Of a stretch of 64,000 nucleotides of DNA, positions 1 through 64,000 are shown piece after piece (position 1 is the first letter of the stretch; each line of letters opens with the position of its first letter). The position numbers and the translations under genes were made by a program. Under the pieces are notes generated by a model. It did not search any database, was not told where the DNA came from, and saw only the letters and a program-made list of their open reading frames with translations. The stretch is from positions 50,915 to 114,914 of the forward strand of contig JAFUIS010000013.1 of the NCBI GenBank assembly GCA_017468365.1, written 5' to 3'. The DNA is from Oscillospiraceae bacterium. Lineage in GTDB: Bacteria > Bacillota > Clostridia > Oscillospirales > Ruminococcaceae.

Positions 1-1
1 T

Positions 2-889
2 CTTAAAGGAAGCTGGAAAGCACTTATTGCCGCGGCCCTTGTCATGGCTTTTTCCGTAACCGCCTATGCAATCGGAACTATCACAACTTCTTATAAAACA
101 AAAGTTATTGATGGCGAAGGACTGTGGAAACTTTATTACGGCGATATTGAGGAAGCGGAATTCTATGAAATGACCGTTGAATATCAGCTTGAACCCCAAA
201 AGGTCAGCAAGGAATTTTATAATGACTGCGTCGCGGCGCTTAATTATGAATATGAAACTATTCGGTATACCTGTAAAGAACACGAGAACAAAGAGTTTGT
301 CCTTCCGGAAGGGGAAAAACTTTGGGCTTCGCTGGATTTTTATTTTGACGAAACAGATGAGAAAAACAATTATTCCGTTGATGAGCTGGAAGAATATATG
401 GGAATTGAATTCTGCCTTGGTGACGAAATAAGAGATGGAATAAACTATCTTGCAGAGAAAAGAAAAGCAAAAAAGACTTCGCTCTGGCCCTGCAGCATAA
501 GCATGACCGGTAAAAAGGTGAGCGAAGCCGAGGGTGGGTTTGTTCCTCTTTCTGCAACAATAAGCTTTATTGTGGATTACGACGGCAAAGGCAACTTTGT
601 TTACGCATATACCTATATCTCTCTTTCCGAAGAAAAAACAACCGCAACATCCGTCTGGAATTCCTATGAAAAAGAGGGAAAATGGAAGGAAAAAATCATA
701 AAAACCGATTCCGGAAAAGATATTTATTTCATCCATAATAGCCCCGAAAAAGGTTTCCGTTCAAGCGCAAAAGCCTTTTGGACCGAAGACGGAATCGGCT
801 ATGAAGTTTACGCCGCCATGGCCTACGACTGGGAACACAAAGCCGAAGCGGTAAAATATCTTAAACCTTTCATCGAAAATATTAAATAA
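2..889 (+). CDS. Secreted or membrane-anchored protein of unknown function, 5' end missing
   Basis: The reading frame is open from base 2, so the true start lies left of the window. The first visible residues (KGSWKALIAAALVMAFSV) form a basic patch followed by a hydrophobic helix, which looks like a membrane anchor or signal peptide with an unseen N-terminal part. The rest is about 270 residues, acidic and rich in aromatic residues, with no catalytic motif I recognise. Its C-terminal segment (GIGYEVYAAMAYDWEHKAEAV) resembles the DUF4367-like extracellular domains found on anti-sigma-factor-type proteins, but this is only an impression. An ATG at 44 exists, but starting there would cut the hydrophobic helix, so it is unlikely to be the start. 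A terminator follows at once. Confidence 0.7.
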   Translation, partial: LKGSWKALIAAALVMAFSVTAYAIGTITTSYKTKVIDGEGLWKLYYGDIEEAEFYEMTVEYQLEPQKVSKEFYNDCVAALNYEYETIRYTCKEHENKEFVLPEGEKLWASLDFYFDETDEKNNYSVDELEEYMGIEFCLGDEIRDGINYLAEKRKAKKTSLWPCSISMTGKKVSEAEGGFVPLSATISFIVDYDGKGNFVYAYTYISLSEEKTTATSVWNSYEKEGKWKEKIIKTDSGKDIYFIHNSPEKGFRSSAKAFWTEDGIGYEVYAAMAYDWEHKAEAVKYLKPFIENIK

Positions 890-936
890 TTTGCAACAAA
901 AAGTAAAATTTCGCCGAAATTCTACAAAAAGTAAAG

Positions 937-970
937 AAAAACCGCCGAAAACGGCGGTTTTTCTTTTTTT
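937..970. terminator. Bidirectional terminator between the first gene and spoVG
   Basis: A hairpin with ACCGCCG and CGGCGGT arms and an AAAA loop is flanked by A-run and T-run, so it can serve the rightward gene ending at 889 and the leftward spoVG ending at 969. Confidence 0.85.
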
Positions 971-1259
971 ATTCCAATTCAAATTCACTTTCCGCTTCAA
1001 GCTGGGCAAGGTGCTCGTCATAAGCCGCAAGAACGGCATCTTCCAAAAGCTTTCGTGCTTCGGGAGTAATGGGGTGAACTACGTCCCTGAAAATCCCGCC
1101 TTCGTCCTTTCTGCTGGGCATGGCAACAAAAAGCCGCTCCGGACCGGAAATAACTTTAAGGTCATGCACCGCAAGGTCGTGGTCAATGGTCACCGAAACA
1201 AGCGCCCTTAATCTTTCGTTTTCATAAATTTTTCTGATGCGAATATCCGTGATGTTCAT
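969..1259 (-). CDS. spoVG: Septation/sporulation regulator SpoVG
   Basis: This is a 96-residue protein that starts MNITDIRIRKI and is the usual length for SpoVG. In the family, SpoVG is a small site-specific DNA/RNA-binding regulator that affects asymmetric septation in sporulation and other processes. The conserved N-terminal strand, the central ALVSVTIDHDLAVHDLKVI segment and the FRDVVHPITPEAR motif are all present. I chose the ATG at 1259 because GGAGG lies about 9 bases upstream (1269-1273). A longer frame to 1340 has no such site. It is a single gene, divergent from murC, and ends in a shared terminator. Confidence 0.95.
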   Translation of the reverse strand: MNITDIRIRKIYENERLRALVSVTIDHDLAVHDLKVISGPERLFVAMPSRKDEGGIFRDVVHPITPEARKLLEDAVLAAYDEHLAQLEAESEFELE

Positions 1260-1422
1260 TTTAAAAATCCTCCGAAAATGTTTTGCAAAAGGATTATTGG
1301 AGCTTTTTTTATCTTTATGCGCCGCCTTTGAAAAAAACATGTTTCTTTTTTTCGCGATTGGTTGTATAATATATAAGGATTATTCTGCGGCAAAGCCGCA
1401 AACTGTGAAGGGGCGAAACGCT

Positions 1423-2790
<1,368 letters not shown>

Positions 2791-2803
2791 GGAGGACGAA
2801 AAG

Positions 2804-3193
2804 ATGAAACCCATTCCGAGACTTGCGGACGATATGAGAATTTATCTTGCTACCGAAAAAATGGAAAACCAGGAAATTCTCGAAACCCTTCTTGAAAGCA
2901 GGGAAGACTCCGAAGCCGCGCTTATGACTGCCCGCCAGAAAGTAAGCGATATTTTCATGAGCTATATCCTTCCCGCAGAAAAAGCCGCAAGAACCAACAA
3001 GCTTGACCACGACGGATTTTTTGCCCTTCTTCTCAAGCTTACCGAAAAATATCCCAAAGATTGGCGCGAGCTAAAAGGAAAATATAATGCCGACGGAATT
3101 ACAAAGCATGACGACCGTCTCGATGCAATGATCGATAAATACGAGGAACTCTCTACCGTTTTCCAGACCATGATCGACGAAGCGAAAGAATAA
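2804..3193 (+). CDS. Conserved-looking helical protein, function unknown
   Basis: A 129-residue, charged protein with a GGAGGA ribosome binding site (2791-2796). It is predicted almost entirely helical, with no signal peptide, cysteines or catalytic motif that I can name. Tight spacing to murC and a terminator right after it make it the second gene of a murC operon. I do not recognise the family, and a role linked to murC is inference from position only. Confidence 0.75.
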   Translation: MKPIPRLADDMRIYLATEKMENQEILETLLESREDSEAALMTARQKVSDIFMSYILPAEKAARTNKLDHDGFFALLLKLTEKYPKDWRELKGKYNADGITKHDDRLDAMIDKYEELSTVFQTMIDEAKE

Positions 3194-3208
3194 TTTGTGC
3201 CGAAAAAA

Positions 3209-3246
3209 CCAAAGGGAACGCCGTCTTCGGCGTTCCCTTGTTTGGT
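3209..3246 (+). terminator. Terminator of the murC operon
   Basis: A 12-bp perfect stem (AAGGGAACGCCG, TCTT loop) is followed by TTGTTT. It ends the murC-plus-unknown transcript. Confidence 0.8.
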
Positions 3247-3263
3247 TATAAAGAGGTGATTTC

Positions 3264-4007
3264 GTGAAAACCTATATAGATTCCATTGGAATCCACAACG
3301 ACATAGACGAAAATTCGTATCTGGCGCATCTTCCGGCGATTAATTTTCTTGCAAAAGGCGAAAAGCTGGATACTTCCGCTCCGGTAACGATTTTTGTGGG
3401 CGAAAACGGCACCGGAAAATCCACCCTTCTCGAAGGAATTGCCGCCGCCGTCGGATTCAACCCCGAAGGCGGATCGCGAAACTTTAATTTTTCTACGGAA
3501 AACACCCATTCAAAACTTTTCGAGTCCATAAGCTTTGTAATAAGAGCCTTTCCGAAGGACGGCTTTTTTCTCAGGGCGGAAAGTTTTTATAACGTTGCAA
3601 GCTATATTGACGAATTGGATAAAGGAATCGGCGGACCCAGAATAATTGACAGCTACGGCGGCGTTTCGCTTCACGAACAGTCCCACGGCGAAAGTTTTCT
3701 TTCCCTCATACTGAACAGGTTCTGCGGAAAAGGTCTTTACCTCATGGACGAGCCGGAAGCCGCACTTTCGCCCCAAAGCATAATGACTCTGATTGCGAAA
3801 ATGGGCGTGCTTATCGAAGAAGATTCCCAGTTCATAATTGCCACCCATTCTCCGATGTTAATGGCTTTTCCGGGGGCAAGGGTCTATGAATTTTCCGAAA
3901 GCGGTATAGAAGAAAAAGACTACCGCGAAACCGAGCATTTTCAGCTTATGAAAAGCTTTATGCAAAACCCCGAACGCATGATGAAATATATCCTTGAAGA
4001 TGAATGA
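3264..4007 (+). CDS. Solitary AAA/ABC-type ATPase
   Basis: A 247-residue soluble ATPase of the predicted-ATPase type (COG3910-like). Visible motifs are Walker A GENGTGKST (about residues 49-57), a signature-like stretch SHGES (about 147-151), Walker B LYLMDEPEAALSPQ (about 160-173) and the switch histidine in ATHSPML. There is no transmembrane part and no partner permease, so it is not a transporter subunit. Proteins of this build resemble RecF/SMC-like and OLD-like ATPases, but no nuclease domain is attached. The start is GTG at 3264 with AGAGGTGA upstream. The gene stands alone between two terminators. Its role is unknown. Confidence 0.85.
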   Translation: MKTYIDSIGIHNDIDENSYLAHLPAINFLAKGEKLDTSAPVTIFVGENGTGKSTLLEGIAAAVGFNPEGGSRNFNFSTENTHSKLFESISFVIRAFPKDGFFLRAESFYNVASYIDELDKGIGGPRIIDSYGGVSLHEQSHGESFLSLILNRFCGKGLYLMDEPEAALSPQSIMTLIAKMGVLIEEDSQFIIATHSPMLMAFPGARVYEFSESGIEEKDYRETEHFQLMKSFMQNPERMMKYILEDE

Positions 4008-4010
4008 CAA

Positions 4011-4043
4011 AAAAACCACCGCCCTTTGGGCGGTGGTTTTTAT
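4011..4043. terminator. Bidirectional terminator
   Basis: The stem AACCACCGCCC/GGGCGGTGGTT with a short TTT loop has an A-run on the left and a T-run on the right. It serves the ATPase gene and the leftward gene ending at 4057. Confidence 0.85.
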
Positions 4044-4056
4044 TTTCATAAAATTA

Positions 4057-4476
4057 TTATTCTTCCTCTTTTTCTTTTTCGACCATGGTCTCTGCGCCAA
4101 GAAGGAATTTGTCCGCAAAGGTAAGAAGATAGCCTTTTCCGGGTTCAAAATCCATGCCGGCAACTTCAAGGTTTACGTTGAAGTGGGGAATATTGATGCA
4201 CATTCCGCTCTGGGGTTCCGCAAAAACAAGGGTGCCTTCGCCGTAGCGGACGAATTTAAGAAGCACTTCCATGGTGTCGAGGATCTTGTAAAGAGGACAG
4301 GACGGCCAGTAATCGATATCATCGATGTTTGCATCATACATGCCGTGGTCGATCATGTCTTCAACAAGAAGAAAAACGGCGTTTTTGGTCGAGTCTGCGG
4401 TGATTCCGCGGACGATATTCGGGTGTTTGTTATAAAGAATAAGAGTACCCTCTTTAAGTTCGTCGGAAGGTTTCAT
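4057..4476 (-). CDS. Hypothetical protein downstream of prmA
   Basis: A 139-residue, acidic, soluble protein with an acidic C-terminal tail (EKEKEEE). It has a good AAAGGAG site and begins 27 bases after prmA, so it may be the last gene of the heat-shock operon. I see no known motif, signal peptide or membrane segment. Confidence 0.7.
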   Translation of the reverse strand: MKPSDELKEGTLILYNKHPNIVRGITADSTKNAVFLLVEDMIDHGMYDANIDDIDYWPSCPLYKILDTMEVLLKFVRYGEGTLVFAEPQSGMCINIPHFNVNLEVAGMDFEPGKGYLLTFADKFLLGAETMVEKEKEEE

Positions 4477-4503
4477 TTGTGTTTCTCCTTTCGGTGCTCA
4501 AAA

Positions 4504-5424
4504 TCAATAACGAAGCTTAATGGCTACCCAACCGCCATGCTCAAGCCTTTTTTCGGTGATAAAGCCTGCTTCGTGACAAGCGTTTTCAACCTCGTCTGCG
4601 CGGGTATCGATGATTCCGGAAACGATGAGCACGCCGCCTTTGAGGAGATAATTTTTAACGGTGCTCAAAAGTCTGATGATGATGTCCGCAACGATGTTTG
4701 CAGTAACTATCTCAAACTGTCCGTGAACTTTGTCGGTAAGGTCGCCGCAAACGAATTCGGTCCTGTCCGAAACCTCGTTGATTTCTGCGTTTTCGTTTGC
4801 AACTTTTACCGCAACGGGGTCGATGTCAACGCCCAGTGCGGAAGGTGCGCCGAGAAGAACGCCGCCGACGGAAAGGATTCCGCTTCCGGTGCCGACGTCA
4901 AGAATGCGTGTCTCGGGGGTGACGCATTCTTCAAGGAGTTCAAGGCAAAGGCGGGTGGTGTCATGGGTGCCGGTGCCGAAAGCCATGCCCGGGTCAAGAC
5001 GCATCTGAACGTCGTTGCCGCTGGGGGTGTATTCTTCCCAGGAAGGGGTGACGACAATGCGTTTTCCGATGCGCTGGGTGTGATAATACTGTTTCCAGTT
5101 GTTTGCCCAGTCTTCTTCGTTTACGCCGACAACGGTTATTTCATGTTCAATGCCCTCTGCTTCAAGACGTGCGTTGATGAATTCAACGCATTCAAGAGCG
5201 GCCTTTTCCTGTTTGATATAAACGTGGATAAGGGAATGAGTGCGGTCGCGGTCAAGAAGTTCCTGCTCGATAAGGTCAACGTGGGCTATGTTCCATACAA
5301 CGTTTTCAAGGTCGCTGTAATCCTCGACATAAATTCCCATGTCGGCAATAACGGTGCAAATGTCGCTTGCACGTGCAGTATCTTCGGTTTTAACTTTTAC
5401 TGTAAGCTCGTTCCAGGTTTCCAT
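4504..5424 (-). CDS. prmA: Ribosomal protein L11 methyltransferase
   Basis: PrmA uses S-adenosylmethionine to methylate ribosomal protein L11. The 306-residue protein has the family's N-terminal substrate-recognition domain and a C-terminal Rossmann methyltransferase domain. Visible motifs are MRLDPGMAFGTGTHDTT, LDVGTGSGILS (SAM-binding motif I), GVDIDPVAV (acidic residue for the ribose) and ANIVADII. It begins one base after the dnaJ stop, with AGGGAG inside the dnaJ end, so translation is probably coupled. hrcA-grpE-dnaK-dnaJ-prmA is the common Firmicutes order. Confidence 0.96.
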   Translation of the reverse strand: METWNELTVKVKTEDTARASDICTVIADMGIYVEDYSDLENVVWNIAHVDLIEQELLDRDRTHSLIHVYIKQEKAALECVEFINARLEAEGIEHEITVVGVNEEDWANNWKQYYHTQRIGKRIVVTPSWEEYTPSGNDVQMRLDPGMAFGTGTHDTTRLCLELLEECVTPETRILDVGTGSGILSVGGVLLGAPSALGVDIDPVAVKVANENAEINEVSDRTEFVCGDLTDKVHGQFEIVTANIVADIIIRLLSTVKNYLLKGGVLIVSGIIDTRADEVENACHEAGFITEKRLEHGGWVAIKLRY

Positions 5425-5425
5425 T

Positions 5426-6592
5426 TTAATCTCCCTTGAATGCGTCTTTTATTTTATCGAAGAAACTTTTGCGTTTGGCATAGTTTTTATCTCCGGTGGA
5501 GGAATCGAAGTCTTTAAGAAGGTCTTTCTGCTTGGAAGAAAGGTTGGTGGGAACTTCGATGTTTACTTTTACGTACTGGTCGCCGCGTCCGCGGTTGTTA
5601 ACGTAGGGAACACCTTTGTTGCGAAGGCGGAAGGTGGTTCCCGGCTGAGTTCCTTCGGGAACATTGTAAGAAACCTTTCCGTCAATGGTGGGAACGATTA
5701 TCTCGTCACCGAGAACGGCCTGGGCATATGTTATCGGAACGTCAACCCAGATATCGAATCCCTCGCGCTGGAAGATGGGGTCTTCCCTGACAAGAACGGT
5801 GACGTTAAGGTCGCCGGTGGGACCGCCGTTGGTGCCTTCGTCGCCCTGTCCGCGAACCACAAAAGTCTGGCCGTTGTCAATGCCTGCGGGAATATCAACG
5901 GTTATCTTTCTGCTGTGGCGAACTCTTCCCATGCCGTTGCAGGATTTGCAGGGGTCGTTTATGACTTTGCCCTTACCGCCGCAGCGGGGACATGCCTTAA
6001 CGGTCTGGATAACGCCGAAAGGACTGCGCTGCTGAACTCTTACCTGACCGCTGCCGCCGCAATCGGGACAGGTTTCGGGCGAAGTGCCTGCTTTTGCGCC
6101 GGTTCCTCCGCAATCCGCACAACGTTCAAGGCGCTGAATGGGAATATCCTTTTTACAGCCCTTCACAGCCTCCATGAAGGAAAGCTGGATGCGTACCTGA
6201 ACGTCGTTGCCGCGAATAGGACCGTTGGGATTGCGGGTCTTTGTGGAGCCTCCGAAACCGAAACCGCTGAAAATATCGCCGAAGATATCGTTGAAATCGC
6301 CGAAATCTCCGTGGGCATACTGCTGATATCTTTCATATCCGCCCTGACCGCCGCCGTAGGAAGGATCGACTCCGGCGTGGCCGAATTGGTCATAACGGGA
6401 ACGTTTCTGTTTATCTGAAAGGACTTCGTAGGCTTCGCCTACTTCCTTGAATTTGGCTTCTGCGGTTTTATCATCCGGGTTAAGGTCCGGGTGATATTTT
6501 TTTGCCATTTTGCGGTAGGCCTTTTTTATTTCGTCATCGCTTGCGCCTTTTTCAACGCCGAGGACTTCATAATAATCGCGCTTATCCGCCAT
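5426..6592 (-). CDS. dnaJ: Chaperone protein DnaJ
   Basis: The Hsp40 co-chaperone that delivers substrates to DnaK and stimulates its ATPase. The 388-residue protein has a J domain with HPD (about residues 34-36), a glycine/phenylalanine-rich stretch ([19 protein letters not shown]), four CxxCxGxG-type zinc motifs ([32 protein letters not shown]) and the C-terminal peptide-binding barrels. It is a full-length type I DnaJ. An inverted repeat separates it from dnaK and may lower its expression relative to dnaK. Confidence 0.98.
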
Positions 6593-6628
6593 TTTTGCAC
6601 CACCTTACTTTTCTGTGTGTATAGCACT

Positions 6629-6660
6629 TTCTGCGCAGAGGAAAAACCCCCTGCGCAGAA
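6629..6660 (-). repeat. Inverted repeat between dnaK and dnaJ
   Basis: Perfect 10-bp arms (TTCTGCGCAG and CTGCGCAGAA) are separated by 12 bases. On the transcribed strand it has no clean U-run, so it looks like an mRNA processing or stability hairpin, or a weak attenuator, not a full terminator. Confidence 0.6.
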
Positions 6661-6688
6661 GGAAAGATCATCTGATTATGCGGTTTTA

Positions 6689-8536
6689 TCAAACCTCTTT
6701 GTAATCTGCGTCAACATAACCGTCGTCGCCGCCGTGGTTTCCGCAATCACCGCAGTTTCCGTCACAACCGGGCTGTGCACCCATGTTGGGATCGCCGCCC
6801 TGGTTTGCCTGCTGGTAAACTTTTGCGGAAACTTCATAGAATTTTTCTTCAAGAGCTTTCTGTTTTGCCTTGATGTCTTCGATGTTGTCGCCTTTAAGAG
6901 CTTCTTTAAGGTCGCCTATTTTTGCTTCAAGACCGGATTTATCGTCTGCACCAAGTTTGTCGCCAAGGTCTTTGATGGTCTTTTCAGACTGATATACCAT
7001 CTGGTCTGCAGCGTTTCTGGTGTCGATCTCTTCACGGTGTTTTTTGTCCTCTGCAGCAAACTGCTCGGCTTCTTTAACAGCTTTTTCGATATCCTCTTTG
7101 CTCATGTTGGTGGAAGAGGTGATGGTGATGTGCTGTTCTTTGCCGGTGCCAAGGTCTTTTGCGCTTACGTGAACGATGCCGTTTGCGTCGATGTCGAAGG
7201 TTACTTCAATCTGCGGAATACCTCTGGGAGCGGGCATGATGCCGTCAAGATGGAACATACCGAGGGTCTTGTTGTCTCTTGCCATTTCGCGTTCACCCTG
7301 AAGAACGTGGATCTCAACGGAGGTCTGGCCGTCTGCAGCGGTGGAGAAGATCTGGGATTTTTTAGCGGGAATGGTGGTGTTTCTGTCGATGATCTTGGTG
7401 AAAACTCCGCCAAGGGTCTCAAGACCAAGGGAAAGAGGAGTTACGTCAAGAAGAACAAGACCTTTTACTTCGCCGGAAAGAACGCCGCCCTGAATTGCTG
7501 CACCGATTGCAACGCATTCGTCGGGGTTGATGCCTTTGAAAGGATCTTTGCCGGTGATGTTTTTAACTGCTTCCTGAACAGCGGGAATTCTGGAAGAACC
7601 GCCGACGAGAAGGATTTTGTCAAGGTCAGAGGCTTTAAGGCCTGCGTCGGAAAGTGCCTGGCGAACCGGTCCCATGGTTGCTTCAACAAGGTCTGCGGTG
7701 AGTTCGTTGAATTTTGCTCTGGAAACATTTACGTCAAGGTGTTTCGGGCCGGTTGCATCAGCAGTGATGAAGGGAAGGTTTACGTTTGCCTGGGTCATGC
7801 CGGAAAGCTCGATTTTGCATTTTTCAGCAGCTTCTTTAAGTCTCTGCATTGCCATTTTGTCGCTGCGAAGATCGATGCCGTTTTCCATTTTGAACTGGTC
7901 TGCAAGATAGTTGATAAGTCTGTCATCAAAGTCGTCGCCGCCGAGACGGTTGTTACCTGCGGTTGCAAGAACTTCCTGAATGCCGTCGCCCATTTCGATG
8001 ATGGAAACGTCGAAGGTACCGCCGCCAAGGTCATAAACCATGATTTTCTGGTCGTCTTCTTTGTCTGCGCCGTAAGCAAGAGCTGCTGCGGTGGGTTCGT
8101 TGATGATACGTTTTACTTCAAGACCTGCGATTTTGCCTGCGTCTTTGGTTGCCTGGCGCTGTGCGTCGGTGAAGTATGCGGGAACGGTGATAACAGCTTC
8201 GGTTACGGGTTCGCCAAGGTAAGCTTCAGCGTCTGCTTTAAGTTTCTGAAGTACCATCGCGGAAATTTCCTGAGGAGTATAACCTTTGCCGTCGATGTTT
8301 ACTTTGTAATCGCTTCCCATGTGACGTTTGATGGAAGTGACGGTTCTTTCAGGGTTGGTTACAGCCTGGCGTTTTGCAGCCTGACCGACAACGCGTTCAC
8401 CGGTTTTGGAAAAACCGACAACGGAAGGGGTGGTTCTTGCACCTTCGGGGTTGGGGATAACGACTGCTTCGCCTGCTTCCATAACAGCTACGCAAGAGTT
8501 GGTAGTACCAAGGTCAATACCGATAATTTTTGCCAT
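6689..8536 (-). CDS. dnaK: Chaperone protein DnaK (Hsp70)
   Basis: ATP-driven Hsp70 chaperone, 615 residues from the chosen start. Visible are the phosphate loop [13 protein letters not shown], the [11 protein letters not shown] loop, the [12 protein letters not shown] segment, the linker [11 protein letters not shown] and an acidic, glycine-rich tail. The tail is unusual in holding CDGNCGDCG, a small cysteine cluster. I chose ATG at 8536 because GGAGG lies 8 bases upstream. A frame five codons longer would start on top of that site. It sits between grpE and dnaJ. Confidence 0.98.
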
Positions 8537-8609
8537 AATATATTCCTCCAATAATGATAAGATTTAACAAGTTCGACTATTTAAAAGGTTTTGCCTGTTT
8601 TGACTTTTT

Positions 8610-9125
8610 TCAGTTTGCTACGGTTACCATGCTGAAGCGGATAACTTTGTCGCCGAGCATATAACCTTTTCTGTAACAATCGGTTATGGTGTTTTCTTCA
8701 TAAGCGGGATCTTCGGTGTGCATAACAGCTTCGTGGAAGTTGGGGTCAAACTGTTCGCCCACGTCGGGAATGGCTTTAACGCCCATTCCGTCGAAAACCT
8801 CTTTAAGGGTGTTTTGGATAAGGCTGATGCCCTTTTTGAATTCCTCGTCCTTACATTCATAGTTAAGAGCTCTTTCAAAGCTGTCAAGAACGGGAAGAAG
8901 CTTTTTAACGGTGTCAGCGGTGGCGTCGCCGTAAATGGCGTCCTTTTCACGCTGGCTGCGTTTGCGGAAGTTGTCATATTCCGCAAGAGTGCGAAGGTGG
9001 TTGTTATAAAGCTCGTCTTTTTCGGCTTTCAGCGCTTCAAGTTCCGCTTTAAGCGCGTCGAGTTCGGAAACCTCGGTGGTTTCGGTCTGCTGTTCTTCTG
9101 TGGGGGTTACTTTTTCTTTATCCAT
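8610..9125 (-). CDS. grpE: Nucleotide exchange factor GrpE
   Basis: GrpE releases ADP from DnaK. The 171-residue protein has a long N-terminal coiled coil (LDALKAELEALKAEKDELYN), the conserved LAEYDNFRKRSQREK helix, and the C-terminal beta domain ending in GYMLGDKVIRFSMVTV. GTG 9134, ATG 9131 and ATG 9125 are all in frame. AGGTGA lies just ahead of the last, which gives the better spacing. The gene overlaps the end of hrcA by 8 bases, which suggests coupling. Confidence 0.96.
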   Translation of the reverse strand: MDKEKVTPTEEQQTETTEVSELDALKAELEALKAEKDELYNNHLRTLAEYDNFRKRSQREKDAIYGDATADTVKKLLPVLDSFERALNYECKDEEFKKGISLIQNTLKEVFDGMGVKAIPDVGEQFDPNFHEAVMHTEDPAYEENTITDCYRKGYMLGDKVIRFSMVTVAN

Positions 9126-10164
9126 TTTCATCACCTGTTTTTCTCTGATATGTTATAGAAAGCAGTGTGCCGAGTTTTTCAGCAAAATATTCAAGATGGG
9201 GAATAAGCCTTGAATAGTCCATTCTTACGGGACCTATAAGTCCGATGGTTCCGCAATCGTTTTCGCCGATGTTGAACCTTGCAACAAGAAGCGAACTTCC
9301 CATAAGCTGCGAAAGGCTGTTTTCTTTTCCGATAAAAACCGTGACGCCGGAAGGATTGTTTCCGATTACCGGTCCAAGTTCATCGCGCTTCGAAATAAGT
9401 TTCATTATTTCAAGCGCCCTGTCGGAATATTCATTGTAAGTCAAAAGCTTTTCGCGTCCGCCAAGGTAATACTGTCCGTCATAAACCTCTTTGCAAAGTT
9501 CATAAATTCCGACGATGAGCGGATTGAAAACGTTCGAGTAATCACCAAGCTGAACAGAAACGGCGGTAACGAATTCCGCGCTTATGTCTTTAAGGGTGTG
9601 TCCGCAAAAACGGTCGTTTGCAAATTTGCGGAAAAAATCCGCGATTCCGGTGTTCACCCTGAAACCAAGGCGGCAGACCTTGCTTTTTACAACGCCGTTG
9701 GAAGCAATGACCAGAAGTACCACCGTGCTTTCATCCGCAGGAACAATGTCGATATGTTCAACGGTGACGTAATGTGGGGTGGTGGTCATGGCGACCGTTG
9801 CGCAGCCGGTGTATTCCGCAAGGGCTTCGGCAGCGTCTGCAAGAAGCTTATCCGGGTCCGGGTCACCGATGTTGAAAAGAGCATCGATGCCGTCCTTTTC
9901 GTCCTCGGTAAGAGGTTTTACCCTCATAAGTCCGTCGATATAGGCTCTGTAACCGAGGTGGGAAGGAATCCTTCCTGCGGAAGTGTGGGGCTGTTCAAGA
10001 AAACCCATTTCAAAAAGCGCGGCCATTTCGTTTCTTACCGTTGCGGGTGAAACGCAGATTCCCGGAAATTCCGAAAGGGTCTTTGAACCCACCGGTTCGC
10101 CGGTGCGGATATAAGTTTCAACGATGGCTGAAAGGATTCGTTTTTTTCTGTCGTCAAATCTCAT
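9118..10164 (-). CDS. hrcA: Heat-inducible transcription repressor HrcA
   Basis: HrcA binds CIRCE and represses class I heat-shock genes, with activity tuned by GroEL in known species. The 348-residue protein has an N-terminal winged helix (RKKRILSAIVETYIRTGEPVG, then SPATVRNEMAALFEMGFL), the conserved HTSAGRIPS motif, and a C-terminal GAF-like region with GPVRMDYSRL. It is the first gene of the operon. CIRCE lies about 30 bases upstream of its start, so it should repress itself. Confidence 0.97.
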   Translation of the reverse strand: MRFDDRKKRILSAIVETYIRTGEPVGSKTLSEFPGICVSPATVRNEMAALFEMGFLEQPHTSAGRIPSHLGYRAYIDGLMRVKPLTEDEKDGIDALFNIGDPDPDKLLADAAEALAEYTGCATVAMTTTPHYVTVEHIDIVPADESTVVLLVIASNGVVKSKVCRLGFRVNTGIADFFRKFANDRFCGHTLKDISAEFVTAVSVQLGDYSNVFNPLIVGIYELCKEVYDGQYYLGGREKLLTYNEYSDRALEIMKLISKRDELGPVIGNNPSGVTVFIGKENSLSQLMGSSLLVARFNIGENDCGTIGLIGPVRMDYSRLIPHLEYFAEKLGTLLSITYQRKTGDENG

Positions 10165-10194
10165 TTTTCTGCCGCGCCTCCTTTGATTCTTCTT

Positions 10195-10221
10195 TTAGCA
10201 CTCATCTCTTACGAGTGCCAA
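10195..10221 (-). promoter_or_regulatory. CIRCE operator
   Basis: TTAGCACTC, nine bases, GAGTGCCAA. This matches the CIRCE consensus TTAGCACTC-N9-GAGTGCTAA with one changed base. It sits just downstream of the hrcA promoter. Confidence 0.95.
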
Positions 10222-10228
10222 CAACTAT

Positions 10229-10256
10229 ATTATACATATATTTTTCCCTCTGTCAA
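10229..10256 (-). promoter_or_regulatory. SigA-type promoter of the hrcA operon
   Basis: Perfect TTGACA (10251-10256) and TATAAT (10229-10234) are 16 bases apart on the minus strand. The predicted start lies at the edge of CIRCE, as expected for HrcA repression. Confidence 0.9.
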
Positions 10257-10370
10257 GGGAAAACACAAAATATTCACAAATTTTTTAGCACTTTCTTCAT
10301 TAGTCTGCTAATTACGTCGAAAATTATACCTTTTTCAAAGAATTATTTATATATAATTCCTTATTTAATA

Positions 10371-10402
10371 AAAAAAGCCGGGTCCAAAAAGGACCCGGCT
10401 TT
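10371..10402 (-). terminator. Terminator of the lipoprotein gene
   Basis: Perfect 10-bp stem AGCCGGGTCC/GGACCCGGCT with a five-base loop and a T-run on the minus strand. Confidence 0.88.
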
Positions 10403-10419
10403 GCGGTTCATATTAAAAA

Positions 10420-10980
10420 TCATTCGCCGTCTTTAACTTCTTCTTCGGTAACAATAAGCTCGCCGCCGTAGTTTTCCTTGTTGTCGCGCTTGCTTACAAT
10501 ACCGTCGGAAATTTCATACATCTCTTCTTCTGCAAGTTTGTTGTCGCAGGTGAATTCGGCAAAGACCTGATAATTGTTTCCCTCGGAATCGTAATAATAA
10601 GAGGAAATACGGTAAGTGGAACCGTTGGTAAGCTTATCGGTATAAAGAGAAATATCGTATTCCATTCTGCTTTCGGTTTCGGGATCAATTCCGTGGCTGT
10701 AAATGGTGATAAACGAAACTTCCTCGGGGTTTCCCACAACGTACCATTCGCCGTCGTTTCCAAGCTCATGAAGCTGGAAAGTATCGTGGAAGAACATCAT
10801 TTCGTCACAGCTGTTTTCCCAAACGCAGAAAACCTTTTTTTCGTCGCTGAAATAATATTTATACTCGGTTTTAAAGCTTACGCCTTCACTGGTTTCTTCA
10901 TAATAAGATTCTGCTTTCTGCTTGCTGCAGCCGGAAAGAAGCAAAACAACGCAAAGAAGCATGATTAAAAGTTTTTTCAA
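10420..10980 (-). CDS. Lipoprotein of unknown function
   Basis: A 186-residue secreted lipoprotein. The N-terminus is a basic start (KK), a hydrophobic core and the lipobox LLSGC (Cys about 19), so it would be anchored to the outer face of the membrane. The mature part is acidic and aromatic, rich in Tyr and Asp/Glu, with no known motif. The start appears to be TTG at 10980 with AAGGGA upstream. An ATG six codons later would keep only part of the signal peptide. It is monocistronic, with TATAAT-like sequence near 11020 and a strong terminator. Confidence 0.82.
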   Translation of the reverse strand: MKKLLIMLLCVVLLLSGCSKQKAESYYEETSEGVSFKTEYKYYFSDEKKVFCVWENSCDEMMFFHDTFQLHELGNDGEWYVVGNPEEVSFITIYSHGIDPETESRMEYDISLYTDKLTNGSTYRISSYYYDSEGNNYQVFAEFTCDNKLAEEEMYEISDGIVSKRDNKENYGGELIVTEEEVKDGE

Positions 10981-11063
10981 GATATTAGCGTCCCTTCATA
11001 GTGGTTATAAAAGTTTCAAACCATATTATAACATATTAATAAAAATAAATAAAGAGCTTTTTA

Positions 11064-11708
11064 TCAATATCCCAGATGTTCGCCTACAATAATAACTTTA
11101 ATGCGGTTCGGAATTCGCTGATAGCTCAAAAGGGTGTAGCTGCAGCAAATTCTTGCCGGGGATTTGCAGTCCATACAAACTCCGGTTTCTGCGCAGGGAG
11201 TTTTGCAGCCAAGGCGCTTTGCGTTTGCCGGAGCCGCAAGATTGCGAAGGCGGTCTTCAGCCGCGGCAATATCGGTGACTATCTTGTTGGTTCCGGCAAC
11301 AAGAATAACGTTCTTCGGTCCAAAGATTATGGGTGCAACGCGGGTGCCCGCGCCGTCAACGTTATAAATTTCGCCGTCTTCGGTGATGGCGTTTGCGCTG
11401 GCAAGAAAATAATCCGCAAAAAATGCTTCGCGTCTTGCCTTTTCAACCTCTTCCGGCGGAACAACGTGAGAATCGCAGTAATCATAATTTCCGTTTTCAA
11501 GCATGGAAATGATGCCCGTTTCGTGAAGGGTCCTTGAACCGCCCACTCTGCAAACGGAACCTTCCGGAATAAGGCTTTTCACAAGTTCAAGTGCCTCTGC
11601 GGAAGTTTTTACAAAATAAGCTTCCATTCTGTTTTTGCGAAGGTTTTCTGCGGTGCGCTCCGCGCGTTTTTCTTCGGTAAAAGCTACGTTTTTATCCATG
11701 GTGCTCAT
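11064..11708 (-). CDS. LUD-domain (LutC/YkgG-like) protein
   Basis: A 214-residue protein of the LUD (DUF162) family, related to the LutC subunit of lactate oxidation complexes. Family features seen are GGSRTLHETG, the FLASANAITEDGEIYNVDG segment, and KNVILVAGTNKIV. The C-terminal part carries six cysteines (CKTPCAETGVCMDC, then ICC), possibly a metal site. No lutA or lutB is nearby, so this is probably a stand-alone single-domain LUD protein whose substrate is unknown. The ATG at 11708 overlaps the stop of the HAD gene as ATGA, and an ATG three codons later fits the AAAGGA site slightly better. Confidence 0.85.
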   Translation of the reverse strand: MSTMDKNVAFTEEKRAERTAENLRKNRMEAYFVKTSAEALELVKSLIPEGSVCRVGGSRTLHETGIISMLENGNYDYCDSHVVPPEEVEKARREAFFADYFLASANAITEDGEIYNVDGAGTRVAPIIFGPKNVILVAGTNKIVTDIAAAEDRLRNLAAPANAKRLGCKTPCAETGVCMDCKSPARICCSYTLLSYQRIPNRIKVIIVGEHLGY

Positions 11709-12361
11709 TCCTTTCCCAAAACAATGTCAACAAGTTCAAGGGGCCCTTTTATTATGTAATCCGCACCCGCTTCGCAAAGTTCCTCTTCACCGCCGTAACC
11801 GTAAAGGCAGCCTACGGCCACGGTTTTGTTTTCGTGAGCACCGATCATGTCCATATCTCTGTCGCCGACCATATATACGTGCTCAAGCTCCTCTTCCTTA
11901 ACGCCAAGCCGCTCGAGCGAAAGCTTTATGATAGCCGGTTTGGTGTCAAGAGTCTTGTCAAGGGTTGCTCCGGAAACCACGTCAAAAAATTTGAGCATGC
12001 CGGTTTCTTCAAGGATAATTTTACATGCGTGCTCAGGTTTACAGGAAGCAAGCGCAATTTTGCAGCCGTGCTCATGAAGGGCGTTAAGCATTTCGTGAGT
12101 TCCTTCATAAGGAACGTTCTGGTGGATTCCGGTCACAAGGAATTTTTCACGGTATTTTGCAACAAGTTCCTCGCATTTTTCGCTGTCAAATCCATATTTT
12201 GCAAAGGTGTCGCGAAGGGGCGGACCTATGCAGCTGCGAAGTTTTTCCGGGTCGTTTTCTTCAAGTCCCACGGAAGCAAGAGCATATTTTATGCAGCTTG
12301 TGATTCCCTCATAAGGATCGTTAAGGGTGCCGTCAAGGTCAAAAAGAACGTATTTAGTCAT
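11705..12361 (-). CDS. HAD-superfamily phosphatase, phosphoglycolate phosphatase-like
   Basis: A 218-residue haloacid dehalogenase hydrolase that probably removes phosphate from a small metabolite. Motif I is DLDGTLNDP (Asp nucleophile and acid/base), motif II is LASCKPE, motif III lies near LDTKPAII and motif IV is VGDRDMDM, with a helical cap in between. It looks like the Gph/5'-nucleotidase-type subgroup, and substrate cannot be told from sequence. It overlaps the following LUD gene by four bases (ATGA). Confidence 0.88.
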   Translation of the reverse strand: MTKYVLFDLDGTLNDPYEGITSCIKYALASVGLEENDPEKLRSCIGPPLRDTFAKYGFDSEKCEELVAKYREKFLVTGIHQNVPYEGTHEMLNALHEHGCKIALASCKPEHACKIILEETGMLKFFDVVSGATLDKTLDTKPAIIKLSLERLGVKEEELEHVYMVGDRDMDMIGAHENKTVAVGCLYGYGGEEELCEAGADYIIKGPLELVDIVLGKE

Positions 12362-12384
12362 GTTTTTCTCCCCAAGTTTAAGAT

Positions 12385-12412
12385 AAAAGGCGTTTCAGTC
12401 GCTGAAACGCCT
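12385..12412 (-). terminator. Terminator after aspS
   Basis: 11-bp stem AGGCGTTTCAG/CTGAAACGCCT with a 3-base loop, followed on the minus strand by TTTTATCTT. The HAD gene starts just beyond, so termination may be partial. Confidence 0.7.
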
Positions 12413-12420
12413 CAAAATCA

Positions 12421-14199
12421 TTATTCTTCTTCTTTTTTAACAATGACGATGTGAAGCTCATCAAGGTTCTTCTGATCAACCTCGGTGGGACACTGGGTCA
12501 TAAGTTCGCTTGCGGTCTGTACCTTCGGGAAAGCGATAACGTCGCGGATGGAAGGACGGTCAAGCATGAGCATTACCATACGGTCAAGGCCGAAAGCCAT
12601 GCCGCCGTGGGGCGGTACACCGTATTTTTCAGCATCAAGAAGGAATCCGAAACGTGCCTGAGCAACTTCTTCGGAAAGACCGAGAGCCTGGAGCATCTTG
12701 TCCTGAACTTCGGTGTCGCTGATACGAATGGAACCGCCGCCGAGTTCACAGCCGTTGAGCACCATGTCATATGCTCTTGCGTAGCAGTCGCCGGGGTCGG
12801 TCATAAGTTTGTCCTCGTCGCCGAATCTGGGGCAGGTGAAGGGGTGATGTTTTGCCATCCAGCGGTTTTCCTCGTCGCTCCACTCGAAAAGCGGGAAGTC
12901 GGTTACCCAAAGGAAGTTATAGGTGCCTTTGGGAATAAGGTCAAGGCGTTTTCCAAGTTCAAGACGGAGTGCGCCGAGAGCATCAAAAACAATGTCGTTT
13001 CTGCTGTCCGCAACAATGAAGAGAACGTCGCCGGTCTCTGCGCCGAGTCTTTCGCGGATAGCGGTTTTTTCTTCCTCGGTAAGGAACTTCTCATAACTGG
13101 AAGTTTCGCCGTCAGGAGTAAGTCTGGTCCATGCAAGACCTTTTGCTTTATAAAGTTTTACGACCTCAACAAGTTTGTCGATTTCTTTTCTGGTGAAAAC
13201 AGAAGCTGCGCCTTTTGCGTTGATTGCGCGGACGGAACCTTTTTCAAGAGCGCCGGCAAAAACTTTGAATTCACAGTTCTTAAGAAGGTCGGAAAGGTCG
13301 CAAAGTTCAAGTCCAAAACGGGTATCCGGTTTGTCGGAACCGAATCTTGCCATTGCTTCGTTATAGGTAAGTCTTTCGAAAGGAGTGGGAACGTCATAAT
13401 TAAGAACGTCCTTGAAAACGCGTTTAACAAGACCTTCGTTAATGGTCATAACGTCGTTTTCGTCAACAAAGCTCATCTCCATATCGATCTGGGTAAATTC
13501 GGGCTGACGGTCAGCGCGAAGGTCCTCGTCGCGGAAGCATCTTGCAATCTGCATATATCTGTCGCAGCCGGACATCATAAGAAGCTGCTTATAAAGCTGG
13601 GGGCTCTGGGGAAGAGCATAGAAGCAGCCGGGATGCACACGGGAAGGAACAAGATAGTCTCTTGCGCCTTCGGGAGTGGATTTGATAAGGTCGGGGGTCT
13701 CGATCTCCATAAATCCGTTTTCGTCGTAATAATCGCGCGCGGATTTTACGATTTTGTGGCGCATCATAAGGATATTCTGCATTTCGCCGCGGCGAAGGTC
13801 AAGATATCTGTATTTAAGACGAAGGTCCTCTTTTGCGTTGCAGTTGTCGCTGACTTCAAAAGGAGGGGTCTGGCTTTTTGCAAGAATGAAAAGTTCGGTG
13901 ACAAAAAGCTCAACAGCACCGGTGGAAATTTCGGTGTTGACGGATTCGCGTTTGCGGATAACGCCTTTTGCTTCAAGAACGAATTCAGCTCTTACGGAAG
14001 CTGCTTTTTCAAAAACTTCTTTGTCGGTGCCGTCGCCGAAAGCAAGCTGAAGAATGCCGCTTCTGTCGCGAAGGTCGATGAAGATAAGGTTGCCAAGGTC
14101 ACGGGTCTTTTGTGCCCAGCCGAAAACTACGGCTTCCTGACCGATATGGCTTTCGTTGAATTCACCGCAATAAGCGGTGCGGTTATAACCGTTGATCAT
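12421..14199 (-). CDS. aspS: Aspartyl-tRNA synthetase
   Basis: Class II synthetase that charges tRNA-Asp, 592 residues, the usual bacterial length. It has the N-terminal OB-fold anticodon domain (VFGWAQKTRDLGNLIFIDLRDRSG broken over residues 25-48), the catalytic core with motif 2 FRDEDLRADRQPEFTQ, the GAD insertion domain, and motif 3 AFGLDRMVML near the C-terminus. GGAGGAATATAA precedes the start. It lies 27 bases after hisS, the common hisS-aspS pair. Whether it is discriminating or non-discriminating was not resolved. Confidence 0.97.
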   Translation of the reverse strand: MINGYNRTAYCGEFNESHIGQEAVVFGWAQKTRDLGNLIFIDLRDRSGILQLAFGDGTDKEVFEKAASVRAEFVLEAKGVIRKRESVNTEISTGAVELFVTELFILAKSQTPPFEVSDNCNAKEDLRLKYRYLDLRRGEMQNILMMRHKIVKSARDYYDENGFMEIETPDLIKSTPEGARDYLVPSRVHPGCFYALPQSPQLYKQLLMMSGCDRYMQIARCFRDEDLRADRQPEFTQIDMEMSFVDENDVMTINEGLVKRVFKDVLNYDVPTPFERLTYNEAMARFGSDKPDTRFGLELCDLSDLLKNCEFKVFAGALEKGSVRAINAKGAASVFTRKEIDKLVEVVKLYKAKGLAWTRLTPDGETSSYEKFLTEEEKTAIRERLGAETGDVLFIVADSRNDIVFDALGALRLELGKRLDLIPKGTYNFLWVTDFPLFEWSDEENRWMAKHHPFTCPRFGDEDKLMTDPGDCYARAYDMVLNGCELGGGSIRISDTEVQDKMLQALGLSEEVAQARFGFLLDAEKYGVPPHGGMAFGLDRMVMLMLDRPSIRDVIAFPKVQTASELMTQCPTEVDQKNLDELHIVIVKKEEE

Positions 14200-14226
14200 T
14201 TATATTCCTCCGATACGGATAATTTA

Positions 14227-15582
14227 TCAGAAATTGATTTCAGGCGGGATGTTAAGGGGAGTAAGGTTGGAAACTCCTTCGCAAACAGCATCCTCCAGCG
14301 AACTGAAAACGTCGCCGAGTCTTGCGTCGTAAACATATTCGATAAGTTCGTCAAGTTCGACTTCCGCAGAACTTCCGTCGCCCATGTTTTTGATTTTTAC
14401 TTTTCCTTCCTCAAGTTCGGAATCGCCGATTATGCAGGAAAGTTTTGCGCCGATTTTGTCGGCATATTTCATCTGTGCCTTAACGCTTCTTCCGCAAAGG
14501 TCACATTCGGCCTTAAAACCTTCCGCGCGAAGAGAGTTTACAAGATTTGCGGCTTCAATGCTTGCCTTGGTTCCCATGGAACCGATGTAAATATCGCAGG
14601 CGCCTTCTTCCGGGAAGGAAACTCCGGTGTTCTCCATAAGGAGAAGAAGTCTTTCAAGACCCATTGCAAAACCGATGCTGGGGGTCTTGGGTCCGCCAAG
14701 AAGTTCGATAAGACCGTCATATCTTCCGCCGCCGCAGACGGTTCCCTGGGAACCGATGTTGGTGCTGACGAATTCAAAAACGGTGCGGGTGTAATAGTCA
14801 AGTCCGCGAACAATGGTCGGGTTGACTTTGTACTCTATATCAAGGGCGTCAAGACGCTCTTTGAGTTCATCAAAATGTGCCTGGCAATCGTCGCAAAGAT
14901 AATCGAGAATGACCGGTGCGTCCTCGCCGATTTTGTGACAGATGGGGCTCTTGCAGTCAAGAATACGCATGGGGTTGCGTTCAAGTCTGTCGCGGCAGGT
15001 TTCGCAAAGTTCCTCTTCGTGGCTGTGGAAATATTCCTTGAGAGCCTCGTTGTATTTAGCTCTGCATTCGGGGCAGCCGATGGAGTTTATCTCAAGCTCG
15101 ATTCCTTCGATCTGAAGCTGGTCAAAAATCTGGCTGACCATGGCTATCATCTCTGCATCAGCCGCAGGGGAAGCGGCGCCCACAAGTTCCGCACCGAACT
15201 GGTGGAATTCGCGAAGGCGGCCTGCCTGGGGTTTTTCATAACGGAAGCAGCTGGTAAGATAGCTTACCTTTGCGGGAAGCGCTCCGTTGAGGATTCCGTG
15301 TTCGATAAGAGTGCGCATGCAGCCTGCGGTGCCTTCCGGACGAAGAGTGATGGAACGTTCGCCTTTATCAAGAAAGGTGTACATTTCTTTCTGAACAACG
15401 TCGGTGGAATCGCCTACGCCGCGTGCAAAAAGTTCGGTGTGTTCAAAGGTAGGAAAACGGATTTCCTTAAAGCCGAAAGTTTCGGCAACCCTCATGGCAG
15501 TTTTTTCAACGTGCTGCCATTTTGCGCTCTGGTCAGGAAGAACGTCCTGAGTACCTCTGGGCGCTTTAGTAAGAATAGCCAT
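14227..15582 (-). CDS. hisS: Histidyl-tRNA synthetase
   Basis: Class II synthetase for tRNA-His, 451 residues. Visible are KAPRGTQDVLP at the N-terminus, LRPEGTAGCMR, motif 2 FRYEKPQAGRLREFHQFGAE, the histidine A motif GLDYYTRTVFE, GGGRYDGL, motif 3 GFAMGLERLLLL, and the C-terminal anticodon-binding domain. A cysteine-rich central insertion (CPECR, CETCRDR, CKSPIC, CDDC) looks like a zinc-binding module of the kind present in some Firmicutes HisS. It is the first gene of the hisS-aspS pair. Confidence 0.97.
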   Translation of the reverse strand: MAILTKAPRGTQDVLPDQSAKWQHVEKTAMRVAETFGFKEIRFPTFEHTELFARGVGDSTDVVQKEMYTFLDKGERSITLRPEGTAGCMRTLIEHGILNGALPAKVSYLTSCFRYEKPQAGRLREFHQFGAELVGAASPAADAEMIAMVSQIFDQLQIEGIELEINSIGCPECRAKYNEALKEYFHSHEEELCETCRDRLERNPMRILDCKSPICHKIGEDAPVILDYLCDDCQAHFDELKERLDALDIEYKVNPTIVRGLDYYTRTVFEFVSTNIGSQGTVCGGGRYDGLIELLGGPKTPSIGFAMGLERLLLLMENTGVSFPEEGACDIYIGSMGTKASIEAANLVNSLRAEGFKAECDLCGRSVKAQMKYADKIGAKLSCIIGDSELEEGKVKIKNMGDGSSAEVELDELIEYVYDARLGDVFSSLEDAVCEGVSNLTPLNIPPEINF

Positions 15583-15675
15583 AGAAAATACCTCTTATAT
15601 AATTCTGATTATAATAATCGAAAATAGTTATTTTAACTTATATTTTGTCAAAAACCGCATTATAAAGCCGTTTTA

Positions 15676-16068
15676 TCAGTGAACAAGTTCTCTCCAGTCG
15701 AGGTCGCCGCGTTCAAGCGCGTGGATAAGAGCCTCGGCAGTGGCGATGTTGGTTGCAACGGGAATGTTGTGAACGTCACAAAGACGAAGAAGGGTAGTAT
15801 AGTCCGCGTCGGGGTTCTGGTTCATGGGGTCGCGGAAGAAAAGAAGAAGGTCGATCTCGTTGCAGGCAATGCGGGAAGCAATCTGCTCACAGCCGCCGTG
15901 AGAACCGCTGAGGAATCTGGAAATTTTAAGTCCGGTGGAATCGGCAACAAGTTTGCCGGTTCTGGAAGTGGAACAGAGTTTATGTTTTCCAAGAATTCCG
16001 CAATAGGCGATGCAGAACTGGACCATAAGCTCTTTTTTGGTGTCCTGTGCAATGATTGCTATGTTCAT
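15676..16068 (-). CDS. mgsA: Methylglyoxal synthase-like protein with altered active site
   Basis: A 130-residue protein that aligns along its length with MgsA, which turns dihydroxyacetone phosphate into methylglyoxal. The fold landmarks (MNIAIIAQD, VQFCIAYCGIL, TGLKI, FFRDPMN, LLRLCDVHNIPVATNIATAE, DLDWRELVH) are clear. The catalytic motif GGDQQ of E. coli and B. subtilis is GGCEQ here (Cys60 for the catalytic Asp), and the PHxPD stretch with the conserved His is NPDAD. It therefore may not make methylglyoxal. The start at 16068 has AAAGGAGG. The gene follows minD by 15 bases, a pairing also seen near min genes in other Firmicutes. Confidence 0.85.
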   Translation of the reverse strand: MNIAIIAQDTKKELMVQFCIAYCGILGKHKLCSTSRTGKLVADSTGLKISRFLSGSHGGCEQIASRIACNEIDLLLFFRDPMNQNPDADYTTLLRLCDVHNIPVATNIATAEALIHALERGDLDWRELVH

Positions 16069-16083
16069 AAGCAAAACCTCCTT

Positions 16084-16815
16084 TTATTTAATGCCTAAAG
16101 GAATATATTTACCGCGGATCCTTTCAGAGAGGTCGCGGAAAGTTTTATAGTTGGGGCTTTCGAATTCAAGGGGAACGCCGCAGTCCATGGACTTTCTTAC
16201 AAAAGCGTCTTCCCAGATAACTCCGATGAGCTGAAGTTCGGAACCGTCGATAATTTCGTCAAGGTTATTTATGGGCGAAAGGTTCTTTGCCTTTTCGGGA
16301 CAGCGCTCAATAACAAGTCTGCGCTCCTTCACTCCGAGAGAAAGAAGTTTGGCGCCGGTTGCTCTTGCACCGCGAATGGAAGAAGGGTCCGGGGTGGCAA
16401 TAACGAGCGCCATGTCCGCAAAAGAAGCGGCGCTTTCAAAAATATCGCCCAATCCTGCAGGGCAGTCAAAAATGATATAATCAAAGTTTTTTCCAAGTTC
16501 GGAAACAACTTTTTTTATATCCTCTGCCGAAACCGAAACAGGTTTCAGCGAAGCGGGTATCAACGAAAGGTTTGGACAAAAACGGCAGTTATAAACGGCG
16601 TCTTTCGCTTCACATGAACCGCGAAGAATGTCGCCGAAGTCAAAAACAATCTCGTCCGTAAGACCAAGCGAAACGTCAAGATTTCGAAGTCCGCAGTCAA
16701 GTTCAAGAATGAGGACCGACTCTTTTCCTCCGGCAAGTGCCTCACCCAAAAAAACTGAAACGGTGGATTTTCCGGCGCCGCCTTTTCCAGAAGCAACAAG
16801 AATGTTTTTTGCCAT
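16084..16815 (-). CDS. minD: MinD/ParA-family ATPase
   Basis: A 243-residue deviant Walker ATPase. It has ASGKGGAGKST (signature Lys and P-loop Lys), LELDCGLRNLDVSLGL (switch I/A' region), and FDYIIFDCPAGLG (Walker B). MinD positions the division septum with MinC at the membrane. The final residues (SERIRGKYIPLGIK) do not form an obvious amphipathic membrane-targeting helix, and no minC or minE is next to it, so assignment to MinD and not to another ParA-like protein is probable, not certain. The start with GGGGTG upstream is at 16815. The TTGCAA promoter lies close by. Confidence 0.8.
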   Translation of the reverse strand: MAKNILVASGKGGAGKSTVSVFLGEALAGGKESVLILELDCGLRNLDVSLGLTDEIVFDFGDILRGSCEAKDAVYNCRFCPNLSLIPASLKPVSVSAEDIKKVVSELGKNFDYIIFDCPAGLGDIFESAASFADMALVIATPDPSSIRGARATGAKLLSLGVKERRLVIERCPEKAKNLSPINNLDEIIDGSELQLIGVIWEDAFVRKSMDCGVPLEFESPNYKTFRDLSERIRGKYIPLGIK

Positions 16816-16848
16816 TTTTTCACCCCTTTCCAATACTTATTCCATTTT

Positions 16849-16877
16849 ATTTTACCATATAATCAATAAAGTTGCAA
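16849..16877 (-). promoter_or_regulatory. Promoter of the minD-mgsA unit
   Basis: TTGCAA (16872-16877) and TAAAAT (16849-16854) on the minus strand with a 17-base spacer. Confidence 0.65.
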
Positions 16878-17022
16878 TAAGACGAAAGCGGATTTTATCC
16901 GTCGCTTTGTGCACTTTTTGCAAGAAAAATCGCAAAACAAAATTCTTCGAAAAATCTTCGCTTTTAAAGAATTTTTTAAATTGCCGTCGTTTAAAAATCA
17001 AAAATACTATGCAGCCGGAATA

Positions 17023-17050
17023 TTGCATTTTTTTGCCGTAATGCTATATT
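17023..17050 (+). promoter_or_regulatory. Probable promoter of the 61-residue gene
   Basis: TTGCAT (17023-17028) and TATATT (17045-17050), 16 bases apart. A TTGCGG-AAAA-CCGCAA hairpin follows at the start of the leader. Confidence 0.5.
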
Positions 17051-17097
17051 TTAGTTGCGGAAAACCGCAAAGAAAGTTTTGAAAAGAGGCTTAAAAA

Positions 17098-17283
17098 ATG
17101 AATGGCGACGGAAAATTTACCGTTATTCTGGTAATTGCGGCAATTATAATTTCTTTCTTTATGGCTATGGCTGATGGCGGCGGTTCAAGTTCGAGCAGCA
17201 GCGAACCCTGGCGTGACCTCGGAGTTTCCGAAAGGGAATATAAACAGGTCTATAATTATTATAAATACGGCGAATGGTCTTAA
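17098..17283 (+). CDS. Small single-pass membrane protein
   Basis: A 61-residue protein with a short polar start, one hydrophobic helix (about residues 8-25), a Gly/Ser linker (GGGSSSSSS) and a charged, tyrosine-rich tail (YKQVYNYYKYGEW). It has an AGAGG site, its own promoter and its own terminator, so it is a real transcription unit. I know of no function. The tail side of the membrane cannot be set from sequence alone. Confidence 0.65.
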   Translation: MNGDGKFTVILVIAAIIISFFMAMADGGGSSSSSSEPWRDLGVSEREYKQVYNYYKYGEWS

Positions 17284-17284
17284 A

Positions 17285-17322
17285 CAAAAAAAACGGGCAC
17301 CTTACGGTACCCGTTTTTTTAT
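17285..17322. terminator. Bidirectional terminator
   Basis: ACGGGCACC/GGTACCCGT stem with one mismatch and a four-base loop, A-run on the left and T-run on the right. It separates the small membrane protein gene from the HIT gene. Confidence 0.85.
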
Positions 17323-17332
17323 TGTCTTTAAA

Positions 17333-17671
17333 TCAGCCCGGAGGCCAGCCAAGGTTTCTTCCGGCAAGAACGTGGAAATGAAGGTGAGGAACGGTCTGTC
17401 CAGCGTCAACGCCGTAGTTGGTTACAACGCGATAGCTTTCTATTCCCTGTTCCTTTGCGATTTTTGCGATTACCTCAAAGATATAAGCGACAATGCCGCT
17501 GTTCTCTTCGGTGATAACGCCTGCGCCGGTGATGTGCTCCTTGGGAATAACAAGAAAATGAGTAGGGGCCTGGGGGTCGATGTCGTTGAAGGCAAGAACT
17601 TTCTCGTCTTCATAAACTTTGCTGCTGGGAATGATTCCCGCGGCAATTTTACAGAAAAGGCAGTCTTCCAT
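17333..17671 (-). CDS. HIT-family nucleotide hydrolase
   Basis: A 112-residue histidine-triad protein of the HINT type, which hydrolyses AMP-linked phosphoramidates in characterised members. The triad HLHFHVLAG (about residues 96-104) and the N-terminal CLFCKIAAG zinc-type motif are both intact, as is the HFLVIPKEHI segment. I chose ATG 17671 because of the AAGGAG site upstream, while a longer frame to 17716 adds an unlikely basic leader. It follows alaS after 62 bases and could be co-transcribed. Confidence 0.93.
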   Translation of the reverse strand: MEDCLFCKIAAGIIPSSKVYEDEKVLAFNDIDPQAPTHFLVIPKEHITGAGVITEENSGIVAYIFEVIAKIAKEQGIESYRVVTNYGVDAGQTVPHLHFHVLAGRNLGWPPG

Positions 17672-17733
17672 AAAGATAACGCTCCTTTCTAAAATATCCG
17701 AACGGGCGGATAGCATCCGCCCCTGCGGTTCAA

Positions 17734-20376
17734 TTATTTGTTGATGAGAAGGGTTTCAACGATTTCTGCTGCGGAAGCAAGAGCATCGTCGATCATTTCG
17801 GGGTTTGCACCGCCCATTGCGCTGTCAGGTCTGCCGCCGCCGGAACCGCCTGCCATTGCGGCGATCTCTTTGACGATTTTGCCTGCGTGTGCGCCTTCTT
17901 TAAGAGCGTTGATGCCGCAAACAACGAGAACGGAAACTTTGTCGTCGTTGACGGAAGCGAGAAGTGCAATTGCGTCCTGTGCGGTGAATTTGATGTGGTC
18001 GCCCATGATACGAAGGCTTGCGGGGCTGATGCCTTCAAGCTTGGTGCAGATGAATTTAAGGCCGCAGATCTCTTTTGCGGAAGAGATAAGGCTTTCAACT
18101 CTCATCTTTGCAAGTTTGTTGTTGAGTTCTTCGATCTCTTTGTCCTTTGCTTTAAGTTCAGCCATAACAGCTGCGGATTTCTGAGCAACTTCGCCGACGC
18201 CGTTAACTTTAAGGTTGGAAGCGGTTTCGCCGAGGGTTCCGTTCATCTGTTCAATGTAATCGAGAACGCCGGTACCGGTTACTGCTTCAATACGTCTTAC
18301 GCCTGCTGCAACGGAAGATTCGCTGATGATTTTGAAAAGGCCGATTTTGCTGGTGTTGGTAACGTGGGTACCGCCGCAGAATTCGATGGAACGTCCGGAA
18401 ACGTTAACTACACGAACGGTGTCGCCGTATTTTTCACCGAAGAGTGCCATTGCGCCCATCTGTCTTGCTTCTTCAATAGGCATCTCGTTGATGTCAACAT
18501 CAAGGGAAGCAAGGACCATTTCGTTAACGACTTTTTCGGTCTCTGCAATTTCTTCTGCGGTCATTGCGGAGAAGTGGCTGAAGTCGAAACGGCAGCGATT
18601 TTCGTCAACGTAAGAACCTGCCTGGTGAACGTGGTCGCCGAGAACTTCGCGAAGAGCTTTCTGAAGAAGGTGGCATGCGGTGTGGTTACGCTGAGTTGCG
18701 TTTCTGATGGATTCGGTAAGTCTTGCACGAACGTTGTCGCCGGTGTGGATGTGGCCGGAACTCATAACGCCGATGTGCATATACTGACCGGTGGGAGATT
18801 TTTTGCAGTCGGTTACGTTGAAGATGGAAGGACCGGAAGTGATGGTACCTCTGTCACCGACCTGACCGCCCATTTCTGCATAGAAAGGAGTGGAGTCAAG
18901 AATGATAACTGCTTCGTCGCCTTCCTCAAGTTCGGAAACCAGTTCGCCGTCTTTAAGGATAGCAAGAACTTCGGAAGCGGAGTCCATTCTGTTATAGCCG
19001 ACAAATTTGGTTTTTACGTCGCCAAGGGAAGCAAGGCTGTCTTCAACCCAGGAAACGCCGTTTGCGGAAGCTCTTGCGTCACGTGCGCGTTTTTTCTGGT
19101 CGTTCATAAGAACGGTAAAGCCTTCAACGTCAACGGTGATGTTCTTGTCCTCAAGAATGTCCTGAGTAAGGTCAAGCGGGAAGCCGTAGGTATCGTAAAG
19201 TTTGAATGCAACGTCGCCGGGAAGAACGGTCTCGCCTTTTTCTTCAAGCTGTGCAACGTAATCGTTGAGAAGTTCGAAGCCCTGGTCAATGGTGCGGCAG
19301 AATCTTTCCTCTTCGGAAAGAATAACTTTTTTGATGTAATCTGCGTGCTCTGCAAGTTCGGGATAAGCAACGCGGTTTTCTTCAATAACGGTGTCAACTA
19401 CTTTGTAAATGAAGGGTTCGTTGATGCCCAGAAGTCTGCCGTGACGTGCCGCTCTTCTGAGAAGACGTTTAAGAACATATCCGCGGCCTTCGTTTGCGGG
19501 CATAACGCCGTCGCTGATGATGAAGGTGGTGGAACGGACGTGGTCGGTGATAACGCGGAGAGAAACGTCTTTAACGGGGTCGTCGTGATATTTAACGCCG
19601 GCAATTTCGCCGATCTTTTTCATGATGTTCTGAACGGTGTCAACTTCGAAAAGGTTGTCAACGCCCTGCATTACGCAAGCAAGTCTTTCAAGGCCCATAC
19701 CGGTGTCGATGTTCGGATGTTCCATGCGCTCATAGTTGCCTTCGCCGTCAGAGTCGAACTGGGAGAAAACAAGGTTCCAGACTTCGATGAAACGGTCGCA
19801 GTCGCAGCCGACGGTGCAGTCGGGTTTGCCGCAGCCGTGCTCAACGCCGCGGTCAAAATAAATTTCTGAGCAGGGTCCGCAGGGACCGGAACCGATCTCC
19901 CAGAAGTTGTCCTCTTTTCCAAAACGGAAAATGCGGTCTTCAGAAAGTCCGATAACGTTGTGCCAGATGTCATATGCCTCGTCGTCATCCTGATAAACGG
20001 TGACGTAAAGTTTGTCTTTGGGAAGTTTGATAACTTCGGTGAAATATTCCCATGCCCACGGAATAACTTCTTTTTTGAAGTAGTTGCCGAAGCTGAAGTT
20101 ACCGAGCATCTCAAAATAAGTGCCGTGACGGTCGTCCTTACCTACGTTGTCGATGTCGGGGGTACGGATGCATTTCTGGCAGGTGGTTACCCTGTGGCAA
20201 GGGGGTTCTTCCTGGCCAAGGAACCATTTTTTCATCGGTGCCATACCGGAGTTGATGAGAAGAAGGCTCTTGTCATCTTTGGGGAGAAGGGGAAAGCTGG
20301 GAAGTCTTTTGTGACCTTTGCTTTCAAAAAAGCTGAGGAAGCTTTCGCGGATGTCATTTACGCCCATCCATTCCAT
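17734..20376 (-). CDS. alaS: Alanyl-tRNA synthetase
   Basis: Class II synthetase for tRNA-Ala, 880 residues, standard length. The catalytic domain begins NDIRESFLSFFESKGH, with LINSGMAPMKKWFLG and motif 2 HGTYFEMLGNFSFGNYF. The editing domain that removes mischarged Ser/Gly has zinc ligands in NHTACHLLQKALRE and CGGTHVTNTSKIG. The C-terminal DHHA1 part has the glycine-rich GGSGGGRPDSAMGG. The ATG at 20376 has GAAAGGA upstream. A frame reaching 20505 would read through the T-box and is not used. It is controlled by the T-box and terminator just upstream. Confidence 0.97.
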   Translation of the reverse strand: MEWMGVNDIRESFLSFFESKGHKRLPSFPLLPKDDKSLLLINSGMAPMKKWFLGQEEPPCHRVTTCQKCIRTPDIDNVGKDDRHGTYFEMLGNFSFGNYFKKEVIPWAWEYFTEVIKLPKDKLYVTVYQDDDEAYDIWHNVIGLSEDRIFRFGKEDNFWEIGSGPCGPCSEIYFDRGVEHGCGKPDCTVGCDCDRFIEVWNLVFSQFDSDGEGNYERMEHPNIDTGMGLERLACVMQGVDNLFEVDTVQNIMKKIGEIAGVKYHDDPVKDVSLRVITDHVRSTTFIISDGVMPANEGRGYVLKRLLRRAARHGRLLGINEPFIYKVVDTVIEENRVAYPELAEHADYIKKVILSEEERFCRTIDQGFELLNDYVAQLEEKGETVLPGDVAFKLYDTYGFPLDLTQDILEDKNITVDVEGFTVLMNDQKKRARDARASANGVSWVEDSLASLGDVKTKFVGYNRMDSASEVLAILKDGELVSELEEGDEAVIILDSTPFYAEMGGQVGDRGTITSGPSIFNVTDCKKSPTGQYMHIGVMSSGHIHTGDNVRARLTESIRNATQRNHTACHLLQKALREVLGDHVHQAGSYVDENRCRFDFSHFSAMTAEEIAETEKVVNEMVLASLDVDINEMPIEEARQMGAMALFGEKYGDTVRVVNVSGRSIEFCGGTHVTNTSKIGLFKIISESSVAAGVRRIEAVTGTGVLDYIEQMNGTLGETASNLKVNGVGEVAQKSAAVMAELKAKDKEIEELNNKLAKMRVESLISSAKEICGLKFICTKLEGISPASLRIMGDHIKFTAQDAIALLASVNDDKVSVLVVCGINALKEGAHAGKIVKEIAAMAGGSGGGRPDSAMGGANPEMIDDALASAAEIVETLLINK

Positions 20377-20409
20377 TGGTATATCATTCCTTTCAATTAA
20401 GTAACGTTT

Positions 20410-20686
20410 TTTAGAGCGGCCGGAAAATAAAAAAAGCCTCCATCCCTGCCATAAAAATGACGTTGGGACGAAGACATCTCCGTGGTACCACCCAAATTGC
20501 CGCAAAAAAGCGGCCGCTTTGAAAACCCTTTAACGCAGGGAATACGCCGGAATCTCTTCCGAAGGCTCAGGGGCGGCTTCCGAAACCGTTTGCAAACCTT
20601 TCTTTCAGCAAGGTGAAAGGCTCTCTGTCAATTGCGCGTTTTCCGGTTATTCCCATCAAAGCCGAAATAATTATTTAATTATAACA
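20410..20686 (-). ncRNA. T-box riboswitch leader of alaS
   Basis: The leader has the Stem I start CAGAGAGCC, a candidate alanine specifier GCC after GGAA (20575-20577), the T-box core GGGTGGTACCACGG (20480-20493, close to the AAGGGTGGNACCGCG consensus), and an intrinsic terminator whose stem pairs CTTCGTCCC with GGGATGGAG before a T-run at about 20430. Uncharged tRNA-Ala should bind the specifier and the T-box bulge and so let alaS be read. Confidence 0.93.
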
Positions 20687-20691
20687 GGTTA

Positions 20692-20720
20692 ATTATAGCG
20701 GTATCTTTTCGCTTTGTCAA
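20692..20720 (-). promoter_or_regulatory. Promoter of the alaS T-box leader
   Basis: Perfect TTGACA (20715-20720) and TATAAT (20692-20697) with a 17-base spacer on the minus strand. Confidence 0.92.
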
Positions 20721-20785
20721 GCGAATAAAGGTCATTCACCGGTTTTTCAAACTGTTGAAAAATTTAACAACCTCTGTCGTTTGGC

Positions 20786-20813
20786 TTGACTTATTTTTAT
20801 ATTGTGATAGAAT
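20786..20813 (+). promoter_or_regulatory. Promoter of the sigma factor gene
   Basis: TTGACT (20786-20791) and TAGAAT (20808-20813), 16 bases apart. Confidence 0.7.
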
Positions 20814-20850
20814 ACTATTTGATTGGTCTTAATGACAGAAAGGCGTCCCT

Positions 20851-21408
20851 ATGAACAAAAGCGTTAAATCCATCGAAGCCATGGCAGAAGAAATCCGCCG
20901 GGGCGATTACACCGATTTCGGAAAGCTTTTGCATCTTTGCGCCTATATCCCAAAAGAGACCCTCGATGAAGCCCTTAAACAGGGTTACGAAAAAGAGGAT
21001 ATCTATCAGGAATCCGTCATCGCCTTCCTCCATGCGCTGCATACCTTCGATGAAGACCGCGGCGCAGGGTTCAGAACCTATGCTTCCCTTTGTATAAGAA
21101 ACCATCTGGTATCCCTTTTGCGAAGCGGAAGAAGGCAAAAAAACGCCGCCATGCTAGATTACGTTTCCATCGACGAAGCCGATGTCGTTTTCGGCGGCGA
21201 CCCGGAAGAAGACTGGATCGAAAAAGAGGAATTTTCCGACCTAAAAAAGCGCATTTTTTCCGCGCTTTCAAATTTCGAAGGCGAAGTCCTTCGCCTTTAT
21301 CTCAACGGTTTTTCCTATAAAGCCATTGGCGAAAAACTCGGAAAAACCGAAAAATCCGTCGGAAACGCCCTTTCCCGAGTAAGAAAAAAACTTCGCTCGG
21401 AAAAATAA
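20851..21408 (+). CDS. Sigma-70 family RNA polymerase sigma factor
   Basis: A 185-residue sigma factor. Region 2 is visible as GYEKEDIYQESVIAFLHALHTFDEDRGAGFRTYASLCIRNHLVSLLR (read in parts, about residues 45-90), which resembles the SigH/SigF/SigG style of region 2 more than ECF. Region 4 with a helix-turn-helix (NGFSYKAIGEKLGKTEKSVGNALSRVRKKL) ends the protein. There is no anti-sigma gene next to it. The target regulon cannot be read from this window. Sporulation or stationary-phase use is possible. Confidence 0.88.
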   Translation: MNKSVKSIEAMAEEIRRGDYTDFGKLLHLCAYIPKETLDEALKQGYEKEDIYQESVIAFLHALHTFDEDRGAGFRTYASLCIRNHLVSLLRSGRRQKNAAMLDYVSIDEADVVFGGDPEEDWIEKEEFSDLKKRIFSALSNFEGEVLRLYLNGFSYKAIGEKLGKTEKSVGNALSRVRKKLRSEK

Positions 21409-21534
21409 TTTTTGGTATGTGGCCCTTTGGGCTGTATATACGAATGCTCCGTGGCAACCTGGCAAACGTTTCTTTCAATCGATTGTGGTAAACCAAGGGC
21501 AAATACATTTATTCAAAAAAGAAGAGGTAAAAAC

Positions 21535-21813
21535 ATGTACGAAGACAAAACCTTAGTGTGCAAAGAATGCGGAAAAGAATTTACTTTCACCGCAGGTGAA
21601 CAGGAGTTCTATGCAGAGCGCGGATTTGTAAACGAGCCCCAGCGCTGCAAAGAATGCCGTGATGCACGCAAAAACAAAATCAAAACCCAGAAGGAAATGT
21701 ATACCACTACCTGCGCTGCCTGCGGATGTGAAGCAAAAGTTCCTTTCAAACCCAGAGAGGATCGCCCTGTTTATTGCAGCGAATGCTTCGCAAAAATGAA
21801 AAACGAAGAATAA
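21535..21813 (+). CDS. Zinc-ribbon protein (two CxxC pairs per domain)
   Basis: A 92-residue cytosolic protein with two zinc-binding units. The N-terminal one has CKECGKEF, then EQEFYAERGFVNEPQRCKECR, the pattern of the 'probable zinc-binding' family (zf-trcl type). The C-terminal one has CAACGCEAKVPFKPREDRPVYCSECF. Proteins like this are common in Clostridia and have no agreed role. GAAGAGG precedes ATG 21535. It is 126 bases from the sigma gene and ends in its own terminator. Confidence 0.88.
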   Translation: MYEDKTLVCKECGKEFTFTAGEQEFYAERGFVNEPQRCKECRDARKNKIKTQKEMYTTTCAACGCEAKVPFKPREDRPVYCSECFAKMKNEE

Positions 21814-21833
21814 TCTTAAGTTTTTAACTTAAT

Positions 21834-21868
21834 AAAAATCCCCGGCCTTTTCGGTCGGGGATTTTTTT
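21834..21868. terminator. Bidirectional terminator
   Basis: AATCCCCGGCC/GGTCGGGGATT stem with a TTTT loop and flanking A- and T-runs. It closes the zinc-ribbon gene and the leftward gene ending at 21867. Confidence 0.88.
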
Positions 21869-22964
21869 ATCCTACAAATTCAAGATTCGAAAAATTGATT
21901 CCTTCGGAAAAAGCCGCCGTGCTGTAAGCAAAAAGCACGTGGTCATATTCCGCGGTAACGATTTCCGAAAGCATTGTGACCGTCACAAGGTCAAGGTCCA
22001 CAAAAGTTATCTTCGAATAATTGGAAGCAAGGAAAGGAAGCCAGCTTTTAGCGCTTTCGTCACCGAAAATAAGGATGGAACCGCGAACGTCGTCGCTTTC
22101 GGACCTTGCTATTTCGGTTATCGCGGAAAGTCCGCCAAGCACCATATCGGTCTTGTCCGAAAGGGCGTTTTCGTCATAGATGAAAAGACTTTCGGAAAAA
22201 GAAGTTTTTCCGTCCGGCCGGATATGTTTTACGCTGAAGGAACAGTTTTTGCCGGTATATTCATAAAGGGTGATAAAATCCGCCGAAGCATAAGGACGGA
22301 AAAATTCATCCGAAAGACTTCCGTAAAAATCGTGTGCGGCATATGCGGCAGAAAAAGAATCCATGGTGTTCATCCTGAGGTCAAGTCTGTCGCAAAGCTC
22401 GCTGTAAATATAATATCCGCCCAGGGAAGTGGGGATATCTTCGGTGTGATAGAAAATATATTCATCTTTGTGGTCCAAAAGCATCTGATAAACGTCGGTG
22501 GTGCGCACCTTTCCTTCAAAAAGCGAATACATCTGGTTTATCATTCCGCGCTGGTTATAAATTTCTTCACGCACAAAATCGTCGGTCTCATGCTGAAGAA
22601 TAGCAGCCGCGGTGGGAACAAGCATGAAATACGGCTTTATCTGATGTTTTTCGGCATAGCCCGAAACATAGCTTTTCGCTGCGGAAAAAGTTCGGGAAGT
22701 GGGACTTTCGATCTCTTTGATAAGGCTTCCGTCGGAACCGATATAGATATTTCCGAAATGTCTTACCCCGGAAAAATATCTTATCCTTCCCATAAGGTCC
22801 GAAAGGGAATCGCGGAAAGGAAGATTTTCCGAAACCGAATTTTCAAAACTGTCAAAAAAAGTTCCTTCGGTTTTCATTCCGCCGGAAGAAACCATTCCGA
22901 TGAGCACGCTGATGCTCACAAAAAGGATCATCATTATTATAAGTGCTGATGAAATCTTTTTCAT
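21867..22964 (-). CDS. DHHW/AlgX-like membrane-anchored protein with lost catalytic motifs
   Basis: A 365-residue protein with one N-terminal membrane anchor (about residues 7-25) and a large outer domain. It occupies the place and has the layout of the DHHW (alginate O-acetyltransferase AlgX-like) partner of MBOAT acyltransferases, including KPYFMLVPT, YYIYSEL and a WLPFLASNY segment. The family DHHW motif (catalytic Asp-His) is EDIP here (175-178), and the usual DS nucleophile motif before PFL is DE (302-303). It likely pairs with the MBOAT gene just upstream but probably cannot act as an esterase. GGAGG supports ATG 22964. Confidence 0.75.
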   Translation of the reverse strand: MKKISSALIIMMILFVSISVLIGMVSSGGMKTEGTFFDSFENSVSENLPFRDSLSDLMGRIRYFSGVRHFGNIYIGSDGSLIKEIESPTSRTFSAAKSYVSGYAEKHQIKPYFMLVPTAAAILQHETDDFVREEIYNQRGMINQMYSLFEGKVRTTDVYQMLLDHKDEYIFYHTEDIPTSLGGYYIYSELCDRLDLRMNTMDSFSAAYAAHDFYGSLSDEFFRPYASADFITLYEYTGKNCSFSVKHIRPDGKTSFSESLFIYDENALSDKTDMVLGGLSAITEIARSESDDVRGSILIFGDESAKSWLPFLASNYSKITFVDLDLVTVTMLSEIVTAEYDHVLFAYSTAAFSEGINFSNLEFVG

Positions 22965-23001
22965 TTCGCAAAACCTCCTTTCAGGTGATGAAAACGTTTT
23001 T

Positions 23002-24327
23002 TTAAAGAAGTTCGGCGGTGATAAGAACAAGAAGCACCGCACTTTCGAGCACCGCAAAAACGTTATAAACTGCCGGGTGCTTTTTGTTAAGGCTTACTAT
23101 GAGCATGCTGAATGCGCTCACAAAGAAGAATGCTCCGATGGCGAGCACCAGCATGTTTTGAGAAACGATATAAGAAACTTCCGAAGTGCTCAAAGACGCG
23201 TCGATTCCGAACATGGCTTTGAACGAAGGGATGATGGAAAAAATATCGTTTGCGGAAAAAATCGTCATCGAGAACATGGTCACGATAAATGTATAAGCCC
23301 TTGCAAAGATTCGCGGAATGTTGAGCAAAACCTTGCGAAGGAAAAACTCCTCGATAATAATGAACGCCGCAATATAAAGTCCCCAGAAAATAAAGTTCAT
23401 TCTTATGCCGAACCATATTCCGCAAAGAAGACAGATGAGAATTGTGTTGACAATGAACTGGGGACGGGAATTTTTGTCGTTTCTCAAAACGTCATAAACG
23501 TAATGGCGGAAAAATCCGGTGACGGTCATGTTGAATCTGTCAAGAAAATCCGAAACCGTCGGGCTCTGGAACGGAAAATAAAAGTTCTTCGGAAGATCCA
23601 TTCCGAAGCATCTTCCAAGCCCTCTTGCCATGTCGCAAAAACCCGAAAGGTCAAAGAAAATCATCATCGAAAAAACGATCATGTCAAGCCATGCGCCGGT
23701 AACGGAAATTTCCGCAGCGTTCGCCGCGGCAAGTCTTTCGTGTATTTCCGCAAGAGGAACGCCGAGAATGACATATTTCGCAAGTCCGCGGATGAAAAGA
23801 TAAAGTCCGCTTCCGGTTTCCGAAAGGGAAAATTTATCGCCCTGAGGAGTCATTGCAATATGGTTTGCGCGGATAAGGGGACCGCGCGAAAGTTTTCCGA
23901 AAAATCCGAGGAAGACCGCAAAATCCGAAAAAGAGCGTATGGGCGAAACTTCGCCTTTATAAAGGTCGACAAAATATCCTACTGCGGTAAACGAAATTAC
24001 CATTGCACCAAAAGAGAAAAATCCTGCCGACGTCTGTTCCCAAAGCGAAAATCCAAGAATGACCGCCGCGTTTATGACTATTGCAAAAGTAAGGAGCGCT
24101 TTGCGTGCCTTCGCGTTTTCAAAGTTTTTGGCCATCGCTTCCGAAAGAAGATACAGAATGACGATGTCCAAGGCAAAAACAATGAAAAGCTGCGGCATTG
24201 AAAAACCGAGGAAGGCCGCCGAAATCAGCGCAAGAACGGCGCTCTTTCCCTTTTTGGGCGTAAGATTATAAATAATCAGCGCCGCAGGAAGAAAGAAATA
24301 TAAAAATGTAAGACTGTTAACGTCCAA
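23002..24327 (-). CDS. MBOAT-family membrane protein lacking the catalytic histidines
   Basis: A 441-residue polytopic membrane protein with about ten hydrophobic segments and the MBOAT landmarks (GPLIRANH, IFFDLSGFCDMARGLGRCFG, FFRHYVY, FWGLY). MBOAT proteins such as AlgI and DltB move acyl groups across or onto cell-surface polymers. The invariant WHG motif is WFG here (Phe306), and the usual RRWHI motif is DRFNM (Asn266), so both conserved histidines are absent. It starts with TTG at 24327 after AAAGGGGG. The DHHW-like partner follows by 37 bases. A structural or regulatory role is inferred. Confidence 0.8.
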   Translation of the reverse strand: MDVNSLTFLYFFLPAALIIYNLTPKKGKSAVLALISAAFLGFSMPQLFIVFALDIVILYLLSEAMAKNFENAKARKALLTFAIVINAAVILGFSLWEQTSAGFFSFGAMVISFTAVGYFVDLYKGEVSPIRSFSDFAVFLGFFGKLSRGPLIRANHIAMTPQGDKFSLSETGSGLYLFIRGLAKYVILGVPLAEIHERLAAANAAEISVTGAWLDMIVFSMMIFFDLSGFCDMARGLGRCFGMDLPKNFYFPFQSPTVSDFLDRFNMTVTGFFRHYVYDVLRNDKNSRPQFIVNTILICLLCGIWFGIRMNFIFWGLYIAAFIIIEEFFLRKVLLNIPRIFARAYTFIVTMFSMTIFSANDIFSIIPSFKAMFGIDASLSTSEVSYIVSQNMLVLAIGAFFFVSAFSMLIVSLNKKHPAVYNVFAVLESAVLLVLITAELL

Positions 24328-24341
24328 AACGGCGCCCCCTT

Positions 24342-24953
24342 TCAGGAATTTTTTATTTTTTCAACGGCGGAAAAAAGCTCCGTCTCGGTGGTTATCACCG
24401 GAAGTATCTCCGCAAGGGAATTTGCGGAAAGAAGAAGCGGAAGGTCAAAAACTTCGCAAAGCTTTCTGCGAAGTTCCGAAGAACCTTCTCCGCCCGAAAG
24501 TCCGAGTTCATAAAGAAAAGCCTTGGTAAAAGGCGGCTTTCTTTCGCCGGTGCCGGTTTCGGGGTCGATTCCGGCTTTTTTAAAAGCTTCAAGAAGCGCT
24601 TCGGTGGTCATGCCCTCGACTCCGATAAGGTTTTCCTTTCCGGGTTTTGCCTTGCGCTTTTCTTTTCCGGAAACGTTCGGAATAAAAACGTTTGTTATCT
24701 GCGCTTTCGGCACCGCCGAAGAAATGTAATGTCTGAGCTTAAAACCTGCCGAATCCGAATCCGTAAGGATTATGATACCGCTTTCCGCGGCTATTCTTCG
24801 GATAAGCGAAAGTCTGTCCTTGCTGTTATATATCCTGAAACCGCCAAGTTCGATTATATTTGCGTCAAAAAGCGGGGAAAGCCGCATTTTGTCATATTTT
24901 CCCTCGACGATTATGGTTTCTTTTATTTTAATACGTTTTTGTGAATTTTCCAT
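24342..24953 (-). CDS. rnmV: Ribonuclease M5
   Basis: RNase M5 matures the 5S rRNA precursor. The 203-residue protein has a Toprim domain with the catalytic Glu in IIVEGKYDK (about residues 14-22) and the DxD pair in ILTDSDSAGFKLR (about 62-74), followed by the family's C-terminal DUF4093 region (GVEGMTTEALLEAF). It sits between holA and the MBOAT gene. The GGAGGG site overlaps the end of holA, so these are co-transcribed. Confidence 0.93.
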   Translation of the reverse strand: MENSQKRIKIKETIIVEGKYDKMRLSPLFDANIIELGGFRIYNSKDRLSLIRRIAAESGIIILTDSDSAGFKLRHYISSAVPKAQITNVFIPNVSGKEKRKAKPGKENLIGVEGMTTEALLEAFKKAGIDPETGTGERKPPFTKAFLYELGLSGGEGSSELRRKLCEVFDLPLLLSANSLAEILPVITTETELFSAVEKIKNS

Positions 24954-24963
24954 TAACCCTCCG

Positions 24964-26046
24964 TTATTTTACGGAAAAAAGCTTTGCAACGGTCTCTTCA
25001 AGAATAAGCTCGTCGTTTCCGCCGGTGCTCTTCATTCTCTGTTCCGCGTCAAGAATGATATCAAGACAAAGAAGAAGCGACTTTGCGGAATATCTGCTCT
25101 GTGCGGTAAGAGCTTTGTCGATAAGGAACTGCCTTGGCTTCGGATAGCTTTTCGGCCAGTCGGAAGCGATGTCGTTTTTAGTCTTTCCGCAGGAACGCGC
25201 GGATTTTGCCCTGAACATATCGATATAAGCGGTGGAAAGAATGTTGAGGATAAGCGGAGCGGGTTCGCCCATTTCCCGAAGGTCCGAAAGCACCGCAAAA
25301 GCGCCGCTTCTGTCTTTTGCGGCGATTTTTGCCGAAAGGTCAAAAACCTTTGCGTCCGGTGTAGCGCAGGTCATAAGGTCAATGTCCGCTTTCGAAATGA
25401 TTCCTTCGCCCTTATATTCAGCTACTTTTCTTGCCTCGTTCATAAGAAGCGCGGAGTCGTTCCCGCAGCGCTCGATCATATAAGAGCAAAGATCACGGTG
25501 GATGCTGCATTTATATTTGGAACAGGTTTTTTCGATAAGGGTGCAAAGTTCCGCCGGTGTGGGAGTTTCGCATTTGATGACCCCACCGCCGTTTTTATCT
25601 ATGACCTTTTTGAGGGATTCAATATAGTTTTTCTTTACCGCGGCCTTGGATTTTGCCTTTGCCTCGGTGTCCGTTGCCGCAAAGAAGAAAACGAGAACAG
25701 TGCTGCCACCAAGCTGCGAAACTTCGGTTATAAGCTGGTCGAATTTTTTATATTCGTTTTCACCCATGCTTCCGAAAGGAAGATCCTCACAAACGACGCA
25801 TCTTCTTCCACCGCCGAAAGTAATCTCAAAAGCCGCGTCCGCAACGGTATCCGCAGAAGTGTTTCCGGAAAAACGGTGGCTGTCAAAACCGGTGCCGCCT
25901 TCGATGGCAAGGCTCACGATTTTATTGAGGATCGTGCGTTTTCGCTGATCGTCAGCGCCTCCGATGAAATAACAGGGAAGCAGAATGCCGATTTTCAAAT
26001 GGCGTCTTACTTCTTCCATATCCTTAAAAATCATCCGGTAAGCCAT
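24964..26046 (-). CDS. holA: DNA polymerase III subunit delta
   Basis: The delta subunit opens the beta sliding clamp as part of the clamp loader. The 360-residue protein has the family's N-terminal P-loop-like fold without a working Walker motif (LLPCYFIGGADDQRKR), the middle domain (HRDLCSYMIERCGNDSALLMNEARKVAEY), and the C-terminal helical collar domain (LLLCLDIILDAEQRMKS). It overlaps the end of comEC by 16 bases, the common comEC-holA order in Firmicutes. Confidence 0.93.
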   Translation of the reverse strand: MAYRMIFKDMEEVRRHLKIGILLPCYFIGGADDQRKRTILNKIVSLAIEGGTGFDSHRFSGNTSADTVADAAFEITFGGGRRCVVCEDLPFGSMGENEYKKFDQLITEVSQLGGSTVLVFFFAATDTEAKAKSKAAVKKNYIESLKKVIDKNGGGVIKCETPTPAELCTLIEKTCSKYKCSIHRDLCSYMIERCGNDSALLMNEARKVAEYKGEGIISKADIDLMTCATPDAKVFDLSAKIAAKDRSGAFAVLSDLREMGEPAPLILNILSTAYIDMFRAKSARSCGKTKNDIASDWPKSYPKPRQFLIDKALTAQSRYSAKSLLLCLDIILDAEQRMKSTGGNDELILEETVAKLFSVK

Positions 26047-28178
26047 CCTTTCCTTATTTTTCCGCGGTAACCGAAGAAGACGAGGTCGCCTTTCTCAAGG
26101 TCAAAAACCTCTGCGCTTCTTCCGTAAAAACCGTAATGGTCCCGCAGTATAAGATACTCGCAGCCGATTTCCGGGAACATATCCGGCGAAACCCCGTCAA
26201 GAACAACGATATCGGCTCTTCTGAACTGCGGTTTTATATCTTCTATTATATCACATTCTTCGGAAATGTATAGCAAAGATATTTCTTTTGCGTCGACGGT
26301 GAATATTCCGTCTGAAATGATTTCAACGCTGCAGCCTTCCGAAAAAACGAGAACGCCTTCTTTTGCAAGTCCGGAGTTTTTAAACCTTTCAACTGAATCT
26401 TCATCGCCGAAAAGCGCAAATTCCGGCGATACCCGTTCTGCGGCAACAAGTTCTTCACCGCCAAAAGCCGGTTCAAGGCTTATAAATGCATCGTGCTTTT
26501 TATAAAAAATATCGTCGTAAATATCCGAAGCTTCAAGTCCGCGTGTTATGAGCACGGAATTTTCTCCGATGCGGCAGGATACCGCCGTACCGTGCTCAAG
26601 CGCAGTGATCCTTACTTCCGGAACGCCGGAAAAGAGGGCGCTGTCGATAAAAACTCCTCCGCAAATCACGAAAAACGAAACCGCAAGGGAAAAGGGAACG
26701 TATTTAAGCGAATTTGAAAGAAGCGCCGGCAAAATTATGAGCACCGCGCAGCCGAAAATAAGAACAAGCATCCAGCCCTTGTCAGTCTCAAAGAAAAGTT
26801 TTCCGCCAAAAGAGAAAATTTCGGCGATTTTAAAAAGAAACCCGTTCAGGACCATGCAGATAAAAGCGCAGCCTTCGGCAGCAAATCCCAGAAAGGGAAT
26901 GTTTCCGAAAATGACCGCGAGCATTCCGAGAACTATTATCGCCGGAACGAGCACAGGAGTGAGAGCGTTTGATAAAATTCCCGCGGGATAAACTTCGCCG
27001 AAGACAGCGGAACTTATGGGAAGCACCGCCAGAAATGCCGAAATGCTTACGGAAAAAGCCTCTGCGAAAAATCCGAGCACGGATTTTTCATTGTTGATTT
27101 TGAAAATTTTTGCAATTCCCTTTTTGAGCACCGGCGAAAATACCGAAATGGAAAGACAGGAAGCCGCCGACATAAGAAAACCCACGTCACAAGCCGCAAA
27201 CGGGTCAAAAAGAAGAATTGCCGAAACCGCAAGTCCAAGGTTGTCGGCGGTATGAGAATCGTAAAGAAAGAATCTTACAAGATACCCGAAAACGAGCATG
27301 ATGCCGGCGCGCCTTAAAGACATTCCGAATCCGCCGACGAACATATAAACAAAAACTGCCGCCGCAAGAACTATTATTTCCGCCTTTTTAAGTTTTCCCT
27401 CGGTGCGGCGAAAACCGATGATCCTTTCAATAAGTCCGATGATTATCACCATATGCATTCCCGAAATGGCAAGGATATGGCTCATTCCGCTTTGGCGGAA
27501 GGCGGCGATAACTTCATAATCAAGGTCTTTTCCGCCTCCCAGAAGAATCCTTTCCATAAAGGGCGCATGCCAGCCGATAAAGTTCGAAGCAATGGCATAA
27601 GCTGCTTTTTCGCGGATCAGATGTATAAAATATCCGAAAGAACTTCTGTCGCTTCCGATAACCTCAATGGGCTCCTTAGTAAAAGCATAAACGGCTGTTC
27701 CTGCGGAACGGTCGGTAAGGATTGTACCGAAATTTTCGTTTTCGTGAGATATGAAGCTTACCTTGCATGCTATTTTGTCAAAAGCCTCCGCCGCGTTTTC
27801 GTCCCAGCCGGAAAGTCTGATTTTTATCTTTTGCGGAGCGCCGTCGATATCGATTTTTTCGGTCTTTACCGTAAAAACCGGGTTGCCGCCGGTGACCGAA
27901 ACTTCGGTGACGACGCCTTCGATATCCGCGGTAAGTCCGTCAAGAGCCTTCGCCGGTTCATGAACGAAAAAGAGGTTTGCGGCAACAACCGAAAGTCCGA
28001 GAACGGCGGCAAGAATAAGCGCAACAGCGTCTTTTGATTCTTTTAAAAGAACTTTGGAGAAAATTGCCGCAAAAATCAGTATTCCAATGATAAAAAGGCA
28101 GTGCAAAGGTTCCGCAAAAGAACCCATGAAAGCAAAAATAAGCATTGTAAAGCCAAATTTTGCAAAGAAAAAAGTCAC
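26031..28178 (-). CDS. comEC: ComEC/Rec2-family DNA uptake channel
   Basis: ComEC forms the membrane channel for DNA during natural transformation. The 715-residue protein has an N-terminal membrane part with an outer OB-like domain, the competence domain with MSHILAISGMHM (about residues 232-243), many hydrophobic helices, and a C-terminal soluble domain. The C-terminal domain sits where a metallo-beta-lactamase-like nuclease usually is, but it has no HxHxDH, and the DVGQGD motif is replaced by ALEHGTA. The start is GTG at 28178 behind AAAGGAGGG. No comEA or comFA is in the window. Confidence 0.9.
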   Translation of the reverse strand: MTFFFAKFGFTMLIFAFMGSFAEPLHCLFIIGILIFAAIFSKVLLKESKDAVALILAAVLGLSVVAANLFFVHEPAKALDGLTADIEGVVTEVSVTGGNPVFTVKTEKIDIDGAPQKIKIRLSGWDENAAEAFDKIACKVSFISHENENFGTILTDRSAGTAVYAFTKEPIEVIGSDRSSFGYFIHLIREKAAYAIASNFIGWHAPFMERILLGGGKDLDYEVIAAFRQSGMSHILAISGMHMVIIIGLIERIIGFRRTEGKLKKAEIIVLAAAVFVYMFVGGFGMSLRRAGIMLVFGYLVRFFLYDSHTADNLGLAVSAILLFDPFAACDVGFLMSAASCLSISVFSPVLKKGIAKIFKINNEKSVLGFFAEAFSVSISAFLAVLPISSAVFGEVYPAGILSNALTPVLVPAIIVLGMLAVIFGNIPFLGFAAEGCAFICMVLNGFLFKIAEIFSFGGKLFFETDKGWMLVLIFGCAVLIILPALLSNSLKYVPFSLAVSFFVICGGVFIDSALFSGVPEVRITALEHGTAVSCRIGENSVLITRGLEASDIYDDIFYKKHDAFISLEPAFGGEELVAAERVSPEFALFGDEDSVERFKNSGLAKEGVLVFSEGCSVEIISDGIFTVDAKEISLLYISEECDIIEDIKPQFRRADIVVLDGVSPDMFPEIGCEYLILRDHYGFYGRSAEVFDLEKGDLVFFGYRGKIRKGWLTG

Positions 28179-28243
28179 GGCAATCCCTCCTTTTCATCTC
28201 TATTATGACAAAAACCGCATATCTTTTCAAGAGTATCCCAAAA

Positions 28244-28276
28244 AACAAAAAATCCGCCTTAAAAGGCGGATTTTCA
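28244..28276 (-). terminator. Terminator of the MATE gene
   Basis: AAATCCGCC/GGCGGATTT stem with a TTAAAA loop, followed by TTTTTTG on the minus strand. Confidence 0.85.
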
Positions 28277-28283
28277 AAGTTTT

Positions 28284-29660
28284 TTATGCGTTTTCGGAAG
28301 CAGGGTGAACGGTTATGTCGCGTATCCATTTTCCGCTGCGAAGTCGGAAGAAACCAATGATGTTTTTAAGAAGTTCGTCGCTGCGGAGCATAAGATAAAC
28401 CAAAGGCGGCGCCCAACGGAGAACAAGTCCGGTGAAAGCACCGAGAGGAATGGCGACCGTCCAGAGGAAAAGCACGTCCACAAGCATCGCGGTCTTTGTG
28501 TCGCCGCCGCCGCGGAAAATTCCGACGACGTACTGCATGGACATCGCCTGCAAAACGATTATCATCGCGTAAGAAACGATAAGGTCATAAGCAAGAGCCT
28601 TCGTTTCCGCCGAGACCTCGTAAAAATCGATTACCGGTCCGCGGATTATAAGAAGGGTGCAGGCGGAAATTATTCCCATAACGGCCGAAAGAGCAACAAT
28701 GGTCTTTGCCTTGTTAAGAATGATCTCCTTGTTTTCGCCCCGTCCGATGGAGTTTCCGATAACAACGGAAGTTGCGTTGCCCATTCCCGCAATGACAACC
28801 CAAACGCACTGCCAGATTATATTTGCAATGCTGTTTGCCGAAACGAATTCGGTGCTTATGTGTCCGATTATCATAGAAAGGACGGAAGTGCCGATGCTCC
28901 AGATTGCCTCATTGAGAACAACGGGAGCGCCGGTTTTAAAAAACGCACCGAGATAATCTTTTACCGGAACAAAAAGGTCGGAAAAACGGTATCTGACCGT
29001 TTTTTCAAAAAATGCAAGATAAACAAGAAGAATTATAAATTCAACGCAGCGGGCAGCGGCGGTTGCAATGGCCGCACCGCGTATTCCAAGTTCCGGCGCG
29101 CCAAGGTTACCGAAAATCAGTATCCAGTTGAGCGAAACGTTTACGATAAGCGAAGAAAGATAGATCACAATGGAAATCTTTACAATATGCGCGGAACGAA
29201 GAACCGATGCCATGGCGTTGGTCACGGAATAAAAAGGATAGGCCCAGCCGATAATGCGAAGATAACTTGCGCCTGCCGCAATAACTTCCGGATCGTCGGA
29301 GTACCAGTTCATTACCGTTTCGGGAATACAGATGGCAAGAGCCGAAGCCACGATGCTTATAACCGCCGCAAGGCGAAGCATAATGGTAATGACCCTTTTC
29401 ATGGAATAAACGTCGTCTTTACCCCAATACTGCGAAGCAAAAACCATTGCGGCGGAAGTCACGCCGAAGGTCACTATCATAAGAATGAAGAAAAGCTGGT
29501 TTGCGAGGTTCGCACCCGAAAGCGCTATCTCACCGACTTTTCCGAGCATCAGCGAGTCCGCAAGGCTTACGGTAAAAGTTATAAAGTTCTGTGCCGCAAT
29601 GGGAAGCGTTATTGAAAACAGCACCTTATAAAAATTCTTATCTTTTATTAAAAACGACAT
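28284..29660 (-). CDS. MATE-family efflux transporter
   Basis: A 458-residue, twelve-helix membrane protein of the multidrug and toxic compound extrusion family, which uses an ion gradient for export. The two half-repeats are visible: LFSITLPIAAQNFITFTVSLADSL near the N-terminus and FFKTGAPVVLNEAIWSIGTSVLS near the middle, along with the GGGDTKTAM segment typical of the family. Substrate is unknown. I chose ATG 29660 for its GGAGG site; the frame extends ten codons further but without support. It has its own promoter and terminator. Confidence 0.93.
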   Translation of the reverse strand: MSFLIKDKNFYKVLFSITLPIAAQNFITFTVSLADSLMLGKVGEIALSGANLANQLFFILMIVTFGVTSAAMVFASQYWGKDDVYSMKRVITIMLRLAAVISIVASALAICIPETVMNWYSDDPEVIAAGASYLRIIGWAYPFYSVTNAMASVLRSAHIVKISIVIYLSSLIVNVSLNWILIFGNLGAPELGIRGAAIATAAARCVEFIILLVYLAFFEKTVRYRFSDLFVPVKDYLGAFFKTGAPVVLNEAIWSIGTSVLSMIIGHISTEFVSANSIANIIWQCVWVVIAGMGNATSVVIGNSIGRGENKEIILNKAKTIVALSAVMGIISACTLLIIRGPVIDFYEVSAETKALAYDLIVSYAMIIVLQAMSMQYVVGIFRGGGDTKTAMLVDVLFLWTVAIPLGAFTGLVLRWAPPLVYLMLRSDELLKNIIGFFRLRSGKWIRDITVHPASENA

Positions 29661-29693
29661 ATTTCCTCCGGAAAACAATAAAACTAACAATAT

Positions 29694-29722
29694 ATTTTAT
29701 ATGTTTTCATAAAGAATATCAA
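29694..29722 (-). promoter_or_regulatory. Promoter of the MATE gene
   Basis: TTGATA (29717-29722) and TAAAAT (29694-29699) with a 17-base spacer on the minus strand. Confidence 0.65.
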
Positions 29723-29744
29723 GAGGGAAAGCAGACGATTGAAA

Positions 29745-29785
29745 AGAAAAAGCGGACGGAATAAAATTCCGTCCGCTTTTTCGGT
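29745..29785 (-). terminator. Terminator of the small membrane protein gene
   Basis: Perfect 11-bp stem AGCGGACGGAA/TTCCGTCCGCT with a TAAAA loop and a T-run on the minus strand. Confidence 0.88.
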
Positions 29786-29823
29786 TTGGTATGAGGAAAT
29801 TTTGATAGGGATATCGAAAAAAA

Positions 29824-30090
29824 TTATGCGGCTCTCATGCCGTAAACCGCAGCGATGCGGCGGGCTTTTTCGCGTCTTTCGCGGCGTTTCACTGCCTCAA
29901 TGGCTCTGGTGCAGTTGATGCTGCCCCAAACACCGATGCAGGCTGCAATAAAGGAAATTCCGCCGTAAACGAAAATTTCCATGTTGCTTACGTTTCCGAA
30001 GTCGCTGGCACCCGCAATGCCAAGAACGGAGATGATTCCTGCTGCTGCCATGATTTTAAAGATTGTGTTCAAAACATATGTTCTTTCCAT
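29824..30090 (-). CDS. Small two-helix membrane protein under LexA-like control
   Basis: An 88-residue protein with two hydrophobic helices (about residues 9-29 and 39-59) and a strongly basic tail (EAVKRRERREKARRIAAVYG), so the tail is probably cytoplasmic. It has an AGGAAAGGA site, its own promoter and a strong terminator. Two GAAC-N4-GTTC boxes flank the promoter, which suggests induction by DNA damage. In other bacteria, small SOS-induced membrane proteins (YneA of B. subtilis, SidA of Caulobacter) block division. No sequence likeness to those is claimed here. Division control is inference. Confidence 0.75.
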   Translation of the reverse strand: MERTYVLNTIFKIMAAAGIISVLGIAGASDFGNVSNMEIFVYGGISFIAACIGVWGSINCTRAIEAVKRRERREKARRIAAVYGMRAA

Positions 30091-30124
30091 TTTACTACGT
30101 CCTTTCCTGTGCTATCTATGGGGG

Positions 30125-30151
30125 TGTTCGATAAAATCGAACATCTGTTCT
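30125..30151. promoter_or_regulatory. LexA-like box overlapping a palindrome, downstream of the -10
   Basis: CGAACATCTGTTCT (30138-30151) has a perfect GAAC-N4-GTTC core and fits 12 of 14 positions of the B. subtilis LexA box. Its left half also forms a second perfect palindrome, TGTTCGA-TAAAA-TCGAACA (30125-30143), so three half-sites alternate. Confidence 0.75.
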
Positions 30152-30165
30152 TTGTTTGTGACTTT

Positions 30166-30193
30166 ATTATATCACCCAATTTTTAAAAATCAA
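30166..30193 (-). promoter_or_regulatory. Promoter of the small membrane protein gene
   Basis: TTGATT (30188-30193) and TATAAT (30166-30171), 16 bases apart on the minus strand, framed by the two LexA-like boxes. Confidence 0.75.
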
Positions 30194-30212
30194 TAGGTTT
30201 TTCGAAAAAAAT

Positions 30213-30226
30213 CGAACAATCGTTCG
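30213..30226. promoter_or_regulatory. LexA-like box upstream of the -35
   Basis: CGAACAATCGTTCG, with perfect CGAAC and GTTCG half-sites separated by four bases. It lies about 20 bases upstream of the -35 on the minus strand. Confidence 0.78.
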
Positions 30227-30356
30227 TGTTGGTACAAAAATGTCGCAACAAATTTTTTTCAAATAAAATTGCTGTTAAATCATTACCTGAAAAATCACCC
30301 AAAACAGCCGAAAAAAGTCGGATTTAAGGCAAAAAGCTTTTTTATTGGCTAAATCG

Positions 30357-30385
30357 TTGACAAAAATTTAACACTGTGTTATAAA
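30357..30385 (+). promoter_or_regulatory. Promoter of gldA
   Basis: TTGACA (30357-30362) and TATAAA (30380-30385) with a 17-base spacer. The region 30230-30356 to its left is A/T-rich and holds nothing else I can name. Confidence 0.85.
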
Positions 30386-30420
30386 TGTATTTGAACTTTA
30401 ATATAAAGGAGAAAGATATT

Positions 30421-31506
30421 ATGGCAAAAATCATCGGCAGCCCTACCAGATATATCCAGGGCAGAGGAGAACTCGTTAACCTTGCAAAACACGCAGGCGC
30501 CATCGGCGAAAGCATGTTCATCCTTGTTGACAAATTTGTAAAACCCCTCGTAATGCCCTCCGTCGAAGCCGGCATGGGCGACAAAAAATATGAAGTAGAA
30601 GAATTCGGCGGCGAATGCTCCATGACCGAAATCAACCGCGTCATCGAAGTCCTTAAAGAAAAAGGCGGCGAAGTCGTTGTCGGTATCGGCGGCGGCAAAA
30701 CTCACGATACCGCAAAAGCAGTCGGTTATTACACCGGAAAACCCGTTGTTATCGTTCCCACCATCGCTTCCACCGACGCTCCCTGCTCCGCACTTTCCGT
30801 AATCTACACCGACGAAGGCGTTTTTGAAAAATATCTCTTCCTTCCCAGCAACCCCAACATCGTTCTCGTAGATACCGACATCGTTTCCAAAGCTCCCGAA
30901 AGACTTCTTGCAGCAGGTATCGGCGACGCTCTCGCAACCTATTTTGAAGCAAGAGCCTGCGCACAGAGCCAGGCTTCCAACTGCGTAGGCGGCAAACCCA
31001 CCAAAACCGCTCTTGCACTTGCAAAACTCTGCTATGAAACCCTTCTCGAAGACGGCGTTGCAGCATACCTTGCAGTAAAGAACAAAGTCTGCACCAAAGC
31101 TGTTGAAAACATCGTCGAAGCCAACACCTACCTTTCCGGTATCGGTTTTGAATCCGGCGGTCTTGCAGCTGCTCACGCAGTTCATAACGGCCTCACCGCA
31201 ATCGAAGCAACCCATAAGTTCTATCACGGCGAAAAAGTTGCCTTCGGCGTTCTCGTACAGCTCGTTCTCGAAAACGCACCCAAAGAAGAAATTGAAGAAG
31301 TTGTGACCCTTTGCCAGGAAGTCGGTCTTCCCACCACTCTTGCCGACCTCGACGTAACCGAAATCAACCCCGAAGAGATCATGGCTGTTGCAGAAGCTGT
31401 CTGCGCACCCGGAGATACCGTCGGCAATATGCCTTTCGAAGTAACCCCCGAAGACGTTTACGCAGCAATCCTTGCAGCAAACGAAATCGGCGAATACCTC
31501 GGCTGA
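30421..31506 (+). CDS. gldA: Glycerol dehydrogenase, NAD-dependent
   Basis: GldA oxidises glycerol to dihydroxyacetone with NAD. The 361-residue protein belongs to the iron-containing alcohol dehydrogenase superfamily and shows GIGGGKTHDTAKAV (nucleotide binding), PTIASTDAPCSALSV, and metal ligands Asp and two His in GIGDALATYFEA, AAHAVHNGL and FYHGEKVAFG. Codon use is strongly biased and it has a near-consensus promoter and AAGGAG site, which suggests high expression. In fermenting cells the reverse reaction can also serve redox balance. Confidence 0.95.
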   Translation: MAKIIGSPTRYIQGRGELVNLAKHAGAIGESMFILVDKFVKPLVMPSVEAGMGDKKYEVEEFGGECSMTEINRVIEVLKEKGGEVVVGIGGGKTHDTAKAVGYYTGKPVVIVPTIASTDAPCSALSVIYTDEGVFEKYLFLPSNPNIVLVDTDIVSKAPERLLAAGIGDALATYFEARACAQSQASNCVGGKPTKTALALAKLCYETLLEDGVAAYLAVKNKVCTKAVENIVEANTYLSGIGFESGGLAAAHAVHNGLTAIEATHKFYHGEKVAFGVLVQLVLENAPKEEIEEVVTLCQEVGLPTTLADLDVTEINPEEIMAVAEAVCAPGDTVGNMPFEVTPEDVYAAILAANEIGEYLG

Positions 31507-31519
31507 TTCCAAAAACAAA

Positions 31520-31555
31520 AAAATCCCTCACAGAAATGTGAGGGATATTTTTTTG
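31520..31555 (+). terminator. Terminator of gldA
   Basis: Perfect 10-bp stem ATCCCTCACA/TGTGAGGGAT, GAAA tetraloop, then a long T-run. Confidence 0.93.
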
Positions 31556-31593
31556 CCTTCTTTCATATGCTTTCGAAAAGGGGAGGCGGTTTT

Positions 31594-33141
31594 TTGTCAA
31601 GGCTTCGGAATTTTGCGGTCAATGCCGGAATTTTGACGGCAACCTCTCTTTCGTTGGGAATAGCGGGCGTTGTTTATAACGCGTGGCTCACGCGAAATCT
31701 GGGCTCCGCCGGAATCGGACTTTTCTCTCTTATGATGGCGGTATACCGCTTTGCGGTGACTTTCGCCTGTTCCGGTTCCGGTCTTGCGGCAACCCGCCTT
31801 GTTGCGGAAGAAACCGCCCGAAAAAACGGCGCCGCCGCTTCCTCCGCCATGAAAAAGACTTTGATTTACAGTCTTTTCTTCGGAACTCTTGCCGGTGTGC
31901 TTCTTTGGTTTTTAAGCGATTTTGCCGCCGAAACAATGGTCGGCGATATCCGCGCAGCCAAACCCTTTCGGGTCCTTTCATTTTCGCTTCCTTTTGTGGG
32001 AGTTTCGGCGGCTTTCAGCGGTTACTTCACCGCGGTCACAAGGGTGTTTTCCTCTTCCGCCGCCCAAATTTTCGAACAGATATCTCAAATGGCGTTTACG
32101 GTCTTTGTTTTCGCAATGCTGAAGCCGGATAACCTCGGCTTTGCCTGCGTTCTTGTGGCCGCCGGAAGTACCGTTTCCGAAGCTCTCGCGTTCCTTTTTC
32201 ACTATATCCTTTATAAAAAAGACCGCCGCCGCTTTCCTTTTTGCGGCGGAAAAGGCGAAAGCGATATTGCCGTCTGGAAAAAAGTCGTTGAAATAGCGCT
32301 TCCGGTGGGTGCTTCCGCGGTGCTTCGTTCCGCACTGAGCACCGTTAAACATCTTCTTGTTCCCGTGTCCCTTATGAAAAGCGGAATGACAAACGAAACC
32401 GCCCTTTCCGAATACGGAATAGTGGGCGGAATGGTGCTTCCGGTGCTCACTTTTCCCTGCGCGTTTCTGCTGGGTTTTTCAAATCTTCTCGTCCCGGAGG
32501 TAACAAGGTATAAGACCTTAGGAATGACAGATAAAATAGACAAAGTCATGGGCTACGTTTTCAGAATGACACTTATGTTTGCCGCTGCCGTTGCCGCATC
32601 GCTCATTTGCTGGGCGGATGAATTCGCCCTTTTGCTCTATAACGAACCCGCCGCGGGAAAAGCGATAAGCGCACTTGCGCCGATAGTTACGGTAATGTAT
32701 CTCGATTCCGCGGTGGACGGGATTCTGAAAGGTCTCGGGGAGCAGGTGGCGGTGGTGCGCTATAACGTTTACGATACGGCAATGTGCGTCGGCCTTGTCT
32801 ATACCTTGGTTCCCCTTTTCGGAACGGCGGGATATCTTACAACAATAGTCATAAGCGAGGTTTTCAACATGGCGCTTTCGGCGTCGCGGCTCGTTTCGGT
32901 GACGGGTTTTCGTGTGGAGATGCTTCGCTGGGCGGTGGTTCCGTCAGTGGCGGTCGCTTTGAGCACGGTTTTTTCCTCTGCGGTGCTCAAACTTTCCTGC
33001 AAAAGCATAAAAACCGCGCCGCAGCTGGTACTTGCGGTGCTCATAATGCTCGTTTTTTATTATTTGCTGCTCAGAATAACAAAATGCGTGACAAAAGAGG
33101 ATATATCCCTTGCAAAACGCATTTTTCGAAAAGATATGTAA
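31594..33141 (+). CDS. Oligosaccharide/lipid flippase of the SpoVB/MurJ-like superfamily
   Basis: A 515-residue polytopic membrane protein (about 14 helices) of the MOP superfamily, with the start-region pattern NAGILTATSLSLGIAGVVYNAWLTRNLGSAG and a central GASAVLRSALSTVKHLLVPVSLMKSG segment as in SpoVB-type proteins. Members move lipid-linked sugar precursors across the membrane, and SpoVB acts in cortex formation of spores. With spoIVA close by, a sporulation role fits but is not shown. I chose TTG 31594 because GGGGAGG sits about 7 bases upstream. An ATG at 31567 lies at the end of the gldA terminator without a site. Confidence 0.85.
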   Translation: MSRLRNFAVNAGILTATSLSLGIAGVVYNAWLTRNLGSAGIGLFSLMMAVYRFAVTFACSGSGLAATRLVAEETARKNGAAASSAMKKTLIYSLFFGTLAGVLLWFLSDFAAETMVGDIRAAKPFRVLSFSLPFVGVSAAFSGYFTAVTRVFSSSAAQIFEQISQMAFTVFVFAMLKPDNLGFACVLVAAGSTVSEALAFLFHYILYKKDRRRFPFCGGKGESDIAVWKKVVEIALPVGASAVLRSALSTVKHLLVPVSLMKSGMTNETALSEYGIVGGMVLPVLTFPCAFLLGFSNLLVPEVTRYKTLGMTDKIDKVMGYVFRMTLMFAAAVAASLICWADEFALLLYNEPAAGKAISALAPIVTVMYLDSAVDGILKGLGEQVAVVRYNVYDTAMCVGLVYTLVPLFGTAGYLTTIVISEVFNMALSASRLVSVTGFRVEMLRWAVVPSVAVALSTVFSSAVLKLSCKSIKTAPQLVLAVLIMLVFYYLLLRITKCVTKEDISLAKRIFRKDM

Positions 33142-33164
33142 CCGCCGTTTACGGCGGAAAAAAA

Positions 33165-33326
33165 TCAGCCTTTATATTTAAAAGATCTGCAGTCGGTGCA
33201 TTCGGCTTTGGTGGGGTTCGCTTCGTGGCTGCCGACTTCGATATGGTCAAGGCTGCAGCAGTTGCAATCCTTGCAGTGGTATGCGCAGTTGTTGACGTTG
33301 CATCCGATGTGTCTGTTTACTTCCAT
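33165..33326 (-). CDS. DUF1540-type small cysteine-rich protein
   Basis: A 53-residue protein with eight cysteines in a pattern typical of DUF1540 (IGCNVNNCAYHCKDCNCCSLDHIEVGSH, then AECTDCRSF; read in two parts). It probably binds a metal such as zinc. Many sporeformers encode such proteins, and the function is unknown. A strong AAGGAGG supports ATG 33326. It lies between the flippase and spoIVA, on the opposite strand. Confidence 0.88.
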   Translation of the reverse strand: MEVNRHIGCNVNNCAYHCKDCNCCSLDHIEVGSHEANPTKAECTDCRSFKYKG

Positions 33327-33457
33327 AATAAAAAACCTCCTTATCGTTTTGATTTTATTTTTCACAAAACAAAAGGTTTTATTCAGGAAAAACGTTCTAA
33401 TTATCAAAACCGTCACATAAAAATTTTATAAAAAAAGAAGCGAGAAAGGGTAATTTT

Positions 33458-34936
33458 ATGAAAGATACCAGCGTTTACCGCGATATTGCCGCAAGGACCG
33501 GCGGCGACATATATATCGGTGTTGTGGGTCCGGTGCGCACCGGAAAAAGCACCTTCATAAAAAAATTTATGGAAACCCTCGTTCTTCCGAATATCGAAAA
33601 CGAATACCAAAAAGAGCGGGCAAAAGATGAACTTCCCCAATCCGCCGCAGGAAAAACCATTATGACCACCGAACCGAAGTTTGTTCCGGAAGAAGCGGCG
33701 GAAATTAACCTTGACGGCGAAACCAACCTCAAAGTCCGCTTGATCGACTGTGTAGGCTATATCGTTCCTTCCGCTATCGGATATTTCGAAAACAACGCCC
33801 CGCGAATGGTGCTCACCCCGTGGTTCGAGGAAGAGATACCCTTCAATATGGCGGCAGAAATCGGCACCGATAAGGTCATAAAGGAACATTCCACCATAGG
33901 CCTTGTGGTGACCTCCGACGGTTCCGTTACCGATATTCCAAGGGAAGAATATCACGAGGCGGAGCAGCGGGTCATAGGCGAACTAAAGGGCATAGGAAAG
34001 CCCTTTGCGGTGCTTCTCAACTGCGAAAGGCCCGAAAAATCCGAATCCAAAAAACTCGCCGCAGAAATGGAAGATGAATACGGCGCCACCGTTATTCCGG
34101 TCAACTGTCTTACCATGGGCGAGGACGAAATAAAATCCGTCCTCAAAGGCGTTCTCGAAGCCTTCCCCATAAGGGAAATCGCGGTGGATATTCCCCGTTG
34201 GCTCATCGGTCTTGACCGTGACCACTGGCTTCGCAAGGCGGTCGTGGAACCCATTGTCACCGCGGCAAGATCCGTTACAAAAATCTCCGGCGTAAGGTCT
34301 CTTGCAAAACCGGTCTGCGAATGTGAATACGTAAAAGATGCCGCCCTTCGGAATATCGATCTCGGAAAGGGAAGGGCAGAGCTTACCGTAATTCTCAACC
34401 CCGAACTTTTCTATCGGGTCCTCAGTGAAGAAACAGGCCTTGAAATAAACGGCGAAAGCGGACTCATGCCCTGCATGCGCGAACTTGCGGATATAAAACG
34501 AAAATACGACCGCATCCGCGGAGCCCTTGACCAGGTGGAAGCGGTGGGCTACGGAATAGTAATGCCCACCATCGATGAACTTACCCTTGAAGAGCCGGAA
34601 ATCGTCCGTCAGGGAGGAAAATACGGCGTAAAACTTCGCGCGTCGGCGCCTTCCGTCCATATGATGCGCGCCGATATCACGACCGAGGTCGCTCCCATTG
34701 TCGGAAGCGAAAAACAAAGCGAAGACCTTGTGCGCTACCTTCTCGATGAATTCGAAGAGGACCCGGCGAAAATCTGGGAATCCAACATTTTCGGAAAATC
34801 CCTTCACGAACTGGTGAACGAAGGTCTTCACACAAAACTCAGCCGTATGCCACAGGATGCAAGGCTCAAACTTCAGGAAACCATCAGCCGCATCATCAAC
34901 GAAGGCTGCAGCGGGCTCATCTGCCTTATCCTTTAA
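33458..34936 (+). CDS. spoIVA: Stage IV sporulation protein A
   Basis: SpoIVA is an ATPase that polymerises on the forespore surface as the base of the spore coat. The 492-residue protein has the family's usual length. Walker A is GPVRTGKST (about residues 25-33), the Walker B-like LIDCVGY is near 96, and sensor-type TSDGSVTDIPREEY follows. The conserved C-terminal end GCSGLICLIL is intact, as needed for coat anchoring. It has a GAAAGGG site and its own terminator. This gene marks the host as an endospore former, at least by descent. Confidence 0.97.
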   Translation: MKDTSVYRDIAARTGGDIYIGVVGPVRTGKSTFIKKFMETLVLPNIENEYQKERAKDELPQSAAGKTIMTTEPKFVPEEAAEINLDGETNLKVRLIDCVGYIVPSAIGYFENNAPRMVLTPWFEEEIPFNMAAEIGTDKVIKEHSTIGLVVTSDGSVTDIPREEYHEAEQRVIGELKGIGKPFAVLLNCERPEKSESKKLAAEMEDEYGATVIPVNCLTMGEDEIKSVLKGVLEAFPIREIAVDIPRWLIGLDRDHWLRKAVVEPIVTAARSVTKISGVRSLAKPVCECEYVKDAALRNIDLGKGRAELTVILNPELFYRVLSEETGLEINGESGLMPCMRELADIKRKYDRIRGALDQVEAVGYGIVMPTIDELTLEEPEIVRQGGKYGVKLRASAPSVHMMRADITTEVAPIVGSEKQSEDLVRYLLDEFEEDPAKIWESNIFGKSLHELVNEGLHTKLSRMPQDARLKLQETISRIINEGCSGLICLIL

Positions 34937-34941
34937 AAATA

Positions 34942-34976
34942 AAAAGAGCACCGCGTTTGCGGTGCTCTTTTTCAAC
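34942..34976 (+). terminator. Terminator of spoIVA
   Basis: AAAAGAGCACCGC/GCGGTGCTCTTTT stem with a GTTT loop and T-run. Confidence 0.9.
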
Positions 34977-35152
34977 ACAAAAAAACGGCGGGTCTTTCGA
35001 CTCGCCGTGTTTTCAGCTGTTAGAATTGCTCGGAAACTAACATCTTTTGCTCTTTTTTGCTCTGACTATATGATACCTGCGGTTTGTGATGACTTTGTGA
35101 TGAACTGTTTTAACTTCGGTTACAATGTAAAACCAGTTTGGTTAAACTTTTT
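34976..35152 (-). ncRNA. Repeat copy 1: candidate small RNA with its own terminator
   Basis: About 175 bases nearly identical to 36978-37152 (roughly ten changes and a two-base gap). On the minus strand it ends in a strong intrinsic terminator, GACCCGCC-type stem (34985-35007) followed by seven T. A second hairpin, TGTTAG/CTAACA, precedes it. The tRNA genes to the right have their own terminator, so this is a separate unit. No clear SigA promoter or reading frame is visible. The remaining bases to 35261 hold only A/T-rich sequence. Confidence 0.5.
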
Positions 35153-35261
35153 CGAAAAACCGTTACAAAACCGAAAAAATATTAAAAAAGAGCAAAAAAA
35201 TAACTCCGCAAAACGGCCTTCCGTCTGCGAAGTTCATCTATGTAAAAGCTCCATACAATAG

Positions 35262-35286
35262 CAAAAAGCCGCTTATGTAGCGGCTT
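35262..35286 (-). terminator. Terminator of the tRNA-Asp/tRNA-Thr unit
   Basis: AAGCCGCT/AGCGGCTT stem, then TTTTTGC on the minus strand. Confidence 0.75.
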
Positions 35287-35288
35287 GA

Positions 35289-35364
35289 TGGAGCTGATAA
35301 TCAGATTCGAACTGATGACCTCTTCCTTACCAAGGAAGTGCTCTGCCTACTGAGCTACATCAGC
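35289..35364 (-). tRNA. tRNA-Thr (anticodon GGT)
   Basis: 76 bases with a complete cloverleaf. The acceptor GCTGATG pairs with TATCAGC, the anticodon stem-loop is CTTCC-TTGGTAA-GGAAG (anticodon GGT), the T-loop holds TTCGAAT, and CCA is encoded. It reads ACC/ACU codons. Confidence 0.96.
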
Positions 35365-35368
35365 AAAG

Positions 35369-35445
35369 TGGCGACCCGGAAGGGGCTCGAACCCTCGACC
35401 TCTAGCGTGACAGGCTAGCGTTCTAACCAGCTGAACTACCGGGCC
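35369..35445 (-). tRNA. tRNA-Asp (anticodon GTC)
   Basis: 77 bases with a complete cloverleaf. The acceptor is GGCCCGG, the anticodon stem-loop CTAGC-CTGTCAC-GCTAG (anticodon GTC), the T-loop TTCGAGC, and CCA is encoded. Four bases separate it from tRNA-Thr, so the two are one transcript. Confidence 0.96.
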
Positions 35446-35544
35446 ACAATGACCTTGTGGGGTCAACGTTGATTATTATACACGAGTAGGGTGTAATTGT
35501 CAACACTTTTTTTAAAATTTTTTCAAATTTTTTTGAAAAATAAA

Positions 35545-35575
35545 AAAGGGCAAAAACCTTTTGGTTTTTGCCCGA
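35545..35575 (-). terminator. Terminator of mtaB
   Basis: GGGCAAAAACC/GGTTTTTGCCC stem followed by TTTTTTA on the minus strand. Confidence 0.85.
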
Positions 35576-35580
35576 AAAAC

Positions 35581-36900
35581 TTATTTGAACATGCCGTCCG
35601 GGTCATATCCCACAGGGGGATTTTTGATCCTTCCAATACAAACGTCGCCTGAAACTCCGGTTATGATAACGTCCTGAACGGTGCAAAGAAGAGATTTGAC
35701 CGCCGGAATGACGACCGGGGTATAGTTCATGGTGTAACCTTGCATAAATCCGTCTTTTATCTCAGATTCGATAAGCACAGATTCGGTCTTGCCGACCTGT
35801 CTTTCAAGAAACTCTTTTCTGACTTTTTCGGCTCTTTCCGCCATTTTTGCGGCTCTTTCGGTTTTCACCGCGTTGGAAATCTGGTCGGGCATATCCGCAG
35901 CGTCGGTACCGGTTCTTCTGGAATAGGGGAAAACGTGAACTTTCGCAAAGCCCATTTCCTCAATGAAGCGGCAGCTTTCCTCAAAATCCTCATCGGTCTC
36001 ACCGGGGAATCCGACTATGACGTCTGTGGTAAGGCTTCCTTCGGGGAAGAATTCACGGATGTTTTCGACCACCTTGCGGTACATGTCGGTGTTGTATCTT
36101 CTTCTCATGCGGTTGAGGGTCCTGTCACAGCCGCTCTGGAGCGAAAGATGGAACTGGGGACAGAAATTAGGAAGCTTCGCAAGGCGCTCAACGTCCTCAC
36201 GGCTCAAAAGTTCCGGTTCAAGGGAGCTGAGGCGCACCCTCGGCATAATGTCGCAGGAAAGTTCCACCGCGTTAATAAGTCCAAGCCCAAGGTCTCTTCC
36301 ATAAAAAGGAAGGTTGATTCCCGCAAGAACAACTTCGTTGTATCCGTGGGAAAGAAGGCTTTCAAGTTCACGCTCAATGTCTTTAAGCGGTTTTGAGCGC
36401 ACGTGACCTCGCGCTTTGGGAATGATGCAGTAGGAACAGCGGTTGTCGCAGCCGTCCTGGATCTTTACAAAAGCTCTGGTTCGGTCAAGCATACCGCTTG
36501 CCTGCATTGGCTCAAATTCCTCAAAACTTTCGTGAGGGGTGATATGAACAACGCGTTTTCCGTCAAGAGCATCCAGAACCGCCGGAAGAACCTGGCTTCT
36601 GTCCGCAGAACCTGTCACAACGTCCGCTTCAAGAAGCGCCGAAGCCTCACCCGGAAAAGCCTGGGGATAACAACCGGTAAGCGCAATGACCGCGTTCGGA
36701 TTTTTTCTTCTGAAATGGCGGAGCATCTGGCGGGATTTTTTATCGCCGGTTCCGGTAACGGTGCAGGAATTTATGATAAAAACGTCAGCGCCGTTTTCAG
36801 GCTCGACAATTTCAAAACCGGCCTTGCTGAAAGCCTGTTCCATGATCTGGGTCTCGTATTGGTTCACCTTACAGCCAAGGGTAAAAAACGCAGCTTTCAT
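35581..36900 (-). CDS. mtaB: tRNA t6A37 methylthiotransferase MtaB
   Basis: MtaB is a radical-SAM enzyme that adds a methylthio group to t6A at position 37 of ANN-reading tRNAs. The 439-residue protein shows the N-terminal UPF0004 cluster cysteines (FTLGCKVNQYE, INSCTVTG, LTGCYPQ), the radical-SAM CDNRCSYCIIP motif, and a C-terminal TRAM domain with the MtaB-type linker (ERQVGKTESVLIE). I chose ATG 36900 behind GGAGGAGG. The nearby tRNA-Thr is an ANN-reading tRNA and so a likely substrate, though the closeness may be chance. Confidence 0.95.
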   Translation of the reverse strand: MKAAFFTLGCKVNQYETQIMEQAFSKAGFEIVEPENGADVFIINSCTVTGTGDKKSRQMLRHFRRKNPNAVIALTGCYPQAFPGEASALLEADVVTGSADRSQVLPAVLDALDGKRVVHITPHESFEEFEPMQASGMLDRTRAFVKIQDGCDNRCSYCIIPKARGHVRSKPLKDIERELESLLSHGYNEVVLAGINLPFYGRDLGLGLINAVELSCDIMPRVRLSSLEPELLSREDVERLAKLPNFCPQFHLSLQSGCDRTLNRMRRRYNTDMYRKVVENIREFFPEGSLTTDVIVGFPGETDEDFEESCRFIEEMGFAKVHVFPYSRRTGTDAADMPDQISNAVKTERAAKMAERAEKVRKEFLERQVGKTESVLIESEIKDGFMQGYTMNYTPVVIPAVKSLLCTVQDVIITGVSGDVCIGRIKNPPVGYDPDGMFK

Positions 36901-36977
36901 GTTTTCCTCCTCCAAAAAAGTTTTTCTAGCAATTTATTATACTATATAAAAAGACGTTTTACAAGCGGAAGAAAAAC

Positions 36978-37152
36978 ACAAAAAAAACGGCGGGTCTTTC
37001 GACTCGCCGTGTTTTCAGCTGTTAGAATTGCTCGGAAACTAACATCTTCTGCTCTTTTGCTCTGTCTATATGATACCTGCGGTTTGTGATTAGTTTGTGA
37101 TGAACCGTTTTAACTTCGGTTACAATGTGGCACCGGTTTGGTTAAACTTTTT
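36978..37152 (-). ncRNA. Repeat copy 2: candidate small RNA with its own terminator
   Basis: Second copy of the 34976-35152 unit. The terminator-side 60 bases are identical, and most changes fall in the middle and far part. It ends on the minus strand in the same hairpin and eight T, about 80 bases before mtaB. The pssA terminator lies just to its right, so the unit is again isolated. It could instead be a leader that attenuates mtaB, but copy 1 has no gene behind it. Confidence 0.5.
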
Positions 37153-37193
37153 TCAAAAAAGTTTACATTTTAAGAAAAATATTAAACAAATGT

Positions 37194-37227
37194 AAAAAAG
37201 AAGGATCTTCAAAGCGAAGACCCTTAA
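37194..37227 (-). terminator. Terminator of pssA
   Basis: AAGGGTCTTC/GAAGATCCTT stem (one G-U type pair), GCTTT loop, then CTTTTTT on the minus strand. Confidence 0.78.
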
Positions 37228-37233
37228 AATCCA

Positions 37234-37857
37234 TTATTTTCCGCTGCAAATTACAAGCACCGCAATGGCAATTCCCACCGCAACCATAAGCGGAATACCT
37301 TTTTTGTTCGGTTTTCCCATTTTGAATTTGGTAACAAAAGCAGCCGCGCATCCAAAAACCGCAACCTGATAAATTATTGGCATCGCGTTTTCAAAAAGGC
37401 TTCCGCAGCCAAAAATGGCGGGAAAGATGATAGCGGCGGAAGTTACCGGAAGTCCAAGATAAACTTTTCTTCTTCCGTCCTCTTTTTTCTGGCGTTTTGC
37501 CTCGTCAACGTTAAAATATGCAAGGCGGATTATGGCGCAAAGAAGATAAACAACGCAGGAAACGTAAAAAACGGGGCCGTTAAGACCAAGTCCGTAACCT
37601 ATTGCAAGAGGAAGAACACCAAAGCTGATAAGGTCGCAAAGGGAATCTATCTGAATTCCGAAGGCTTTTTCGTCATCGGTGCGCTTCATGGTGGAAGCAA
37701 CTTTTCCGTCAAACATATCGGTAAGTCCCGCAAAAAGAAGACAGATTACGCCCCAAAGCGGATAGCCGGAAGCGGAAAAGAAAATTCCGCAAACAGCCGC
37801 AGCCGCACCCATATATGTAAGTATTACGGTGTAGTTGTAAAAACCGATAAGATTCAT
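37234..37857 (-). CDS. pssA: CDP-diacylglycerol--serine O-phosphatidyltransferase
   Basis: PssA makes phosphatidylserine from CDP-diacylglycerol and serine in the membrane. The 207-residue protein has six or more hydrophobic helices and the CDP-alcohol phosphatidyltransferase motif spread over DMFDGKVAS and FGIQIDSLCDLISFGVLP. The motif normally reads DG-x2-AR; here the Arg is Ser. All Asp residues are kept. The ATG at 37857 has GAGGTG at good spacing, and the frame extends five codons further. No psd gene is nearby in the window. Confidence 0.9.
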   Translation of the reverse strand: MNLIGFYNYTVILTYMGAAAAVCGIFFSASGYPLWGVICLLFAGLTDMFDGKVASTMKRTDDEKAFGIQIDSLCDLISFGVLPLAIGYGLGLNGPVFYVSCVVYLLCAIIRLAYFNVDEAKRQKKEDGRRKVYLGLPVTSAAIIFPAIFGCGSLFENAMPIIYQVAVFGCAAAFVTKFKMGKPNKKGIPLMVAVGIAIAVLVICSGK

Positions 37858-38008
37858 AAAAATGCACCTCAAAACAAAGAATAATGGTGGAATTGTTAAT
37901 GTTAAAGTTGTATAATAAAAATATTATAAAAAAGAAAAATTTATTAAAATATATAATATCACAAATTGCATAATAATACAAACTTTTCTTGATTTCGGAG
38001 TGATTTTT

Positions 38009-38713
38009 TTGGAAAATTTCGTAAGTTTAAAAAATGTCTGCAAAAGATATAAAATGGGCGAAGTAACGATAACCGCCTCCGACCACGTAAGTTTCGATAT
38101 CAAAAAAGGCGAATTCGTCATAATAGTCGGTCCTTCAGGTGCAGGAAAAACCACCATTCTCAATATCCTCGGCGGAATGGATACCTGTGACGAAGGCGAT
38201 ATAATCGTCGATGGAAAAAACATTGCAAAATATAATAACCGCGAACTTATTACTTACCGCCGCTATGATATCGGCTTCGTTTTTCAGTTTTATAACCTTA
38301 TCCAGAATCTTACCGCAAAAGAAAACGTCGAACTTGCTTCCCAGATATGCAAAGACCCCCTTGACCCCGAAGCCGTCATGCAGGAAGTGGGACTTGCCCA
38401 CCGAATGAACAACTTTCCGGCACAGCTTTCAGGCGGTGAACAGCAGCGCGTCGCAATTGCAAGAGCCCTTGCCAAAAATCCAAAGCTTCTTCTTTGCGAT
38501 GAACCCACCGGCGCCCTTGACTACGTAACCGGAAAACAGATTCTCCAGCTTCTCCAGGATTGCTGCCGCAAAGACGGAATGACCGTCATCGTAATAACCC
38601 ATAACCTTGCGCTCACCCCCATGGCGGATAAAGTCATCCATATCAACAGCAGCAAGGTCACCGGAATCGAAATAAACGAAAACCCCACCCCCATCGATCA
38701 GATAGAGTGGTAA
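38009..38713 (+). CDS. ABC transporter ATP-binding protein (LolD/MacB type)
   Basis: A 234-residue ATPase that powers the permease encoded next. Walker A is GPSGAGKTT, the Q-loop lies in GFVFQFYNL, the signature is [15 protein letters not shown], Walker B is [12 protein letters not shown] and the switch His is in VITHN. The layout is that of MacB/FtsE/LolD-type exporters. The best start is TTG 38009 with CGGAG 8 bases upstream. GTG 38000 overlaps that site. The permease follows after 31 bases. Confidence 0.93.
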
Positions 38714-38744
38714 AGTTTTAAAAAATATGAAAGGAGGGCGAAAG

Positions 38745-41700
38745 ATGAAGACCGCTTTCTTAAAAGATATTTTCCGCGAAATCGGCGGTTCAAAAAGCAG
38801 ATTCTTTTCGATTTTTGCAATAATCGCCCTCGGAGCGGGTTTCTTTGCCGGACTCAAAGCCACTTGTCCGGATATGCTCACCACCCAGGAACATTATTTT
38901 GAAAACCAGAATCTTATGGATATCCGCCTTGTTTCAACCTATGGTTTTGATGAAAAAGATATGGAAGCCATTCGTGAAACCGAAGATATAAGAGAAGTCT
39001 ATCCCGCCTATTCAAAAGACGTTTTTATTGAAAGTTCCGAAAGCGGCGGAATCATCGCAAAGCTCATGTCCGTTCCGGATAAAGGAATGAACAGCGTCGT
39101 CCTTCTCGAAGGCCGCCTTCCGGAAAATTCCGGTGAATGTCTTGTTGAAAAACATTCCCAAATGACCGAAATTTATGAAATAGGCGAAACAGTAAACGTC
39201 TATACCACCGATTCCGATGACCCCATAGAGGACAGCCTTTCAAGAACAAGCTGGAAAGTTGTCGGTTTCGTCATGACTCCCCAGTATATCGCCTATGACC
39301 GCGGAACCGCTTCCATAGGCGACGGTTCCGCCGACACCTTTATAATGGTGCCGGAAGAAAACTTTACCTATGACGTTTTTACCGAAGTTTATATCACCCT
39401 TGATTCCACAAAAGGCGTTCCCGCATTCGACGAAGGATATTCCTCCGCCGTTGAAGCCGCGGTGGAAAATTTTGAATCTCTTGCTGAAAAAAGAGAACCT
39501 CAAAGGCTCGAAGAAATAATTGCCGATGCCGAAAAAGAGATTTCCGATGCAAAAGCCGAAATCGCCGATGCGGAAAAGGAACTTTCCGATGCGGAAAAAG
39601 AACTTGCGGATGCCTATACCGAACTCACCGATGCCGAAAAGGAACTAAAAGACGGCTGGAACGAATATTACGACGGCCTTAAAGAATACCGCGAAGGAAA
39701 AGCCGAATTTGAAAGCGAGATAGCCGATGCCGAAAAAGAACTGGAAGACGGCGAAAATCAGCTTTCAAGCGGCTGGGCAGAATATAACGAAGGAAAAGCC
39801 GGGTTCGAAAGCGGTTACGCTCAGTTCATGGACGGACTTTCTTCCGCGGGAATAACACCGGAGGACCTTTACAATAACCGCAAAACAATCGAAGACCAGA
39901 TTGCCCAAATAGAAGCCATTCCCGAAGCTATGCGCCCGCCAATGGCTGTCCAGGGGCTTGCCTATCTCAAAACTCAGCTTGCAGAAATAAATTCCACCAT
40001 CGCAGTTTATGAACAGCTTCTTTCCGCAAAAGCGGAACTCGACAGCGCCTACGATACCCTTCGTTCCTCGGGCAGAGAACTCCTTGACGGAAGAAAGGAA
40101 CTGGACGAAGCAAAGGCGGACGGTCAGAAAGAACTTGATGAAGCCGCCTATGAACTTTATGACGGCTATAAAGACCTCACCGAAGGCGAAAAAGAACTTG
40201 CCGACGGCTGGGAAGAATATTACGACGGCCTTGAGGAATTTGAAGAAGCAAAAGCCGAAGCCGATGCCGAAATAGCCGATGCAAAAATCGAGATAGCCGA
40301 TGCCGAAGAGGAACTCAAAGACCTCAAAGAACCGGTCTGGTACGTTTTTACCCGCGAAGATAACCCCGGTTACAGCAGCTATGAAAGCGACGTTTATATA
40401 ATCGAAAGTGTCGGAAAAGTTTTCCCCATATTCTTCTTCCTGGTGGCAATGCTCGTTTGTCTTACCACAATGACAAGAATGGTCGAAGAACAGCGCACCC
40501 AGATAGGCACAATGAAAGCCCTCGGTTACGGAAAAGGTGCGATAATGGCAAAATTCATCGTCTATTCCTCTTTTGCAAGTATAAGCGGCGCGGTTTTCGG
40601 TGTGGGACTTTGCAACTTCGTCTTCCCGATAATAATTTATGCCGCCTATGCAATGCGCTATATAATCCCCGATATCGAATTTGTTGCGCTTCCGGGAATG
40701 TGGCTTCTCGTTATCGCAGTTTGTGTGCTTTGCACAAGCCTTGCGGTAATAATGTCCTGCTATGCTGAACTTCGTTCCAACCCCGCGGAACTTATGCGCC
40801 CAAAAGCTCCGAAAGCCGGAAAACGCGTTCTCCTCGAAAGGATACCTTTTATCTGGAAACGCCTCAACTTCAACAGAAAAGTTACCGTCCGCAATCTTTT
40901 CCGCTATAAAAAGCGAATCTTTATGACTATTCTCGGAATCGCAGGCTGCGCTGCGCTCACCATAACCGGATTCGGACTTTTCTCTTCCATTTCCGTAATT
41001 CTTGAAAAACAGTACAGCGAACTTTTTAACTACGACCTCATAGTTGCCCTGGATACCGACGCCGAAGAGGAAGAACGAAGAAAAGTCCTCGAAGAACTCG
41101 ATTCCAACGAAATATCCGCAGAAAACCTCAAGGCTTTCGTAAAAGCCGCCCAATATGAGGGCCTCGGAAAAATAAACCTCGTCGTGCCCGAAAGCGAAGA
41201 GGAATTCAAAAAAATGGTAACCTTCCGTGACCGCGTTTCCGGCGAAGTCTATGAACTCACCGATGAAGGGATCATAATCACCGAAAGGCTTGCCGAAATG
41301 TTCGAACTTTCCACAGGCGATGAGATGACTTTTTACAGCGACGAGCGGGAATTCACCGCAAAAATAACCGCAATAACCGAACATTACGCGATGCATTTCA
41401 TCTATATGACCCCGGCGCTTTATGAAGACATCCTCGGCGAAGAAGTACTGATGAATTCCGTTTTCACAATAATGTCTGACGACGGAAAAGAAGCTCAGGA
41501 AAAACTTGCGAACACCCTTACGGAATATGACGGCGTGCTAGCTCTTTCTTTCTCAAGAACGGCAATGGATTCCTTTAACGATACCGTACAGAATCTCAAC
41601 TACGTCGTGGTGCTCATAATCGTATGCGCTGCCGCTTTGGCTTTCGTTGTTCTTTATAACCTTACCAATATCAACATCACCGAAAGAGTGCGCGAAATCG

Positions 41701-41996
41701 CCACCATAAAAGTTCTCGGCTTCTATGACGGCGAAGTTTCTGCCTATGTATTCCGCGAAAACTTCATCCTTTCGATACTCGGCGCAATGGCGGGTCTTCT
41801 TCTCGGAAAAGCCCTTCACGCCTTCGTCATCGGCGTCATCCAGACGGATGAAATAATGTTCGGAAGAGGCCTTCCGCTTTGGGTCTATGCCGTCGGTTTT
41901 GTAATGACTCTTATCTTCTCCATGCTCGTAAACGGAATAATGTTCTTCCGCCTTAAAAAGATAAGCATGGTCGAATCCCTCAAATCCGTCGAATAA
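38745..41996 (+). CDS. FtsX-like ABC permease with a long extracellular coiled coil
   Basis: A 1083-residue membrane protein. One helix near residues 20-40 is followed by an outer domain, then a heptad-rich stretch (about 258-545) built of repeats such as ADAEKEL and ELADGWEEYYDG. A block of three helices follows (PIFFFLVAMLVCLTTMTRMVEEQRTQIGTMKALGYGKG), then a second FtsX block with two more domains at the C-terminus. This matches two-FtsX-domain mechanotransmission-type permeases. It may expel a substrate or drive an outer-surface protein. AAAGGAGGG supports ATG 38745. Confidence 0.9.
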   Translation: MKTAFLKDIFREIGGSKSRFFSIFAIIALGAGFFAGLKATCPDMLTTQEHYFENQNLMDIRLVSTYGFDEKDMEAIRETEDIREVYPAYSKDVFIESSESGGIIAKLMSVPDKGMNSVVLLEGRLPENSGECLVEKHSQMTEIYEIGETVNVYTTDSDDPIEDSLSRTSWKVVGFVMTPQYIAYDRGTASIGDGSADTFIMVPEENFTYDVFTEVYITLDSTKGVPAFDEGYSSAVEAAVENFESLAEKREPQRLEEIIADAEKEISDAKAEIADAEKELSDAEKELADAYTELTDAEKELKDGWNEYYDGLKEYREGKAEFESEIADAEKELEDGENQLSSGWAEYNEGKAGFESGYAQFMDGLSSAGITPEDLYNNRKTIEDQIAQIEAIPEAMRPPMAVQGLAYLKTQLAEINSTIAVYEQLLSAKAELDSAYDTLRSSGRELLDGRKELDEAKADGQKELDEAAYELYDGYKDLTEGEKELADGWEEYYDGLEEFEEAKAEADAEIADAKIEIADAEEELKDLKEPVWYVFTREDNPGYSSYESDVYIIESVGKVFPIFFFLVAMLVCLTTMTRMVEEQRTQIGTMKALGYGKGAIMAKFIVYSSFASISGAVFGVGLCNFVFPIIIYAAYAMRYIIPDIEFVALPGMWLLVIAVCVLCTSLAVIMSCYAELRSNPAELMRPKAPKAGKRVLLERIPFIWKRLNFNRKVTVRNLFRYKKRIFMTILGIAGCAALTITGFGLFSSISVILEKQYSELFNYDLIVALDTDAEEEERRKVLEELDSNEISAENLKAFVKAAQYEGLGKINLVVPESEEEFKKMVTFRDRVSGEVYELTDEGIIITERLAEMFELSTGDEMTFYSDEREFTAKITAITEHYAMHFIYMTPALYEDILGEEVLMNSVFTIMSDDGKEAQEKLANTLTEYDGVLALSFSRTAMDSFNDTVQNLNYVVVLIIVCAAALAFVVLYNLTNINITERVREIATIKVLGFYDGEVSAYVFRENFILSILGAMAGLLLGKALHAFVIGVIQTDEIMFGRGLPLWVYAVGFVMTLIFSMLVNGIMFFRLKKISMVESLKSVE

Positions 41997-42088
41997 AAAA
42001 TATTTTATAAAATGCGTGATAAAGGCTTTTATTTTCCAAAAAAGCATGTTATAATATATCCATCTAATTATGTCTGGAGGATGCTACT

Positions 42089-42271
42089 ATGCTCAGAATT
42101 GAAGATCAGATTGAAAACTCTACCGCTATGATCAAAACCGTTGATTATATCGAATCCCAGATTCGTAAAATCAACCCCGATGAAGGTACTGCTGATGCTT
42201 TCGTTGTCGAAGCAAAAGCCGCTATCGAAAAACTCCGCGCAATCATGAAAGACGGCGGAATCATCAGATAA
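42089..42271 (+). CDS. Small helical protein, function unknown
   Basis: A 60-residue protein, wholly helical in appearance (MLRIEDQIENSTAMIKTVDY, then IEKLRAIMKDGG), with a strong GGAGG site, a TATAAT at about 42050 and its own terminator. It has no cysteines or signal peptide. I do not know the family. Confidence 0.7.
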   Translation: MLRIEDQIENSTAMIKTVDYIESQIRKINPDEGTADAFVVEAKAAIEKLRAIMKDGGIIR

Positions 42272-42291
42272 GATTAAAAAGCGTAAAGATA

Positions 42292-42323
42292 AAAGCACCG
42301 GTCGGAAACGACCGGTGCTTTTT
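42292..42323 (+). terminator. Terminator of the 60-residue gene
   Basis: AAGCACCGGTCG/CGACCGGTGCTT stem, GAAA loop and T-run. Confidence 0.9.
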
Positions 42324-42332
42324 TGTGTTCAA

Positions 42333-42368
42333 AAAAGCCGTGCTCAAAATTTGAGCACGGCTTTTATT
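42333..42368 (-). terminator. Terminator of the ROK gene
   Basis: AAAGCCGTGCTCAAA pairs with TTTGAGCACGGCTTT, with A-run on the left that reads as a T-run on the minus strand. Confidence 0.85.
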
Positions 42369-42377
42369 TTGTGTTTT

Positions 42378-43328
42378 TCAGAATCCGAGAAGACCCGCAC
42401 CGATGATTCCTGCGGAGTTTCCGAGGGTGGCTTTAACTACCTTTGGAGCTTCAATGGTCTCGTTTGCGTAACAAAGTTTTGCAACCTTTTCGTTCAGCGG
42501 ATCAAGAAGGGAAGCACCCTGGTTAGAAACGCCGCCGCCGAGAACGACTACCTCAGGACGGAAAATGTTGACAATGCCGGAAATTCCGTCTGCAAGATAG
42601 CTGATATACTGTTCAACAATGGCTTTGCCGGTTTCATCGCCCTGATCTGCCGCATCAAAGGCGGTCCTTCCGCCAATGTTGTCAAGGTTGCCTTCGCACA
42701 TCTCCCAGATAAGGGATTCCGGATGCTGCTCGGCCATTTCTCTGGTCTCGCGTTTAAGAGCATTTGCGCTTCCGTAAACTTCAAAGCATCCGTGTTTTCC
42801 GCATCCGCATTTTACGCCGCCGTGAACAAGCGGAATATGTCCGAATTCACCGCCGAAACCGTTGCATCCGGGAAAAAGCTTTCCGTCAATAACAACGCCG
42901 CCACCAACACCGGTGCCAAGGGTTATCATGATAAGGCTCTGATACTGTTTTCCGGCTCCCGCGTAATATTCGCCCATTGCGGCGCAGTCCGCATCGTTTC
43001 CGAGAAGAACCGGAAGTCCGATGCGCTCTTCAAGAAAAGGAACTGCGTCAACGTTGTGCCAGTTGATGTTCGGAGCAAGGATAACGGGACCTTTGTTGCT
43101 TCTGCAAACGCCGGGAATACCTATTCCTACGAATGCAATGTCCGAAACTTCCATTCCGGCTGCGGCAATGGTGTCAAGGGTGCCCTTTGCCATCTGTTCA
43201 AGAAGTGCTTCGGGATTTTTGTTGTCTTCAACGGGAACGCTGTATTTGAATACAAGTTCGCCTTCTTCGCTTACAATACCGATACCGATGTTGGTACCGC
43301 CAAGGTCAATGGCTGCAGAATACTTCAT
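42378..43328 (-). CDS. ROK-family sugar kinase, probable glucokinase
   Basis: A 316-residue ROK kinase. Visible are the phosphate motif AIDLGGTNIGIG, GIGIPGVC, the catalytic Asp in LLGNDADCAA, ITLGTGVGGG, the ROK zinc motif GHIPLVHGGVKCGCGKHGCFEVYGS (read in parts) and the ATP-binding VVLGGGVS. Glucokinase is the most likely role because the protein is complete and has no helix-turn-helix. The sugar cannot be fixed from sequence. GGAG supports ATG 43328. The rodA gene ends just upstream. Confidence 0.9.
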   Translation of the reverse strand: MKYSAAIDLGGTNIGIGIVSEEGELVFKYSVPVEDNKNPEALLEQMAKGTLDTIAAAGMEVSDIAFVGIGIPGVCRSNKGPVILAPNINWHNVDAVPFLEERIGLPVLLGNDADCAAMGEYYAGAGKQYQSLIMITLGTGVGGGVVIDGKLFPGCNGFGGEFGHIPLVHGGVKCGCGKHGCFEVYGSANALKRETREMAEQHPESLIWEMCEGNLDNIGGRTAFDAADQGDETGKAIVEQYISYLADGISGIVNIFRPEVVVLGGGVSNQGASLLDPLNEKVAKLCYANETIEAPKVVKATLGNSAGIIGAGLLGF

Positions 43329-43347
43329 ATTGCACACTCCAAAAAAA

Positions 43348-44490
43348 TTATTCATAGAAAAGATTTCGTCTTCGGTGAACGTGAACGCTTAGAACAAGCC
43401 CGATACCGAGATACGTTATGGCTATGGAAGTTCCTCCCGCGCTCAGAAGGGGAAGGGTGATTCCGATAACCGGAAGAACGCTTATGCACATTCCTATGTT
43501 TACAATGCACTGGAAAAAGAACATCGCGAAAACGCCGTAACAGATATATGCTCCCATGGGGTCAAGAGCGATTTTGGCATCATAAATGCAGCGGAAACAA
43601 ATTCCGCAAAGAAGCGCGACGACTATCAAAGCGCCGACAAAACCCAGCGCCTGACATATGAAAGAAAAGATAAGGTCGTTGTGCATCTTCGGAACGTACC
43701 AGTAACTGTCCTGAAAAAGTCCCTCACCCTGAAGCTGTCCCAAACCTATTGAAATTCGGCTCAGCCTCTGCTGATAGTCCGTTCCCAGCGGGTCGGCATA
43801 TTCCGTAAAATAAACCGCCAGAAAACGCGTTCGCTGGTCGTCGGTCAAAAAATATTGCCAAACAATAGGAACCGCCGCCGCCACCACCGGCAAAAGCGCT
43901 ATAATATACTTCCAGCTCAGTCCCGCGGCAAAAAGCATCGCAGCAAAGATAGCTGCAAAAACAAGCGCCGTTCCGTCGTCGCCCTGAAAATGAATGAGGA
44001 TTATCGGAAAACCGCCGTGAAGACAAAGCAAAAGAAGGTTAAGCGGTCTGTTCACCTGACCGTAAACTCTCGAAAGATGATACGCAAAACTCAGGATGAA
44101 ACAGATTTTAAGAAGTTCCGACGGCTGAAAGGTAAGTCCGAAAGGAAGTCGAAGCCATGCCTTGTCGTCAATGGTCTCGTCAACCTGCATTCCTATGAAA
44201 AACGTCAGGATTACAAGAAAAACCGAAACCGGAACATAAAGTTTCCAAAGTTTCGCCATAAAATGATAATCAAAGTTCGAAATGATTATCGCCGCTCCGA
44301 TTCCCATAAGCGAAGCAAGAACCTGAACAAGCGCTACCCTTTCGGTTATACGAAGGGTGGAGGCAACGTTCGAATTTACCAAAGAATACTGACAAAGAAT
44401 TCCAAGAGTCGAAATAGAAAGGCAGAAAAAAAGAAGCCATTTGTCCACCGCGGAAAAATATTTTTTTACCAGTTCTCTAATTTTTTTCAT
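43348..44490 (-). CDS. rodA: SEDS-family peptidoglycan glycosyltransferase (RodA/FtsW type)
   Basis: A 380-residue, ten-helix membrane protein that polymerises lipid II into glycan strands with a partner class B PBP. Family motifs seen are WLRLPFGLTFQPSELLKI, HFQGDDGTALVF (with the catalytic Asp), QQRLSRISIGLGQLQGEGLFQ, PKMHNDLIFSFICQALGF, and ITLPLLSAGGTS. The family includes RodA (elongation), FtsW (division) and SpoVE (sporulation), and its place among these is unproven; length and lack of a long tail favour RodA. GAAAGGAG precedes the start. Confidence 0.9.
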   Translation of the reverse strand: MKKIRELVKKYFSAVDKWLLFFCLSISTLGILCQYSLVNSNVASTLRITERVALVQVLASLMGIGAAIIISNFDYHFMAKLWKLYVPVSVFLVILTFFIGMQVDETIDDKAWLRLPFGLTFQPSELLKICFILSFAYHLSRVYGQVNRPLNLLLLCLHGGFPIILIHFQGDDGTALVFAAIFAAMLFAAGLSWKYIIALLPVVAAAVPIVWQYFLTDDQRTRFLAVYFTEYADPLGTDYQQRLSRISIGLGQLQGEGLFQDSYWYVPKMHNDLIFSFICQALGFVGALIVVALLCGICFRCIYDAKIALDPMGAYICYGVFAMFFFQCIVNIGMCISVLPVIGITLPLLSAGGTSIAITYLGIGLVLSVHVHRRRNLFYE

Positions 44491-44671
44491 CGGCGGTCTC
44501 CTTTCTTTTCAATAAAATGCCTATTTAAATATAATACCATTATAACACGAATTTGTAAACCTTGGTTAACTTCCTGTGAATAAACAAAATTTTGTCGGTT
44601 TCTGTTGCGAAAAAAGATAAAATATAGTATGATATTAAGTTAGAAAAGTACGAAAAAAAGGCGGCGGAAAA

Positions 44672-45097
44672 ATGGAAAAATTCATAACAAAAAATGAAAA
44701 CGAAACCGCCGCAGTCGCAAGGGAATTTGCAAAGGCCCTGAAACCCGGCGATATCATCGCTTTCAAAGGCGGTCTCGGCGCCGGAAAAACCACTTTTACA
44801 AGATATATGTGCGAAGCCCTTGAAACAAAAGACGACGTTTCAAGTCCCACTTTTGCTCTTGTTCATTGCTACCGCGCAAAATTCCCCGTCTGCCACTTTG
44901 ATATGTACAGAATAAATACCTTCGATGACCTTTATTCCACCGGTTTTTTTGATTATCTCGATTCCGGCGCAGTGCTCGTCATCGAATGGAGCGAAAATAT
45001 AATAGATTTTATCGAAGACGAAAGCCTTATCACAATCGAGATAAAACGTCTCGGCGATACCGAAAGAGAAATAACCATAGAAAGGAACGAAGCCTGA
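44672..45097 (+). CDS. tsaE: tRNA t6A biosynthesis ATPase TsaE
   Basis: TsaE is the ATPase that works with TsaB and TsaD to add the threonylcarbamoyl group to A37. The 141-residue protein has P-loop GGLGAGKTTF (about 34-43), SSPTFALVH, FDMYRI and VIEWSEN, all typical. It is the first gene of a five-gene unit, and its stop overlaps the start of tsaB by one base. tsaD is not in this window. The end product t6A is also the substrate of MtaB encoded at 35.6-36.9 kb. Confidence 0.95.
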   Translation: MEKFITKNENETAAVAREFAKALKPGDIIAFKGGLGAGKTTFTRYMCEALETKDDVSSPTFALVHCYRAKFPVCHFDMYRINTFDDLYSTGFFDYLDSGAVLVIEWSENIIDFIEDESLITIEIKRLGDTEREITIERNEA

Positions 45098-45807
45098 TGA
45101 GAATACTTGCATTCGATACTTCCGCAAAAGCGGCTTCCGTTGCCCTTTCCGAAGACGGAAAACTCATTTCCGAATTTTATCTCGACAGCGGATTTACCCA
45201 CAGCGAAACAGTGCTTCCCATGGCAAAAGCGGTGCTCGATGCCGCAAGAATAACCCCCGCCGATATCGACCTTTTCGCAGTAAACTGCGGACCCGGTTCC
45301 TTCACCGGGCTTCGAATCGGAATTGCGGCAGTAAAAGCCCTTGCCATGAGCCTTGAAAAACCCTGTGCCGCGGTTTCAACCCTTGAAGCTCTTGCTTATA
45401 ACCTTCGCGCCTGCAAAGGCGTCATCTGCGCCGCAATGGACGCAAGATGCAGCCAGGTCTATACCGCTTTCTTTGAAAGCGACGGAATAAATGTAACAAG
45501 GCTCTGTGAAGACAGAGCGGTCTCCACCGACGTCCTTTTCGAGGATATCAAAAAGATAACCGAAGAAAAAGGCGAAAAAGTTCAGTTCGTCGGCGACGGC
45601 GCAGCTCTTTGCCAAAAAAAATTCGGCGAAGAATTCGTAAAACTTGCGCCTTCCCAGCTTGTTCTCGGACATGCTTCCGGAACCTGCATTGCCGCTGAAA
45701 AACTTTTCAGCGAGGGAAAAACCGTTTCCGCTTCCGAACTTGTTCCCAATTACCTGCGCCTTGCCCAGGCAGAAAGAGAAAAACTTCAGAAAGAAGGTAA
45801 ATTATGA
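45097..45807 (+). CDS. tsaB: tRNA t6A biosynthesis protein TsaB
   Basis: TsaB is the scaffold partner of TsaD. The 236-residue protein shows the ASKHA-type start MRILAFDTSAKAASVAL and the conserved NCGPGSFTGLRIGIAAVKALA motif. It starts where tsaE stops (TGATG overlap) and overlaps rpiB by four bases. The usual rimI acetyltransferase gene that often follows is replaced by rpiB. Confidence 0.95.
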   Translation: MRILAFDTSAKAASVALSEDGKLISEFYLDSGFTHSETVLPMAKAVLDAARITPADIDLFAVNCGPGSFTGLRIGIAAVKALAMSLEKPCAAVSTLEALAYNLRACKGVICAAMDARCSQVYTAFFESDGINVTRLCEDRAVSTDVLFEDIKKITEEKGEKVQFVGDGAALCQKKFGEEFVKLAPSQLVLGHASGTCIAAEKLFSEGKTVSASELVPNYLRLAQAEREKLQKEGKL

Positions 45808-46241
45808 TCGCACTTGGTTCCGACCACGGCGGCTACCTCTATAAAGAGGAGCTTAAAAAGCATCTTGATGAAAAGGGTATCGAATATATTGATTTTGGTA
45901 CCACAAGCACAGCTTCCTGCGATTATCCCGTTTATGCAGAAAAGGTCTGCAAAGCAATCCAAAGCGGCGAATGCGAAAAAGGAATTCTTATCTGCGGTAC
46001 CGGCATTGGTATGAGCATCTGCGCCAACAAATTCAAAGGAATCCGTGCGGCAGTTTGCGGCGACCATTTCTCTGCGGAATTTACCAGAAAGCACAACGAT
46101 TCCAACGTTCTTTGCATGGGCGCAAGAACCATCGGAGCGGGCGTTGCGCTTCAGCTTGCGGATATTTTTCTTTCTACGGAATTTGAAGGCGGCCGCCACC
46201 AGAAACGCGTGGATATGATGATGTCCTTCGAGGAAGAATAA
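45804..46241 (+). CDS. rpiB: Ribose-5-phosphate isomerase B
   Basis: RpiB interconverts ribulose 5-phosphate and ribose 5-phosphate in the pentose phosphate pathway. The 145-residue protein has the family signature SDHGGY, the catalytic Cys in [15 protein letters not shown], and [21 protein letters not shown]. It overlaps tsaB as ATGA. Its product feeds PRPP, which the next gene, upp, uses. Confidence 0.95.
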
Positions 46242-46311
46242 AATGCCCGTAATATCAAAGTTCGATTTTGATAATTTTTATGATATTTTTTTTAAGGGGG
46301 AACCATATATT

Positions 46312-46941
46312 ATGAAAAAACCTTTTATTCTTGATCATCCGCTCGTTCAGCACAAACTTTCCATCCTCAGAAGAACCACCACCGGCACAAAAGATTTCCG
46401 CGAACTCATCAGCGAGATCGGAAACCTTCTTTGCTATGAAGCAACCCGCGATCTTGAACTTGAACCCGTAGAGATCGAAACCCCTATGTGCAAATGCACC
46501 GCAAAACAGCTTAAAGGCAAAGCACCCGTTATCGTTCCTATTCTTCGTGCCGGCCTTGGTATGGTAGATGGCCTTCAGCGCCTTATGCCCAGCGCAAGAG
46601 TAGGTCACATCGGTCTTTACCGCGATGAAGAAACCGCACAGCCTATCGAATATTTCTGCAAACTTCCCGTTGATATCGCAGAATGCAGGGTTTTCCTTGT
46701 TGACCCGATGCTTGCAACCGGCGGCAGCGCAATCGATGCTATCGGCCAGCTCAAAAAACGCGGCGTAAAAAATATCAGCTTCCTCTGCATCATTGCTGCT
46801 CCGGAAGGCCTTGAAAGACTCAACGTTGCTCATCCCGACGTCCAGATCTATTGCGCAGCCCTTGATGATCACCTCAACGAAGTAAACTACATCGTTCCCG
46901 GTCTTGGCGACGCAGGCGACAGAATTTTCGGTACCAAATAA
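46312..46941 (+). CDS. upp: Uracil phosphoribosyltransferase
   Basis: Upp salvages uracil to UMP with PRPP. The 209-residue protein is the exact family length. The PRPP motif is [18 protein letters not shown], and the uracil-binding end is [18 protein letters not shown]. The ATG at 46312 has AAGGGGG upstream. An upstream in-frame ATG at 46243 is not used. Its stop overlaps ruvX by one base. Confidence 0.97.
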
Positions 46942-47369
46942 TGAAAATAATGTCCGTCGATTTCGGCGACGCAAGAACCGGAATCGCTATGTGCGATAAA
47001 ACCGAATTCCTTGCTTCACCCATAACCGTCATCCACGAAAAGCGCTTTGAGCATGCTGTTGAAAAAACCGCCGCCGCCGCAATCGAAAACAAAGCGGAGG
47101 CAGTCATCGTCGGTCTTCCGCTCAATATGAACGGCTCCGAAGGTCCCCGTGCGGAACTTTGCCGCGAGTTTGCCCAAAAACTTTCCGAAAAAATCTCCGT
47201 TCCCATAAGAATGTGGGACGAACGCCAGACGACCGTTTCCGCAGCAGGCTTCCTTAACGAAACCGATACCCGCGGAAAAAAACGCAAAGCTGTCATCGAT
47301 GCCGTTGCGGCAGTAATAATCCTCGACAGCTATCTCCAGTGGCGCAAAAATCACCCCGGCGAATTTTAA
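46941..47369 (+). CDS. ruvX: RuvX/YqgF-family nuclease
   Basis: A 142-residue RNase H-fold protein, known as a putative Holliday junction resolvase and as a 16S rRNA 5'-end processing nuclease in E. coli. The acidic site residues lie in MSVDFGDARTGIAM, VGLPLNMNGSEG, WDERQTT and KKRKAVIDAVAAVIILDSYL. It starts on the upp stop and ends the five-gene unit. Confidence 0.93.
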   Translation: MKIMSVDFGDARTGIAMCDKTEFLASPITVIHEKRFEHAVEKTAAAAIENKAEAVIVGLPLNMNGSEGPRAELCREFAQKLSEKISVPIRMWDERQTTVSAAGFLNETDTRGKKRKAVIDAVAAVIILDSYLQWRKNHPGEF

Positions 47370-47383
47370 GCCTTCCCGTTGAG

Positions 47384-47446
47384 GGGTTAAAATCTCCTCG
47401 GAGGAGGAGGGGGACCATTGCCGAAAGGCAATGGTGGAGGAGGGAT
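47384..47446. repeat. REP-like palindromic element
   Basis: A stretch with CTCCTCGGAGGAG and CCATTGCCGAAAGGCAATGG palindromes joined by G-rich and A/G-rich sequence. It has the look of a repetitive extragenic palindrome, but no second copy is in this window. Confidence 0.45.
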
Positions 47447-47472
47447 AATAATCTTTCCAGCTAATTATAAAC

Positions 47473-47507
47473 AAAAAAGCTCCCTGTTTTGCAGGGAGCT
47501 TTTTCTT
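47473..47507. terminator. Bidirectional terminator
   Basis: AAAGCTCCCTG/CAGGGAGCTTT stem with a TTTTG loop and flanking A- and T-runs. It serves ruvX and the leftward gene ending at 47538. Confidence 0.88.
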
Positions 47508-47537
47508 TGGTAAGATTGCGGCAGGGTGGGGTCAGCT

Positions 47538-48074
47538 TTACTTCTGACTGTTCATATATTCAATAAATTCCGGGGTTTTTGACCAGTATTTTATTCCCCA
47601 GTGTTCAAAATCCCATTTTTCCATGTAGTCATTACATTCATAATCCACATAATATAAAATTTCGTTCCGAACGATAAAATTGGTGGGAAAATAATCAATA
47701 TTAATTTTTGCGGCTGTGGCCTTTGCAGCCATTTTACGAACCTGTTCAAGATATTTTTCATCAAAAACGTCATCTTTTATAAGTTCAAAAACCGTGGGGC
47801 CTTCAATATATTCTTTAACTATCCTTTCGTTGGGAATATCTATATCAAGCATACGAGGAATGTTTATTCCGGCATCTGCAAGACGGTAATAATCGTTTTG
47901 TTCCGCTTCGATTTTATTGCCGAAGGTATAATAATCGCATGGTTCGTGGTGAATTTGTTTAAGCACAAAAAAGTCTTCGTTTTGCTTTACAAGGTACGAA
48001 TATCCTCCTTTGCCGTGCCCAAGAAGTTTTTTGATGAGGTATTCTTTTTTGTTTACAAAAATTATTTCTTCCAT
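47538..48074 (-). CDS. Atypical protein-kinase-like protein
   Basis: A 178-residue protein with kinase-fold features. They are a glycine-rich loop LGHGKGGYSYLV (about 18-29), a following lysine (VLKQ, Lys39), a hinge-like IVKEYIEGPTV, a reduced catalytic loop NIDYFPTNFIV (Asp127, Asn132) and VDYE at 143-146 in place of DFG. The size and pattern resemble minimal kinases such as Bud32 or sugar/antibiotic kinases. Substrate is unknown. GGAGG supports ATG 48074 and a 17-base-spaced promoter lies just upstream. Confidence 0.75.
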   Translation of the reverse strand: MEEIIFVNKKEYLIKKLLGHGKGGYSYLVKQNEDFFVLKQIHHEPCDYYTFGNKIEAEQNDYYRLADAGINIPRMLDIDIPNERIVKEYIEGPTVFELIKDDVFDEKYLEQVRKMAAKATAAKINIDYFPTNFIVRNEILYYVDYECNDYMEKWDFEHWGIKYWSKTPEFIEYMNSQK

Positions 48075-48101
48075 AGATTCCTCCGGTGCGCTGTTTGATA
48101 A

Positions 48102-48130
48102 ATTATACATCACAAAGTGATATAAAGCAA
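48102..48130 (-). promoter_or_regulatory. Promoter of the kinase-like gene
   Basis: TTGCTT (48125-48130) and TATAAT (48102-48107) with a 17-base spacer. An ATCAC-TTT-GTGAT palindrome lies within the spacer and may be an operator. Confidence 0.7.
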
Positions 48131-48171
48131 TAAAAAAGCCGACCCGCATTTCTGCGGGCCGGCTTTTTTGG
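48131..48171. terminator. Bidirectional terminator hairpin
   Basis: AAAAGCCGACCCGCA/TGCGGGCCGGCTTTT stem with one mismatch and T-runs on both strands. Confidence 0.85.
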
Positions 48172-48230
48172 ATTAGTTTGAAAAGAAAAGAGGGGAAAGC
48201 GATGAAAAATATTTTTGTTTCTGTTGTTGT
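48131..48230 (-). ncRNA. Candidate small RNA with a C-rich segment
   Basis: A TATAAT (48237-48242), an A-rich start, the stretch CGCTTTCCCCTCTTTTC and a strong intrinsic terminator (48131-48171) lie in a row on the minus strand. No gene to the right needs this terminator, as rnpB has its own. C-rich single strands of this kind pair with ribosome binding sites in known Firmicutes small RNAs such as RoxS/RsaE. The -35 is poor, so the call is tentative. Confidence 0.35.
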
Positions 48231-48299
48231 GACTTTATTATAATCTTAAAATATGAGCATATTTTTTAAATTATTTTAATAAAATGTAAAGTTATATTC

Positions 48300-48340
48300 C
48301 AAAAAGGACTTTTTCGGAAAAACCGAAAAAGTCCTTTTTG
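48300..48340 (-). terminator. Terminator of rnpB
   Basis: AGGACTTTTTCGG/CCGAAAAAGTCCT stem, AAAAA loop, then a T-run on the minus strand. Confidence 0.85.
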
Positions 48341-48342
48341 AA

Positions 48343-48691
48343 GTGACCGGAAAATAAGCCGGGTTCTGTAATGACGACAATCTATCTTCGCTGCCGGTCG
48401 CCCGTGCAGCTTAAATGCCACCTCTGCGAGCACATCGGGCCGATGTGTTGTTCTCTGTACGGTGTTGCTCCGGATAGGGTTTACAGACCCCCTATGTTAC
48501 CATAGGACGTGGTGAGCTCTTACCTCGCCTTTCCACCCTTACCATAAAAATTTATGGCGGTATATCTCTGTTGCACTCTCCCTGGGGTCACCCCCGGCTG
48601 CCGTTAGCAGCTACCCTTGCCCTTGGAGCCCGGACTTTCCTCGCGCGCGTCCTTTCGGAACTGCGTCCGCTGCCGTCCTTTCCGCTCACGG
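48343..48691 (-). ncRNA. rnpB: RNase P RNA, class A
   Basis: The catalytic RNA that trims tRNA 5' ends. Read on the minus strand it has the 5' conserved GAGGAAAGTCCGGGCTCC, the central AAGGGTGGAAAGGCG and TAAGAGCTCACC motifs, and the 3' ACAGAACCCGGCTTA that closes P4. The length is about 349 bases. Ends are set from the promoter and terminator and are approximate. Confidence 0.96.
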
Positions 48692-48697
48692 GTTAAT

Positions 48698-48726
48698 ATT
48701 ATAAACTATCGCCGCCGTTCTGTCAA
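48698..48726 (-). promoter_or_regulatory. Promoter of rnpB
   Basis: Perfect TTGACA (48721-48726) and TATAAT (48698-48703) with a 17-base spacer on the minus strand. Confidence 0.92.
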
Positions 48727-48755
48727 ACAATAATTATTCTTTTTAAAAAATTTGA

Positions 48756-50186
<1,431 letters not shown>

Positions 50187-50199
50187 TAAATTAAAAGTC

Positions 50200-50238
50200 A
50201 AAATCCCGTGCTCAAAAATGAGCACGGGATTTTTTTAT
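50200..50238 (+). terminator. Terminator of gdhA
   Basis: AAATCCCGTGCTC/GAGCACGGGATTT stem followed by T-run. The rest of 50239-50390 is A/T-rich with no gene I can support. Confidence 0.9.
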
Positions 50239-50398
50239 CAATAAAAATTTTCTTATAACCCGAAAAAACCGCCGAAAAACGAAAAACTGACCGCTTTTAA
50301 CAAAAATCCTTCTGAAAAACCGTCCTTTTTTCCATTGCCGAATTTCGAAAATCCTTATAAACTGTTCTGGAAAAGATTGCCGAAACCGGAGGATATAA

Positions 50399-50626
50399 AT
50401 GGAAACCATGAAAATCGCCCCGCAGTATAAGGTCTTTAAAAGGGATAAAAAATACGGAATAATCGGTACCGAAACCACCACCGGCGAAGTGGTAACGATA
50501 GCTTCCGTTACCGAATCCGAATCGGAAGCAAGGTGCCTTGCAAACTTTCTGAACGAACATAAAGTTTCCGTTTATCATGCCTCAGACGTCCTTCGGGACC
50601 GCTATGTAAGTCTGTTCCAAAAATAA
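50399..50626 (+). CDS. Small protein of unknown function
   Basis: A 75-residue soluble protein with a GGAGG site. It has a short beta-like start (YGIIGTETTTGEVVTIASVT) and a helical end (EARCLANFLNEHKVSVYHASDVLRDRY). The pattern is like the small DUF6514-type proteins of Clostridia, a weak impression only. It ends in a terminator and is convergent with the Rnf operon. Confidence 0.65.
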   Translation: METMKIAPQYKVFKRDKKYGIIGTETTTGEVVTIASVTESESEARCLANFLNEHKVSVYHASDVLRDRYVSLFQK

Positions 50627-50657
50627 AAAAAGAGCACCCGAAAACGGATGCTCTTTA
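50626..50657. terminator. Terminator between the 75-residue gene and the Rnf operon
   Basis: AAAGAGCACCCG/CGGATGCTCTTT stem with one mismatch and an AAAA loop. The A-run to the left gives T on the minus strand, so it can end the Rnf operon transcript. Confidence 0.75.
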
Positions 50658-50664
50658 TAATGTA

Positions 50665-51159
50665 TTATAACCTTATATTCTTAAAGCGGTTTATAACAAG
50701 TCCGGAAACGATTCCGATAACGATTCCGGTGACAGTACCGGTGATGATAAGGACCGGAAGATAAATCGCGATCTGTTCTGTTCCCAAAAGGATTATCGCC
50801 ATGATTATCTGTCCGACGTTATGCATGACTCCCCCGGCAACGGAAACACCGATAACGGAAAACTTGTCGATCTTTTTAAGTACCCACATTACGGAAAGGG
50901 AAAGTACCGCACCCGCAAGGCTGTACCACATGGCCATAACGTTGCTGAAAAGCAGCGAAACAAGAATGACCCTGATAAGCGAAACAAGAGCAGCTTCTTT
51001 AATGCCGAACTTATAAAGCACAAAGATTATAACTATATTTGCAAGGCCCATCTTAATTCCCGGAACCGCAAAGGAAAGGGGAACAAGAACCTCTATATAC
51101 GACATTATCATCGCGAGGGCAATGGTAAGCCCAAGCATAGCAACTTTTTTAGTTTTCAT
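50665..51159 (-). CDS. Gx transporter family membrane protein
   Basis: A 164-residue protein with five or six hydrophobic helices (IALAMIMSYIEVLVPLSFAVPG, then KMGLANIVIIFVLY, broken here), matching the HepS1-like 'Gx transporter' family. It resembles the substrate-binding S-components of ECF transporters. Such genes often trail Rnf or ApbE clusters in Clostridia, where a flavin-related or prenyl-related role has been suggested, but none is proven. It is the last gene of the operon. Confidence 0.8.
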   Translation of the reverse strand: MKTKKVAMLGLTIALAMIMSYIEVLVPLSFAVPGIKMGLANIVIIFVLYKFGIKEAALVSLIRVILVSLLFSNVMAMWYSLAGAVLSLSVMWVLKKIDKFSVIGVSVAGGVMHNVGQIIMAIILLGTEQIAIYLPVLIITGTVTGIVIGIVSGLVINRFKNIRL

Positions 51160-51167
51160 AAATTCCT

Positions 51168-51551
51168 TTAAGATACAAAGTCAACTTCGGAATCCGAAGG
51201 TCCTTCAATGGTGATTACTGTTTTGTTGGGAAGGCAGGTAATGGCTTCGCCGGTTCTGCCTGCGGCACGCTGGTCAACACAAACGTGGTCGGGACAGGAA
51301 GCCTCGGTAACGTCGGCTTTTCCGTCTTTGATAACAAGAATATTGTATCCGCCGTTTTCGGATTCAAGGCGGATCTCTGCGTCGGTATCAAGAGGATACC
51401 TTTCGGTTTCAACACCGTCAACGACAACAACGGCAAAAGCGCCGTCCTCTTTTGTGACCTCGCTGAAAAGCCAGATTCCGGCCGCGGCAATTACCACAAC
51501 AAGAGCAAGGATTATGTCGTTTCTTACCTTTTTATCTTTGAACATTTCCAT
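51168..51551 (-). CDS. NusG domain II-type outer membrane-face protein
   Basis: A 127-residue protein with an N-terminal membrane helix (about residues 13-30) and an outer domain of the NusG_II superfamily. It has CPDHVCV and a third Cys in AITCLPNKTVI, the family's usual three-cysteine pattern, which may bind metal or serve redox. Genes of this type go with Rnf and Gx transporter genes in Clostridia. No good ribosome binding site is seen before the ATG, but a strong hairpin sits just upstream. Confidence 0.8.
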   Translation of the reverse strand: MEMFKDKKVRNDIILALVVVIAAAGIWLFSEVTKEDGAFAVVVVDGVETERYPLDTDAEIRLESENGGYNILVIKDGKADVTEASCPDHVCVDQRAAGRTGEAITCLPNKTVITIEGPSDSEVDFVS

Positions 51552-51561
51552 AGAGTTTTTT

Positions 51562-51595
51562 TAACGCTCCGCCGCAGATTTTGCGGCGGAGCGTT
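51562..51595 (-). other. Strong intercistronic hairpin after rnfB
   Basis: Perfect AACGCTCCGCCGCA-type stem of about 14 bp between rnfB and the NusG_II gene. On the transcribed strand it is followed by A, not T, so it is not an intrinsic terminator. It could protect the rnf message from 3' decay. Confidence 0.6.
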
Positions 51596-51617
51596 ATCCT
51601 TTTAAAGAGATTTTGCT

Positions 51618-52418
51618 TTATGCTTTAAGCATTTCAAGGCAGCCTACCGGGCAGTCCTCAGCACATTTGCCGCAGCCGATGCATTTCTCGTAATCGATGG
51701 TTGCAAGGGCGTTGACAACGGTGATTGCTTCTGCGGGGCAGTTTTTCTGGCATTTCATGCAGCCGATACAGCCGTTTTTGCATTCTTTGCGAACGACTGC
51801 GCCTTTTTCGTGGTTAGAGCAGGTGATGACTGCTTTTTCTGCTTTGGGAACAAGAGAAATGATGTGGTTGGGGCATTTGCTTACGCAAAGTCCGCAGCCA
51901 GCGCATTTTCTGGGGTCAACTTTTGCAACGCCGTTTACAATGCAGATTGCATCGTTATCGCAAACAGTTGCGCAGTCGCCGCAGCCAAGGCAGCCATAAA
52001 GGCAGGAGCCTTTTCCACCATAGAGCATTTTTGCGGCAGCGCAGGAGTTGAGACCCTGATAAATTTCCTTGTAGACCTGTTTGTTGCAGTCGCCGCCGCA
52101 ATGTACGAAAGCAACAACGGGCTCTGCAGCCTCGGCTTCAACGCCGAGGATTTCGCAGATTGCTTTTACGGTTGTTTCACCGCCGGGACGGCAAAGGTTT
52201 GCGGGAGTTTCGGGATTTTCGGCAAGAGCTTTTGCATAAGCATCACAACCGGAAAAACCGCAGGCTCCGCAGTTTGCACCGGGAAGGCAATCACGAACCT
52301 CGCCTTCGACCGGGTTTGTTTTAACGCCCATGAAATGGGATGCAAGAACGAGAAGAAGGGAACATGCAAGGCCGATTCCAGCTACAACAAGTGCAGCGGT
52401 AACAATAACGTCAGTCAT
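51618..52418 (-). CDS. rnfB: Rnf complex subunit RnfB
   Basis: RnfB brings electrons from ferredoxin into the Rnf complex. The 266-residue protein has one N-terminal membrane helix, the CLPGANCGACGFSGC cluster, and then several ferredoxin-type [4Fe-4S] motifs (CLGCGDCATVC, CAGCGLCVSKC, CIGCMKCQKNC, CIGCGKCAEDC). Cluster number is thus five or six by inspection. AAGGAG supports the ATG. It follows rnfA by 14 bases and is the last rnf gene. Confidence 0.97.
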   Translation of the reverse strand: MTDVIVTAALVVAGIGLACSLLLVLASHFMGVKTNPVEGEVRDCLPGANCGACGFSGCDAYAKALAENPETPANLCRPGGETTVKAICEILGVEAEAAEPVVAFVHCGGDCNKQVYKEIYQGLNSCAAAKMLYGGKGSCLYGCLGCGDCATVCDNDAICIVNGVAKVDPRKCAGCGLCVSKCPNHIISLVPKAEKAVITCSNHEKGAVVRKECKNGCIGCMKCQKNCPAEAITVVNALATIDYEKCIGCGKCAEDCPVGCLEMLKA

Positions 52419-52432
52419 CTTTTATTATCTCC

Positions 52433-53023
52433 TTATGCGAAGAGTTTATCAATAATTCCGCCGAAGCCCATGAAGGCAACGGAAAGAATGGATGCTGCAA
52501 CAAGGGTGATCGGAATACCTTTGAAGCATTCGGGAGCATCGGATTCTTCAAGACGTTCTCTGATGCCTGCAAAGATCCACATTGCAAGAAGGAAGCCGAG
52601 GCCGCAGCCAAGAGAGCTTACCATGGACTGGATGAAGTTGTATTCATCGGTGATGTTGTTGATGGTTACACCAAGAACAGCGCAGTTGGTGGTGATAAGA
52701 GGAAGATATACACCAAGGGATCTGTGCAGTGCGGGGATGAACTTTTTAAGGAAGATCTCTACGAACTGAACAAGAGCTGCGATAACAAGGATGAATACGA
52801 TGGTCTGAAGATATCCGAGACCGTTGGGGGTAAGAAGGTAAGTCTGGATGGGCCAGGTTGCAGCGGTTGCAACGAGCATTACGAAAATAACGGAAACACC
52901 CATGCCGACTGCCTGGTCGGATTTTTTGGAAACGCCGAGGAAGGGGCAGATTCCGAGGAACTTGTTGAGAACGTAGTTGTCAACAAGAACAGCGCTCATG
53001 AGGATGATAAGAAGTTCTTTCAT
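52433..53023 (-). CDS. rnfA: Rnf complex subunit RnfA
   Basis: A 196-residue, six-helix membrane subunit, homologous to RnfE and NqrE. The family motif NFVLNKFLGICPFLGVSK reads NYVLNKFLGICPFLGVSK here, with a Cys that in related complexes helps bind an iron-sulfur centre between RnfA and RnfE. It starts on the rnfE stop (TAATG). Confidence 0.97.
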   Translation of the reverse strand: MKELLIILMSAVLVDNYVLNKFLGICPFLGVSKKSDQAVGMGVSVIFVMLVATAATWPIQTYLLTPNGLGYLQTIVFILVIAALVQFVEIFLKKFIPALHRSLGVYLPLITTNCAVLGVTINNITDEYNFIQSMVSSLGCGLGFLLAMWIFAGIRERLEESDAPECFKGIPITLVAASILSVAFMGFGGIIDKLFA

Positions 53024-53706
53024 TATTTAGTTTCCTCCTTTACCTCAGTTTCGCAGGTTGCTTTGTTGCAAGCTGCAGCGTTGGGGCAGCCTTCGCAGGA
53101 AAACTCGGTCTTCTTGGATTTTCCGGAGAAGAGTTTGTTAACAAGTGCGATAAGGCAGCCGAATACGAGGAAGCCGCCGGGAGCTGCGGTTACGATGGAA
53201 ATTGCATAAGGTTTAAGAGCGGTAAGCTCAATGCCTGCCCAGGTGCCTGCGCCGATGATTTCACGAATGGAGCCCATTACGACGAGAGCAAGGGTAAAGC
53301 CGATGCCCATTCCGATACCGTCAAGAGCGGAATCGATGATGCCGTTTTTGCGTGCAAACATCTCAGCGCGGCCAAGGATGATGCAGTTAACAACGATAAG
53401 TGCAAGGTAAACGCCGAGCATATCGTAAAGATCCGGGAAGTAAGCCTGCATAAGCATCTGTACTACGGAAACAAAACCTGCAATAACAACGATGTAGCAG
53501 GGAATGCGAACTTTGTCCGGGATAGCTTTGCGAAGTGCGGAGATTACGATGTTGGAGCAGATAAGAACTGCGGTTGCGGCAATGCCCATTGCAAGTGCGG
53601 AGACAACTCCGGTGGTGGTTGCAAGAGTGGGGCAGGTGCCGAGAAGAAGTACGAGAACGGGGTTCTCTTTAATGATGCCTTTAAGAAGAATTCCTAATTT
53701 TTTCAT
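53023..53706 (-). CDS. rnfE: Rnf complex subunit RnfE with a cysteine-rich tail
   Basis: A 227-residue, six-helix membrane subunit with NPVLVLLLGTCPTLATTT, the partner Cys motif to RnfA. After the last helix it has a tail, SCEGCPNAAACNKATC, with four cysteines that is not part of the core family. The tail may bind a metal or cluster on the cytoplasmic side. It starts on the rnfG stop. Confidence 0.96.
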   Translation of the reverse strand: MKKLGILLKGIIKENPVLVLLLGTCPTLATTTGVVSALAMGIAATAVLICSNIVISALRKAIPDKVRIPCYIVVIAGFVSVVQMLMQAYFPDLYDMLGVYLALIVVNCIILGRAEMFARKNGIIDSALDGIGMGIGFTLALVVMGSIREIIGAGTWAGIELTALKPYAISIVTAAPGGFLVFGCLIALVNKLFSGKSKKTEFSCEGCPNAAACNKATCETEVKEETK

Positions 53707-54971
53707 TATGCAACAACCTCCTTAATGAGATTGAAAGCTTCGAATGCGCTGTGGAAGGAGCTGTTGACAGCATTTGCGGTCATGGTAGCGCCTGCAACAA
53801 GAGTCATGTCGTCGGAATAAGTTCCTTCGGTAAGACCTACAAACTGAGCTTTGTATGCGCTTTCGTCGGTGAGCTGATGATCAGCATAATATTCGCCGTG
53901 GATGATCATTTCGGAGAGAGTCTTGTAAGCAAGAACTTCGCCGTTTGCATTGAATACGGTGAGCATCTTCATTGCTTCGTCGCCATAGCCAAGAGGCATG
54001 GTGATTACAGCATACTGGGTCTCTTCGCCTGCGGTTGCGGAGAATGCTGCAACAACGTCGGTGAAGGTTCCAAGTCCTTCGATTGCAACGATCTCAGCGC
54101 CTTCAGGGAAGGAGTTGGTAACGGTTGCAAGGTTTGCTTCAAGGTTTTCGGTTGCAATTGCAGGAGCAGCAGCAACTGCAGCAGCAACAGCGTCGGTTGC
54201 GGTTGCGGTAACGTCGTTGCCTTCAAGGTCAAATGCCTGTGCAACGCCGAATGCGTTCACGCCGACAACAACGGAACCTGCGTCAGTGGATACAACGTAG
54301 ATGTAACCGCAGTTGTTCTTTGCTTTGAATGCCTGGGTGATAGGAGCAGCAACGCCTTCAACAGGAACGGTAACAGGGTTGCCAAGGCTGTTGACACAAC
54401 CGGGAAGTGCAAGAGGCATGGTCTCTGCGATGAGCTGTTCTTCGCTCTTCTGGCCTGCTGCAACAAGGTTGTTCTCGATAAGAACATTGAATGCATCGGT
54501 GATAGCGTCTTTGAATGCGGTGGAAGAGAAGGTGGTTCCTGCAACGGTATCAACGCCGCCGAGAGCAGAGTCCTGACCGATATAGGTTGCGGGATAATCC
54601 GCACCGAAGTCTTTGGATTCATAGTAACCGGTAAGAAGAACGTTGGAAATTTTGCCGTCAGCGCCGATAGCAACGGTGATGCCCATTTCATCGGAAGAGA
54701 ACTGGGTGGTGGTGCCGAGGATCATAACGTGGCCAAGACCGGAAGTTTCAGCATGAACTTCTTTAACGGTTGCGGGAAGGTTTGCAAGAGTTTCGGTAAT
54801 GTTTTCAAAGCCTGCTGCTTCGGGCATTACTTCAAGAAGGGAACCGCTTGCTTTTGCAGCTTTGTTAGCTTCAATGATAGGAGCGGTAATGGAGTTGGTG
54901 TATGCAAGAAGAACTGCAACAACAAGGCAGATGGCAGTCAGAACGACTACGCTTTTAATGTTTTCTTTCAT
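53706..54971 (-). CDS. rnfG: Rnf complex subunit RnfG with two FMN-binding domains
   Basis: RnfG carries covalent FMN on the outer face of the membrane. The family is normally about 200 residues; this one is 421. It has an N-terminal helix (about 8-25), a first FMN-binding domain with AGTTFSS (144-150), a long Ala/Thr/Val-rich middle, and a second domain with AGATMTA (about 393-399). Each SGAT-like site could take FMN from ApbE. The first site is less canonical (GTT). It overlaps rnfD by four bases. Confidence 0.93.
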   Translation of the reverse strand: MKENIKSVVVLTAICLVVAVLLAYTNSITAPIIEANKAAKASGSLLEVMPEAAGFENITETLANLPATVKEVHAETSGLGHVMILGTTTQFSSDEMGITVAIGADGKISNVLLTGYYESKDFGADYPATYIGQDSALGGVDTVAGTTFSSTAFKDAITDAFNVLIENNLVAAGQKSEEQLIAETMPLALPGCVNSLGNPVTVPVEGVAAPITQAFKAKNNCGYIYVVSTDAGSVVVGVNAFGVAQAFDLEGNDVTATATDAVAAAVAAAPAIATENLEANLATVTNSFPEGAEIVAIEGLGTFTDVVAAFSATAGEETQYAVITMPLGYGDEAMKMLTVFNANGEVLAYKTLSEMIIHGEYYADHQLTDESAYKAQFVGLTEGTYSDDMTLVAGATMTANAVNSSFHSAFEAFNLIKEVVA

Positions 54972-55915
54972 GCTTTAACACCTCCAAACGGTTTTTTCAT
55001 GGTCCATTTGTCAATGTAAGGATTGAGAACGTTCATGAAGAGGATAGAGAAGGATACGCCTTCCGGATAGCTTCCGTAGAAACGGATAAGGGTGGTGATA
55101 ACTGCGCATCCGAGAGCAAAGATGATTTTGCCTTTTGCAGTGGAAGGAGAAGTTACATAGTCGGTTGCCATGAAGATAGCGCCGATGAAAGTACCACCGG
55201 AAAGGGTGTAGTAAAGAGCGGTAGTTACGTCACCGGTAATTGCGAATGCAAGAGCAAAAACAGCGCCGATGAAAACTACGGGAGTATGCCAGGTGATGAC
55301 CTTGCGAACGAGAAGGTAAACAAAGCCCACAAGAAGTGCAGCTGCGGAAGTTTCGCCAAGTGCACCGCCGCGTACGCCAAGGAACATATCCATAAGGGTT
55401 GCCTCAGGAAGAACGCCGTTCGGAAGTACGGAAAGGGGAGTTGCGTATGTAGCAAGATCAACAGTTTCAGCAATAGCCTGGGGCGGAACAGCAGCTGCCA
55501 TGGTGCCGGTGAATGCGATGAGCATTACAACACGGGCGGTGATAGCAGGGTTTGCAAAGTTGCAGCCAAGGCCGCCGAAAAGGCATTTAACAATAACGAT
55601 TGCGATGAAGGAACCTACAACTGCCTGCCAGATGGGAAGAGTTGCGGGAACGTTCATTGCAAGAAGAAGACCGGTAACTACTGCGGAAAAGTCGCCGACG
55701 GTGGTGGGACGTTTGCAGAGTTTGGTGAAAAGGAACTCGAAAACCACGCAGGAAGCAACGCATACTGCACAGAGAACTGCGGCTCTCATGCCGAAGATAA
55801 CGGTGCCTGCAATAGCTGCGGGAAGAAGAGCGATGACAACGTCAAGCATGACGTTGGAGGTGGTTCTTTTTCCGTGAACGTGAGGAGATACGGAAACAAT
55901 AAGATTATTATCCAT
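54968..55915 (-). CDS. rnfD: Rnf complex subunit RnfD
   Basis: A 315-residue, polytopic subunit related to NqrB that carries covalent FMN on a threonine. The YATPLSVLPNG stretch is in the place of the family's FMN-attachment motif (SGATPL). Other family marks are SPHVHGKRTT near the start and GGTFIGAIFMATDYVTSPST near the end. It starts on the rnfC stop. Confidence 0.95.
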   Translation of the reverse strand: MDNNLIVSVSPHVHGKRTTSNVMLDVVIALLPAAIAGTVIFGMRAAVLCAVCVASCVVFEFLFTKLCKRPTTVGDFSAVVTGLLLAMNVPATLPIWQAVVGSFIAIVIVKCLFGGLGCNFANPAITARVVMLIAFTGTMAAAVPPQAIAETVDLATYATPLSVLPNGVLPEATLMDMFLGVRGGALGETSAAALLVGFVYLLVRKVITWHTPVVFIGAVFALAFAITGDVTTALYYTLSGGTFIGAIFMATDYVTSPSTAKGKIIFALGCAVITTLIRFYGSYPEGVSFSILFMNVLNPYIDKWTMKKPFGGVKA

Positions 55916-57255
55916 TATTTATTTTCCTCCTCTTTCTTTTTCTGTTCAGCAAGCTTGGTCTGGTAAGCGCGAAGCTCTGCCTTTGCAAGTTTGTTTCTGT
56001 GAACGATCATGCGGTGTGCGGGGCAAACGAAAACGCAGGCGCCGCATTCCATGCAGATGTTAACTTTGGTTTTTGCAATCTCAGCGCCGTCGCCGGAATT
56101 AAGAGCTTTTGCGATTGCGGGCGGGTTGAGGTTGAGCGGGCAGTGGTTGATGCAGTTGCCGCAGTGGATGCAGGGGGTCTCATCGGGAAGAGTTGCGTCT
56201 TTGTCGTTGAAAGCAAGGATCGCGTTGGTGTTCTTGAGGATGGGCTGGTCAAGATCCGGAACAGCAATACCCATCATGGGGCCGCCGTACATAACTTTTC
56301 TGGGTTCTTCCTTAAAGCCGCCGCAGAAATCGAATACATCCTTCATGGAAGCACCGATAGGAGCGATGACGTTTTTGGGGGTTGCAACTGCGGAACCGTC
56401 AACGGTAAGGCATTTCTCTACAAGAGGCATACCGGTTCTTACGTATTCTGCGATGCATGCAAGGGTGGTTACGTTCATAACAATGCAGCCGACGTCAAGG
56501 GGAAGCTTGCCTTCCGGAACGGTTTTGCCGGTGGTGTTATAAATAAGAACTTTTTCACCGCCCTGGGGGTATGCGGCAGGCATGGGTTTAACAACGATGG
56601 CGCTGTCCTTTTTGGAAAGCTCCTGCATTGCTTTGATTGCCTGGGGTTTGTTATCTTCAATACCGATGATAACTTTTTTTACGCCGAGATATTTTTCGAG
56701 AAGCTGAATGCCTTCAAAGATATCGTCAGCTCTGTCGGTCATAGTAAGGGTGTCGGCAGTGATGTAAGGTTCGCATTCTGCACCGTTGAGAACAACTTCC
56801 TGAACCTGAGAAAGGTCTTTAACGGAAAGTTTTACAAAGGTGGGGAAGCCTGCGCCGCCGAGACCGACGATGCCGCTTGCGCGAACAGCTGCTACGAACT
56901 CCTCATAGCTTGTGACCGTGGGGGGAACAACGCTTTCGTGGGGACGCATTTCACCGTCAGATTCGATGGTGATGGCAGTCATGGTGCCGCCGTTGCTGTT
57001 GGCCATGGTGTCGATTTTTTTGACAGTACCGGAAACAGAAGCATGAACAGGAGCGGAAATGAATCCTGCTGCTTCGCCGATGATCTGACCTACGCCAACA
57101 GTATCCCCAACGTTTACAACGGGCTTAGCGGGAGCGCCGATGTGCTGTGCCATGGGGATAACTACAGTTTTCGGGATGGGCATGCGTTCCGGATGGCAGT
57201 CAGCGGTGTGCTTTCTGTGCGGAACGTGAACGCCTTTAATGCCGAAAAAAGACAT
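55915..57255 (-). CDS. rnfC: Rnf complex subunit RnfC
   Basis: RnfC is the peripheral subunit with NAD- and FMN-binding sites and two [4Fe-4S] clusters. The 446-residue protein begins MSFFGIKGVHVPHRKHTADC and has GGAGFPTFVKL (nucleotide binding), NGAECEPYITAD, CIHCGNCINHCPLNL and CMECGACVFVCP. I chose ATG 57255 with AGAGG 9 bases upstream; a TTG two codons earlier is also open. It is the first gene of the operon, with a promoter about 100 bases away. Confidence 0.97.
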   Translation of the reverse strand: MSFFGIKGVHVPHRKHTADCHPERMPIPKTVVIPMAQHIGAPAKPVVNVGDTVGVGQIIGEAAGFISAPVHASVSGTVKKIDTMANSNGGTMTAITIESDGEMRPHESVVPPTVTSYEEFVAAVRASGIVGLGGAGFPTFVKLSVKDLSQVQEVVLNGAECEPYITADTLTMTDRADDIFEGIQLLEKYLGVKKVIIGIEDNKPQAIKAMQELSKKDSAIVVKPMPAAYPQGGEKVLIYNTTGKTVPEGKLPLDVGCIVMNVTTLACIAEYVRTGMPLVEKCLTVDGSAVATPKNVIAPIGASMKDVFDFCGGFKEEPRKVMYGGPMMGIAVPDLDQPILKNTNAILAFNDKDATLPDETPCIHCGNCINHCPLNLNPPAIAKALNSGDGAEIAKTKVNICMECGACVFVCPAHRMIVHRNKLAKAELRAYQTKLAEQKKKEEENK

Positions 57256-57303
57256 GGACAAAAACCTCTTTTCTATTTATGCGTTCTTTGGTTTGTTTAT
57301 TTT

Positions 57304-57321
57304 TTGACATAATATAGTCAA
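57304..57321. promoter_or_regulatory. Palindrome behind the rnf promoter
   Basis: Perfect TTGAC-ATAATATA-GTCAA, about 10-25 bases downstream of the predicted rnf transcript start. This is a fitting place for a repressor. It does not match the Rex consensus closely. Confidence 0.5.
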
Positions 57322-57335
57322 TCTAAACCGAGTAT

Positions 57336-57365
57336 ATTATATTACAAGATATAAATAAAAGTCAA
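57336..57365 (-). promoter_or_regulatory. Promoter of the rnf operon
   Basis: TTGACT (57360-57365) and TATAAT (57336-57341) with an 18-base spacer on the minus strand. Confidence 0.75.
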
Positions 57366-57545
57366 TTAGTAAATATAACCTATTACAACATTTTAAATCA
57401 AATTTTTTAGGAATTTCGACAAAGACCGATTTTTGTTTTTGTCGAAAAAGTCAACAGCTTTTCGATTTGTAATGCAAAATGAAAAATAAAATCGCAAAAA
57501 GGGACAAATTTTCTGTAATTTTATGATAATTCGTTAACGTTATAC

Positions 57546-57574
57546 TTGACAAACCGGTTTTTGATGACTATAAT
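57546..57574 (+). promoter_or_regulatory. Promoter of the tandem lipoprotein gene
   Basis: Perfect TTGACA (57546-57551) and TATAAT (57569-57574) with a 17-base spacer. Confidence 0.93.
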
Positions 57575-57641
57575 ATATGCTGAATTACGGCGTAAAGCTG
57601 TAATAAAAAAAGAAAAAAATTGAAAGTTGGGAGTATTTATT

Positions 57642-58709
57642 ATGAAAAAACTTCTCGCAATGCTTCTCGCACTCGTAATGGTTCTCTCCTTCGCAGCTTG
57701 CGGCACCACCGAAGAGCCCGTTGAAGAACCCACCGACGAACCCGTAGAAGAACCTACTGATGAACCCGTAGAAGAACCCGCTGCAGCAACTTACACCCTC
57801 GGTATGGGCGTAAACGCTTCCACCGGTTCCACCACCGACGGCAAAGCTCAGGCTGACGTTACCGTAGCTGTTGTTGTTCTCGACGCAGAAGGCAAAATCG
57901 TTTCCGCTCAGATCGACTGCGCACAGACCAAAGTAAACTTCCCTGAAGGCGCTCTTGAAGACCTCACCGCTGTTGACACCCGTTCCAAATACACCAAAAA
58001 AGAAGATTACGGCATGCTCGTAGCTTCCCCCATCGGTGCAGAATGGTACACCCAGGTTGACGCTCTTGAAGAAGCTGTTGTTGGCATGACTGCTGCTGAT
58101 CTCGAAGCTCTCGAGCTCGTAGAATCCAACGGCCACATGATCACCACCAACGAAACCATCTATGCTGGCTGCACCATGGACATGACTGGCTTCAAAGCTG
58201 CTCTTGTTAAAGCTTGCAACGATGAATATGCAAAAGAGTTCTCTGCAGATTCCTTCACCCTCGGCCTTGGCGTAGAAACTTCCGTTTCTTCCTCCAAAGC
58301 TGCAACTGCTGACGCTGCTGGTCTTGCTGCTCTCTACACCAACTTCACCGGTGTTGCATACGACGCAGACGGCAAAGTTCTTGCTTGCCTCCTCGACGTT
58401 ATCCAGGTTAAAGTTGCATTCGACGCTGCTGGCGTAGCAACTCAGCCCGAAGACCTCAGAACCAAAAAAGAACTCAAAGGCGATTACGGCATGCTTCCTG
58501 CATCTGCAATCGGTGTTGAATGGATGGATCAGGCAACCGCATTCGAAGCAGCTGTTGTTGGCATGACTGCTGAAGAAGTTGTTGCAATCGAAACCGTTGA
58601 ATCCAACGGCCATCAGGTTCCTGCAGACGAAACCCTCCATGCAGCTTGCTCCATGGATATCACTGGCTTCCAGTCCGGTTTCACTGCATCCCTTACCAAC
58701 GTTAAATAA
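57642..58709 (+). CDS. Abundant lipoprotein with two tandem repeats
   Basis: A 355-residue lipoprotein with the signal MKKLLAMLLALVMVLSFAAC, an acidic Pro/Glu-rich linker (EEPVEEPTDEP repeated), then two copies of a roughly 145-residue domain. Shared marks are DYGML, AS.IG.EW, AVVGMTA, VESNGH and MD.TGF. The promoter is consensus, and codon use favours GCT, GTT and GAA throughout, so it is likely very abundant. apbE follows and Rnf is divergent, which suggests a surface redox role. A TGSTT near the first repeat is the only ApbE-like motif, and it is in an unusual place. Confidence 0.85.
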   Translation: MKKLLAMLLALVMVLSFAACGTTEEPVEEPTDEPVEEPTDEPVEEPAAATYTLGMGVNASTGSTTDGKAQADVTVAVVVLDAEGKIVSAQIDCAQTKVNFPEGALEDLTAVDTRSKYTKKEDYGMLVASPIGAEWYTQVDALEEAVVGMTAADLEALELVESNGHMITTNETIYAGCTMDMTGFKAALVKACNDEYAKEFSADSFTLGLGVETSVSSSKAATADAAGLAALYTNFTGVAYDADGKVLACLLDVIQVKVAFDAAGVATQPEDLRTKKELKGDYGMLPASAIGVEWMDQATAFEAAVVGMTAEEVVAIETVESNGHQVPADETLHAACSMDITGFQSGFTASLTNVK

Positions 58710-58732
58710 TTTTAACTAAGTAGGAAATAATA

Positions 58733-58765
58733 GAAGGGGGATTTTAATCCCCCTTTTATTTTTTA
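58733..58765 (+). terminator. Terminator of the tandem lipoprotein gene
   Basis: AAGGGGGAT/ATCCCCCTT stem with TTTA loop and a long T-rich tail. Confidence 0.9.
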
Positions 58766-58893
58766 TTAATTCCCGCAAATCTTTCTTTGCCCAAAACCAC
58801 ATATTTTCAAAATTTTAATAAGAACGTTTTAAATTCTAAAACGCTGTTATCAAAATTTTGAAAAAACCTGCCCCGTTATCAAAGGAGGAAAAC

Positions 58894-59946
58894 ATGAAAA
58901 AAGTAATCGCTCTTTTGCTTTCCGTGCTCATGCTTATTAGCTTTTCCGCCTGCGCAGAGCCGGCTCCGGAAAAAACAAGATTTACCAAAACGTATATGGA
59001 TTATTTCGATACCGCTTCCACGATCGTCGGCTATGAAGAGACCCAGGAAGCCTTTGATGAAAAATGTGCCTTCATCGAAAAAGAGCTCAAACGCTACCAT
59101 GAACTTTACGATATCTACCATTGGTATGACGGCGTGACCAATATCTATAACGTCAACAAAGAGGCGGGCACCGCACCCGTAAAAGTAGATGAGGATATCA
59201 TCGCCCTTATTGAATTCAGCCGTGAAATGTATGATCTCACCGGCGGAAAAACCAATATCGCCATGGGCACCGTCCTTTCCATCTGGCATACCTATCGCGA
59301 AAACGGAAACTACGACTATTTCAGTGCAGAAGTTCCGCCCATGGAAATGCTTGAAAAAGCCGCAACGCACTGCGATATCAACGATATCATCGTCGACAAA
59401 GAAAACGGCACCCTTTTCTTCGCCGACCCCGATCTTAAAATCGACGTTGGTGCAATAGGCAAAGGCTATGCAACCGAGCGCATCGCACAGGATCTTGAAG
59501 CCATGGGCGTTGATAATTACACTCTCAACATCGGCGGAAACATCCGCACTATTGGTACCAAAGCCGACGGAAACGGTTGGGTAGCCGGAATTCAGAACCC
59601 GGACCTCACCTCTGAACAGACCTATATCCTCAAAGTTGCCTTCGGCGACCTTGCTCTCGTAACCAGTGGCTCTTACCAGCGTTACTATTACGTCGGCGAA
59701 ACCAAATACCACCATATTATCGACCCCGAAACCCTTTTCCCAAAGGATACCTTCGCCGCTGTCTCTATTCTCACCCCCAACTCGGGAGTCGCCGATGCGG
59801 TCTCCACCGCCTGCTTTAATCTTCCTTTGGAAGAAGGCATGGCACTTATAGAATCCATTGAAAACACCGAAGCCATGTGGGTGGAACCGGACGGTACCAT
59901 TCATTATTCCTCCGGTTTTGAAAACTTTATCCATACCGAAGAATAA
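58894..59946 (+). CDS. apbE: FAD:protein FMN transferase
   Basis: ApbE uses FAD to attach FMN to threonine in SGAT-type motifs of outer-face proteins such as RnfG, RnfD and NqrC. The 350-residue protein is a lipoprotein (lipobox FSAC, Cys about 19). It has FDTASTIVGY, KIDVGAIGKGYATERIA, LNIGGNIRTIG, LVTSGSYQRYY, HHIIDPETLFP and SVLTPNSGVADAVSTACF-like motifs (here AVSILTPNSGVADAVST). AAAGGAGG supports ATG 58894. Its likely targets, RnfG and RnfD, are encoded on the other strand next door. Confidence 0.96.
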   Translation: MKKVIALLLSVLMLISFSACAEPAPEKTRFTKTYMDYFDTASTIVGYEETQEAFDEKCAFIEKELKRYHELYDIYHWYDGVTNIYNVNKEAGTAPVKVDEDIIALIEFSREMYDLTGGKTNIAMGTVLSIWHTYRENGNYDYFSAEVPPMEMLEKAATHCDINDIIVDKENGTLFFADPDLKIDVGAIGKGYATERIAQDLEAMGVDNYTLNIGGNIRTIGTKADGNGWVAGIQNPDLTSEQTYILKVAFGDLALVTSGSYQRYYYVGETKYHHIIDPETLFPKDTFAAVSILTPNSGVADAVSTACFNLPLEEGMALIESIENTEAMWVEPDGTIHYSSGFENFIHTEE

Positions 59947-59962
59947 TTTTTACAGCAACATA

Positions 59963-59998
59963 AAAACCCCGTGCTCAAATTTTGAGCACGGGGTTTGT
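59963..59998. terminator. Terminator of apbE
   Basis: AAACCCCGTGCTCAAA pairs with TTTGAGCACGGGGTTT, then TGTTTTTG. It may also serve the leftward regulator gene. Confidence 0.88.
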
Positions 59999-60015
59999 TT
60001 TTGCCGAAAAACGCT

Positions 60016-60405
60016 TTATTTATCACGAAAAGCCTTTATGGCAAGAGCAAGAACACCTACTCCCAAAAGACCGGCAGCGTCCTCCCAGTAAAGCTGATCG
60101 ATAAGAGTGAGCACGATTACCGCTACGCTCATAGCAAGAGGAATTGCTTTGAGCACAAGCCCAAGAATATCCTCGTTTTTCGTCTCTTCTTTTGAAACCG
60201 CACTGGACTGCAAAAGCTCGTCCACAGAAACTTCAAGTATCTCCGCAAGTTTCGGAAAGGTGTTTATGTCCGGGCAGGAAATATCCCGTTCCCATTTTGA
60301 AACCGCCTTGTCCGTAATGTTGAGTTTGGTTGCAAGCTCCAGCTGAGTCATGTTTTTCGCTTTTCTAAGTTCTGCGATTTTTTGTCCAAGTGTCTGTTTT
60401 TCCAT
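60016..60405 (-). CDS. XRE-family regulator with a membrane tail
   Basis: A 129-residue protein with an N-terminal XRE-type helix-turn-helix (LGQKIAELRKAKNMTQLELA, then ITDKAVSKWERDISCPDI) and a C-terminal part with two hydrophobic helices (LVLKAIPLAMSVAVIVLTLI and LLGVGVLALAIKAF). Membrane-tethered XRE regulators of this build are common in Firmicutes. A pair of opposed half-sites (AAACTAA and TTAGTTT) over its own promoter suggests autoregulation. ATG 60405 fits the AAAGGAG site. Confidence 0.88.
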   Translation of the reverse strand: MEKQTLGQKIAELRKAKNMTQLELATKLNITDKAVSKWERDISCPDINTFPKLAEILEVSVDELLQSSAVSKEETKNEDILGLVLKAIPLAMSVAVIVLTLIDQLYWEDAAGLLGVGVLALAIKAFRDK

Positions 60406-60431
60406 AAAAAACATCTCCTTTCGATGATTAA

Positions 60432-60460
60432 ATTATACCATTTTCGAAAAACTAACTCAA
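60432..60460 (-). promoter_or_regulatory. Promoter of the XRE gene, overlapped by an inverted repeat
   Basis: TTGAGT (60455-60460) and TATAAT (60432-60437) with a 17-base spacer on the minus strand. AAACTAA (60449-60455) and TTAGTTT (60473-60479) form a split palindrome across the -35. Confidence 0.7.
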
Positions 60461-60594
60461 CCGAAGAAAGGTTTAGTTTAGGAAACCGAAAGTTTACCCC
60501 GGGTTTACCGCAATAATAATCCTTTTGATTCTTGCTTTTATCCTTCCGCCGTGTTAACATAACAGTATAAAAGCGCTTTAAAGGAGAAGATAAA

Positions 60595-62184
60595 ATGAAC
60601 GAGACCTTTAAAAAACAAATCGAAAACGGCGAATGTACCCTCGGAATCGAACTTGGCTCCACAAGAATAAAAGCCGTCCTCATTAACAGTGGCGCTGAAA
60701 TCGTCGCTATCGGTACTTACGACTGGGAAAACCGTTTTGAAAACGGAATCTGGACCTACAGCCTCGAAGATATTTTTGCCGGTACCAAAGGCTGCTATAA
60801 ATCCCTCAAAAACGACGTTTTCAAAAAATACGGCGTCACCCTCAAAAAACTTGCTTCTCTCGGAATTTCCGCAATGATGCACGGCTATATTGTCCTCGAT
60901 AAAGAGGATAACCTTCTTTCTCCCTTCCGCACCTGGAGAAATACCACCGCCGGTGCCGCCGCCGAATTCCTTACCGAAGAATTCGATTTCAATATCCCCG
61001 AACGCTGGAGCATCGCTCATTTCTGGCACCAGGTCACCGAGGGCGCAGAGCACGTAAAACATATTGATAAGCTCATGACCCTTTCCTGCTACGTTCATTA
61101 TCTTCTTTCCGGCGAATTCGTTCTCGGAATCGGCGATGCTTCCGGAATGTTCCCCGCAGAAGCCGCCGAAACCGCCTATAACGCAAAACTTATCAATAAA
61201 ATGGATAAACTCATGGCGGAAAAAGGCTTTCCCTACAAAGCTGAAGACATCCTTCCCAAAATGCTTTCCGCAGGTGATGATGCAGGCTTCCTCACCGAAA
61301 AAGGCGCAAAATTCCTCGATGAAGAGGGCGACCTCGAAGCCGGAATTCCCATGTGTCCTCCCGAAGGTGATGCCGGAACCGGAATGGTCGCCACCAACAG
61401 CGTAAGACCCGCCACCGGCAATGTTTCCGCAGGAACTTCAGTTTTCGCAATGATAGTCCTTGAGAAAGAACTCGAAAAACTTCACCGCGAAATCGATGTG
61501 ACCGCGACACCCGCCGGTGCCCCCGTCGCAATGGTACATTGCAACAACTGCTCCTCCGAACTCAACGTCTTTGCCGATATGTTCTCCGAACTTGGAAATT
61601 CCCTCGGCGTGGAACTCGACAGGGGAAAGGTCCTTGGCGCAATGTTCTCTGCCGCCGAAAAAGGTGCGCCGGATTGCGGCGGAACCGTTTCCTGCAACTA
61701 TCTTTCCGGAGAGTTTATCACCGGCTTCCAAAACGGAATCCCGCTGGTCGCAAGAACTCCTGAAAGCAGTTTCTCTCTTGCGGATTTCTCAAGATCTCTT
61801 ATCTATTCCGCTTTTGCCACCGTAAAGATCGGAATGTATGTCCTCGATGAAGAAAAAGTCCGCATCGAAAGAATGACCGGTCACGGCGGACTTTTCAAAT
61901 CTCCCTTTGCGGCAAAAGCCTTTGCCGCCGCCACCAAAGCCGAAGTCGTCGTAATGAAAAACGCCGGTGAAGGCGGTGCCTGGGGAATCGCAGTTCTTGC
62001 TTCCTATATGGTCAATAGGGAAGAGGGCGAAAAACTCGAAGATTACCTCGAGAATAAAGTTTTTGCCGAAGCCGAAGCCGAAAGATTCTCCCCTGAAAAA
62101 GCCGACGTCGAAGGTTACGACAGCTATATCGAAACCTATAAAAAACTCCTCACAGTCGAAAGAGCCGCCGTCGAAAACCTCTGA
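60595..62184 (+). CDS. FGGY-family carbohydrate kinase
   Basis: A 529-residue kinase of the FGGY family (ribulokinase/xylulokinase group). It has LGIELGSTRIKAVLI (phosphate loop), GISAMMHGYIVLD, TWRNTTAG, GDASGMFP (active site Asp region), GNVSAGTSVFAMI, and the C-terminal ATP site MTGHGGLFKSPFAAKA and GAWGIAVLA. The sugar is not clear. The two domains and length are normal. A TTGCTT-N17-TAACAT promoter is possible at 60532-60560. No sugar transporter is nearby. Confidence 0.92.
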   Translation: MNETFKKQIENGECTLGIELGSTRIKAVLINSGAEIVAIGTYDWENRFENGIWTYSLEDIFAGTKGCYKSLKNDVFKKYGVTLKKLASLGISAMMHGYIVLDKEDNLLSPFRTWRNTTAGAAAEFLTEEFDFNIPERWSIAHFWHQVTEGAEHVKHIDKLMTLSCYVHYLLSGEFVLGIGDASGMFPAEAAETAYNAKLINKMDKLMAEKGFPYKAEDILPKMLSAGDDAGFLTEKGAKFLDEEGDLEAGIPMCPPEGDAGTGMVATNSVRPATGNVSAGTSVFAMIVLEKELEKLHREIDVTATPAGAPVAMVHCNNCSSELNVFADMFSELGNSLGVELDRGKVLGAMFSAAEKGAPDCGGTVSCNYLSGEFITGFQNGIPLVARTPESSFSLADFSRSLIYSAFATVKIGMYVLDEEKVRIERMTGHGGLFKSPFAAKAFAAATKAEVVVMKNAGEGGAWGIAVLASYMVNREEGEKLEDYLENKVFAEAEAERFSPEKADVEGYDSYIETYKKLLTVERAAVENL

Positions 62185-62267
62185 TAAAAAAACTGTCCGC
62201 CTAAGGTCCGCCTTCCGTAAGGAAGAGCGGATTCGGGCAGGCTCTTGTAAAGTGAATAGTTTTGGTA

Positions 62268-62300
62268 TGGACGGCGTGATTTTGTCACGCCGTCTTTTCT
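62268..62300 (+). terminator. Terminator at the kinase/recombinase junction
   Basis: GACGGCGTGA/TCACGCCGTC stem with a five-base loop and T-rich tail. The recombinase stop codon lies inside the stem. A smaller hairpin with CCTTCC/GGAAGG arms at 62210-62232 precedes it. Confidence 0.8.
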
Positions 62301-63850
62301 TTTTGTTTTCGTTCGAGTTCACGTTCAAAGGCTTCTTCAATGTCCTCCGGTGTTAGTCCACGGATAATTCCGATTCCGTTGTAGTAGATGTCTACTATCT
62401 GATATCTTTTTCCATCGAAGTATTTTGGAGATGATACCACTATCTTTTCAATAAATTCATGGATAAGTTCGGGTGTGAGTTCTTTGATTTCGGTTATTCG
62501 TTTGACTTTGTATATGAATCTTTGGAGATTTTCAGTCTTGTCTGTTTCCGTGCTCAAGTACTCTTCGAGTATCGGAATTGATTCTTTCAGCTCCTGTTGC
62601 TCCTTTTCATATGACATAGACATTGTTGCATAACGTTCATCGGAAAGCTTTCCGCTTGCGTTATCTTCATAGATTCTCTGAATAAGATTATCTATTTCGG
62701 AAACTCGTTTCTTGGCATTGTTCAGTTCTTTACGCTTTTCGGAAAGCTCTTTCTTCTTTTCTTCTCCATAAGATTCCATTTGCTTCTTCGCAAACTGCTC
62801 TTCAAAAAGATTTACGTTCATAAAAACTCTTTTCATGTTTTCAAGAACGATTTCATATACCGCCTTTTCTCTGATGTAATGCGCAGAGCAGTTTTCGGAA
62901 TTCTTGCGATAGGTGGAGCAGAAGAAATATGCCTGTTCTCTCTTGTAACAGTTTGTGGCGCTGTAATAGAGCTTTTCTCCGCAATCGGAACAGTAGAGCA
63001 ATCCGGAAAACCAACTTGTAATACCAGTCTTTGTGAATCTCCTGCGATGTTTCCGAAGTTCCTGCACAAGTTCAAATGTTTCTCTGTCGATGATTGCCGG
63101 GTGGGTATCATGGAATATCTTCCATTCTTCCTCCGGTTTCTCTATCTTCTTTTTGTTCTTGAAAGACTTTGTGGAAGTACGGAAGTTTACCGTATCTCCG
63201 CAGTATTCCTGCTTTGCAAGAATATCCGAAACGGTTGAGGTTCCCCAATGGTATGGAACAGAAGGTGGTTTGCAGCATACTCTTCCTATACTGCTCCAGT
63301 ATTCATTCGGTGTCATAATCTTTTCCGTTTTCAGCCTGTTCGCAATCTGCGTGGGTCCAAATCCCTCAATGCAAAGAGCATAGATTTTCCTTACAACTTT
63401 TGCCGCAGGTTCATCAATTATCCATTCTTTAGGATTATCCGGATCCTTCATGTATCCGTAGGGTGGATTTGTTGTTAAAGGAAGTCCAGACATTCCTTTG
63501 TTCTTGAATACGTTCCGAACCTTTTGACTTGTATTCTTTGCGTGCCATTCATTGAACAGATCCTGCATTGGAACTATATCGCTGATTCCTTTGGCTGTAT
63601 CGATATTATCCATAATTGCTATATATCTTACACCCAAATCATCAAAACCCTCTTCAAGAAGTTGACCTACAACCAAACGGTTACGACCCAATCTTGAATG
63701 GTCTTTTACGATAAGCGTTCCTATCTTTCCTTGCTCCGCAAGCTCCATGATTTCTGTAAAGGCAGGTCTTGCAAAGTTTGTTCCGGAAAAGCCGTCATCA
63801 ATAAATACTCTTGTATTCTTAAATCCGTTTTCCTTTGCGTATTTTTCCAA
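62285..63850 (-). pseudogene. Large serine recombinase, catalytic N-terminus lost
   Basis: A 521-residue stretch of a transposon-type large serine recombinase. It keeps most of the resolvase domain (VFIDDGFSGTNFARPAF, VKDHSRLGRN), the recombinase domain (PPYGYMKDP, ANRLKTEKI), the zinc ribbon (LLYCSDCGEKL, CSTYRKNSENCSAHYI), a long coiled coil and the C-terminal end. The usual start (ALYxRLSRDD with the catalytic Ser) is missing. A start-like piece, MSRSHMYSGGETTLYI, lies upstream at 63918 in another frame. The first in-frame start is TTG 63850. Likely inactive. Confidence 0.8.
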
Positions 63851-64000
63851 TATGGCCTGCTGAGAGGTAATATGTAAAGGGTGGTTTCTCCACCCGAATA
63901 CATATGACTGCGGCTCATTTGTGGTGAATTGAAAAGCAGTTATAGGAAAGGAGTAGAAAAAGCCTTATAACCGCTACAAATTCAACACAGAAAGGAGCTG
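63851..64000. other. Edge of a mobile element
   Basis: Holds the out-of-frame recombinase start piece (63860-63918, minus strand) and, on the plus strand, AAGGAG-type sites at about 63949-63955 and 63992-63997 that seem to lead into a gene beyond the edge. The element continues to the right. No attachment site can be set. Confidence 0.5.

What the first reader, a model, noticed from the sequence alone, without database searches (positions are those of the whole stretch)
29824..30226. LexA-boxed small membrane protein, a possible new SOS division inhibitor
Seen: an 88-residue, two-helix protein with a basic tail, one promoter, and two GAAC-N4-GTTC boxes, one upstream of the -35 and one just after the -10. 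The lower box overlaps a second perfect palindrome. Known: LexA boxes of this form control SOS genes in Firmicutes, and small SOS-induced membrane proteins (YneA, SidA) stop division. Inference: this is an unrelated-looking protein doing a similar job.
Basis: partly seen in the sequence, partly recalled or inferred. Interest (0 to 1): 0.75.

Follow-up and report, generated by a model that had tools for sequence, protein, structure and literature searches.

The report
Damage-switched two-helix membrane protein family
A small membrane protein of no known family in a gut bacterium sits behind switches that DNA damage should release, and many distant relatives keep such switches, so it may be an emergency brake, perhaps on cell division.

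Summary
The 88-aa ORF (29824-30090, minus strand) has two predicted membrane helices and a basic tail. Two GAAC-N4-GTTC boxes flank its promoter; a third box (GAACATATGTTT, as at lexA) covers codons 3-6. The host has LexA, and recA, uvrB and lexA carry such boxes. In 14 of 14 same-genus homologues all 24 half-site columns are invariant, against 59 of 184 other upstream columns. Of 42 examined profile hits outside the genus, 14 have a strict LexA box and 2 a near-box. Sixteen (one near-box case included) have another palindrome, TGTCC-N8-GGACA, exactly 10 nt before a -10-like hexamer; the same arrangement precedes recA in two genomes without a LexA hit over the cut-off. Eleven have neither. Pfam, NCBIfam, PHROGs, PADLOC and PDB sequences give no match over a cut-off. 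LexA control is near certain. The division-inhibitor role is plausible (about 0.5) but untested: nothing seen in the sequence or neighbourhood points to a division protein. Predicted topology (both ends inside) differs from YneA and SosA. A new variant of a known kind: a small damage-induced membrane protein, from an apparently undescribed family.

The parts
29824..30090 (-). 88-aa two-helix membrane protein with basic tail ending in RAA
   Evidence: ORF; hydropathy; homologues in 14 of 15 same-genus genomes
30139..30150 (-). lower LexA box, GAACAGATGTTC on the coding strand, just after the -10
   Evidence: invariant half-sites in 14 genomes
30214..30225 (-). upper LexA box, GAACGATTGTTC on the coding strand, upstream of the -35
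   Evidence: invariant half-sites in 14 genomes
30072..30083 (-). third LexA-type box GAACATATGTTT over codons 3-6, same sequence as a box at lexA
30166..30171 (-). -10 hexamer TATAAT
   Evidence: conserved in the 14 genus promoters
30188..30193 (-). -35-like hexamer TTGATT
30125..30143 (-). perfect palindrome overlapping the lower box; would form a hairpin near the 5' end of the transcript. GTTCGA...TCGAAC is kept with changing loop length in 13 of 14 genus homologues (not G061), which fits a stem-loop better than a second operator; the leader as a whole does not fold better than shuffles (z -1.0)
30101..30107 (-). ribosome-binding-site-like GGAAAGG
29747..29781 (-). terminator-like hairpin with T run after the gene
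   Evidence: read

Best explanation
The gene is a LexA-repressed SOS gene (about 0.93). LexA dimers on the boxes flanking the promoter, and perhaps on the box at the start of the coding region, keep it silent; RecA-driven LexA cleavage after DNA damage releases it. The product is a two-helix membrane hairpin with both ends in the cytoplasm (predicted), a conserved GASD-type turn outside and a basic tail inside. I think it most likely acts as a transient membrane checkpoint effector that delays septal wall synthesis, for example by packing its helices against FtsW/FtsI (about 0.5), and that in several lineages its C-terminal -AA allows quick removal by a ClpXP-type protease (about 0.4). Shown here: LexA in the host, the boxes, their conservation, no match to a known family. 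Inferred: induction, topology, target, turnover.
For: LexA and RecA in the host; boxes at recA and uvrB and at lexA. 14 of 14 genus homologues keep three boxes; 24 of 24 half-site columns invariant against 59 of 184 other upstream columns. 14 of 42 examined hits outside the genus have a strict box, while 7 strict boxes occur in 286,857 flanking bases; in g49, g69, g14, g76 the box lies just after a -10-like hexamer, with different neighbours. Two hydrophobic stretches and a basic tail in 11 of 11 members computed. C-terminal AA in 14 of 14 genus members and, counted by eye, in 5 of 15 box-bearing relatives outside the genus (14 strict and G091), against 1 of 184 background ORFs. YneA acts through its helix on FtsW (PMC13396833, abstract).
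Against: No division gene recognised nearby, no expression or phenotype data. 11 of 42 examined hits outside the genus have neither motif. Most genomes of the family show no homologue (40 of 396 do). My pattern found a box at lexA in only 2 of 8 family-f1 relatives examined (G059, G091; the start was clearly mis-set in at least G161), though near-boxes are visible in G131 and G076. Predicted topology is unlike YneA and SosA. In 10 of those 15 box-bearing relatives the C-terminus is not AA.
Confidence: 0.5

Rival explanations
1. A LexA-controlled membrane toxin that depolarises the membrane and slows growth (works like TisB; name and mode partly recalled) rather than a specific division inhibitor.
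For: Small, hydrophobic, strongly basic, tightly boxed. TisB appears as a dormancy-inducing membrane toxin in a listed paper (PMC11575346, search listing).
Against: One copy in 14 of 15 genus genomes and no plasmid relative look like a core gene rather than a mobile toxin; no antitoxin RNA was looked for.
Confidence: 0.2
2. A LexA-controlled membrane helper with another task in damaged cells: envelope stress, protease adaptor, transporter subunit, or phage exclusion.
For: The sequence names no function; phage-like modules carry relatives.
Against: None direct.
Confidence: 0.25
3. The boxes belong to another regulator, not LexA.
For: The same pattern occurs inside a different repeat (GAACATATGAACAATTGTTCATATGTTC) 3 nt before an ORF that looks like an ArsR-type regulator (my reading) at C3:109729; genome-wide the pattern is no commoner than its control.
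Against: The boxes match those at recA, uvrB and lexA, straddle the promoter and recur in other genera in the usual operator position.
Confidence: 0.05

Closest known systems
YneA (Bacillus subtilis) and ChiZ
   Same: Small SOS-induced membrane protein of a Gram-positive bacterium; YneA acts through its helix on FtsW (abstract)
   Different: YneA and ChiZ have one helix and an outward LysM part; here two predicted helices, no LysM match, tail predicted inside
SosA (Staphylococcus aureus)
   Same: Small (77 aa), SOS-induced, membrane-bound
   Different: SosA has one helix and an outward C-terminus that is a likely CtpA target; direct sequence comparison not run
SidA and DidA (Caulobacter)
   Same: Small damage-induced membrane proteins, one under LexA and one under a LexA-independent regulator; this family too appears under two kinds of switch
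   Different: 29 aa (SidA) and 71 aa with a single helix (DidA); sequence comparison not run
DriD and PafBC promoters (WYL activators)
   Same: Like DriD sites, the TGTCC-N8-GGACA palindrome of distant relatives overlaps the -35 region at a fixed distance from the -10
   Different: Sequence differs from the DriD site ATACGAC-N7-GTCGTAT; PafBC uses a -26 motif; no WYL protein was searched for here

Membership tests
LexA (SOS) regulon, Gram-positive type | LexA and RecA encoded in the host | tested here: met
   LexA 188.8 bits over the 110.95 cut-off; RecA 563.8 bits
LexA (SOS) regulon, Gram-positive type | GAAC-N4-GTTC operators at the promoter, conserved with the gene | tested here: met
   14 of 14 in the genus; 14 of 42 examined hits outside it strict, 11 of 42 with neither motif
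LexA (SOS) regulon, Gram-positive type | RecA-dependent induction by DNA damage and LexA binding | not testable with these tools
   needs experiment
YneA / ChiZ | LysM domain | tested here: not met
   no LysM match in Pfam scans of the window protein and of 20 family members
YneA / ChiZ | single helix with outward C-terminal part | tested here: not met
   prediction only: two hydrophobic stretches, basic tail
SosA | single helix and outward conserved C-terminus | tested here: not met
   prediction only, features; sequence similarity to SosA not tested
SOS cell-division inhibitors as a functional class | blocks septation when expressed | not testable with these tools
   needs experiment
WYL-activated damage promoters (for the X motif of distant relatives) | palindrome overlapping a poor -35 at a fixed distance from the -10 | tested here: met
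   16 of 42 examined hits outside the genus by a rule that itself demands N10; without that demand the best -10 fell at N10 in 14 of 15 X promoters scored, recA of G723 and G689 included; the fifteenth, G864, scored best at N8
WYL-activated damage promoters (for the X motif of distant relatives) | WYL regulator present and binding | not tested

The most novel reading that the evidence does not exclude
This is a clostridial DNA-damage checkpoint protein family that stays wired to damage sensing while the wiring changes. LexA boxes control it in several genera of one family. In sister families it is driven by a separate promoter type (TGTCC-N8-GGACA placed 10 nt before the -10), shared with recA in two genomes where LexA is not recognisable, and perhaps read by a WYL-type sensor of single-stranded DNA, as didA is in Caulobacter. 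Phage-like elements carry copies in early recombination modules, as lambda carries kil (recalled).
Probability: 0.35. Interest if true: 0.87.

Novelty: new variant of a known kind. Interest (0 to 1): 0.72.

Why it matters
How bacteria of this group hold division during DNA repair is, as far as I know (recalled), unknown. This gives a definable sequence family with testable operators and a short conserved core in uncultured gut bacteria (five homologous records are titled Oscillospiraceae). If the second promoter type is confirmed, it would also point to a LexA-independent damage response in Clostridia that includes recA, with this small gene as a ready-made reporter.

Tried and rejected
Chance was rejected on conservation and placement, not on box counts, which alone prove nothing. 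Known families: Pfam, NCBIfam, PHROGs, PADLOC and PDB sequence searches gave no match over a cut-off; the lowest E-value over the 20 members was 0.0015, to TctA, in Pfam. Mobile origin of the window copy: no relative in viral contigs for the window protein or two relatives, none in plasmids. One box-less relative is 98.3% identical over 60 aa to a human faecal phage record; another found no phage record.

X motif: my first pattern had the wrong spacing (N7) and was useless. With the right spacing and 2 mismatches the total over 13 genomes (45 matches, my sum) is no higher than the reversed control (49), so most such matches are chance; I count as X only sites with a TAnnnT at N10. The rule was drawn from the class-level hits and then counted on them. 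Of 7 order-level loci not used to draw it, 3 fit; L085, outside that count, fits too. G076 and G166 hold a TGTCC-N8-GGACA palindrome without a -10 at N10 and are not counted as X. Two X-like places lie roughly 200 and 430 nt before XRE-like genes (my reading), not in their promoters; not used.

Counts and dropped rows: one search examined 42 of 65 matches outside the genus (22 of 37, 13 of 13, 7 of 15). The 15 dropped had no locus from that call; among them two phage-like copies in G013 were read separately and have no box. The 8 dropped were one with a broken frame and seven with E of 0.001 to 0.01. Profile A2 was built from A1 members and hits, leaving out box-less ones, so the LexA fraction is partly circular; G059, G153 and G166 are box-bearing hits not in A2. 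The background (18 of 249) was discarded because it included intergenic regions shared with the family gene; one search replaces it. In one search, draws on loci under 3000 bases were skipped, so the control denominator is somewhat under 20,000.

Full report
What is there. The 88-aa ORF at 29824-30090 on the minus strand is preceded by a promoter (-35-like TTGATT 30188-30193, -10 TATAAT 30166-30171) with one GAAC-N4-GTTC box upstream and one just downstream. A perfect palindrome overlaps the lower box (30125-30143). A terminator-like hairpin follows the gene (about 29747-29781, read), so it is probably transcribed alone.

Is it more than chance? Not by counting: 3 boxes in the window against 1.25 expected, and 38 places in the genome against 42 for the reversed pattern. 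The case rests on function and conservation. The genome encodes LexA and RecA. AT-rich boxes sit before recA and uvrB (GAACAAATGTTC), at lexA (GAACATATGTTT and GAACATATGTGC) and just before a gene with a helix-hairpin-helix motif (GAACATTTGTTC).

Homologues in the genus. 14 of 15 genomes, own included, have one copy; the fifteenth is 73% complete. All 14 keep both promoter boxes and the third box. In their alignment 24 of 24 half-site columns are invariant, against 59 of 184 other upstream columns. The codons under the third box are AGA ACA TAT GTT in 13 of 14 (ACG for ACA in G061); from codon use in the window that choice has a probability near 0.009 in one sequence. The divergent neighbour differs: a 361-aa ORF in some genomes (such as G154), a 524-aa-class ORF in others (such as G222). 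So the boxes follow the small gene, not a fixed neighbour.

Homologues beyond the genus. A profile search found matches in 33 of 396 genomes of the family, a second profile in 40 of 396; in order and class 15 of 295 and 14 of 291, own genome included each time. Of 42 examined hits outside the genus, 14 have a strict LexA box, 1 a GTTT variant, 1 a GTTT variant plus the other motif, 15 the other motif alone, and 11 neither. Control windows from the flanks gave 115 strict boxes and 12 X motifs in up to 20,000 draws. In g69, g14, g76 and g49 the box lies a few bases after a -10-like hexamer, while neighbours differ: an aspartate carbamoyltransferase-like gene, a YebC-like gene, or a phage-tail-like and a PhoU-like gene (names are my reading of the sequences). 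Against a tidy picture: in 8 f1 relatives my box pattern found a lexA box in only two, G059 and G091; at least one start was mis-set and near-boxes are visible in two others.

The second motif. Class- and order-level relatives have TGTCC-N8-GGACA with a TATAAT-like hexamer 10 nt downstream. In two f43 genomes, G723 and G689, the same arrangement precedes recA. Neither has a LexA hit over the cut-off: G723 has none, G689 two partial ones. Against a simple replacement of LexA: four f76 and f55 genomes have LexA over the cut-off with GAACATTTGTTC boxes at lexA, yet the small gene there has the X motif. Against generality: genome-wide the relaxed pattern is no commoner than its control, and of the 13 genomes searched recA turned up behind it in two. 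The site overlaps a poor -35 at a fixed distance from the -10, which suggests an activator. The Caulobacter WYL activator DriD binds that way (PMC12340889, passages); mycobacterial PafBC uses a -26 motif (PMC11804915, passages). The regulator here is unknown.

The protein. The 11 members computed have two hydrophobic stretches, a short loop after the GASD-type core, and a tail of net charge +2 to +13, so both ends are predicted inside. All 14 genus members end in AA, as do 5 of 15 box-bearing relatives outside the genus (by eye), against 1 of 184 background ORFs: a possible ssrA-like degron (recalled motif). Pfam, NCBIfam, PHROGs, PADLOC and PDB sequences hold no match over a cut-off.

Box-less relatives. 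Several lie in phage-like early modules: L108 beside Gam-like and SSB genes, and L061, L066, L076, L081 and L087 in similar-looking surroundings (my reading). The L061 protein is in a human faecal phage record. Lambda kil, a phage division inhibitor, also lies near recombination genes (recalled); this is suggestive only.

Mechanism. LexA repression relieved by damage is near certain. What the protein does is inferred. Small damage-induced membrane proteins that block division are a known theme: YneA binds FtsW through its helix and blocks septal wall synthesis (PMC13396833, abstract), and SosA (PMC6851548, passages), SidA and DidA (PMC4211646, passages) are others. A short, conserved, tightly repressed membrane hairpin fits that theme. 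Its predicted topology differs from YneA and SosA, whose C-termini lie outside; YneA is cut by CtpA and SosA is a likely target (PMC6051672 passages). An inside C-terminus ending in AA would fit ClpXP instead. I recognised no division gene among the neighbours I read.

Literature. My eight searches show no description of this family in the titles and abstract starts listed. The gut SOS meta-regulon paper (PMC3998124, part 2 of 3 read) lists SOS COGs; the part I read does not mention such a gene. These searches cover open-licence papers only.

Noticed in passing
L208 and L209 (recA of G723 and G689); L148, L150, L151, L154, L074, L079 and others: TGTCC-N8-GGACA palindrome exactly 10 nt before a -10-like hexamer, upstream of distant relatives of the small gene and of recA: a possible LexA-independent damage promoter in Clostridia.
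   Followed up: partly
G000:C3:26844 (L180); L195, L207, L192: The same X arrangement before other genes: in the host genome before an ORF without a tested function (TATAAT at N10), in G822 before ORFs of 295 aa (L195) and about 214 aa (L207), and in G119 before a 49-aa ORF.
   Followed up: no
L108 6048-6281, L109, L061, L066, L076, L081, L087: Box-less relatives sit in phage-like recombination or replication modules; L108 lies beside Gam-like and SSB genes, and the L061 protein is in phage record MT836198.1.
   Followed up: partly
window 30225-30260: Upstream of the upper box the genus alignment keeps a GGACA...GCACCAA-like stretch that is not part of any LexA box; unexplained.
   Followed up: no
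L009 about 2220-2250 (G000:C3:109729): A longer repeat GAACATATGAACAATTGTTCATATGTTC 3 nt before an ORF that looks like an ArsR-type regulator (my reading): the bare GAAC-N4-GTTC pattern is not specific to LexA.
   Followed up: no
L005 2025 (G000:C12:2025): A good LexA-type box GAACAAATGTTC 274 nt before a 483-aa ORF with no Pfam match at E 1e-5; possibly another SOS gene.
   Followed up: no
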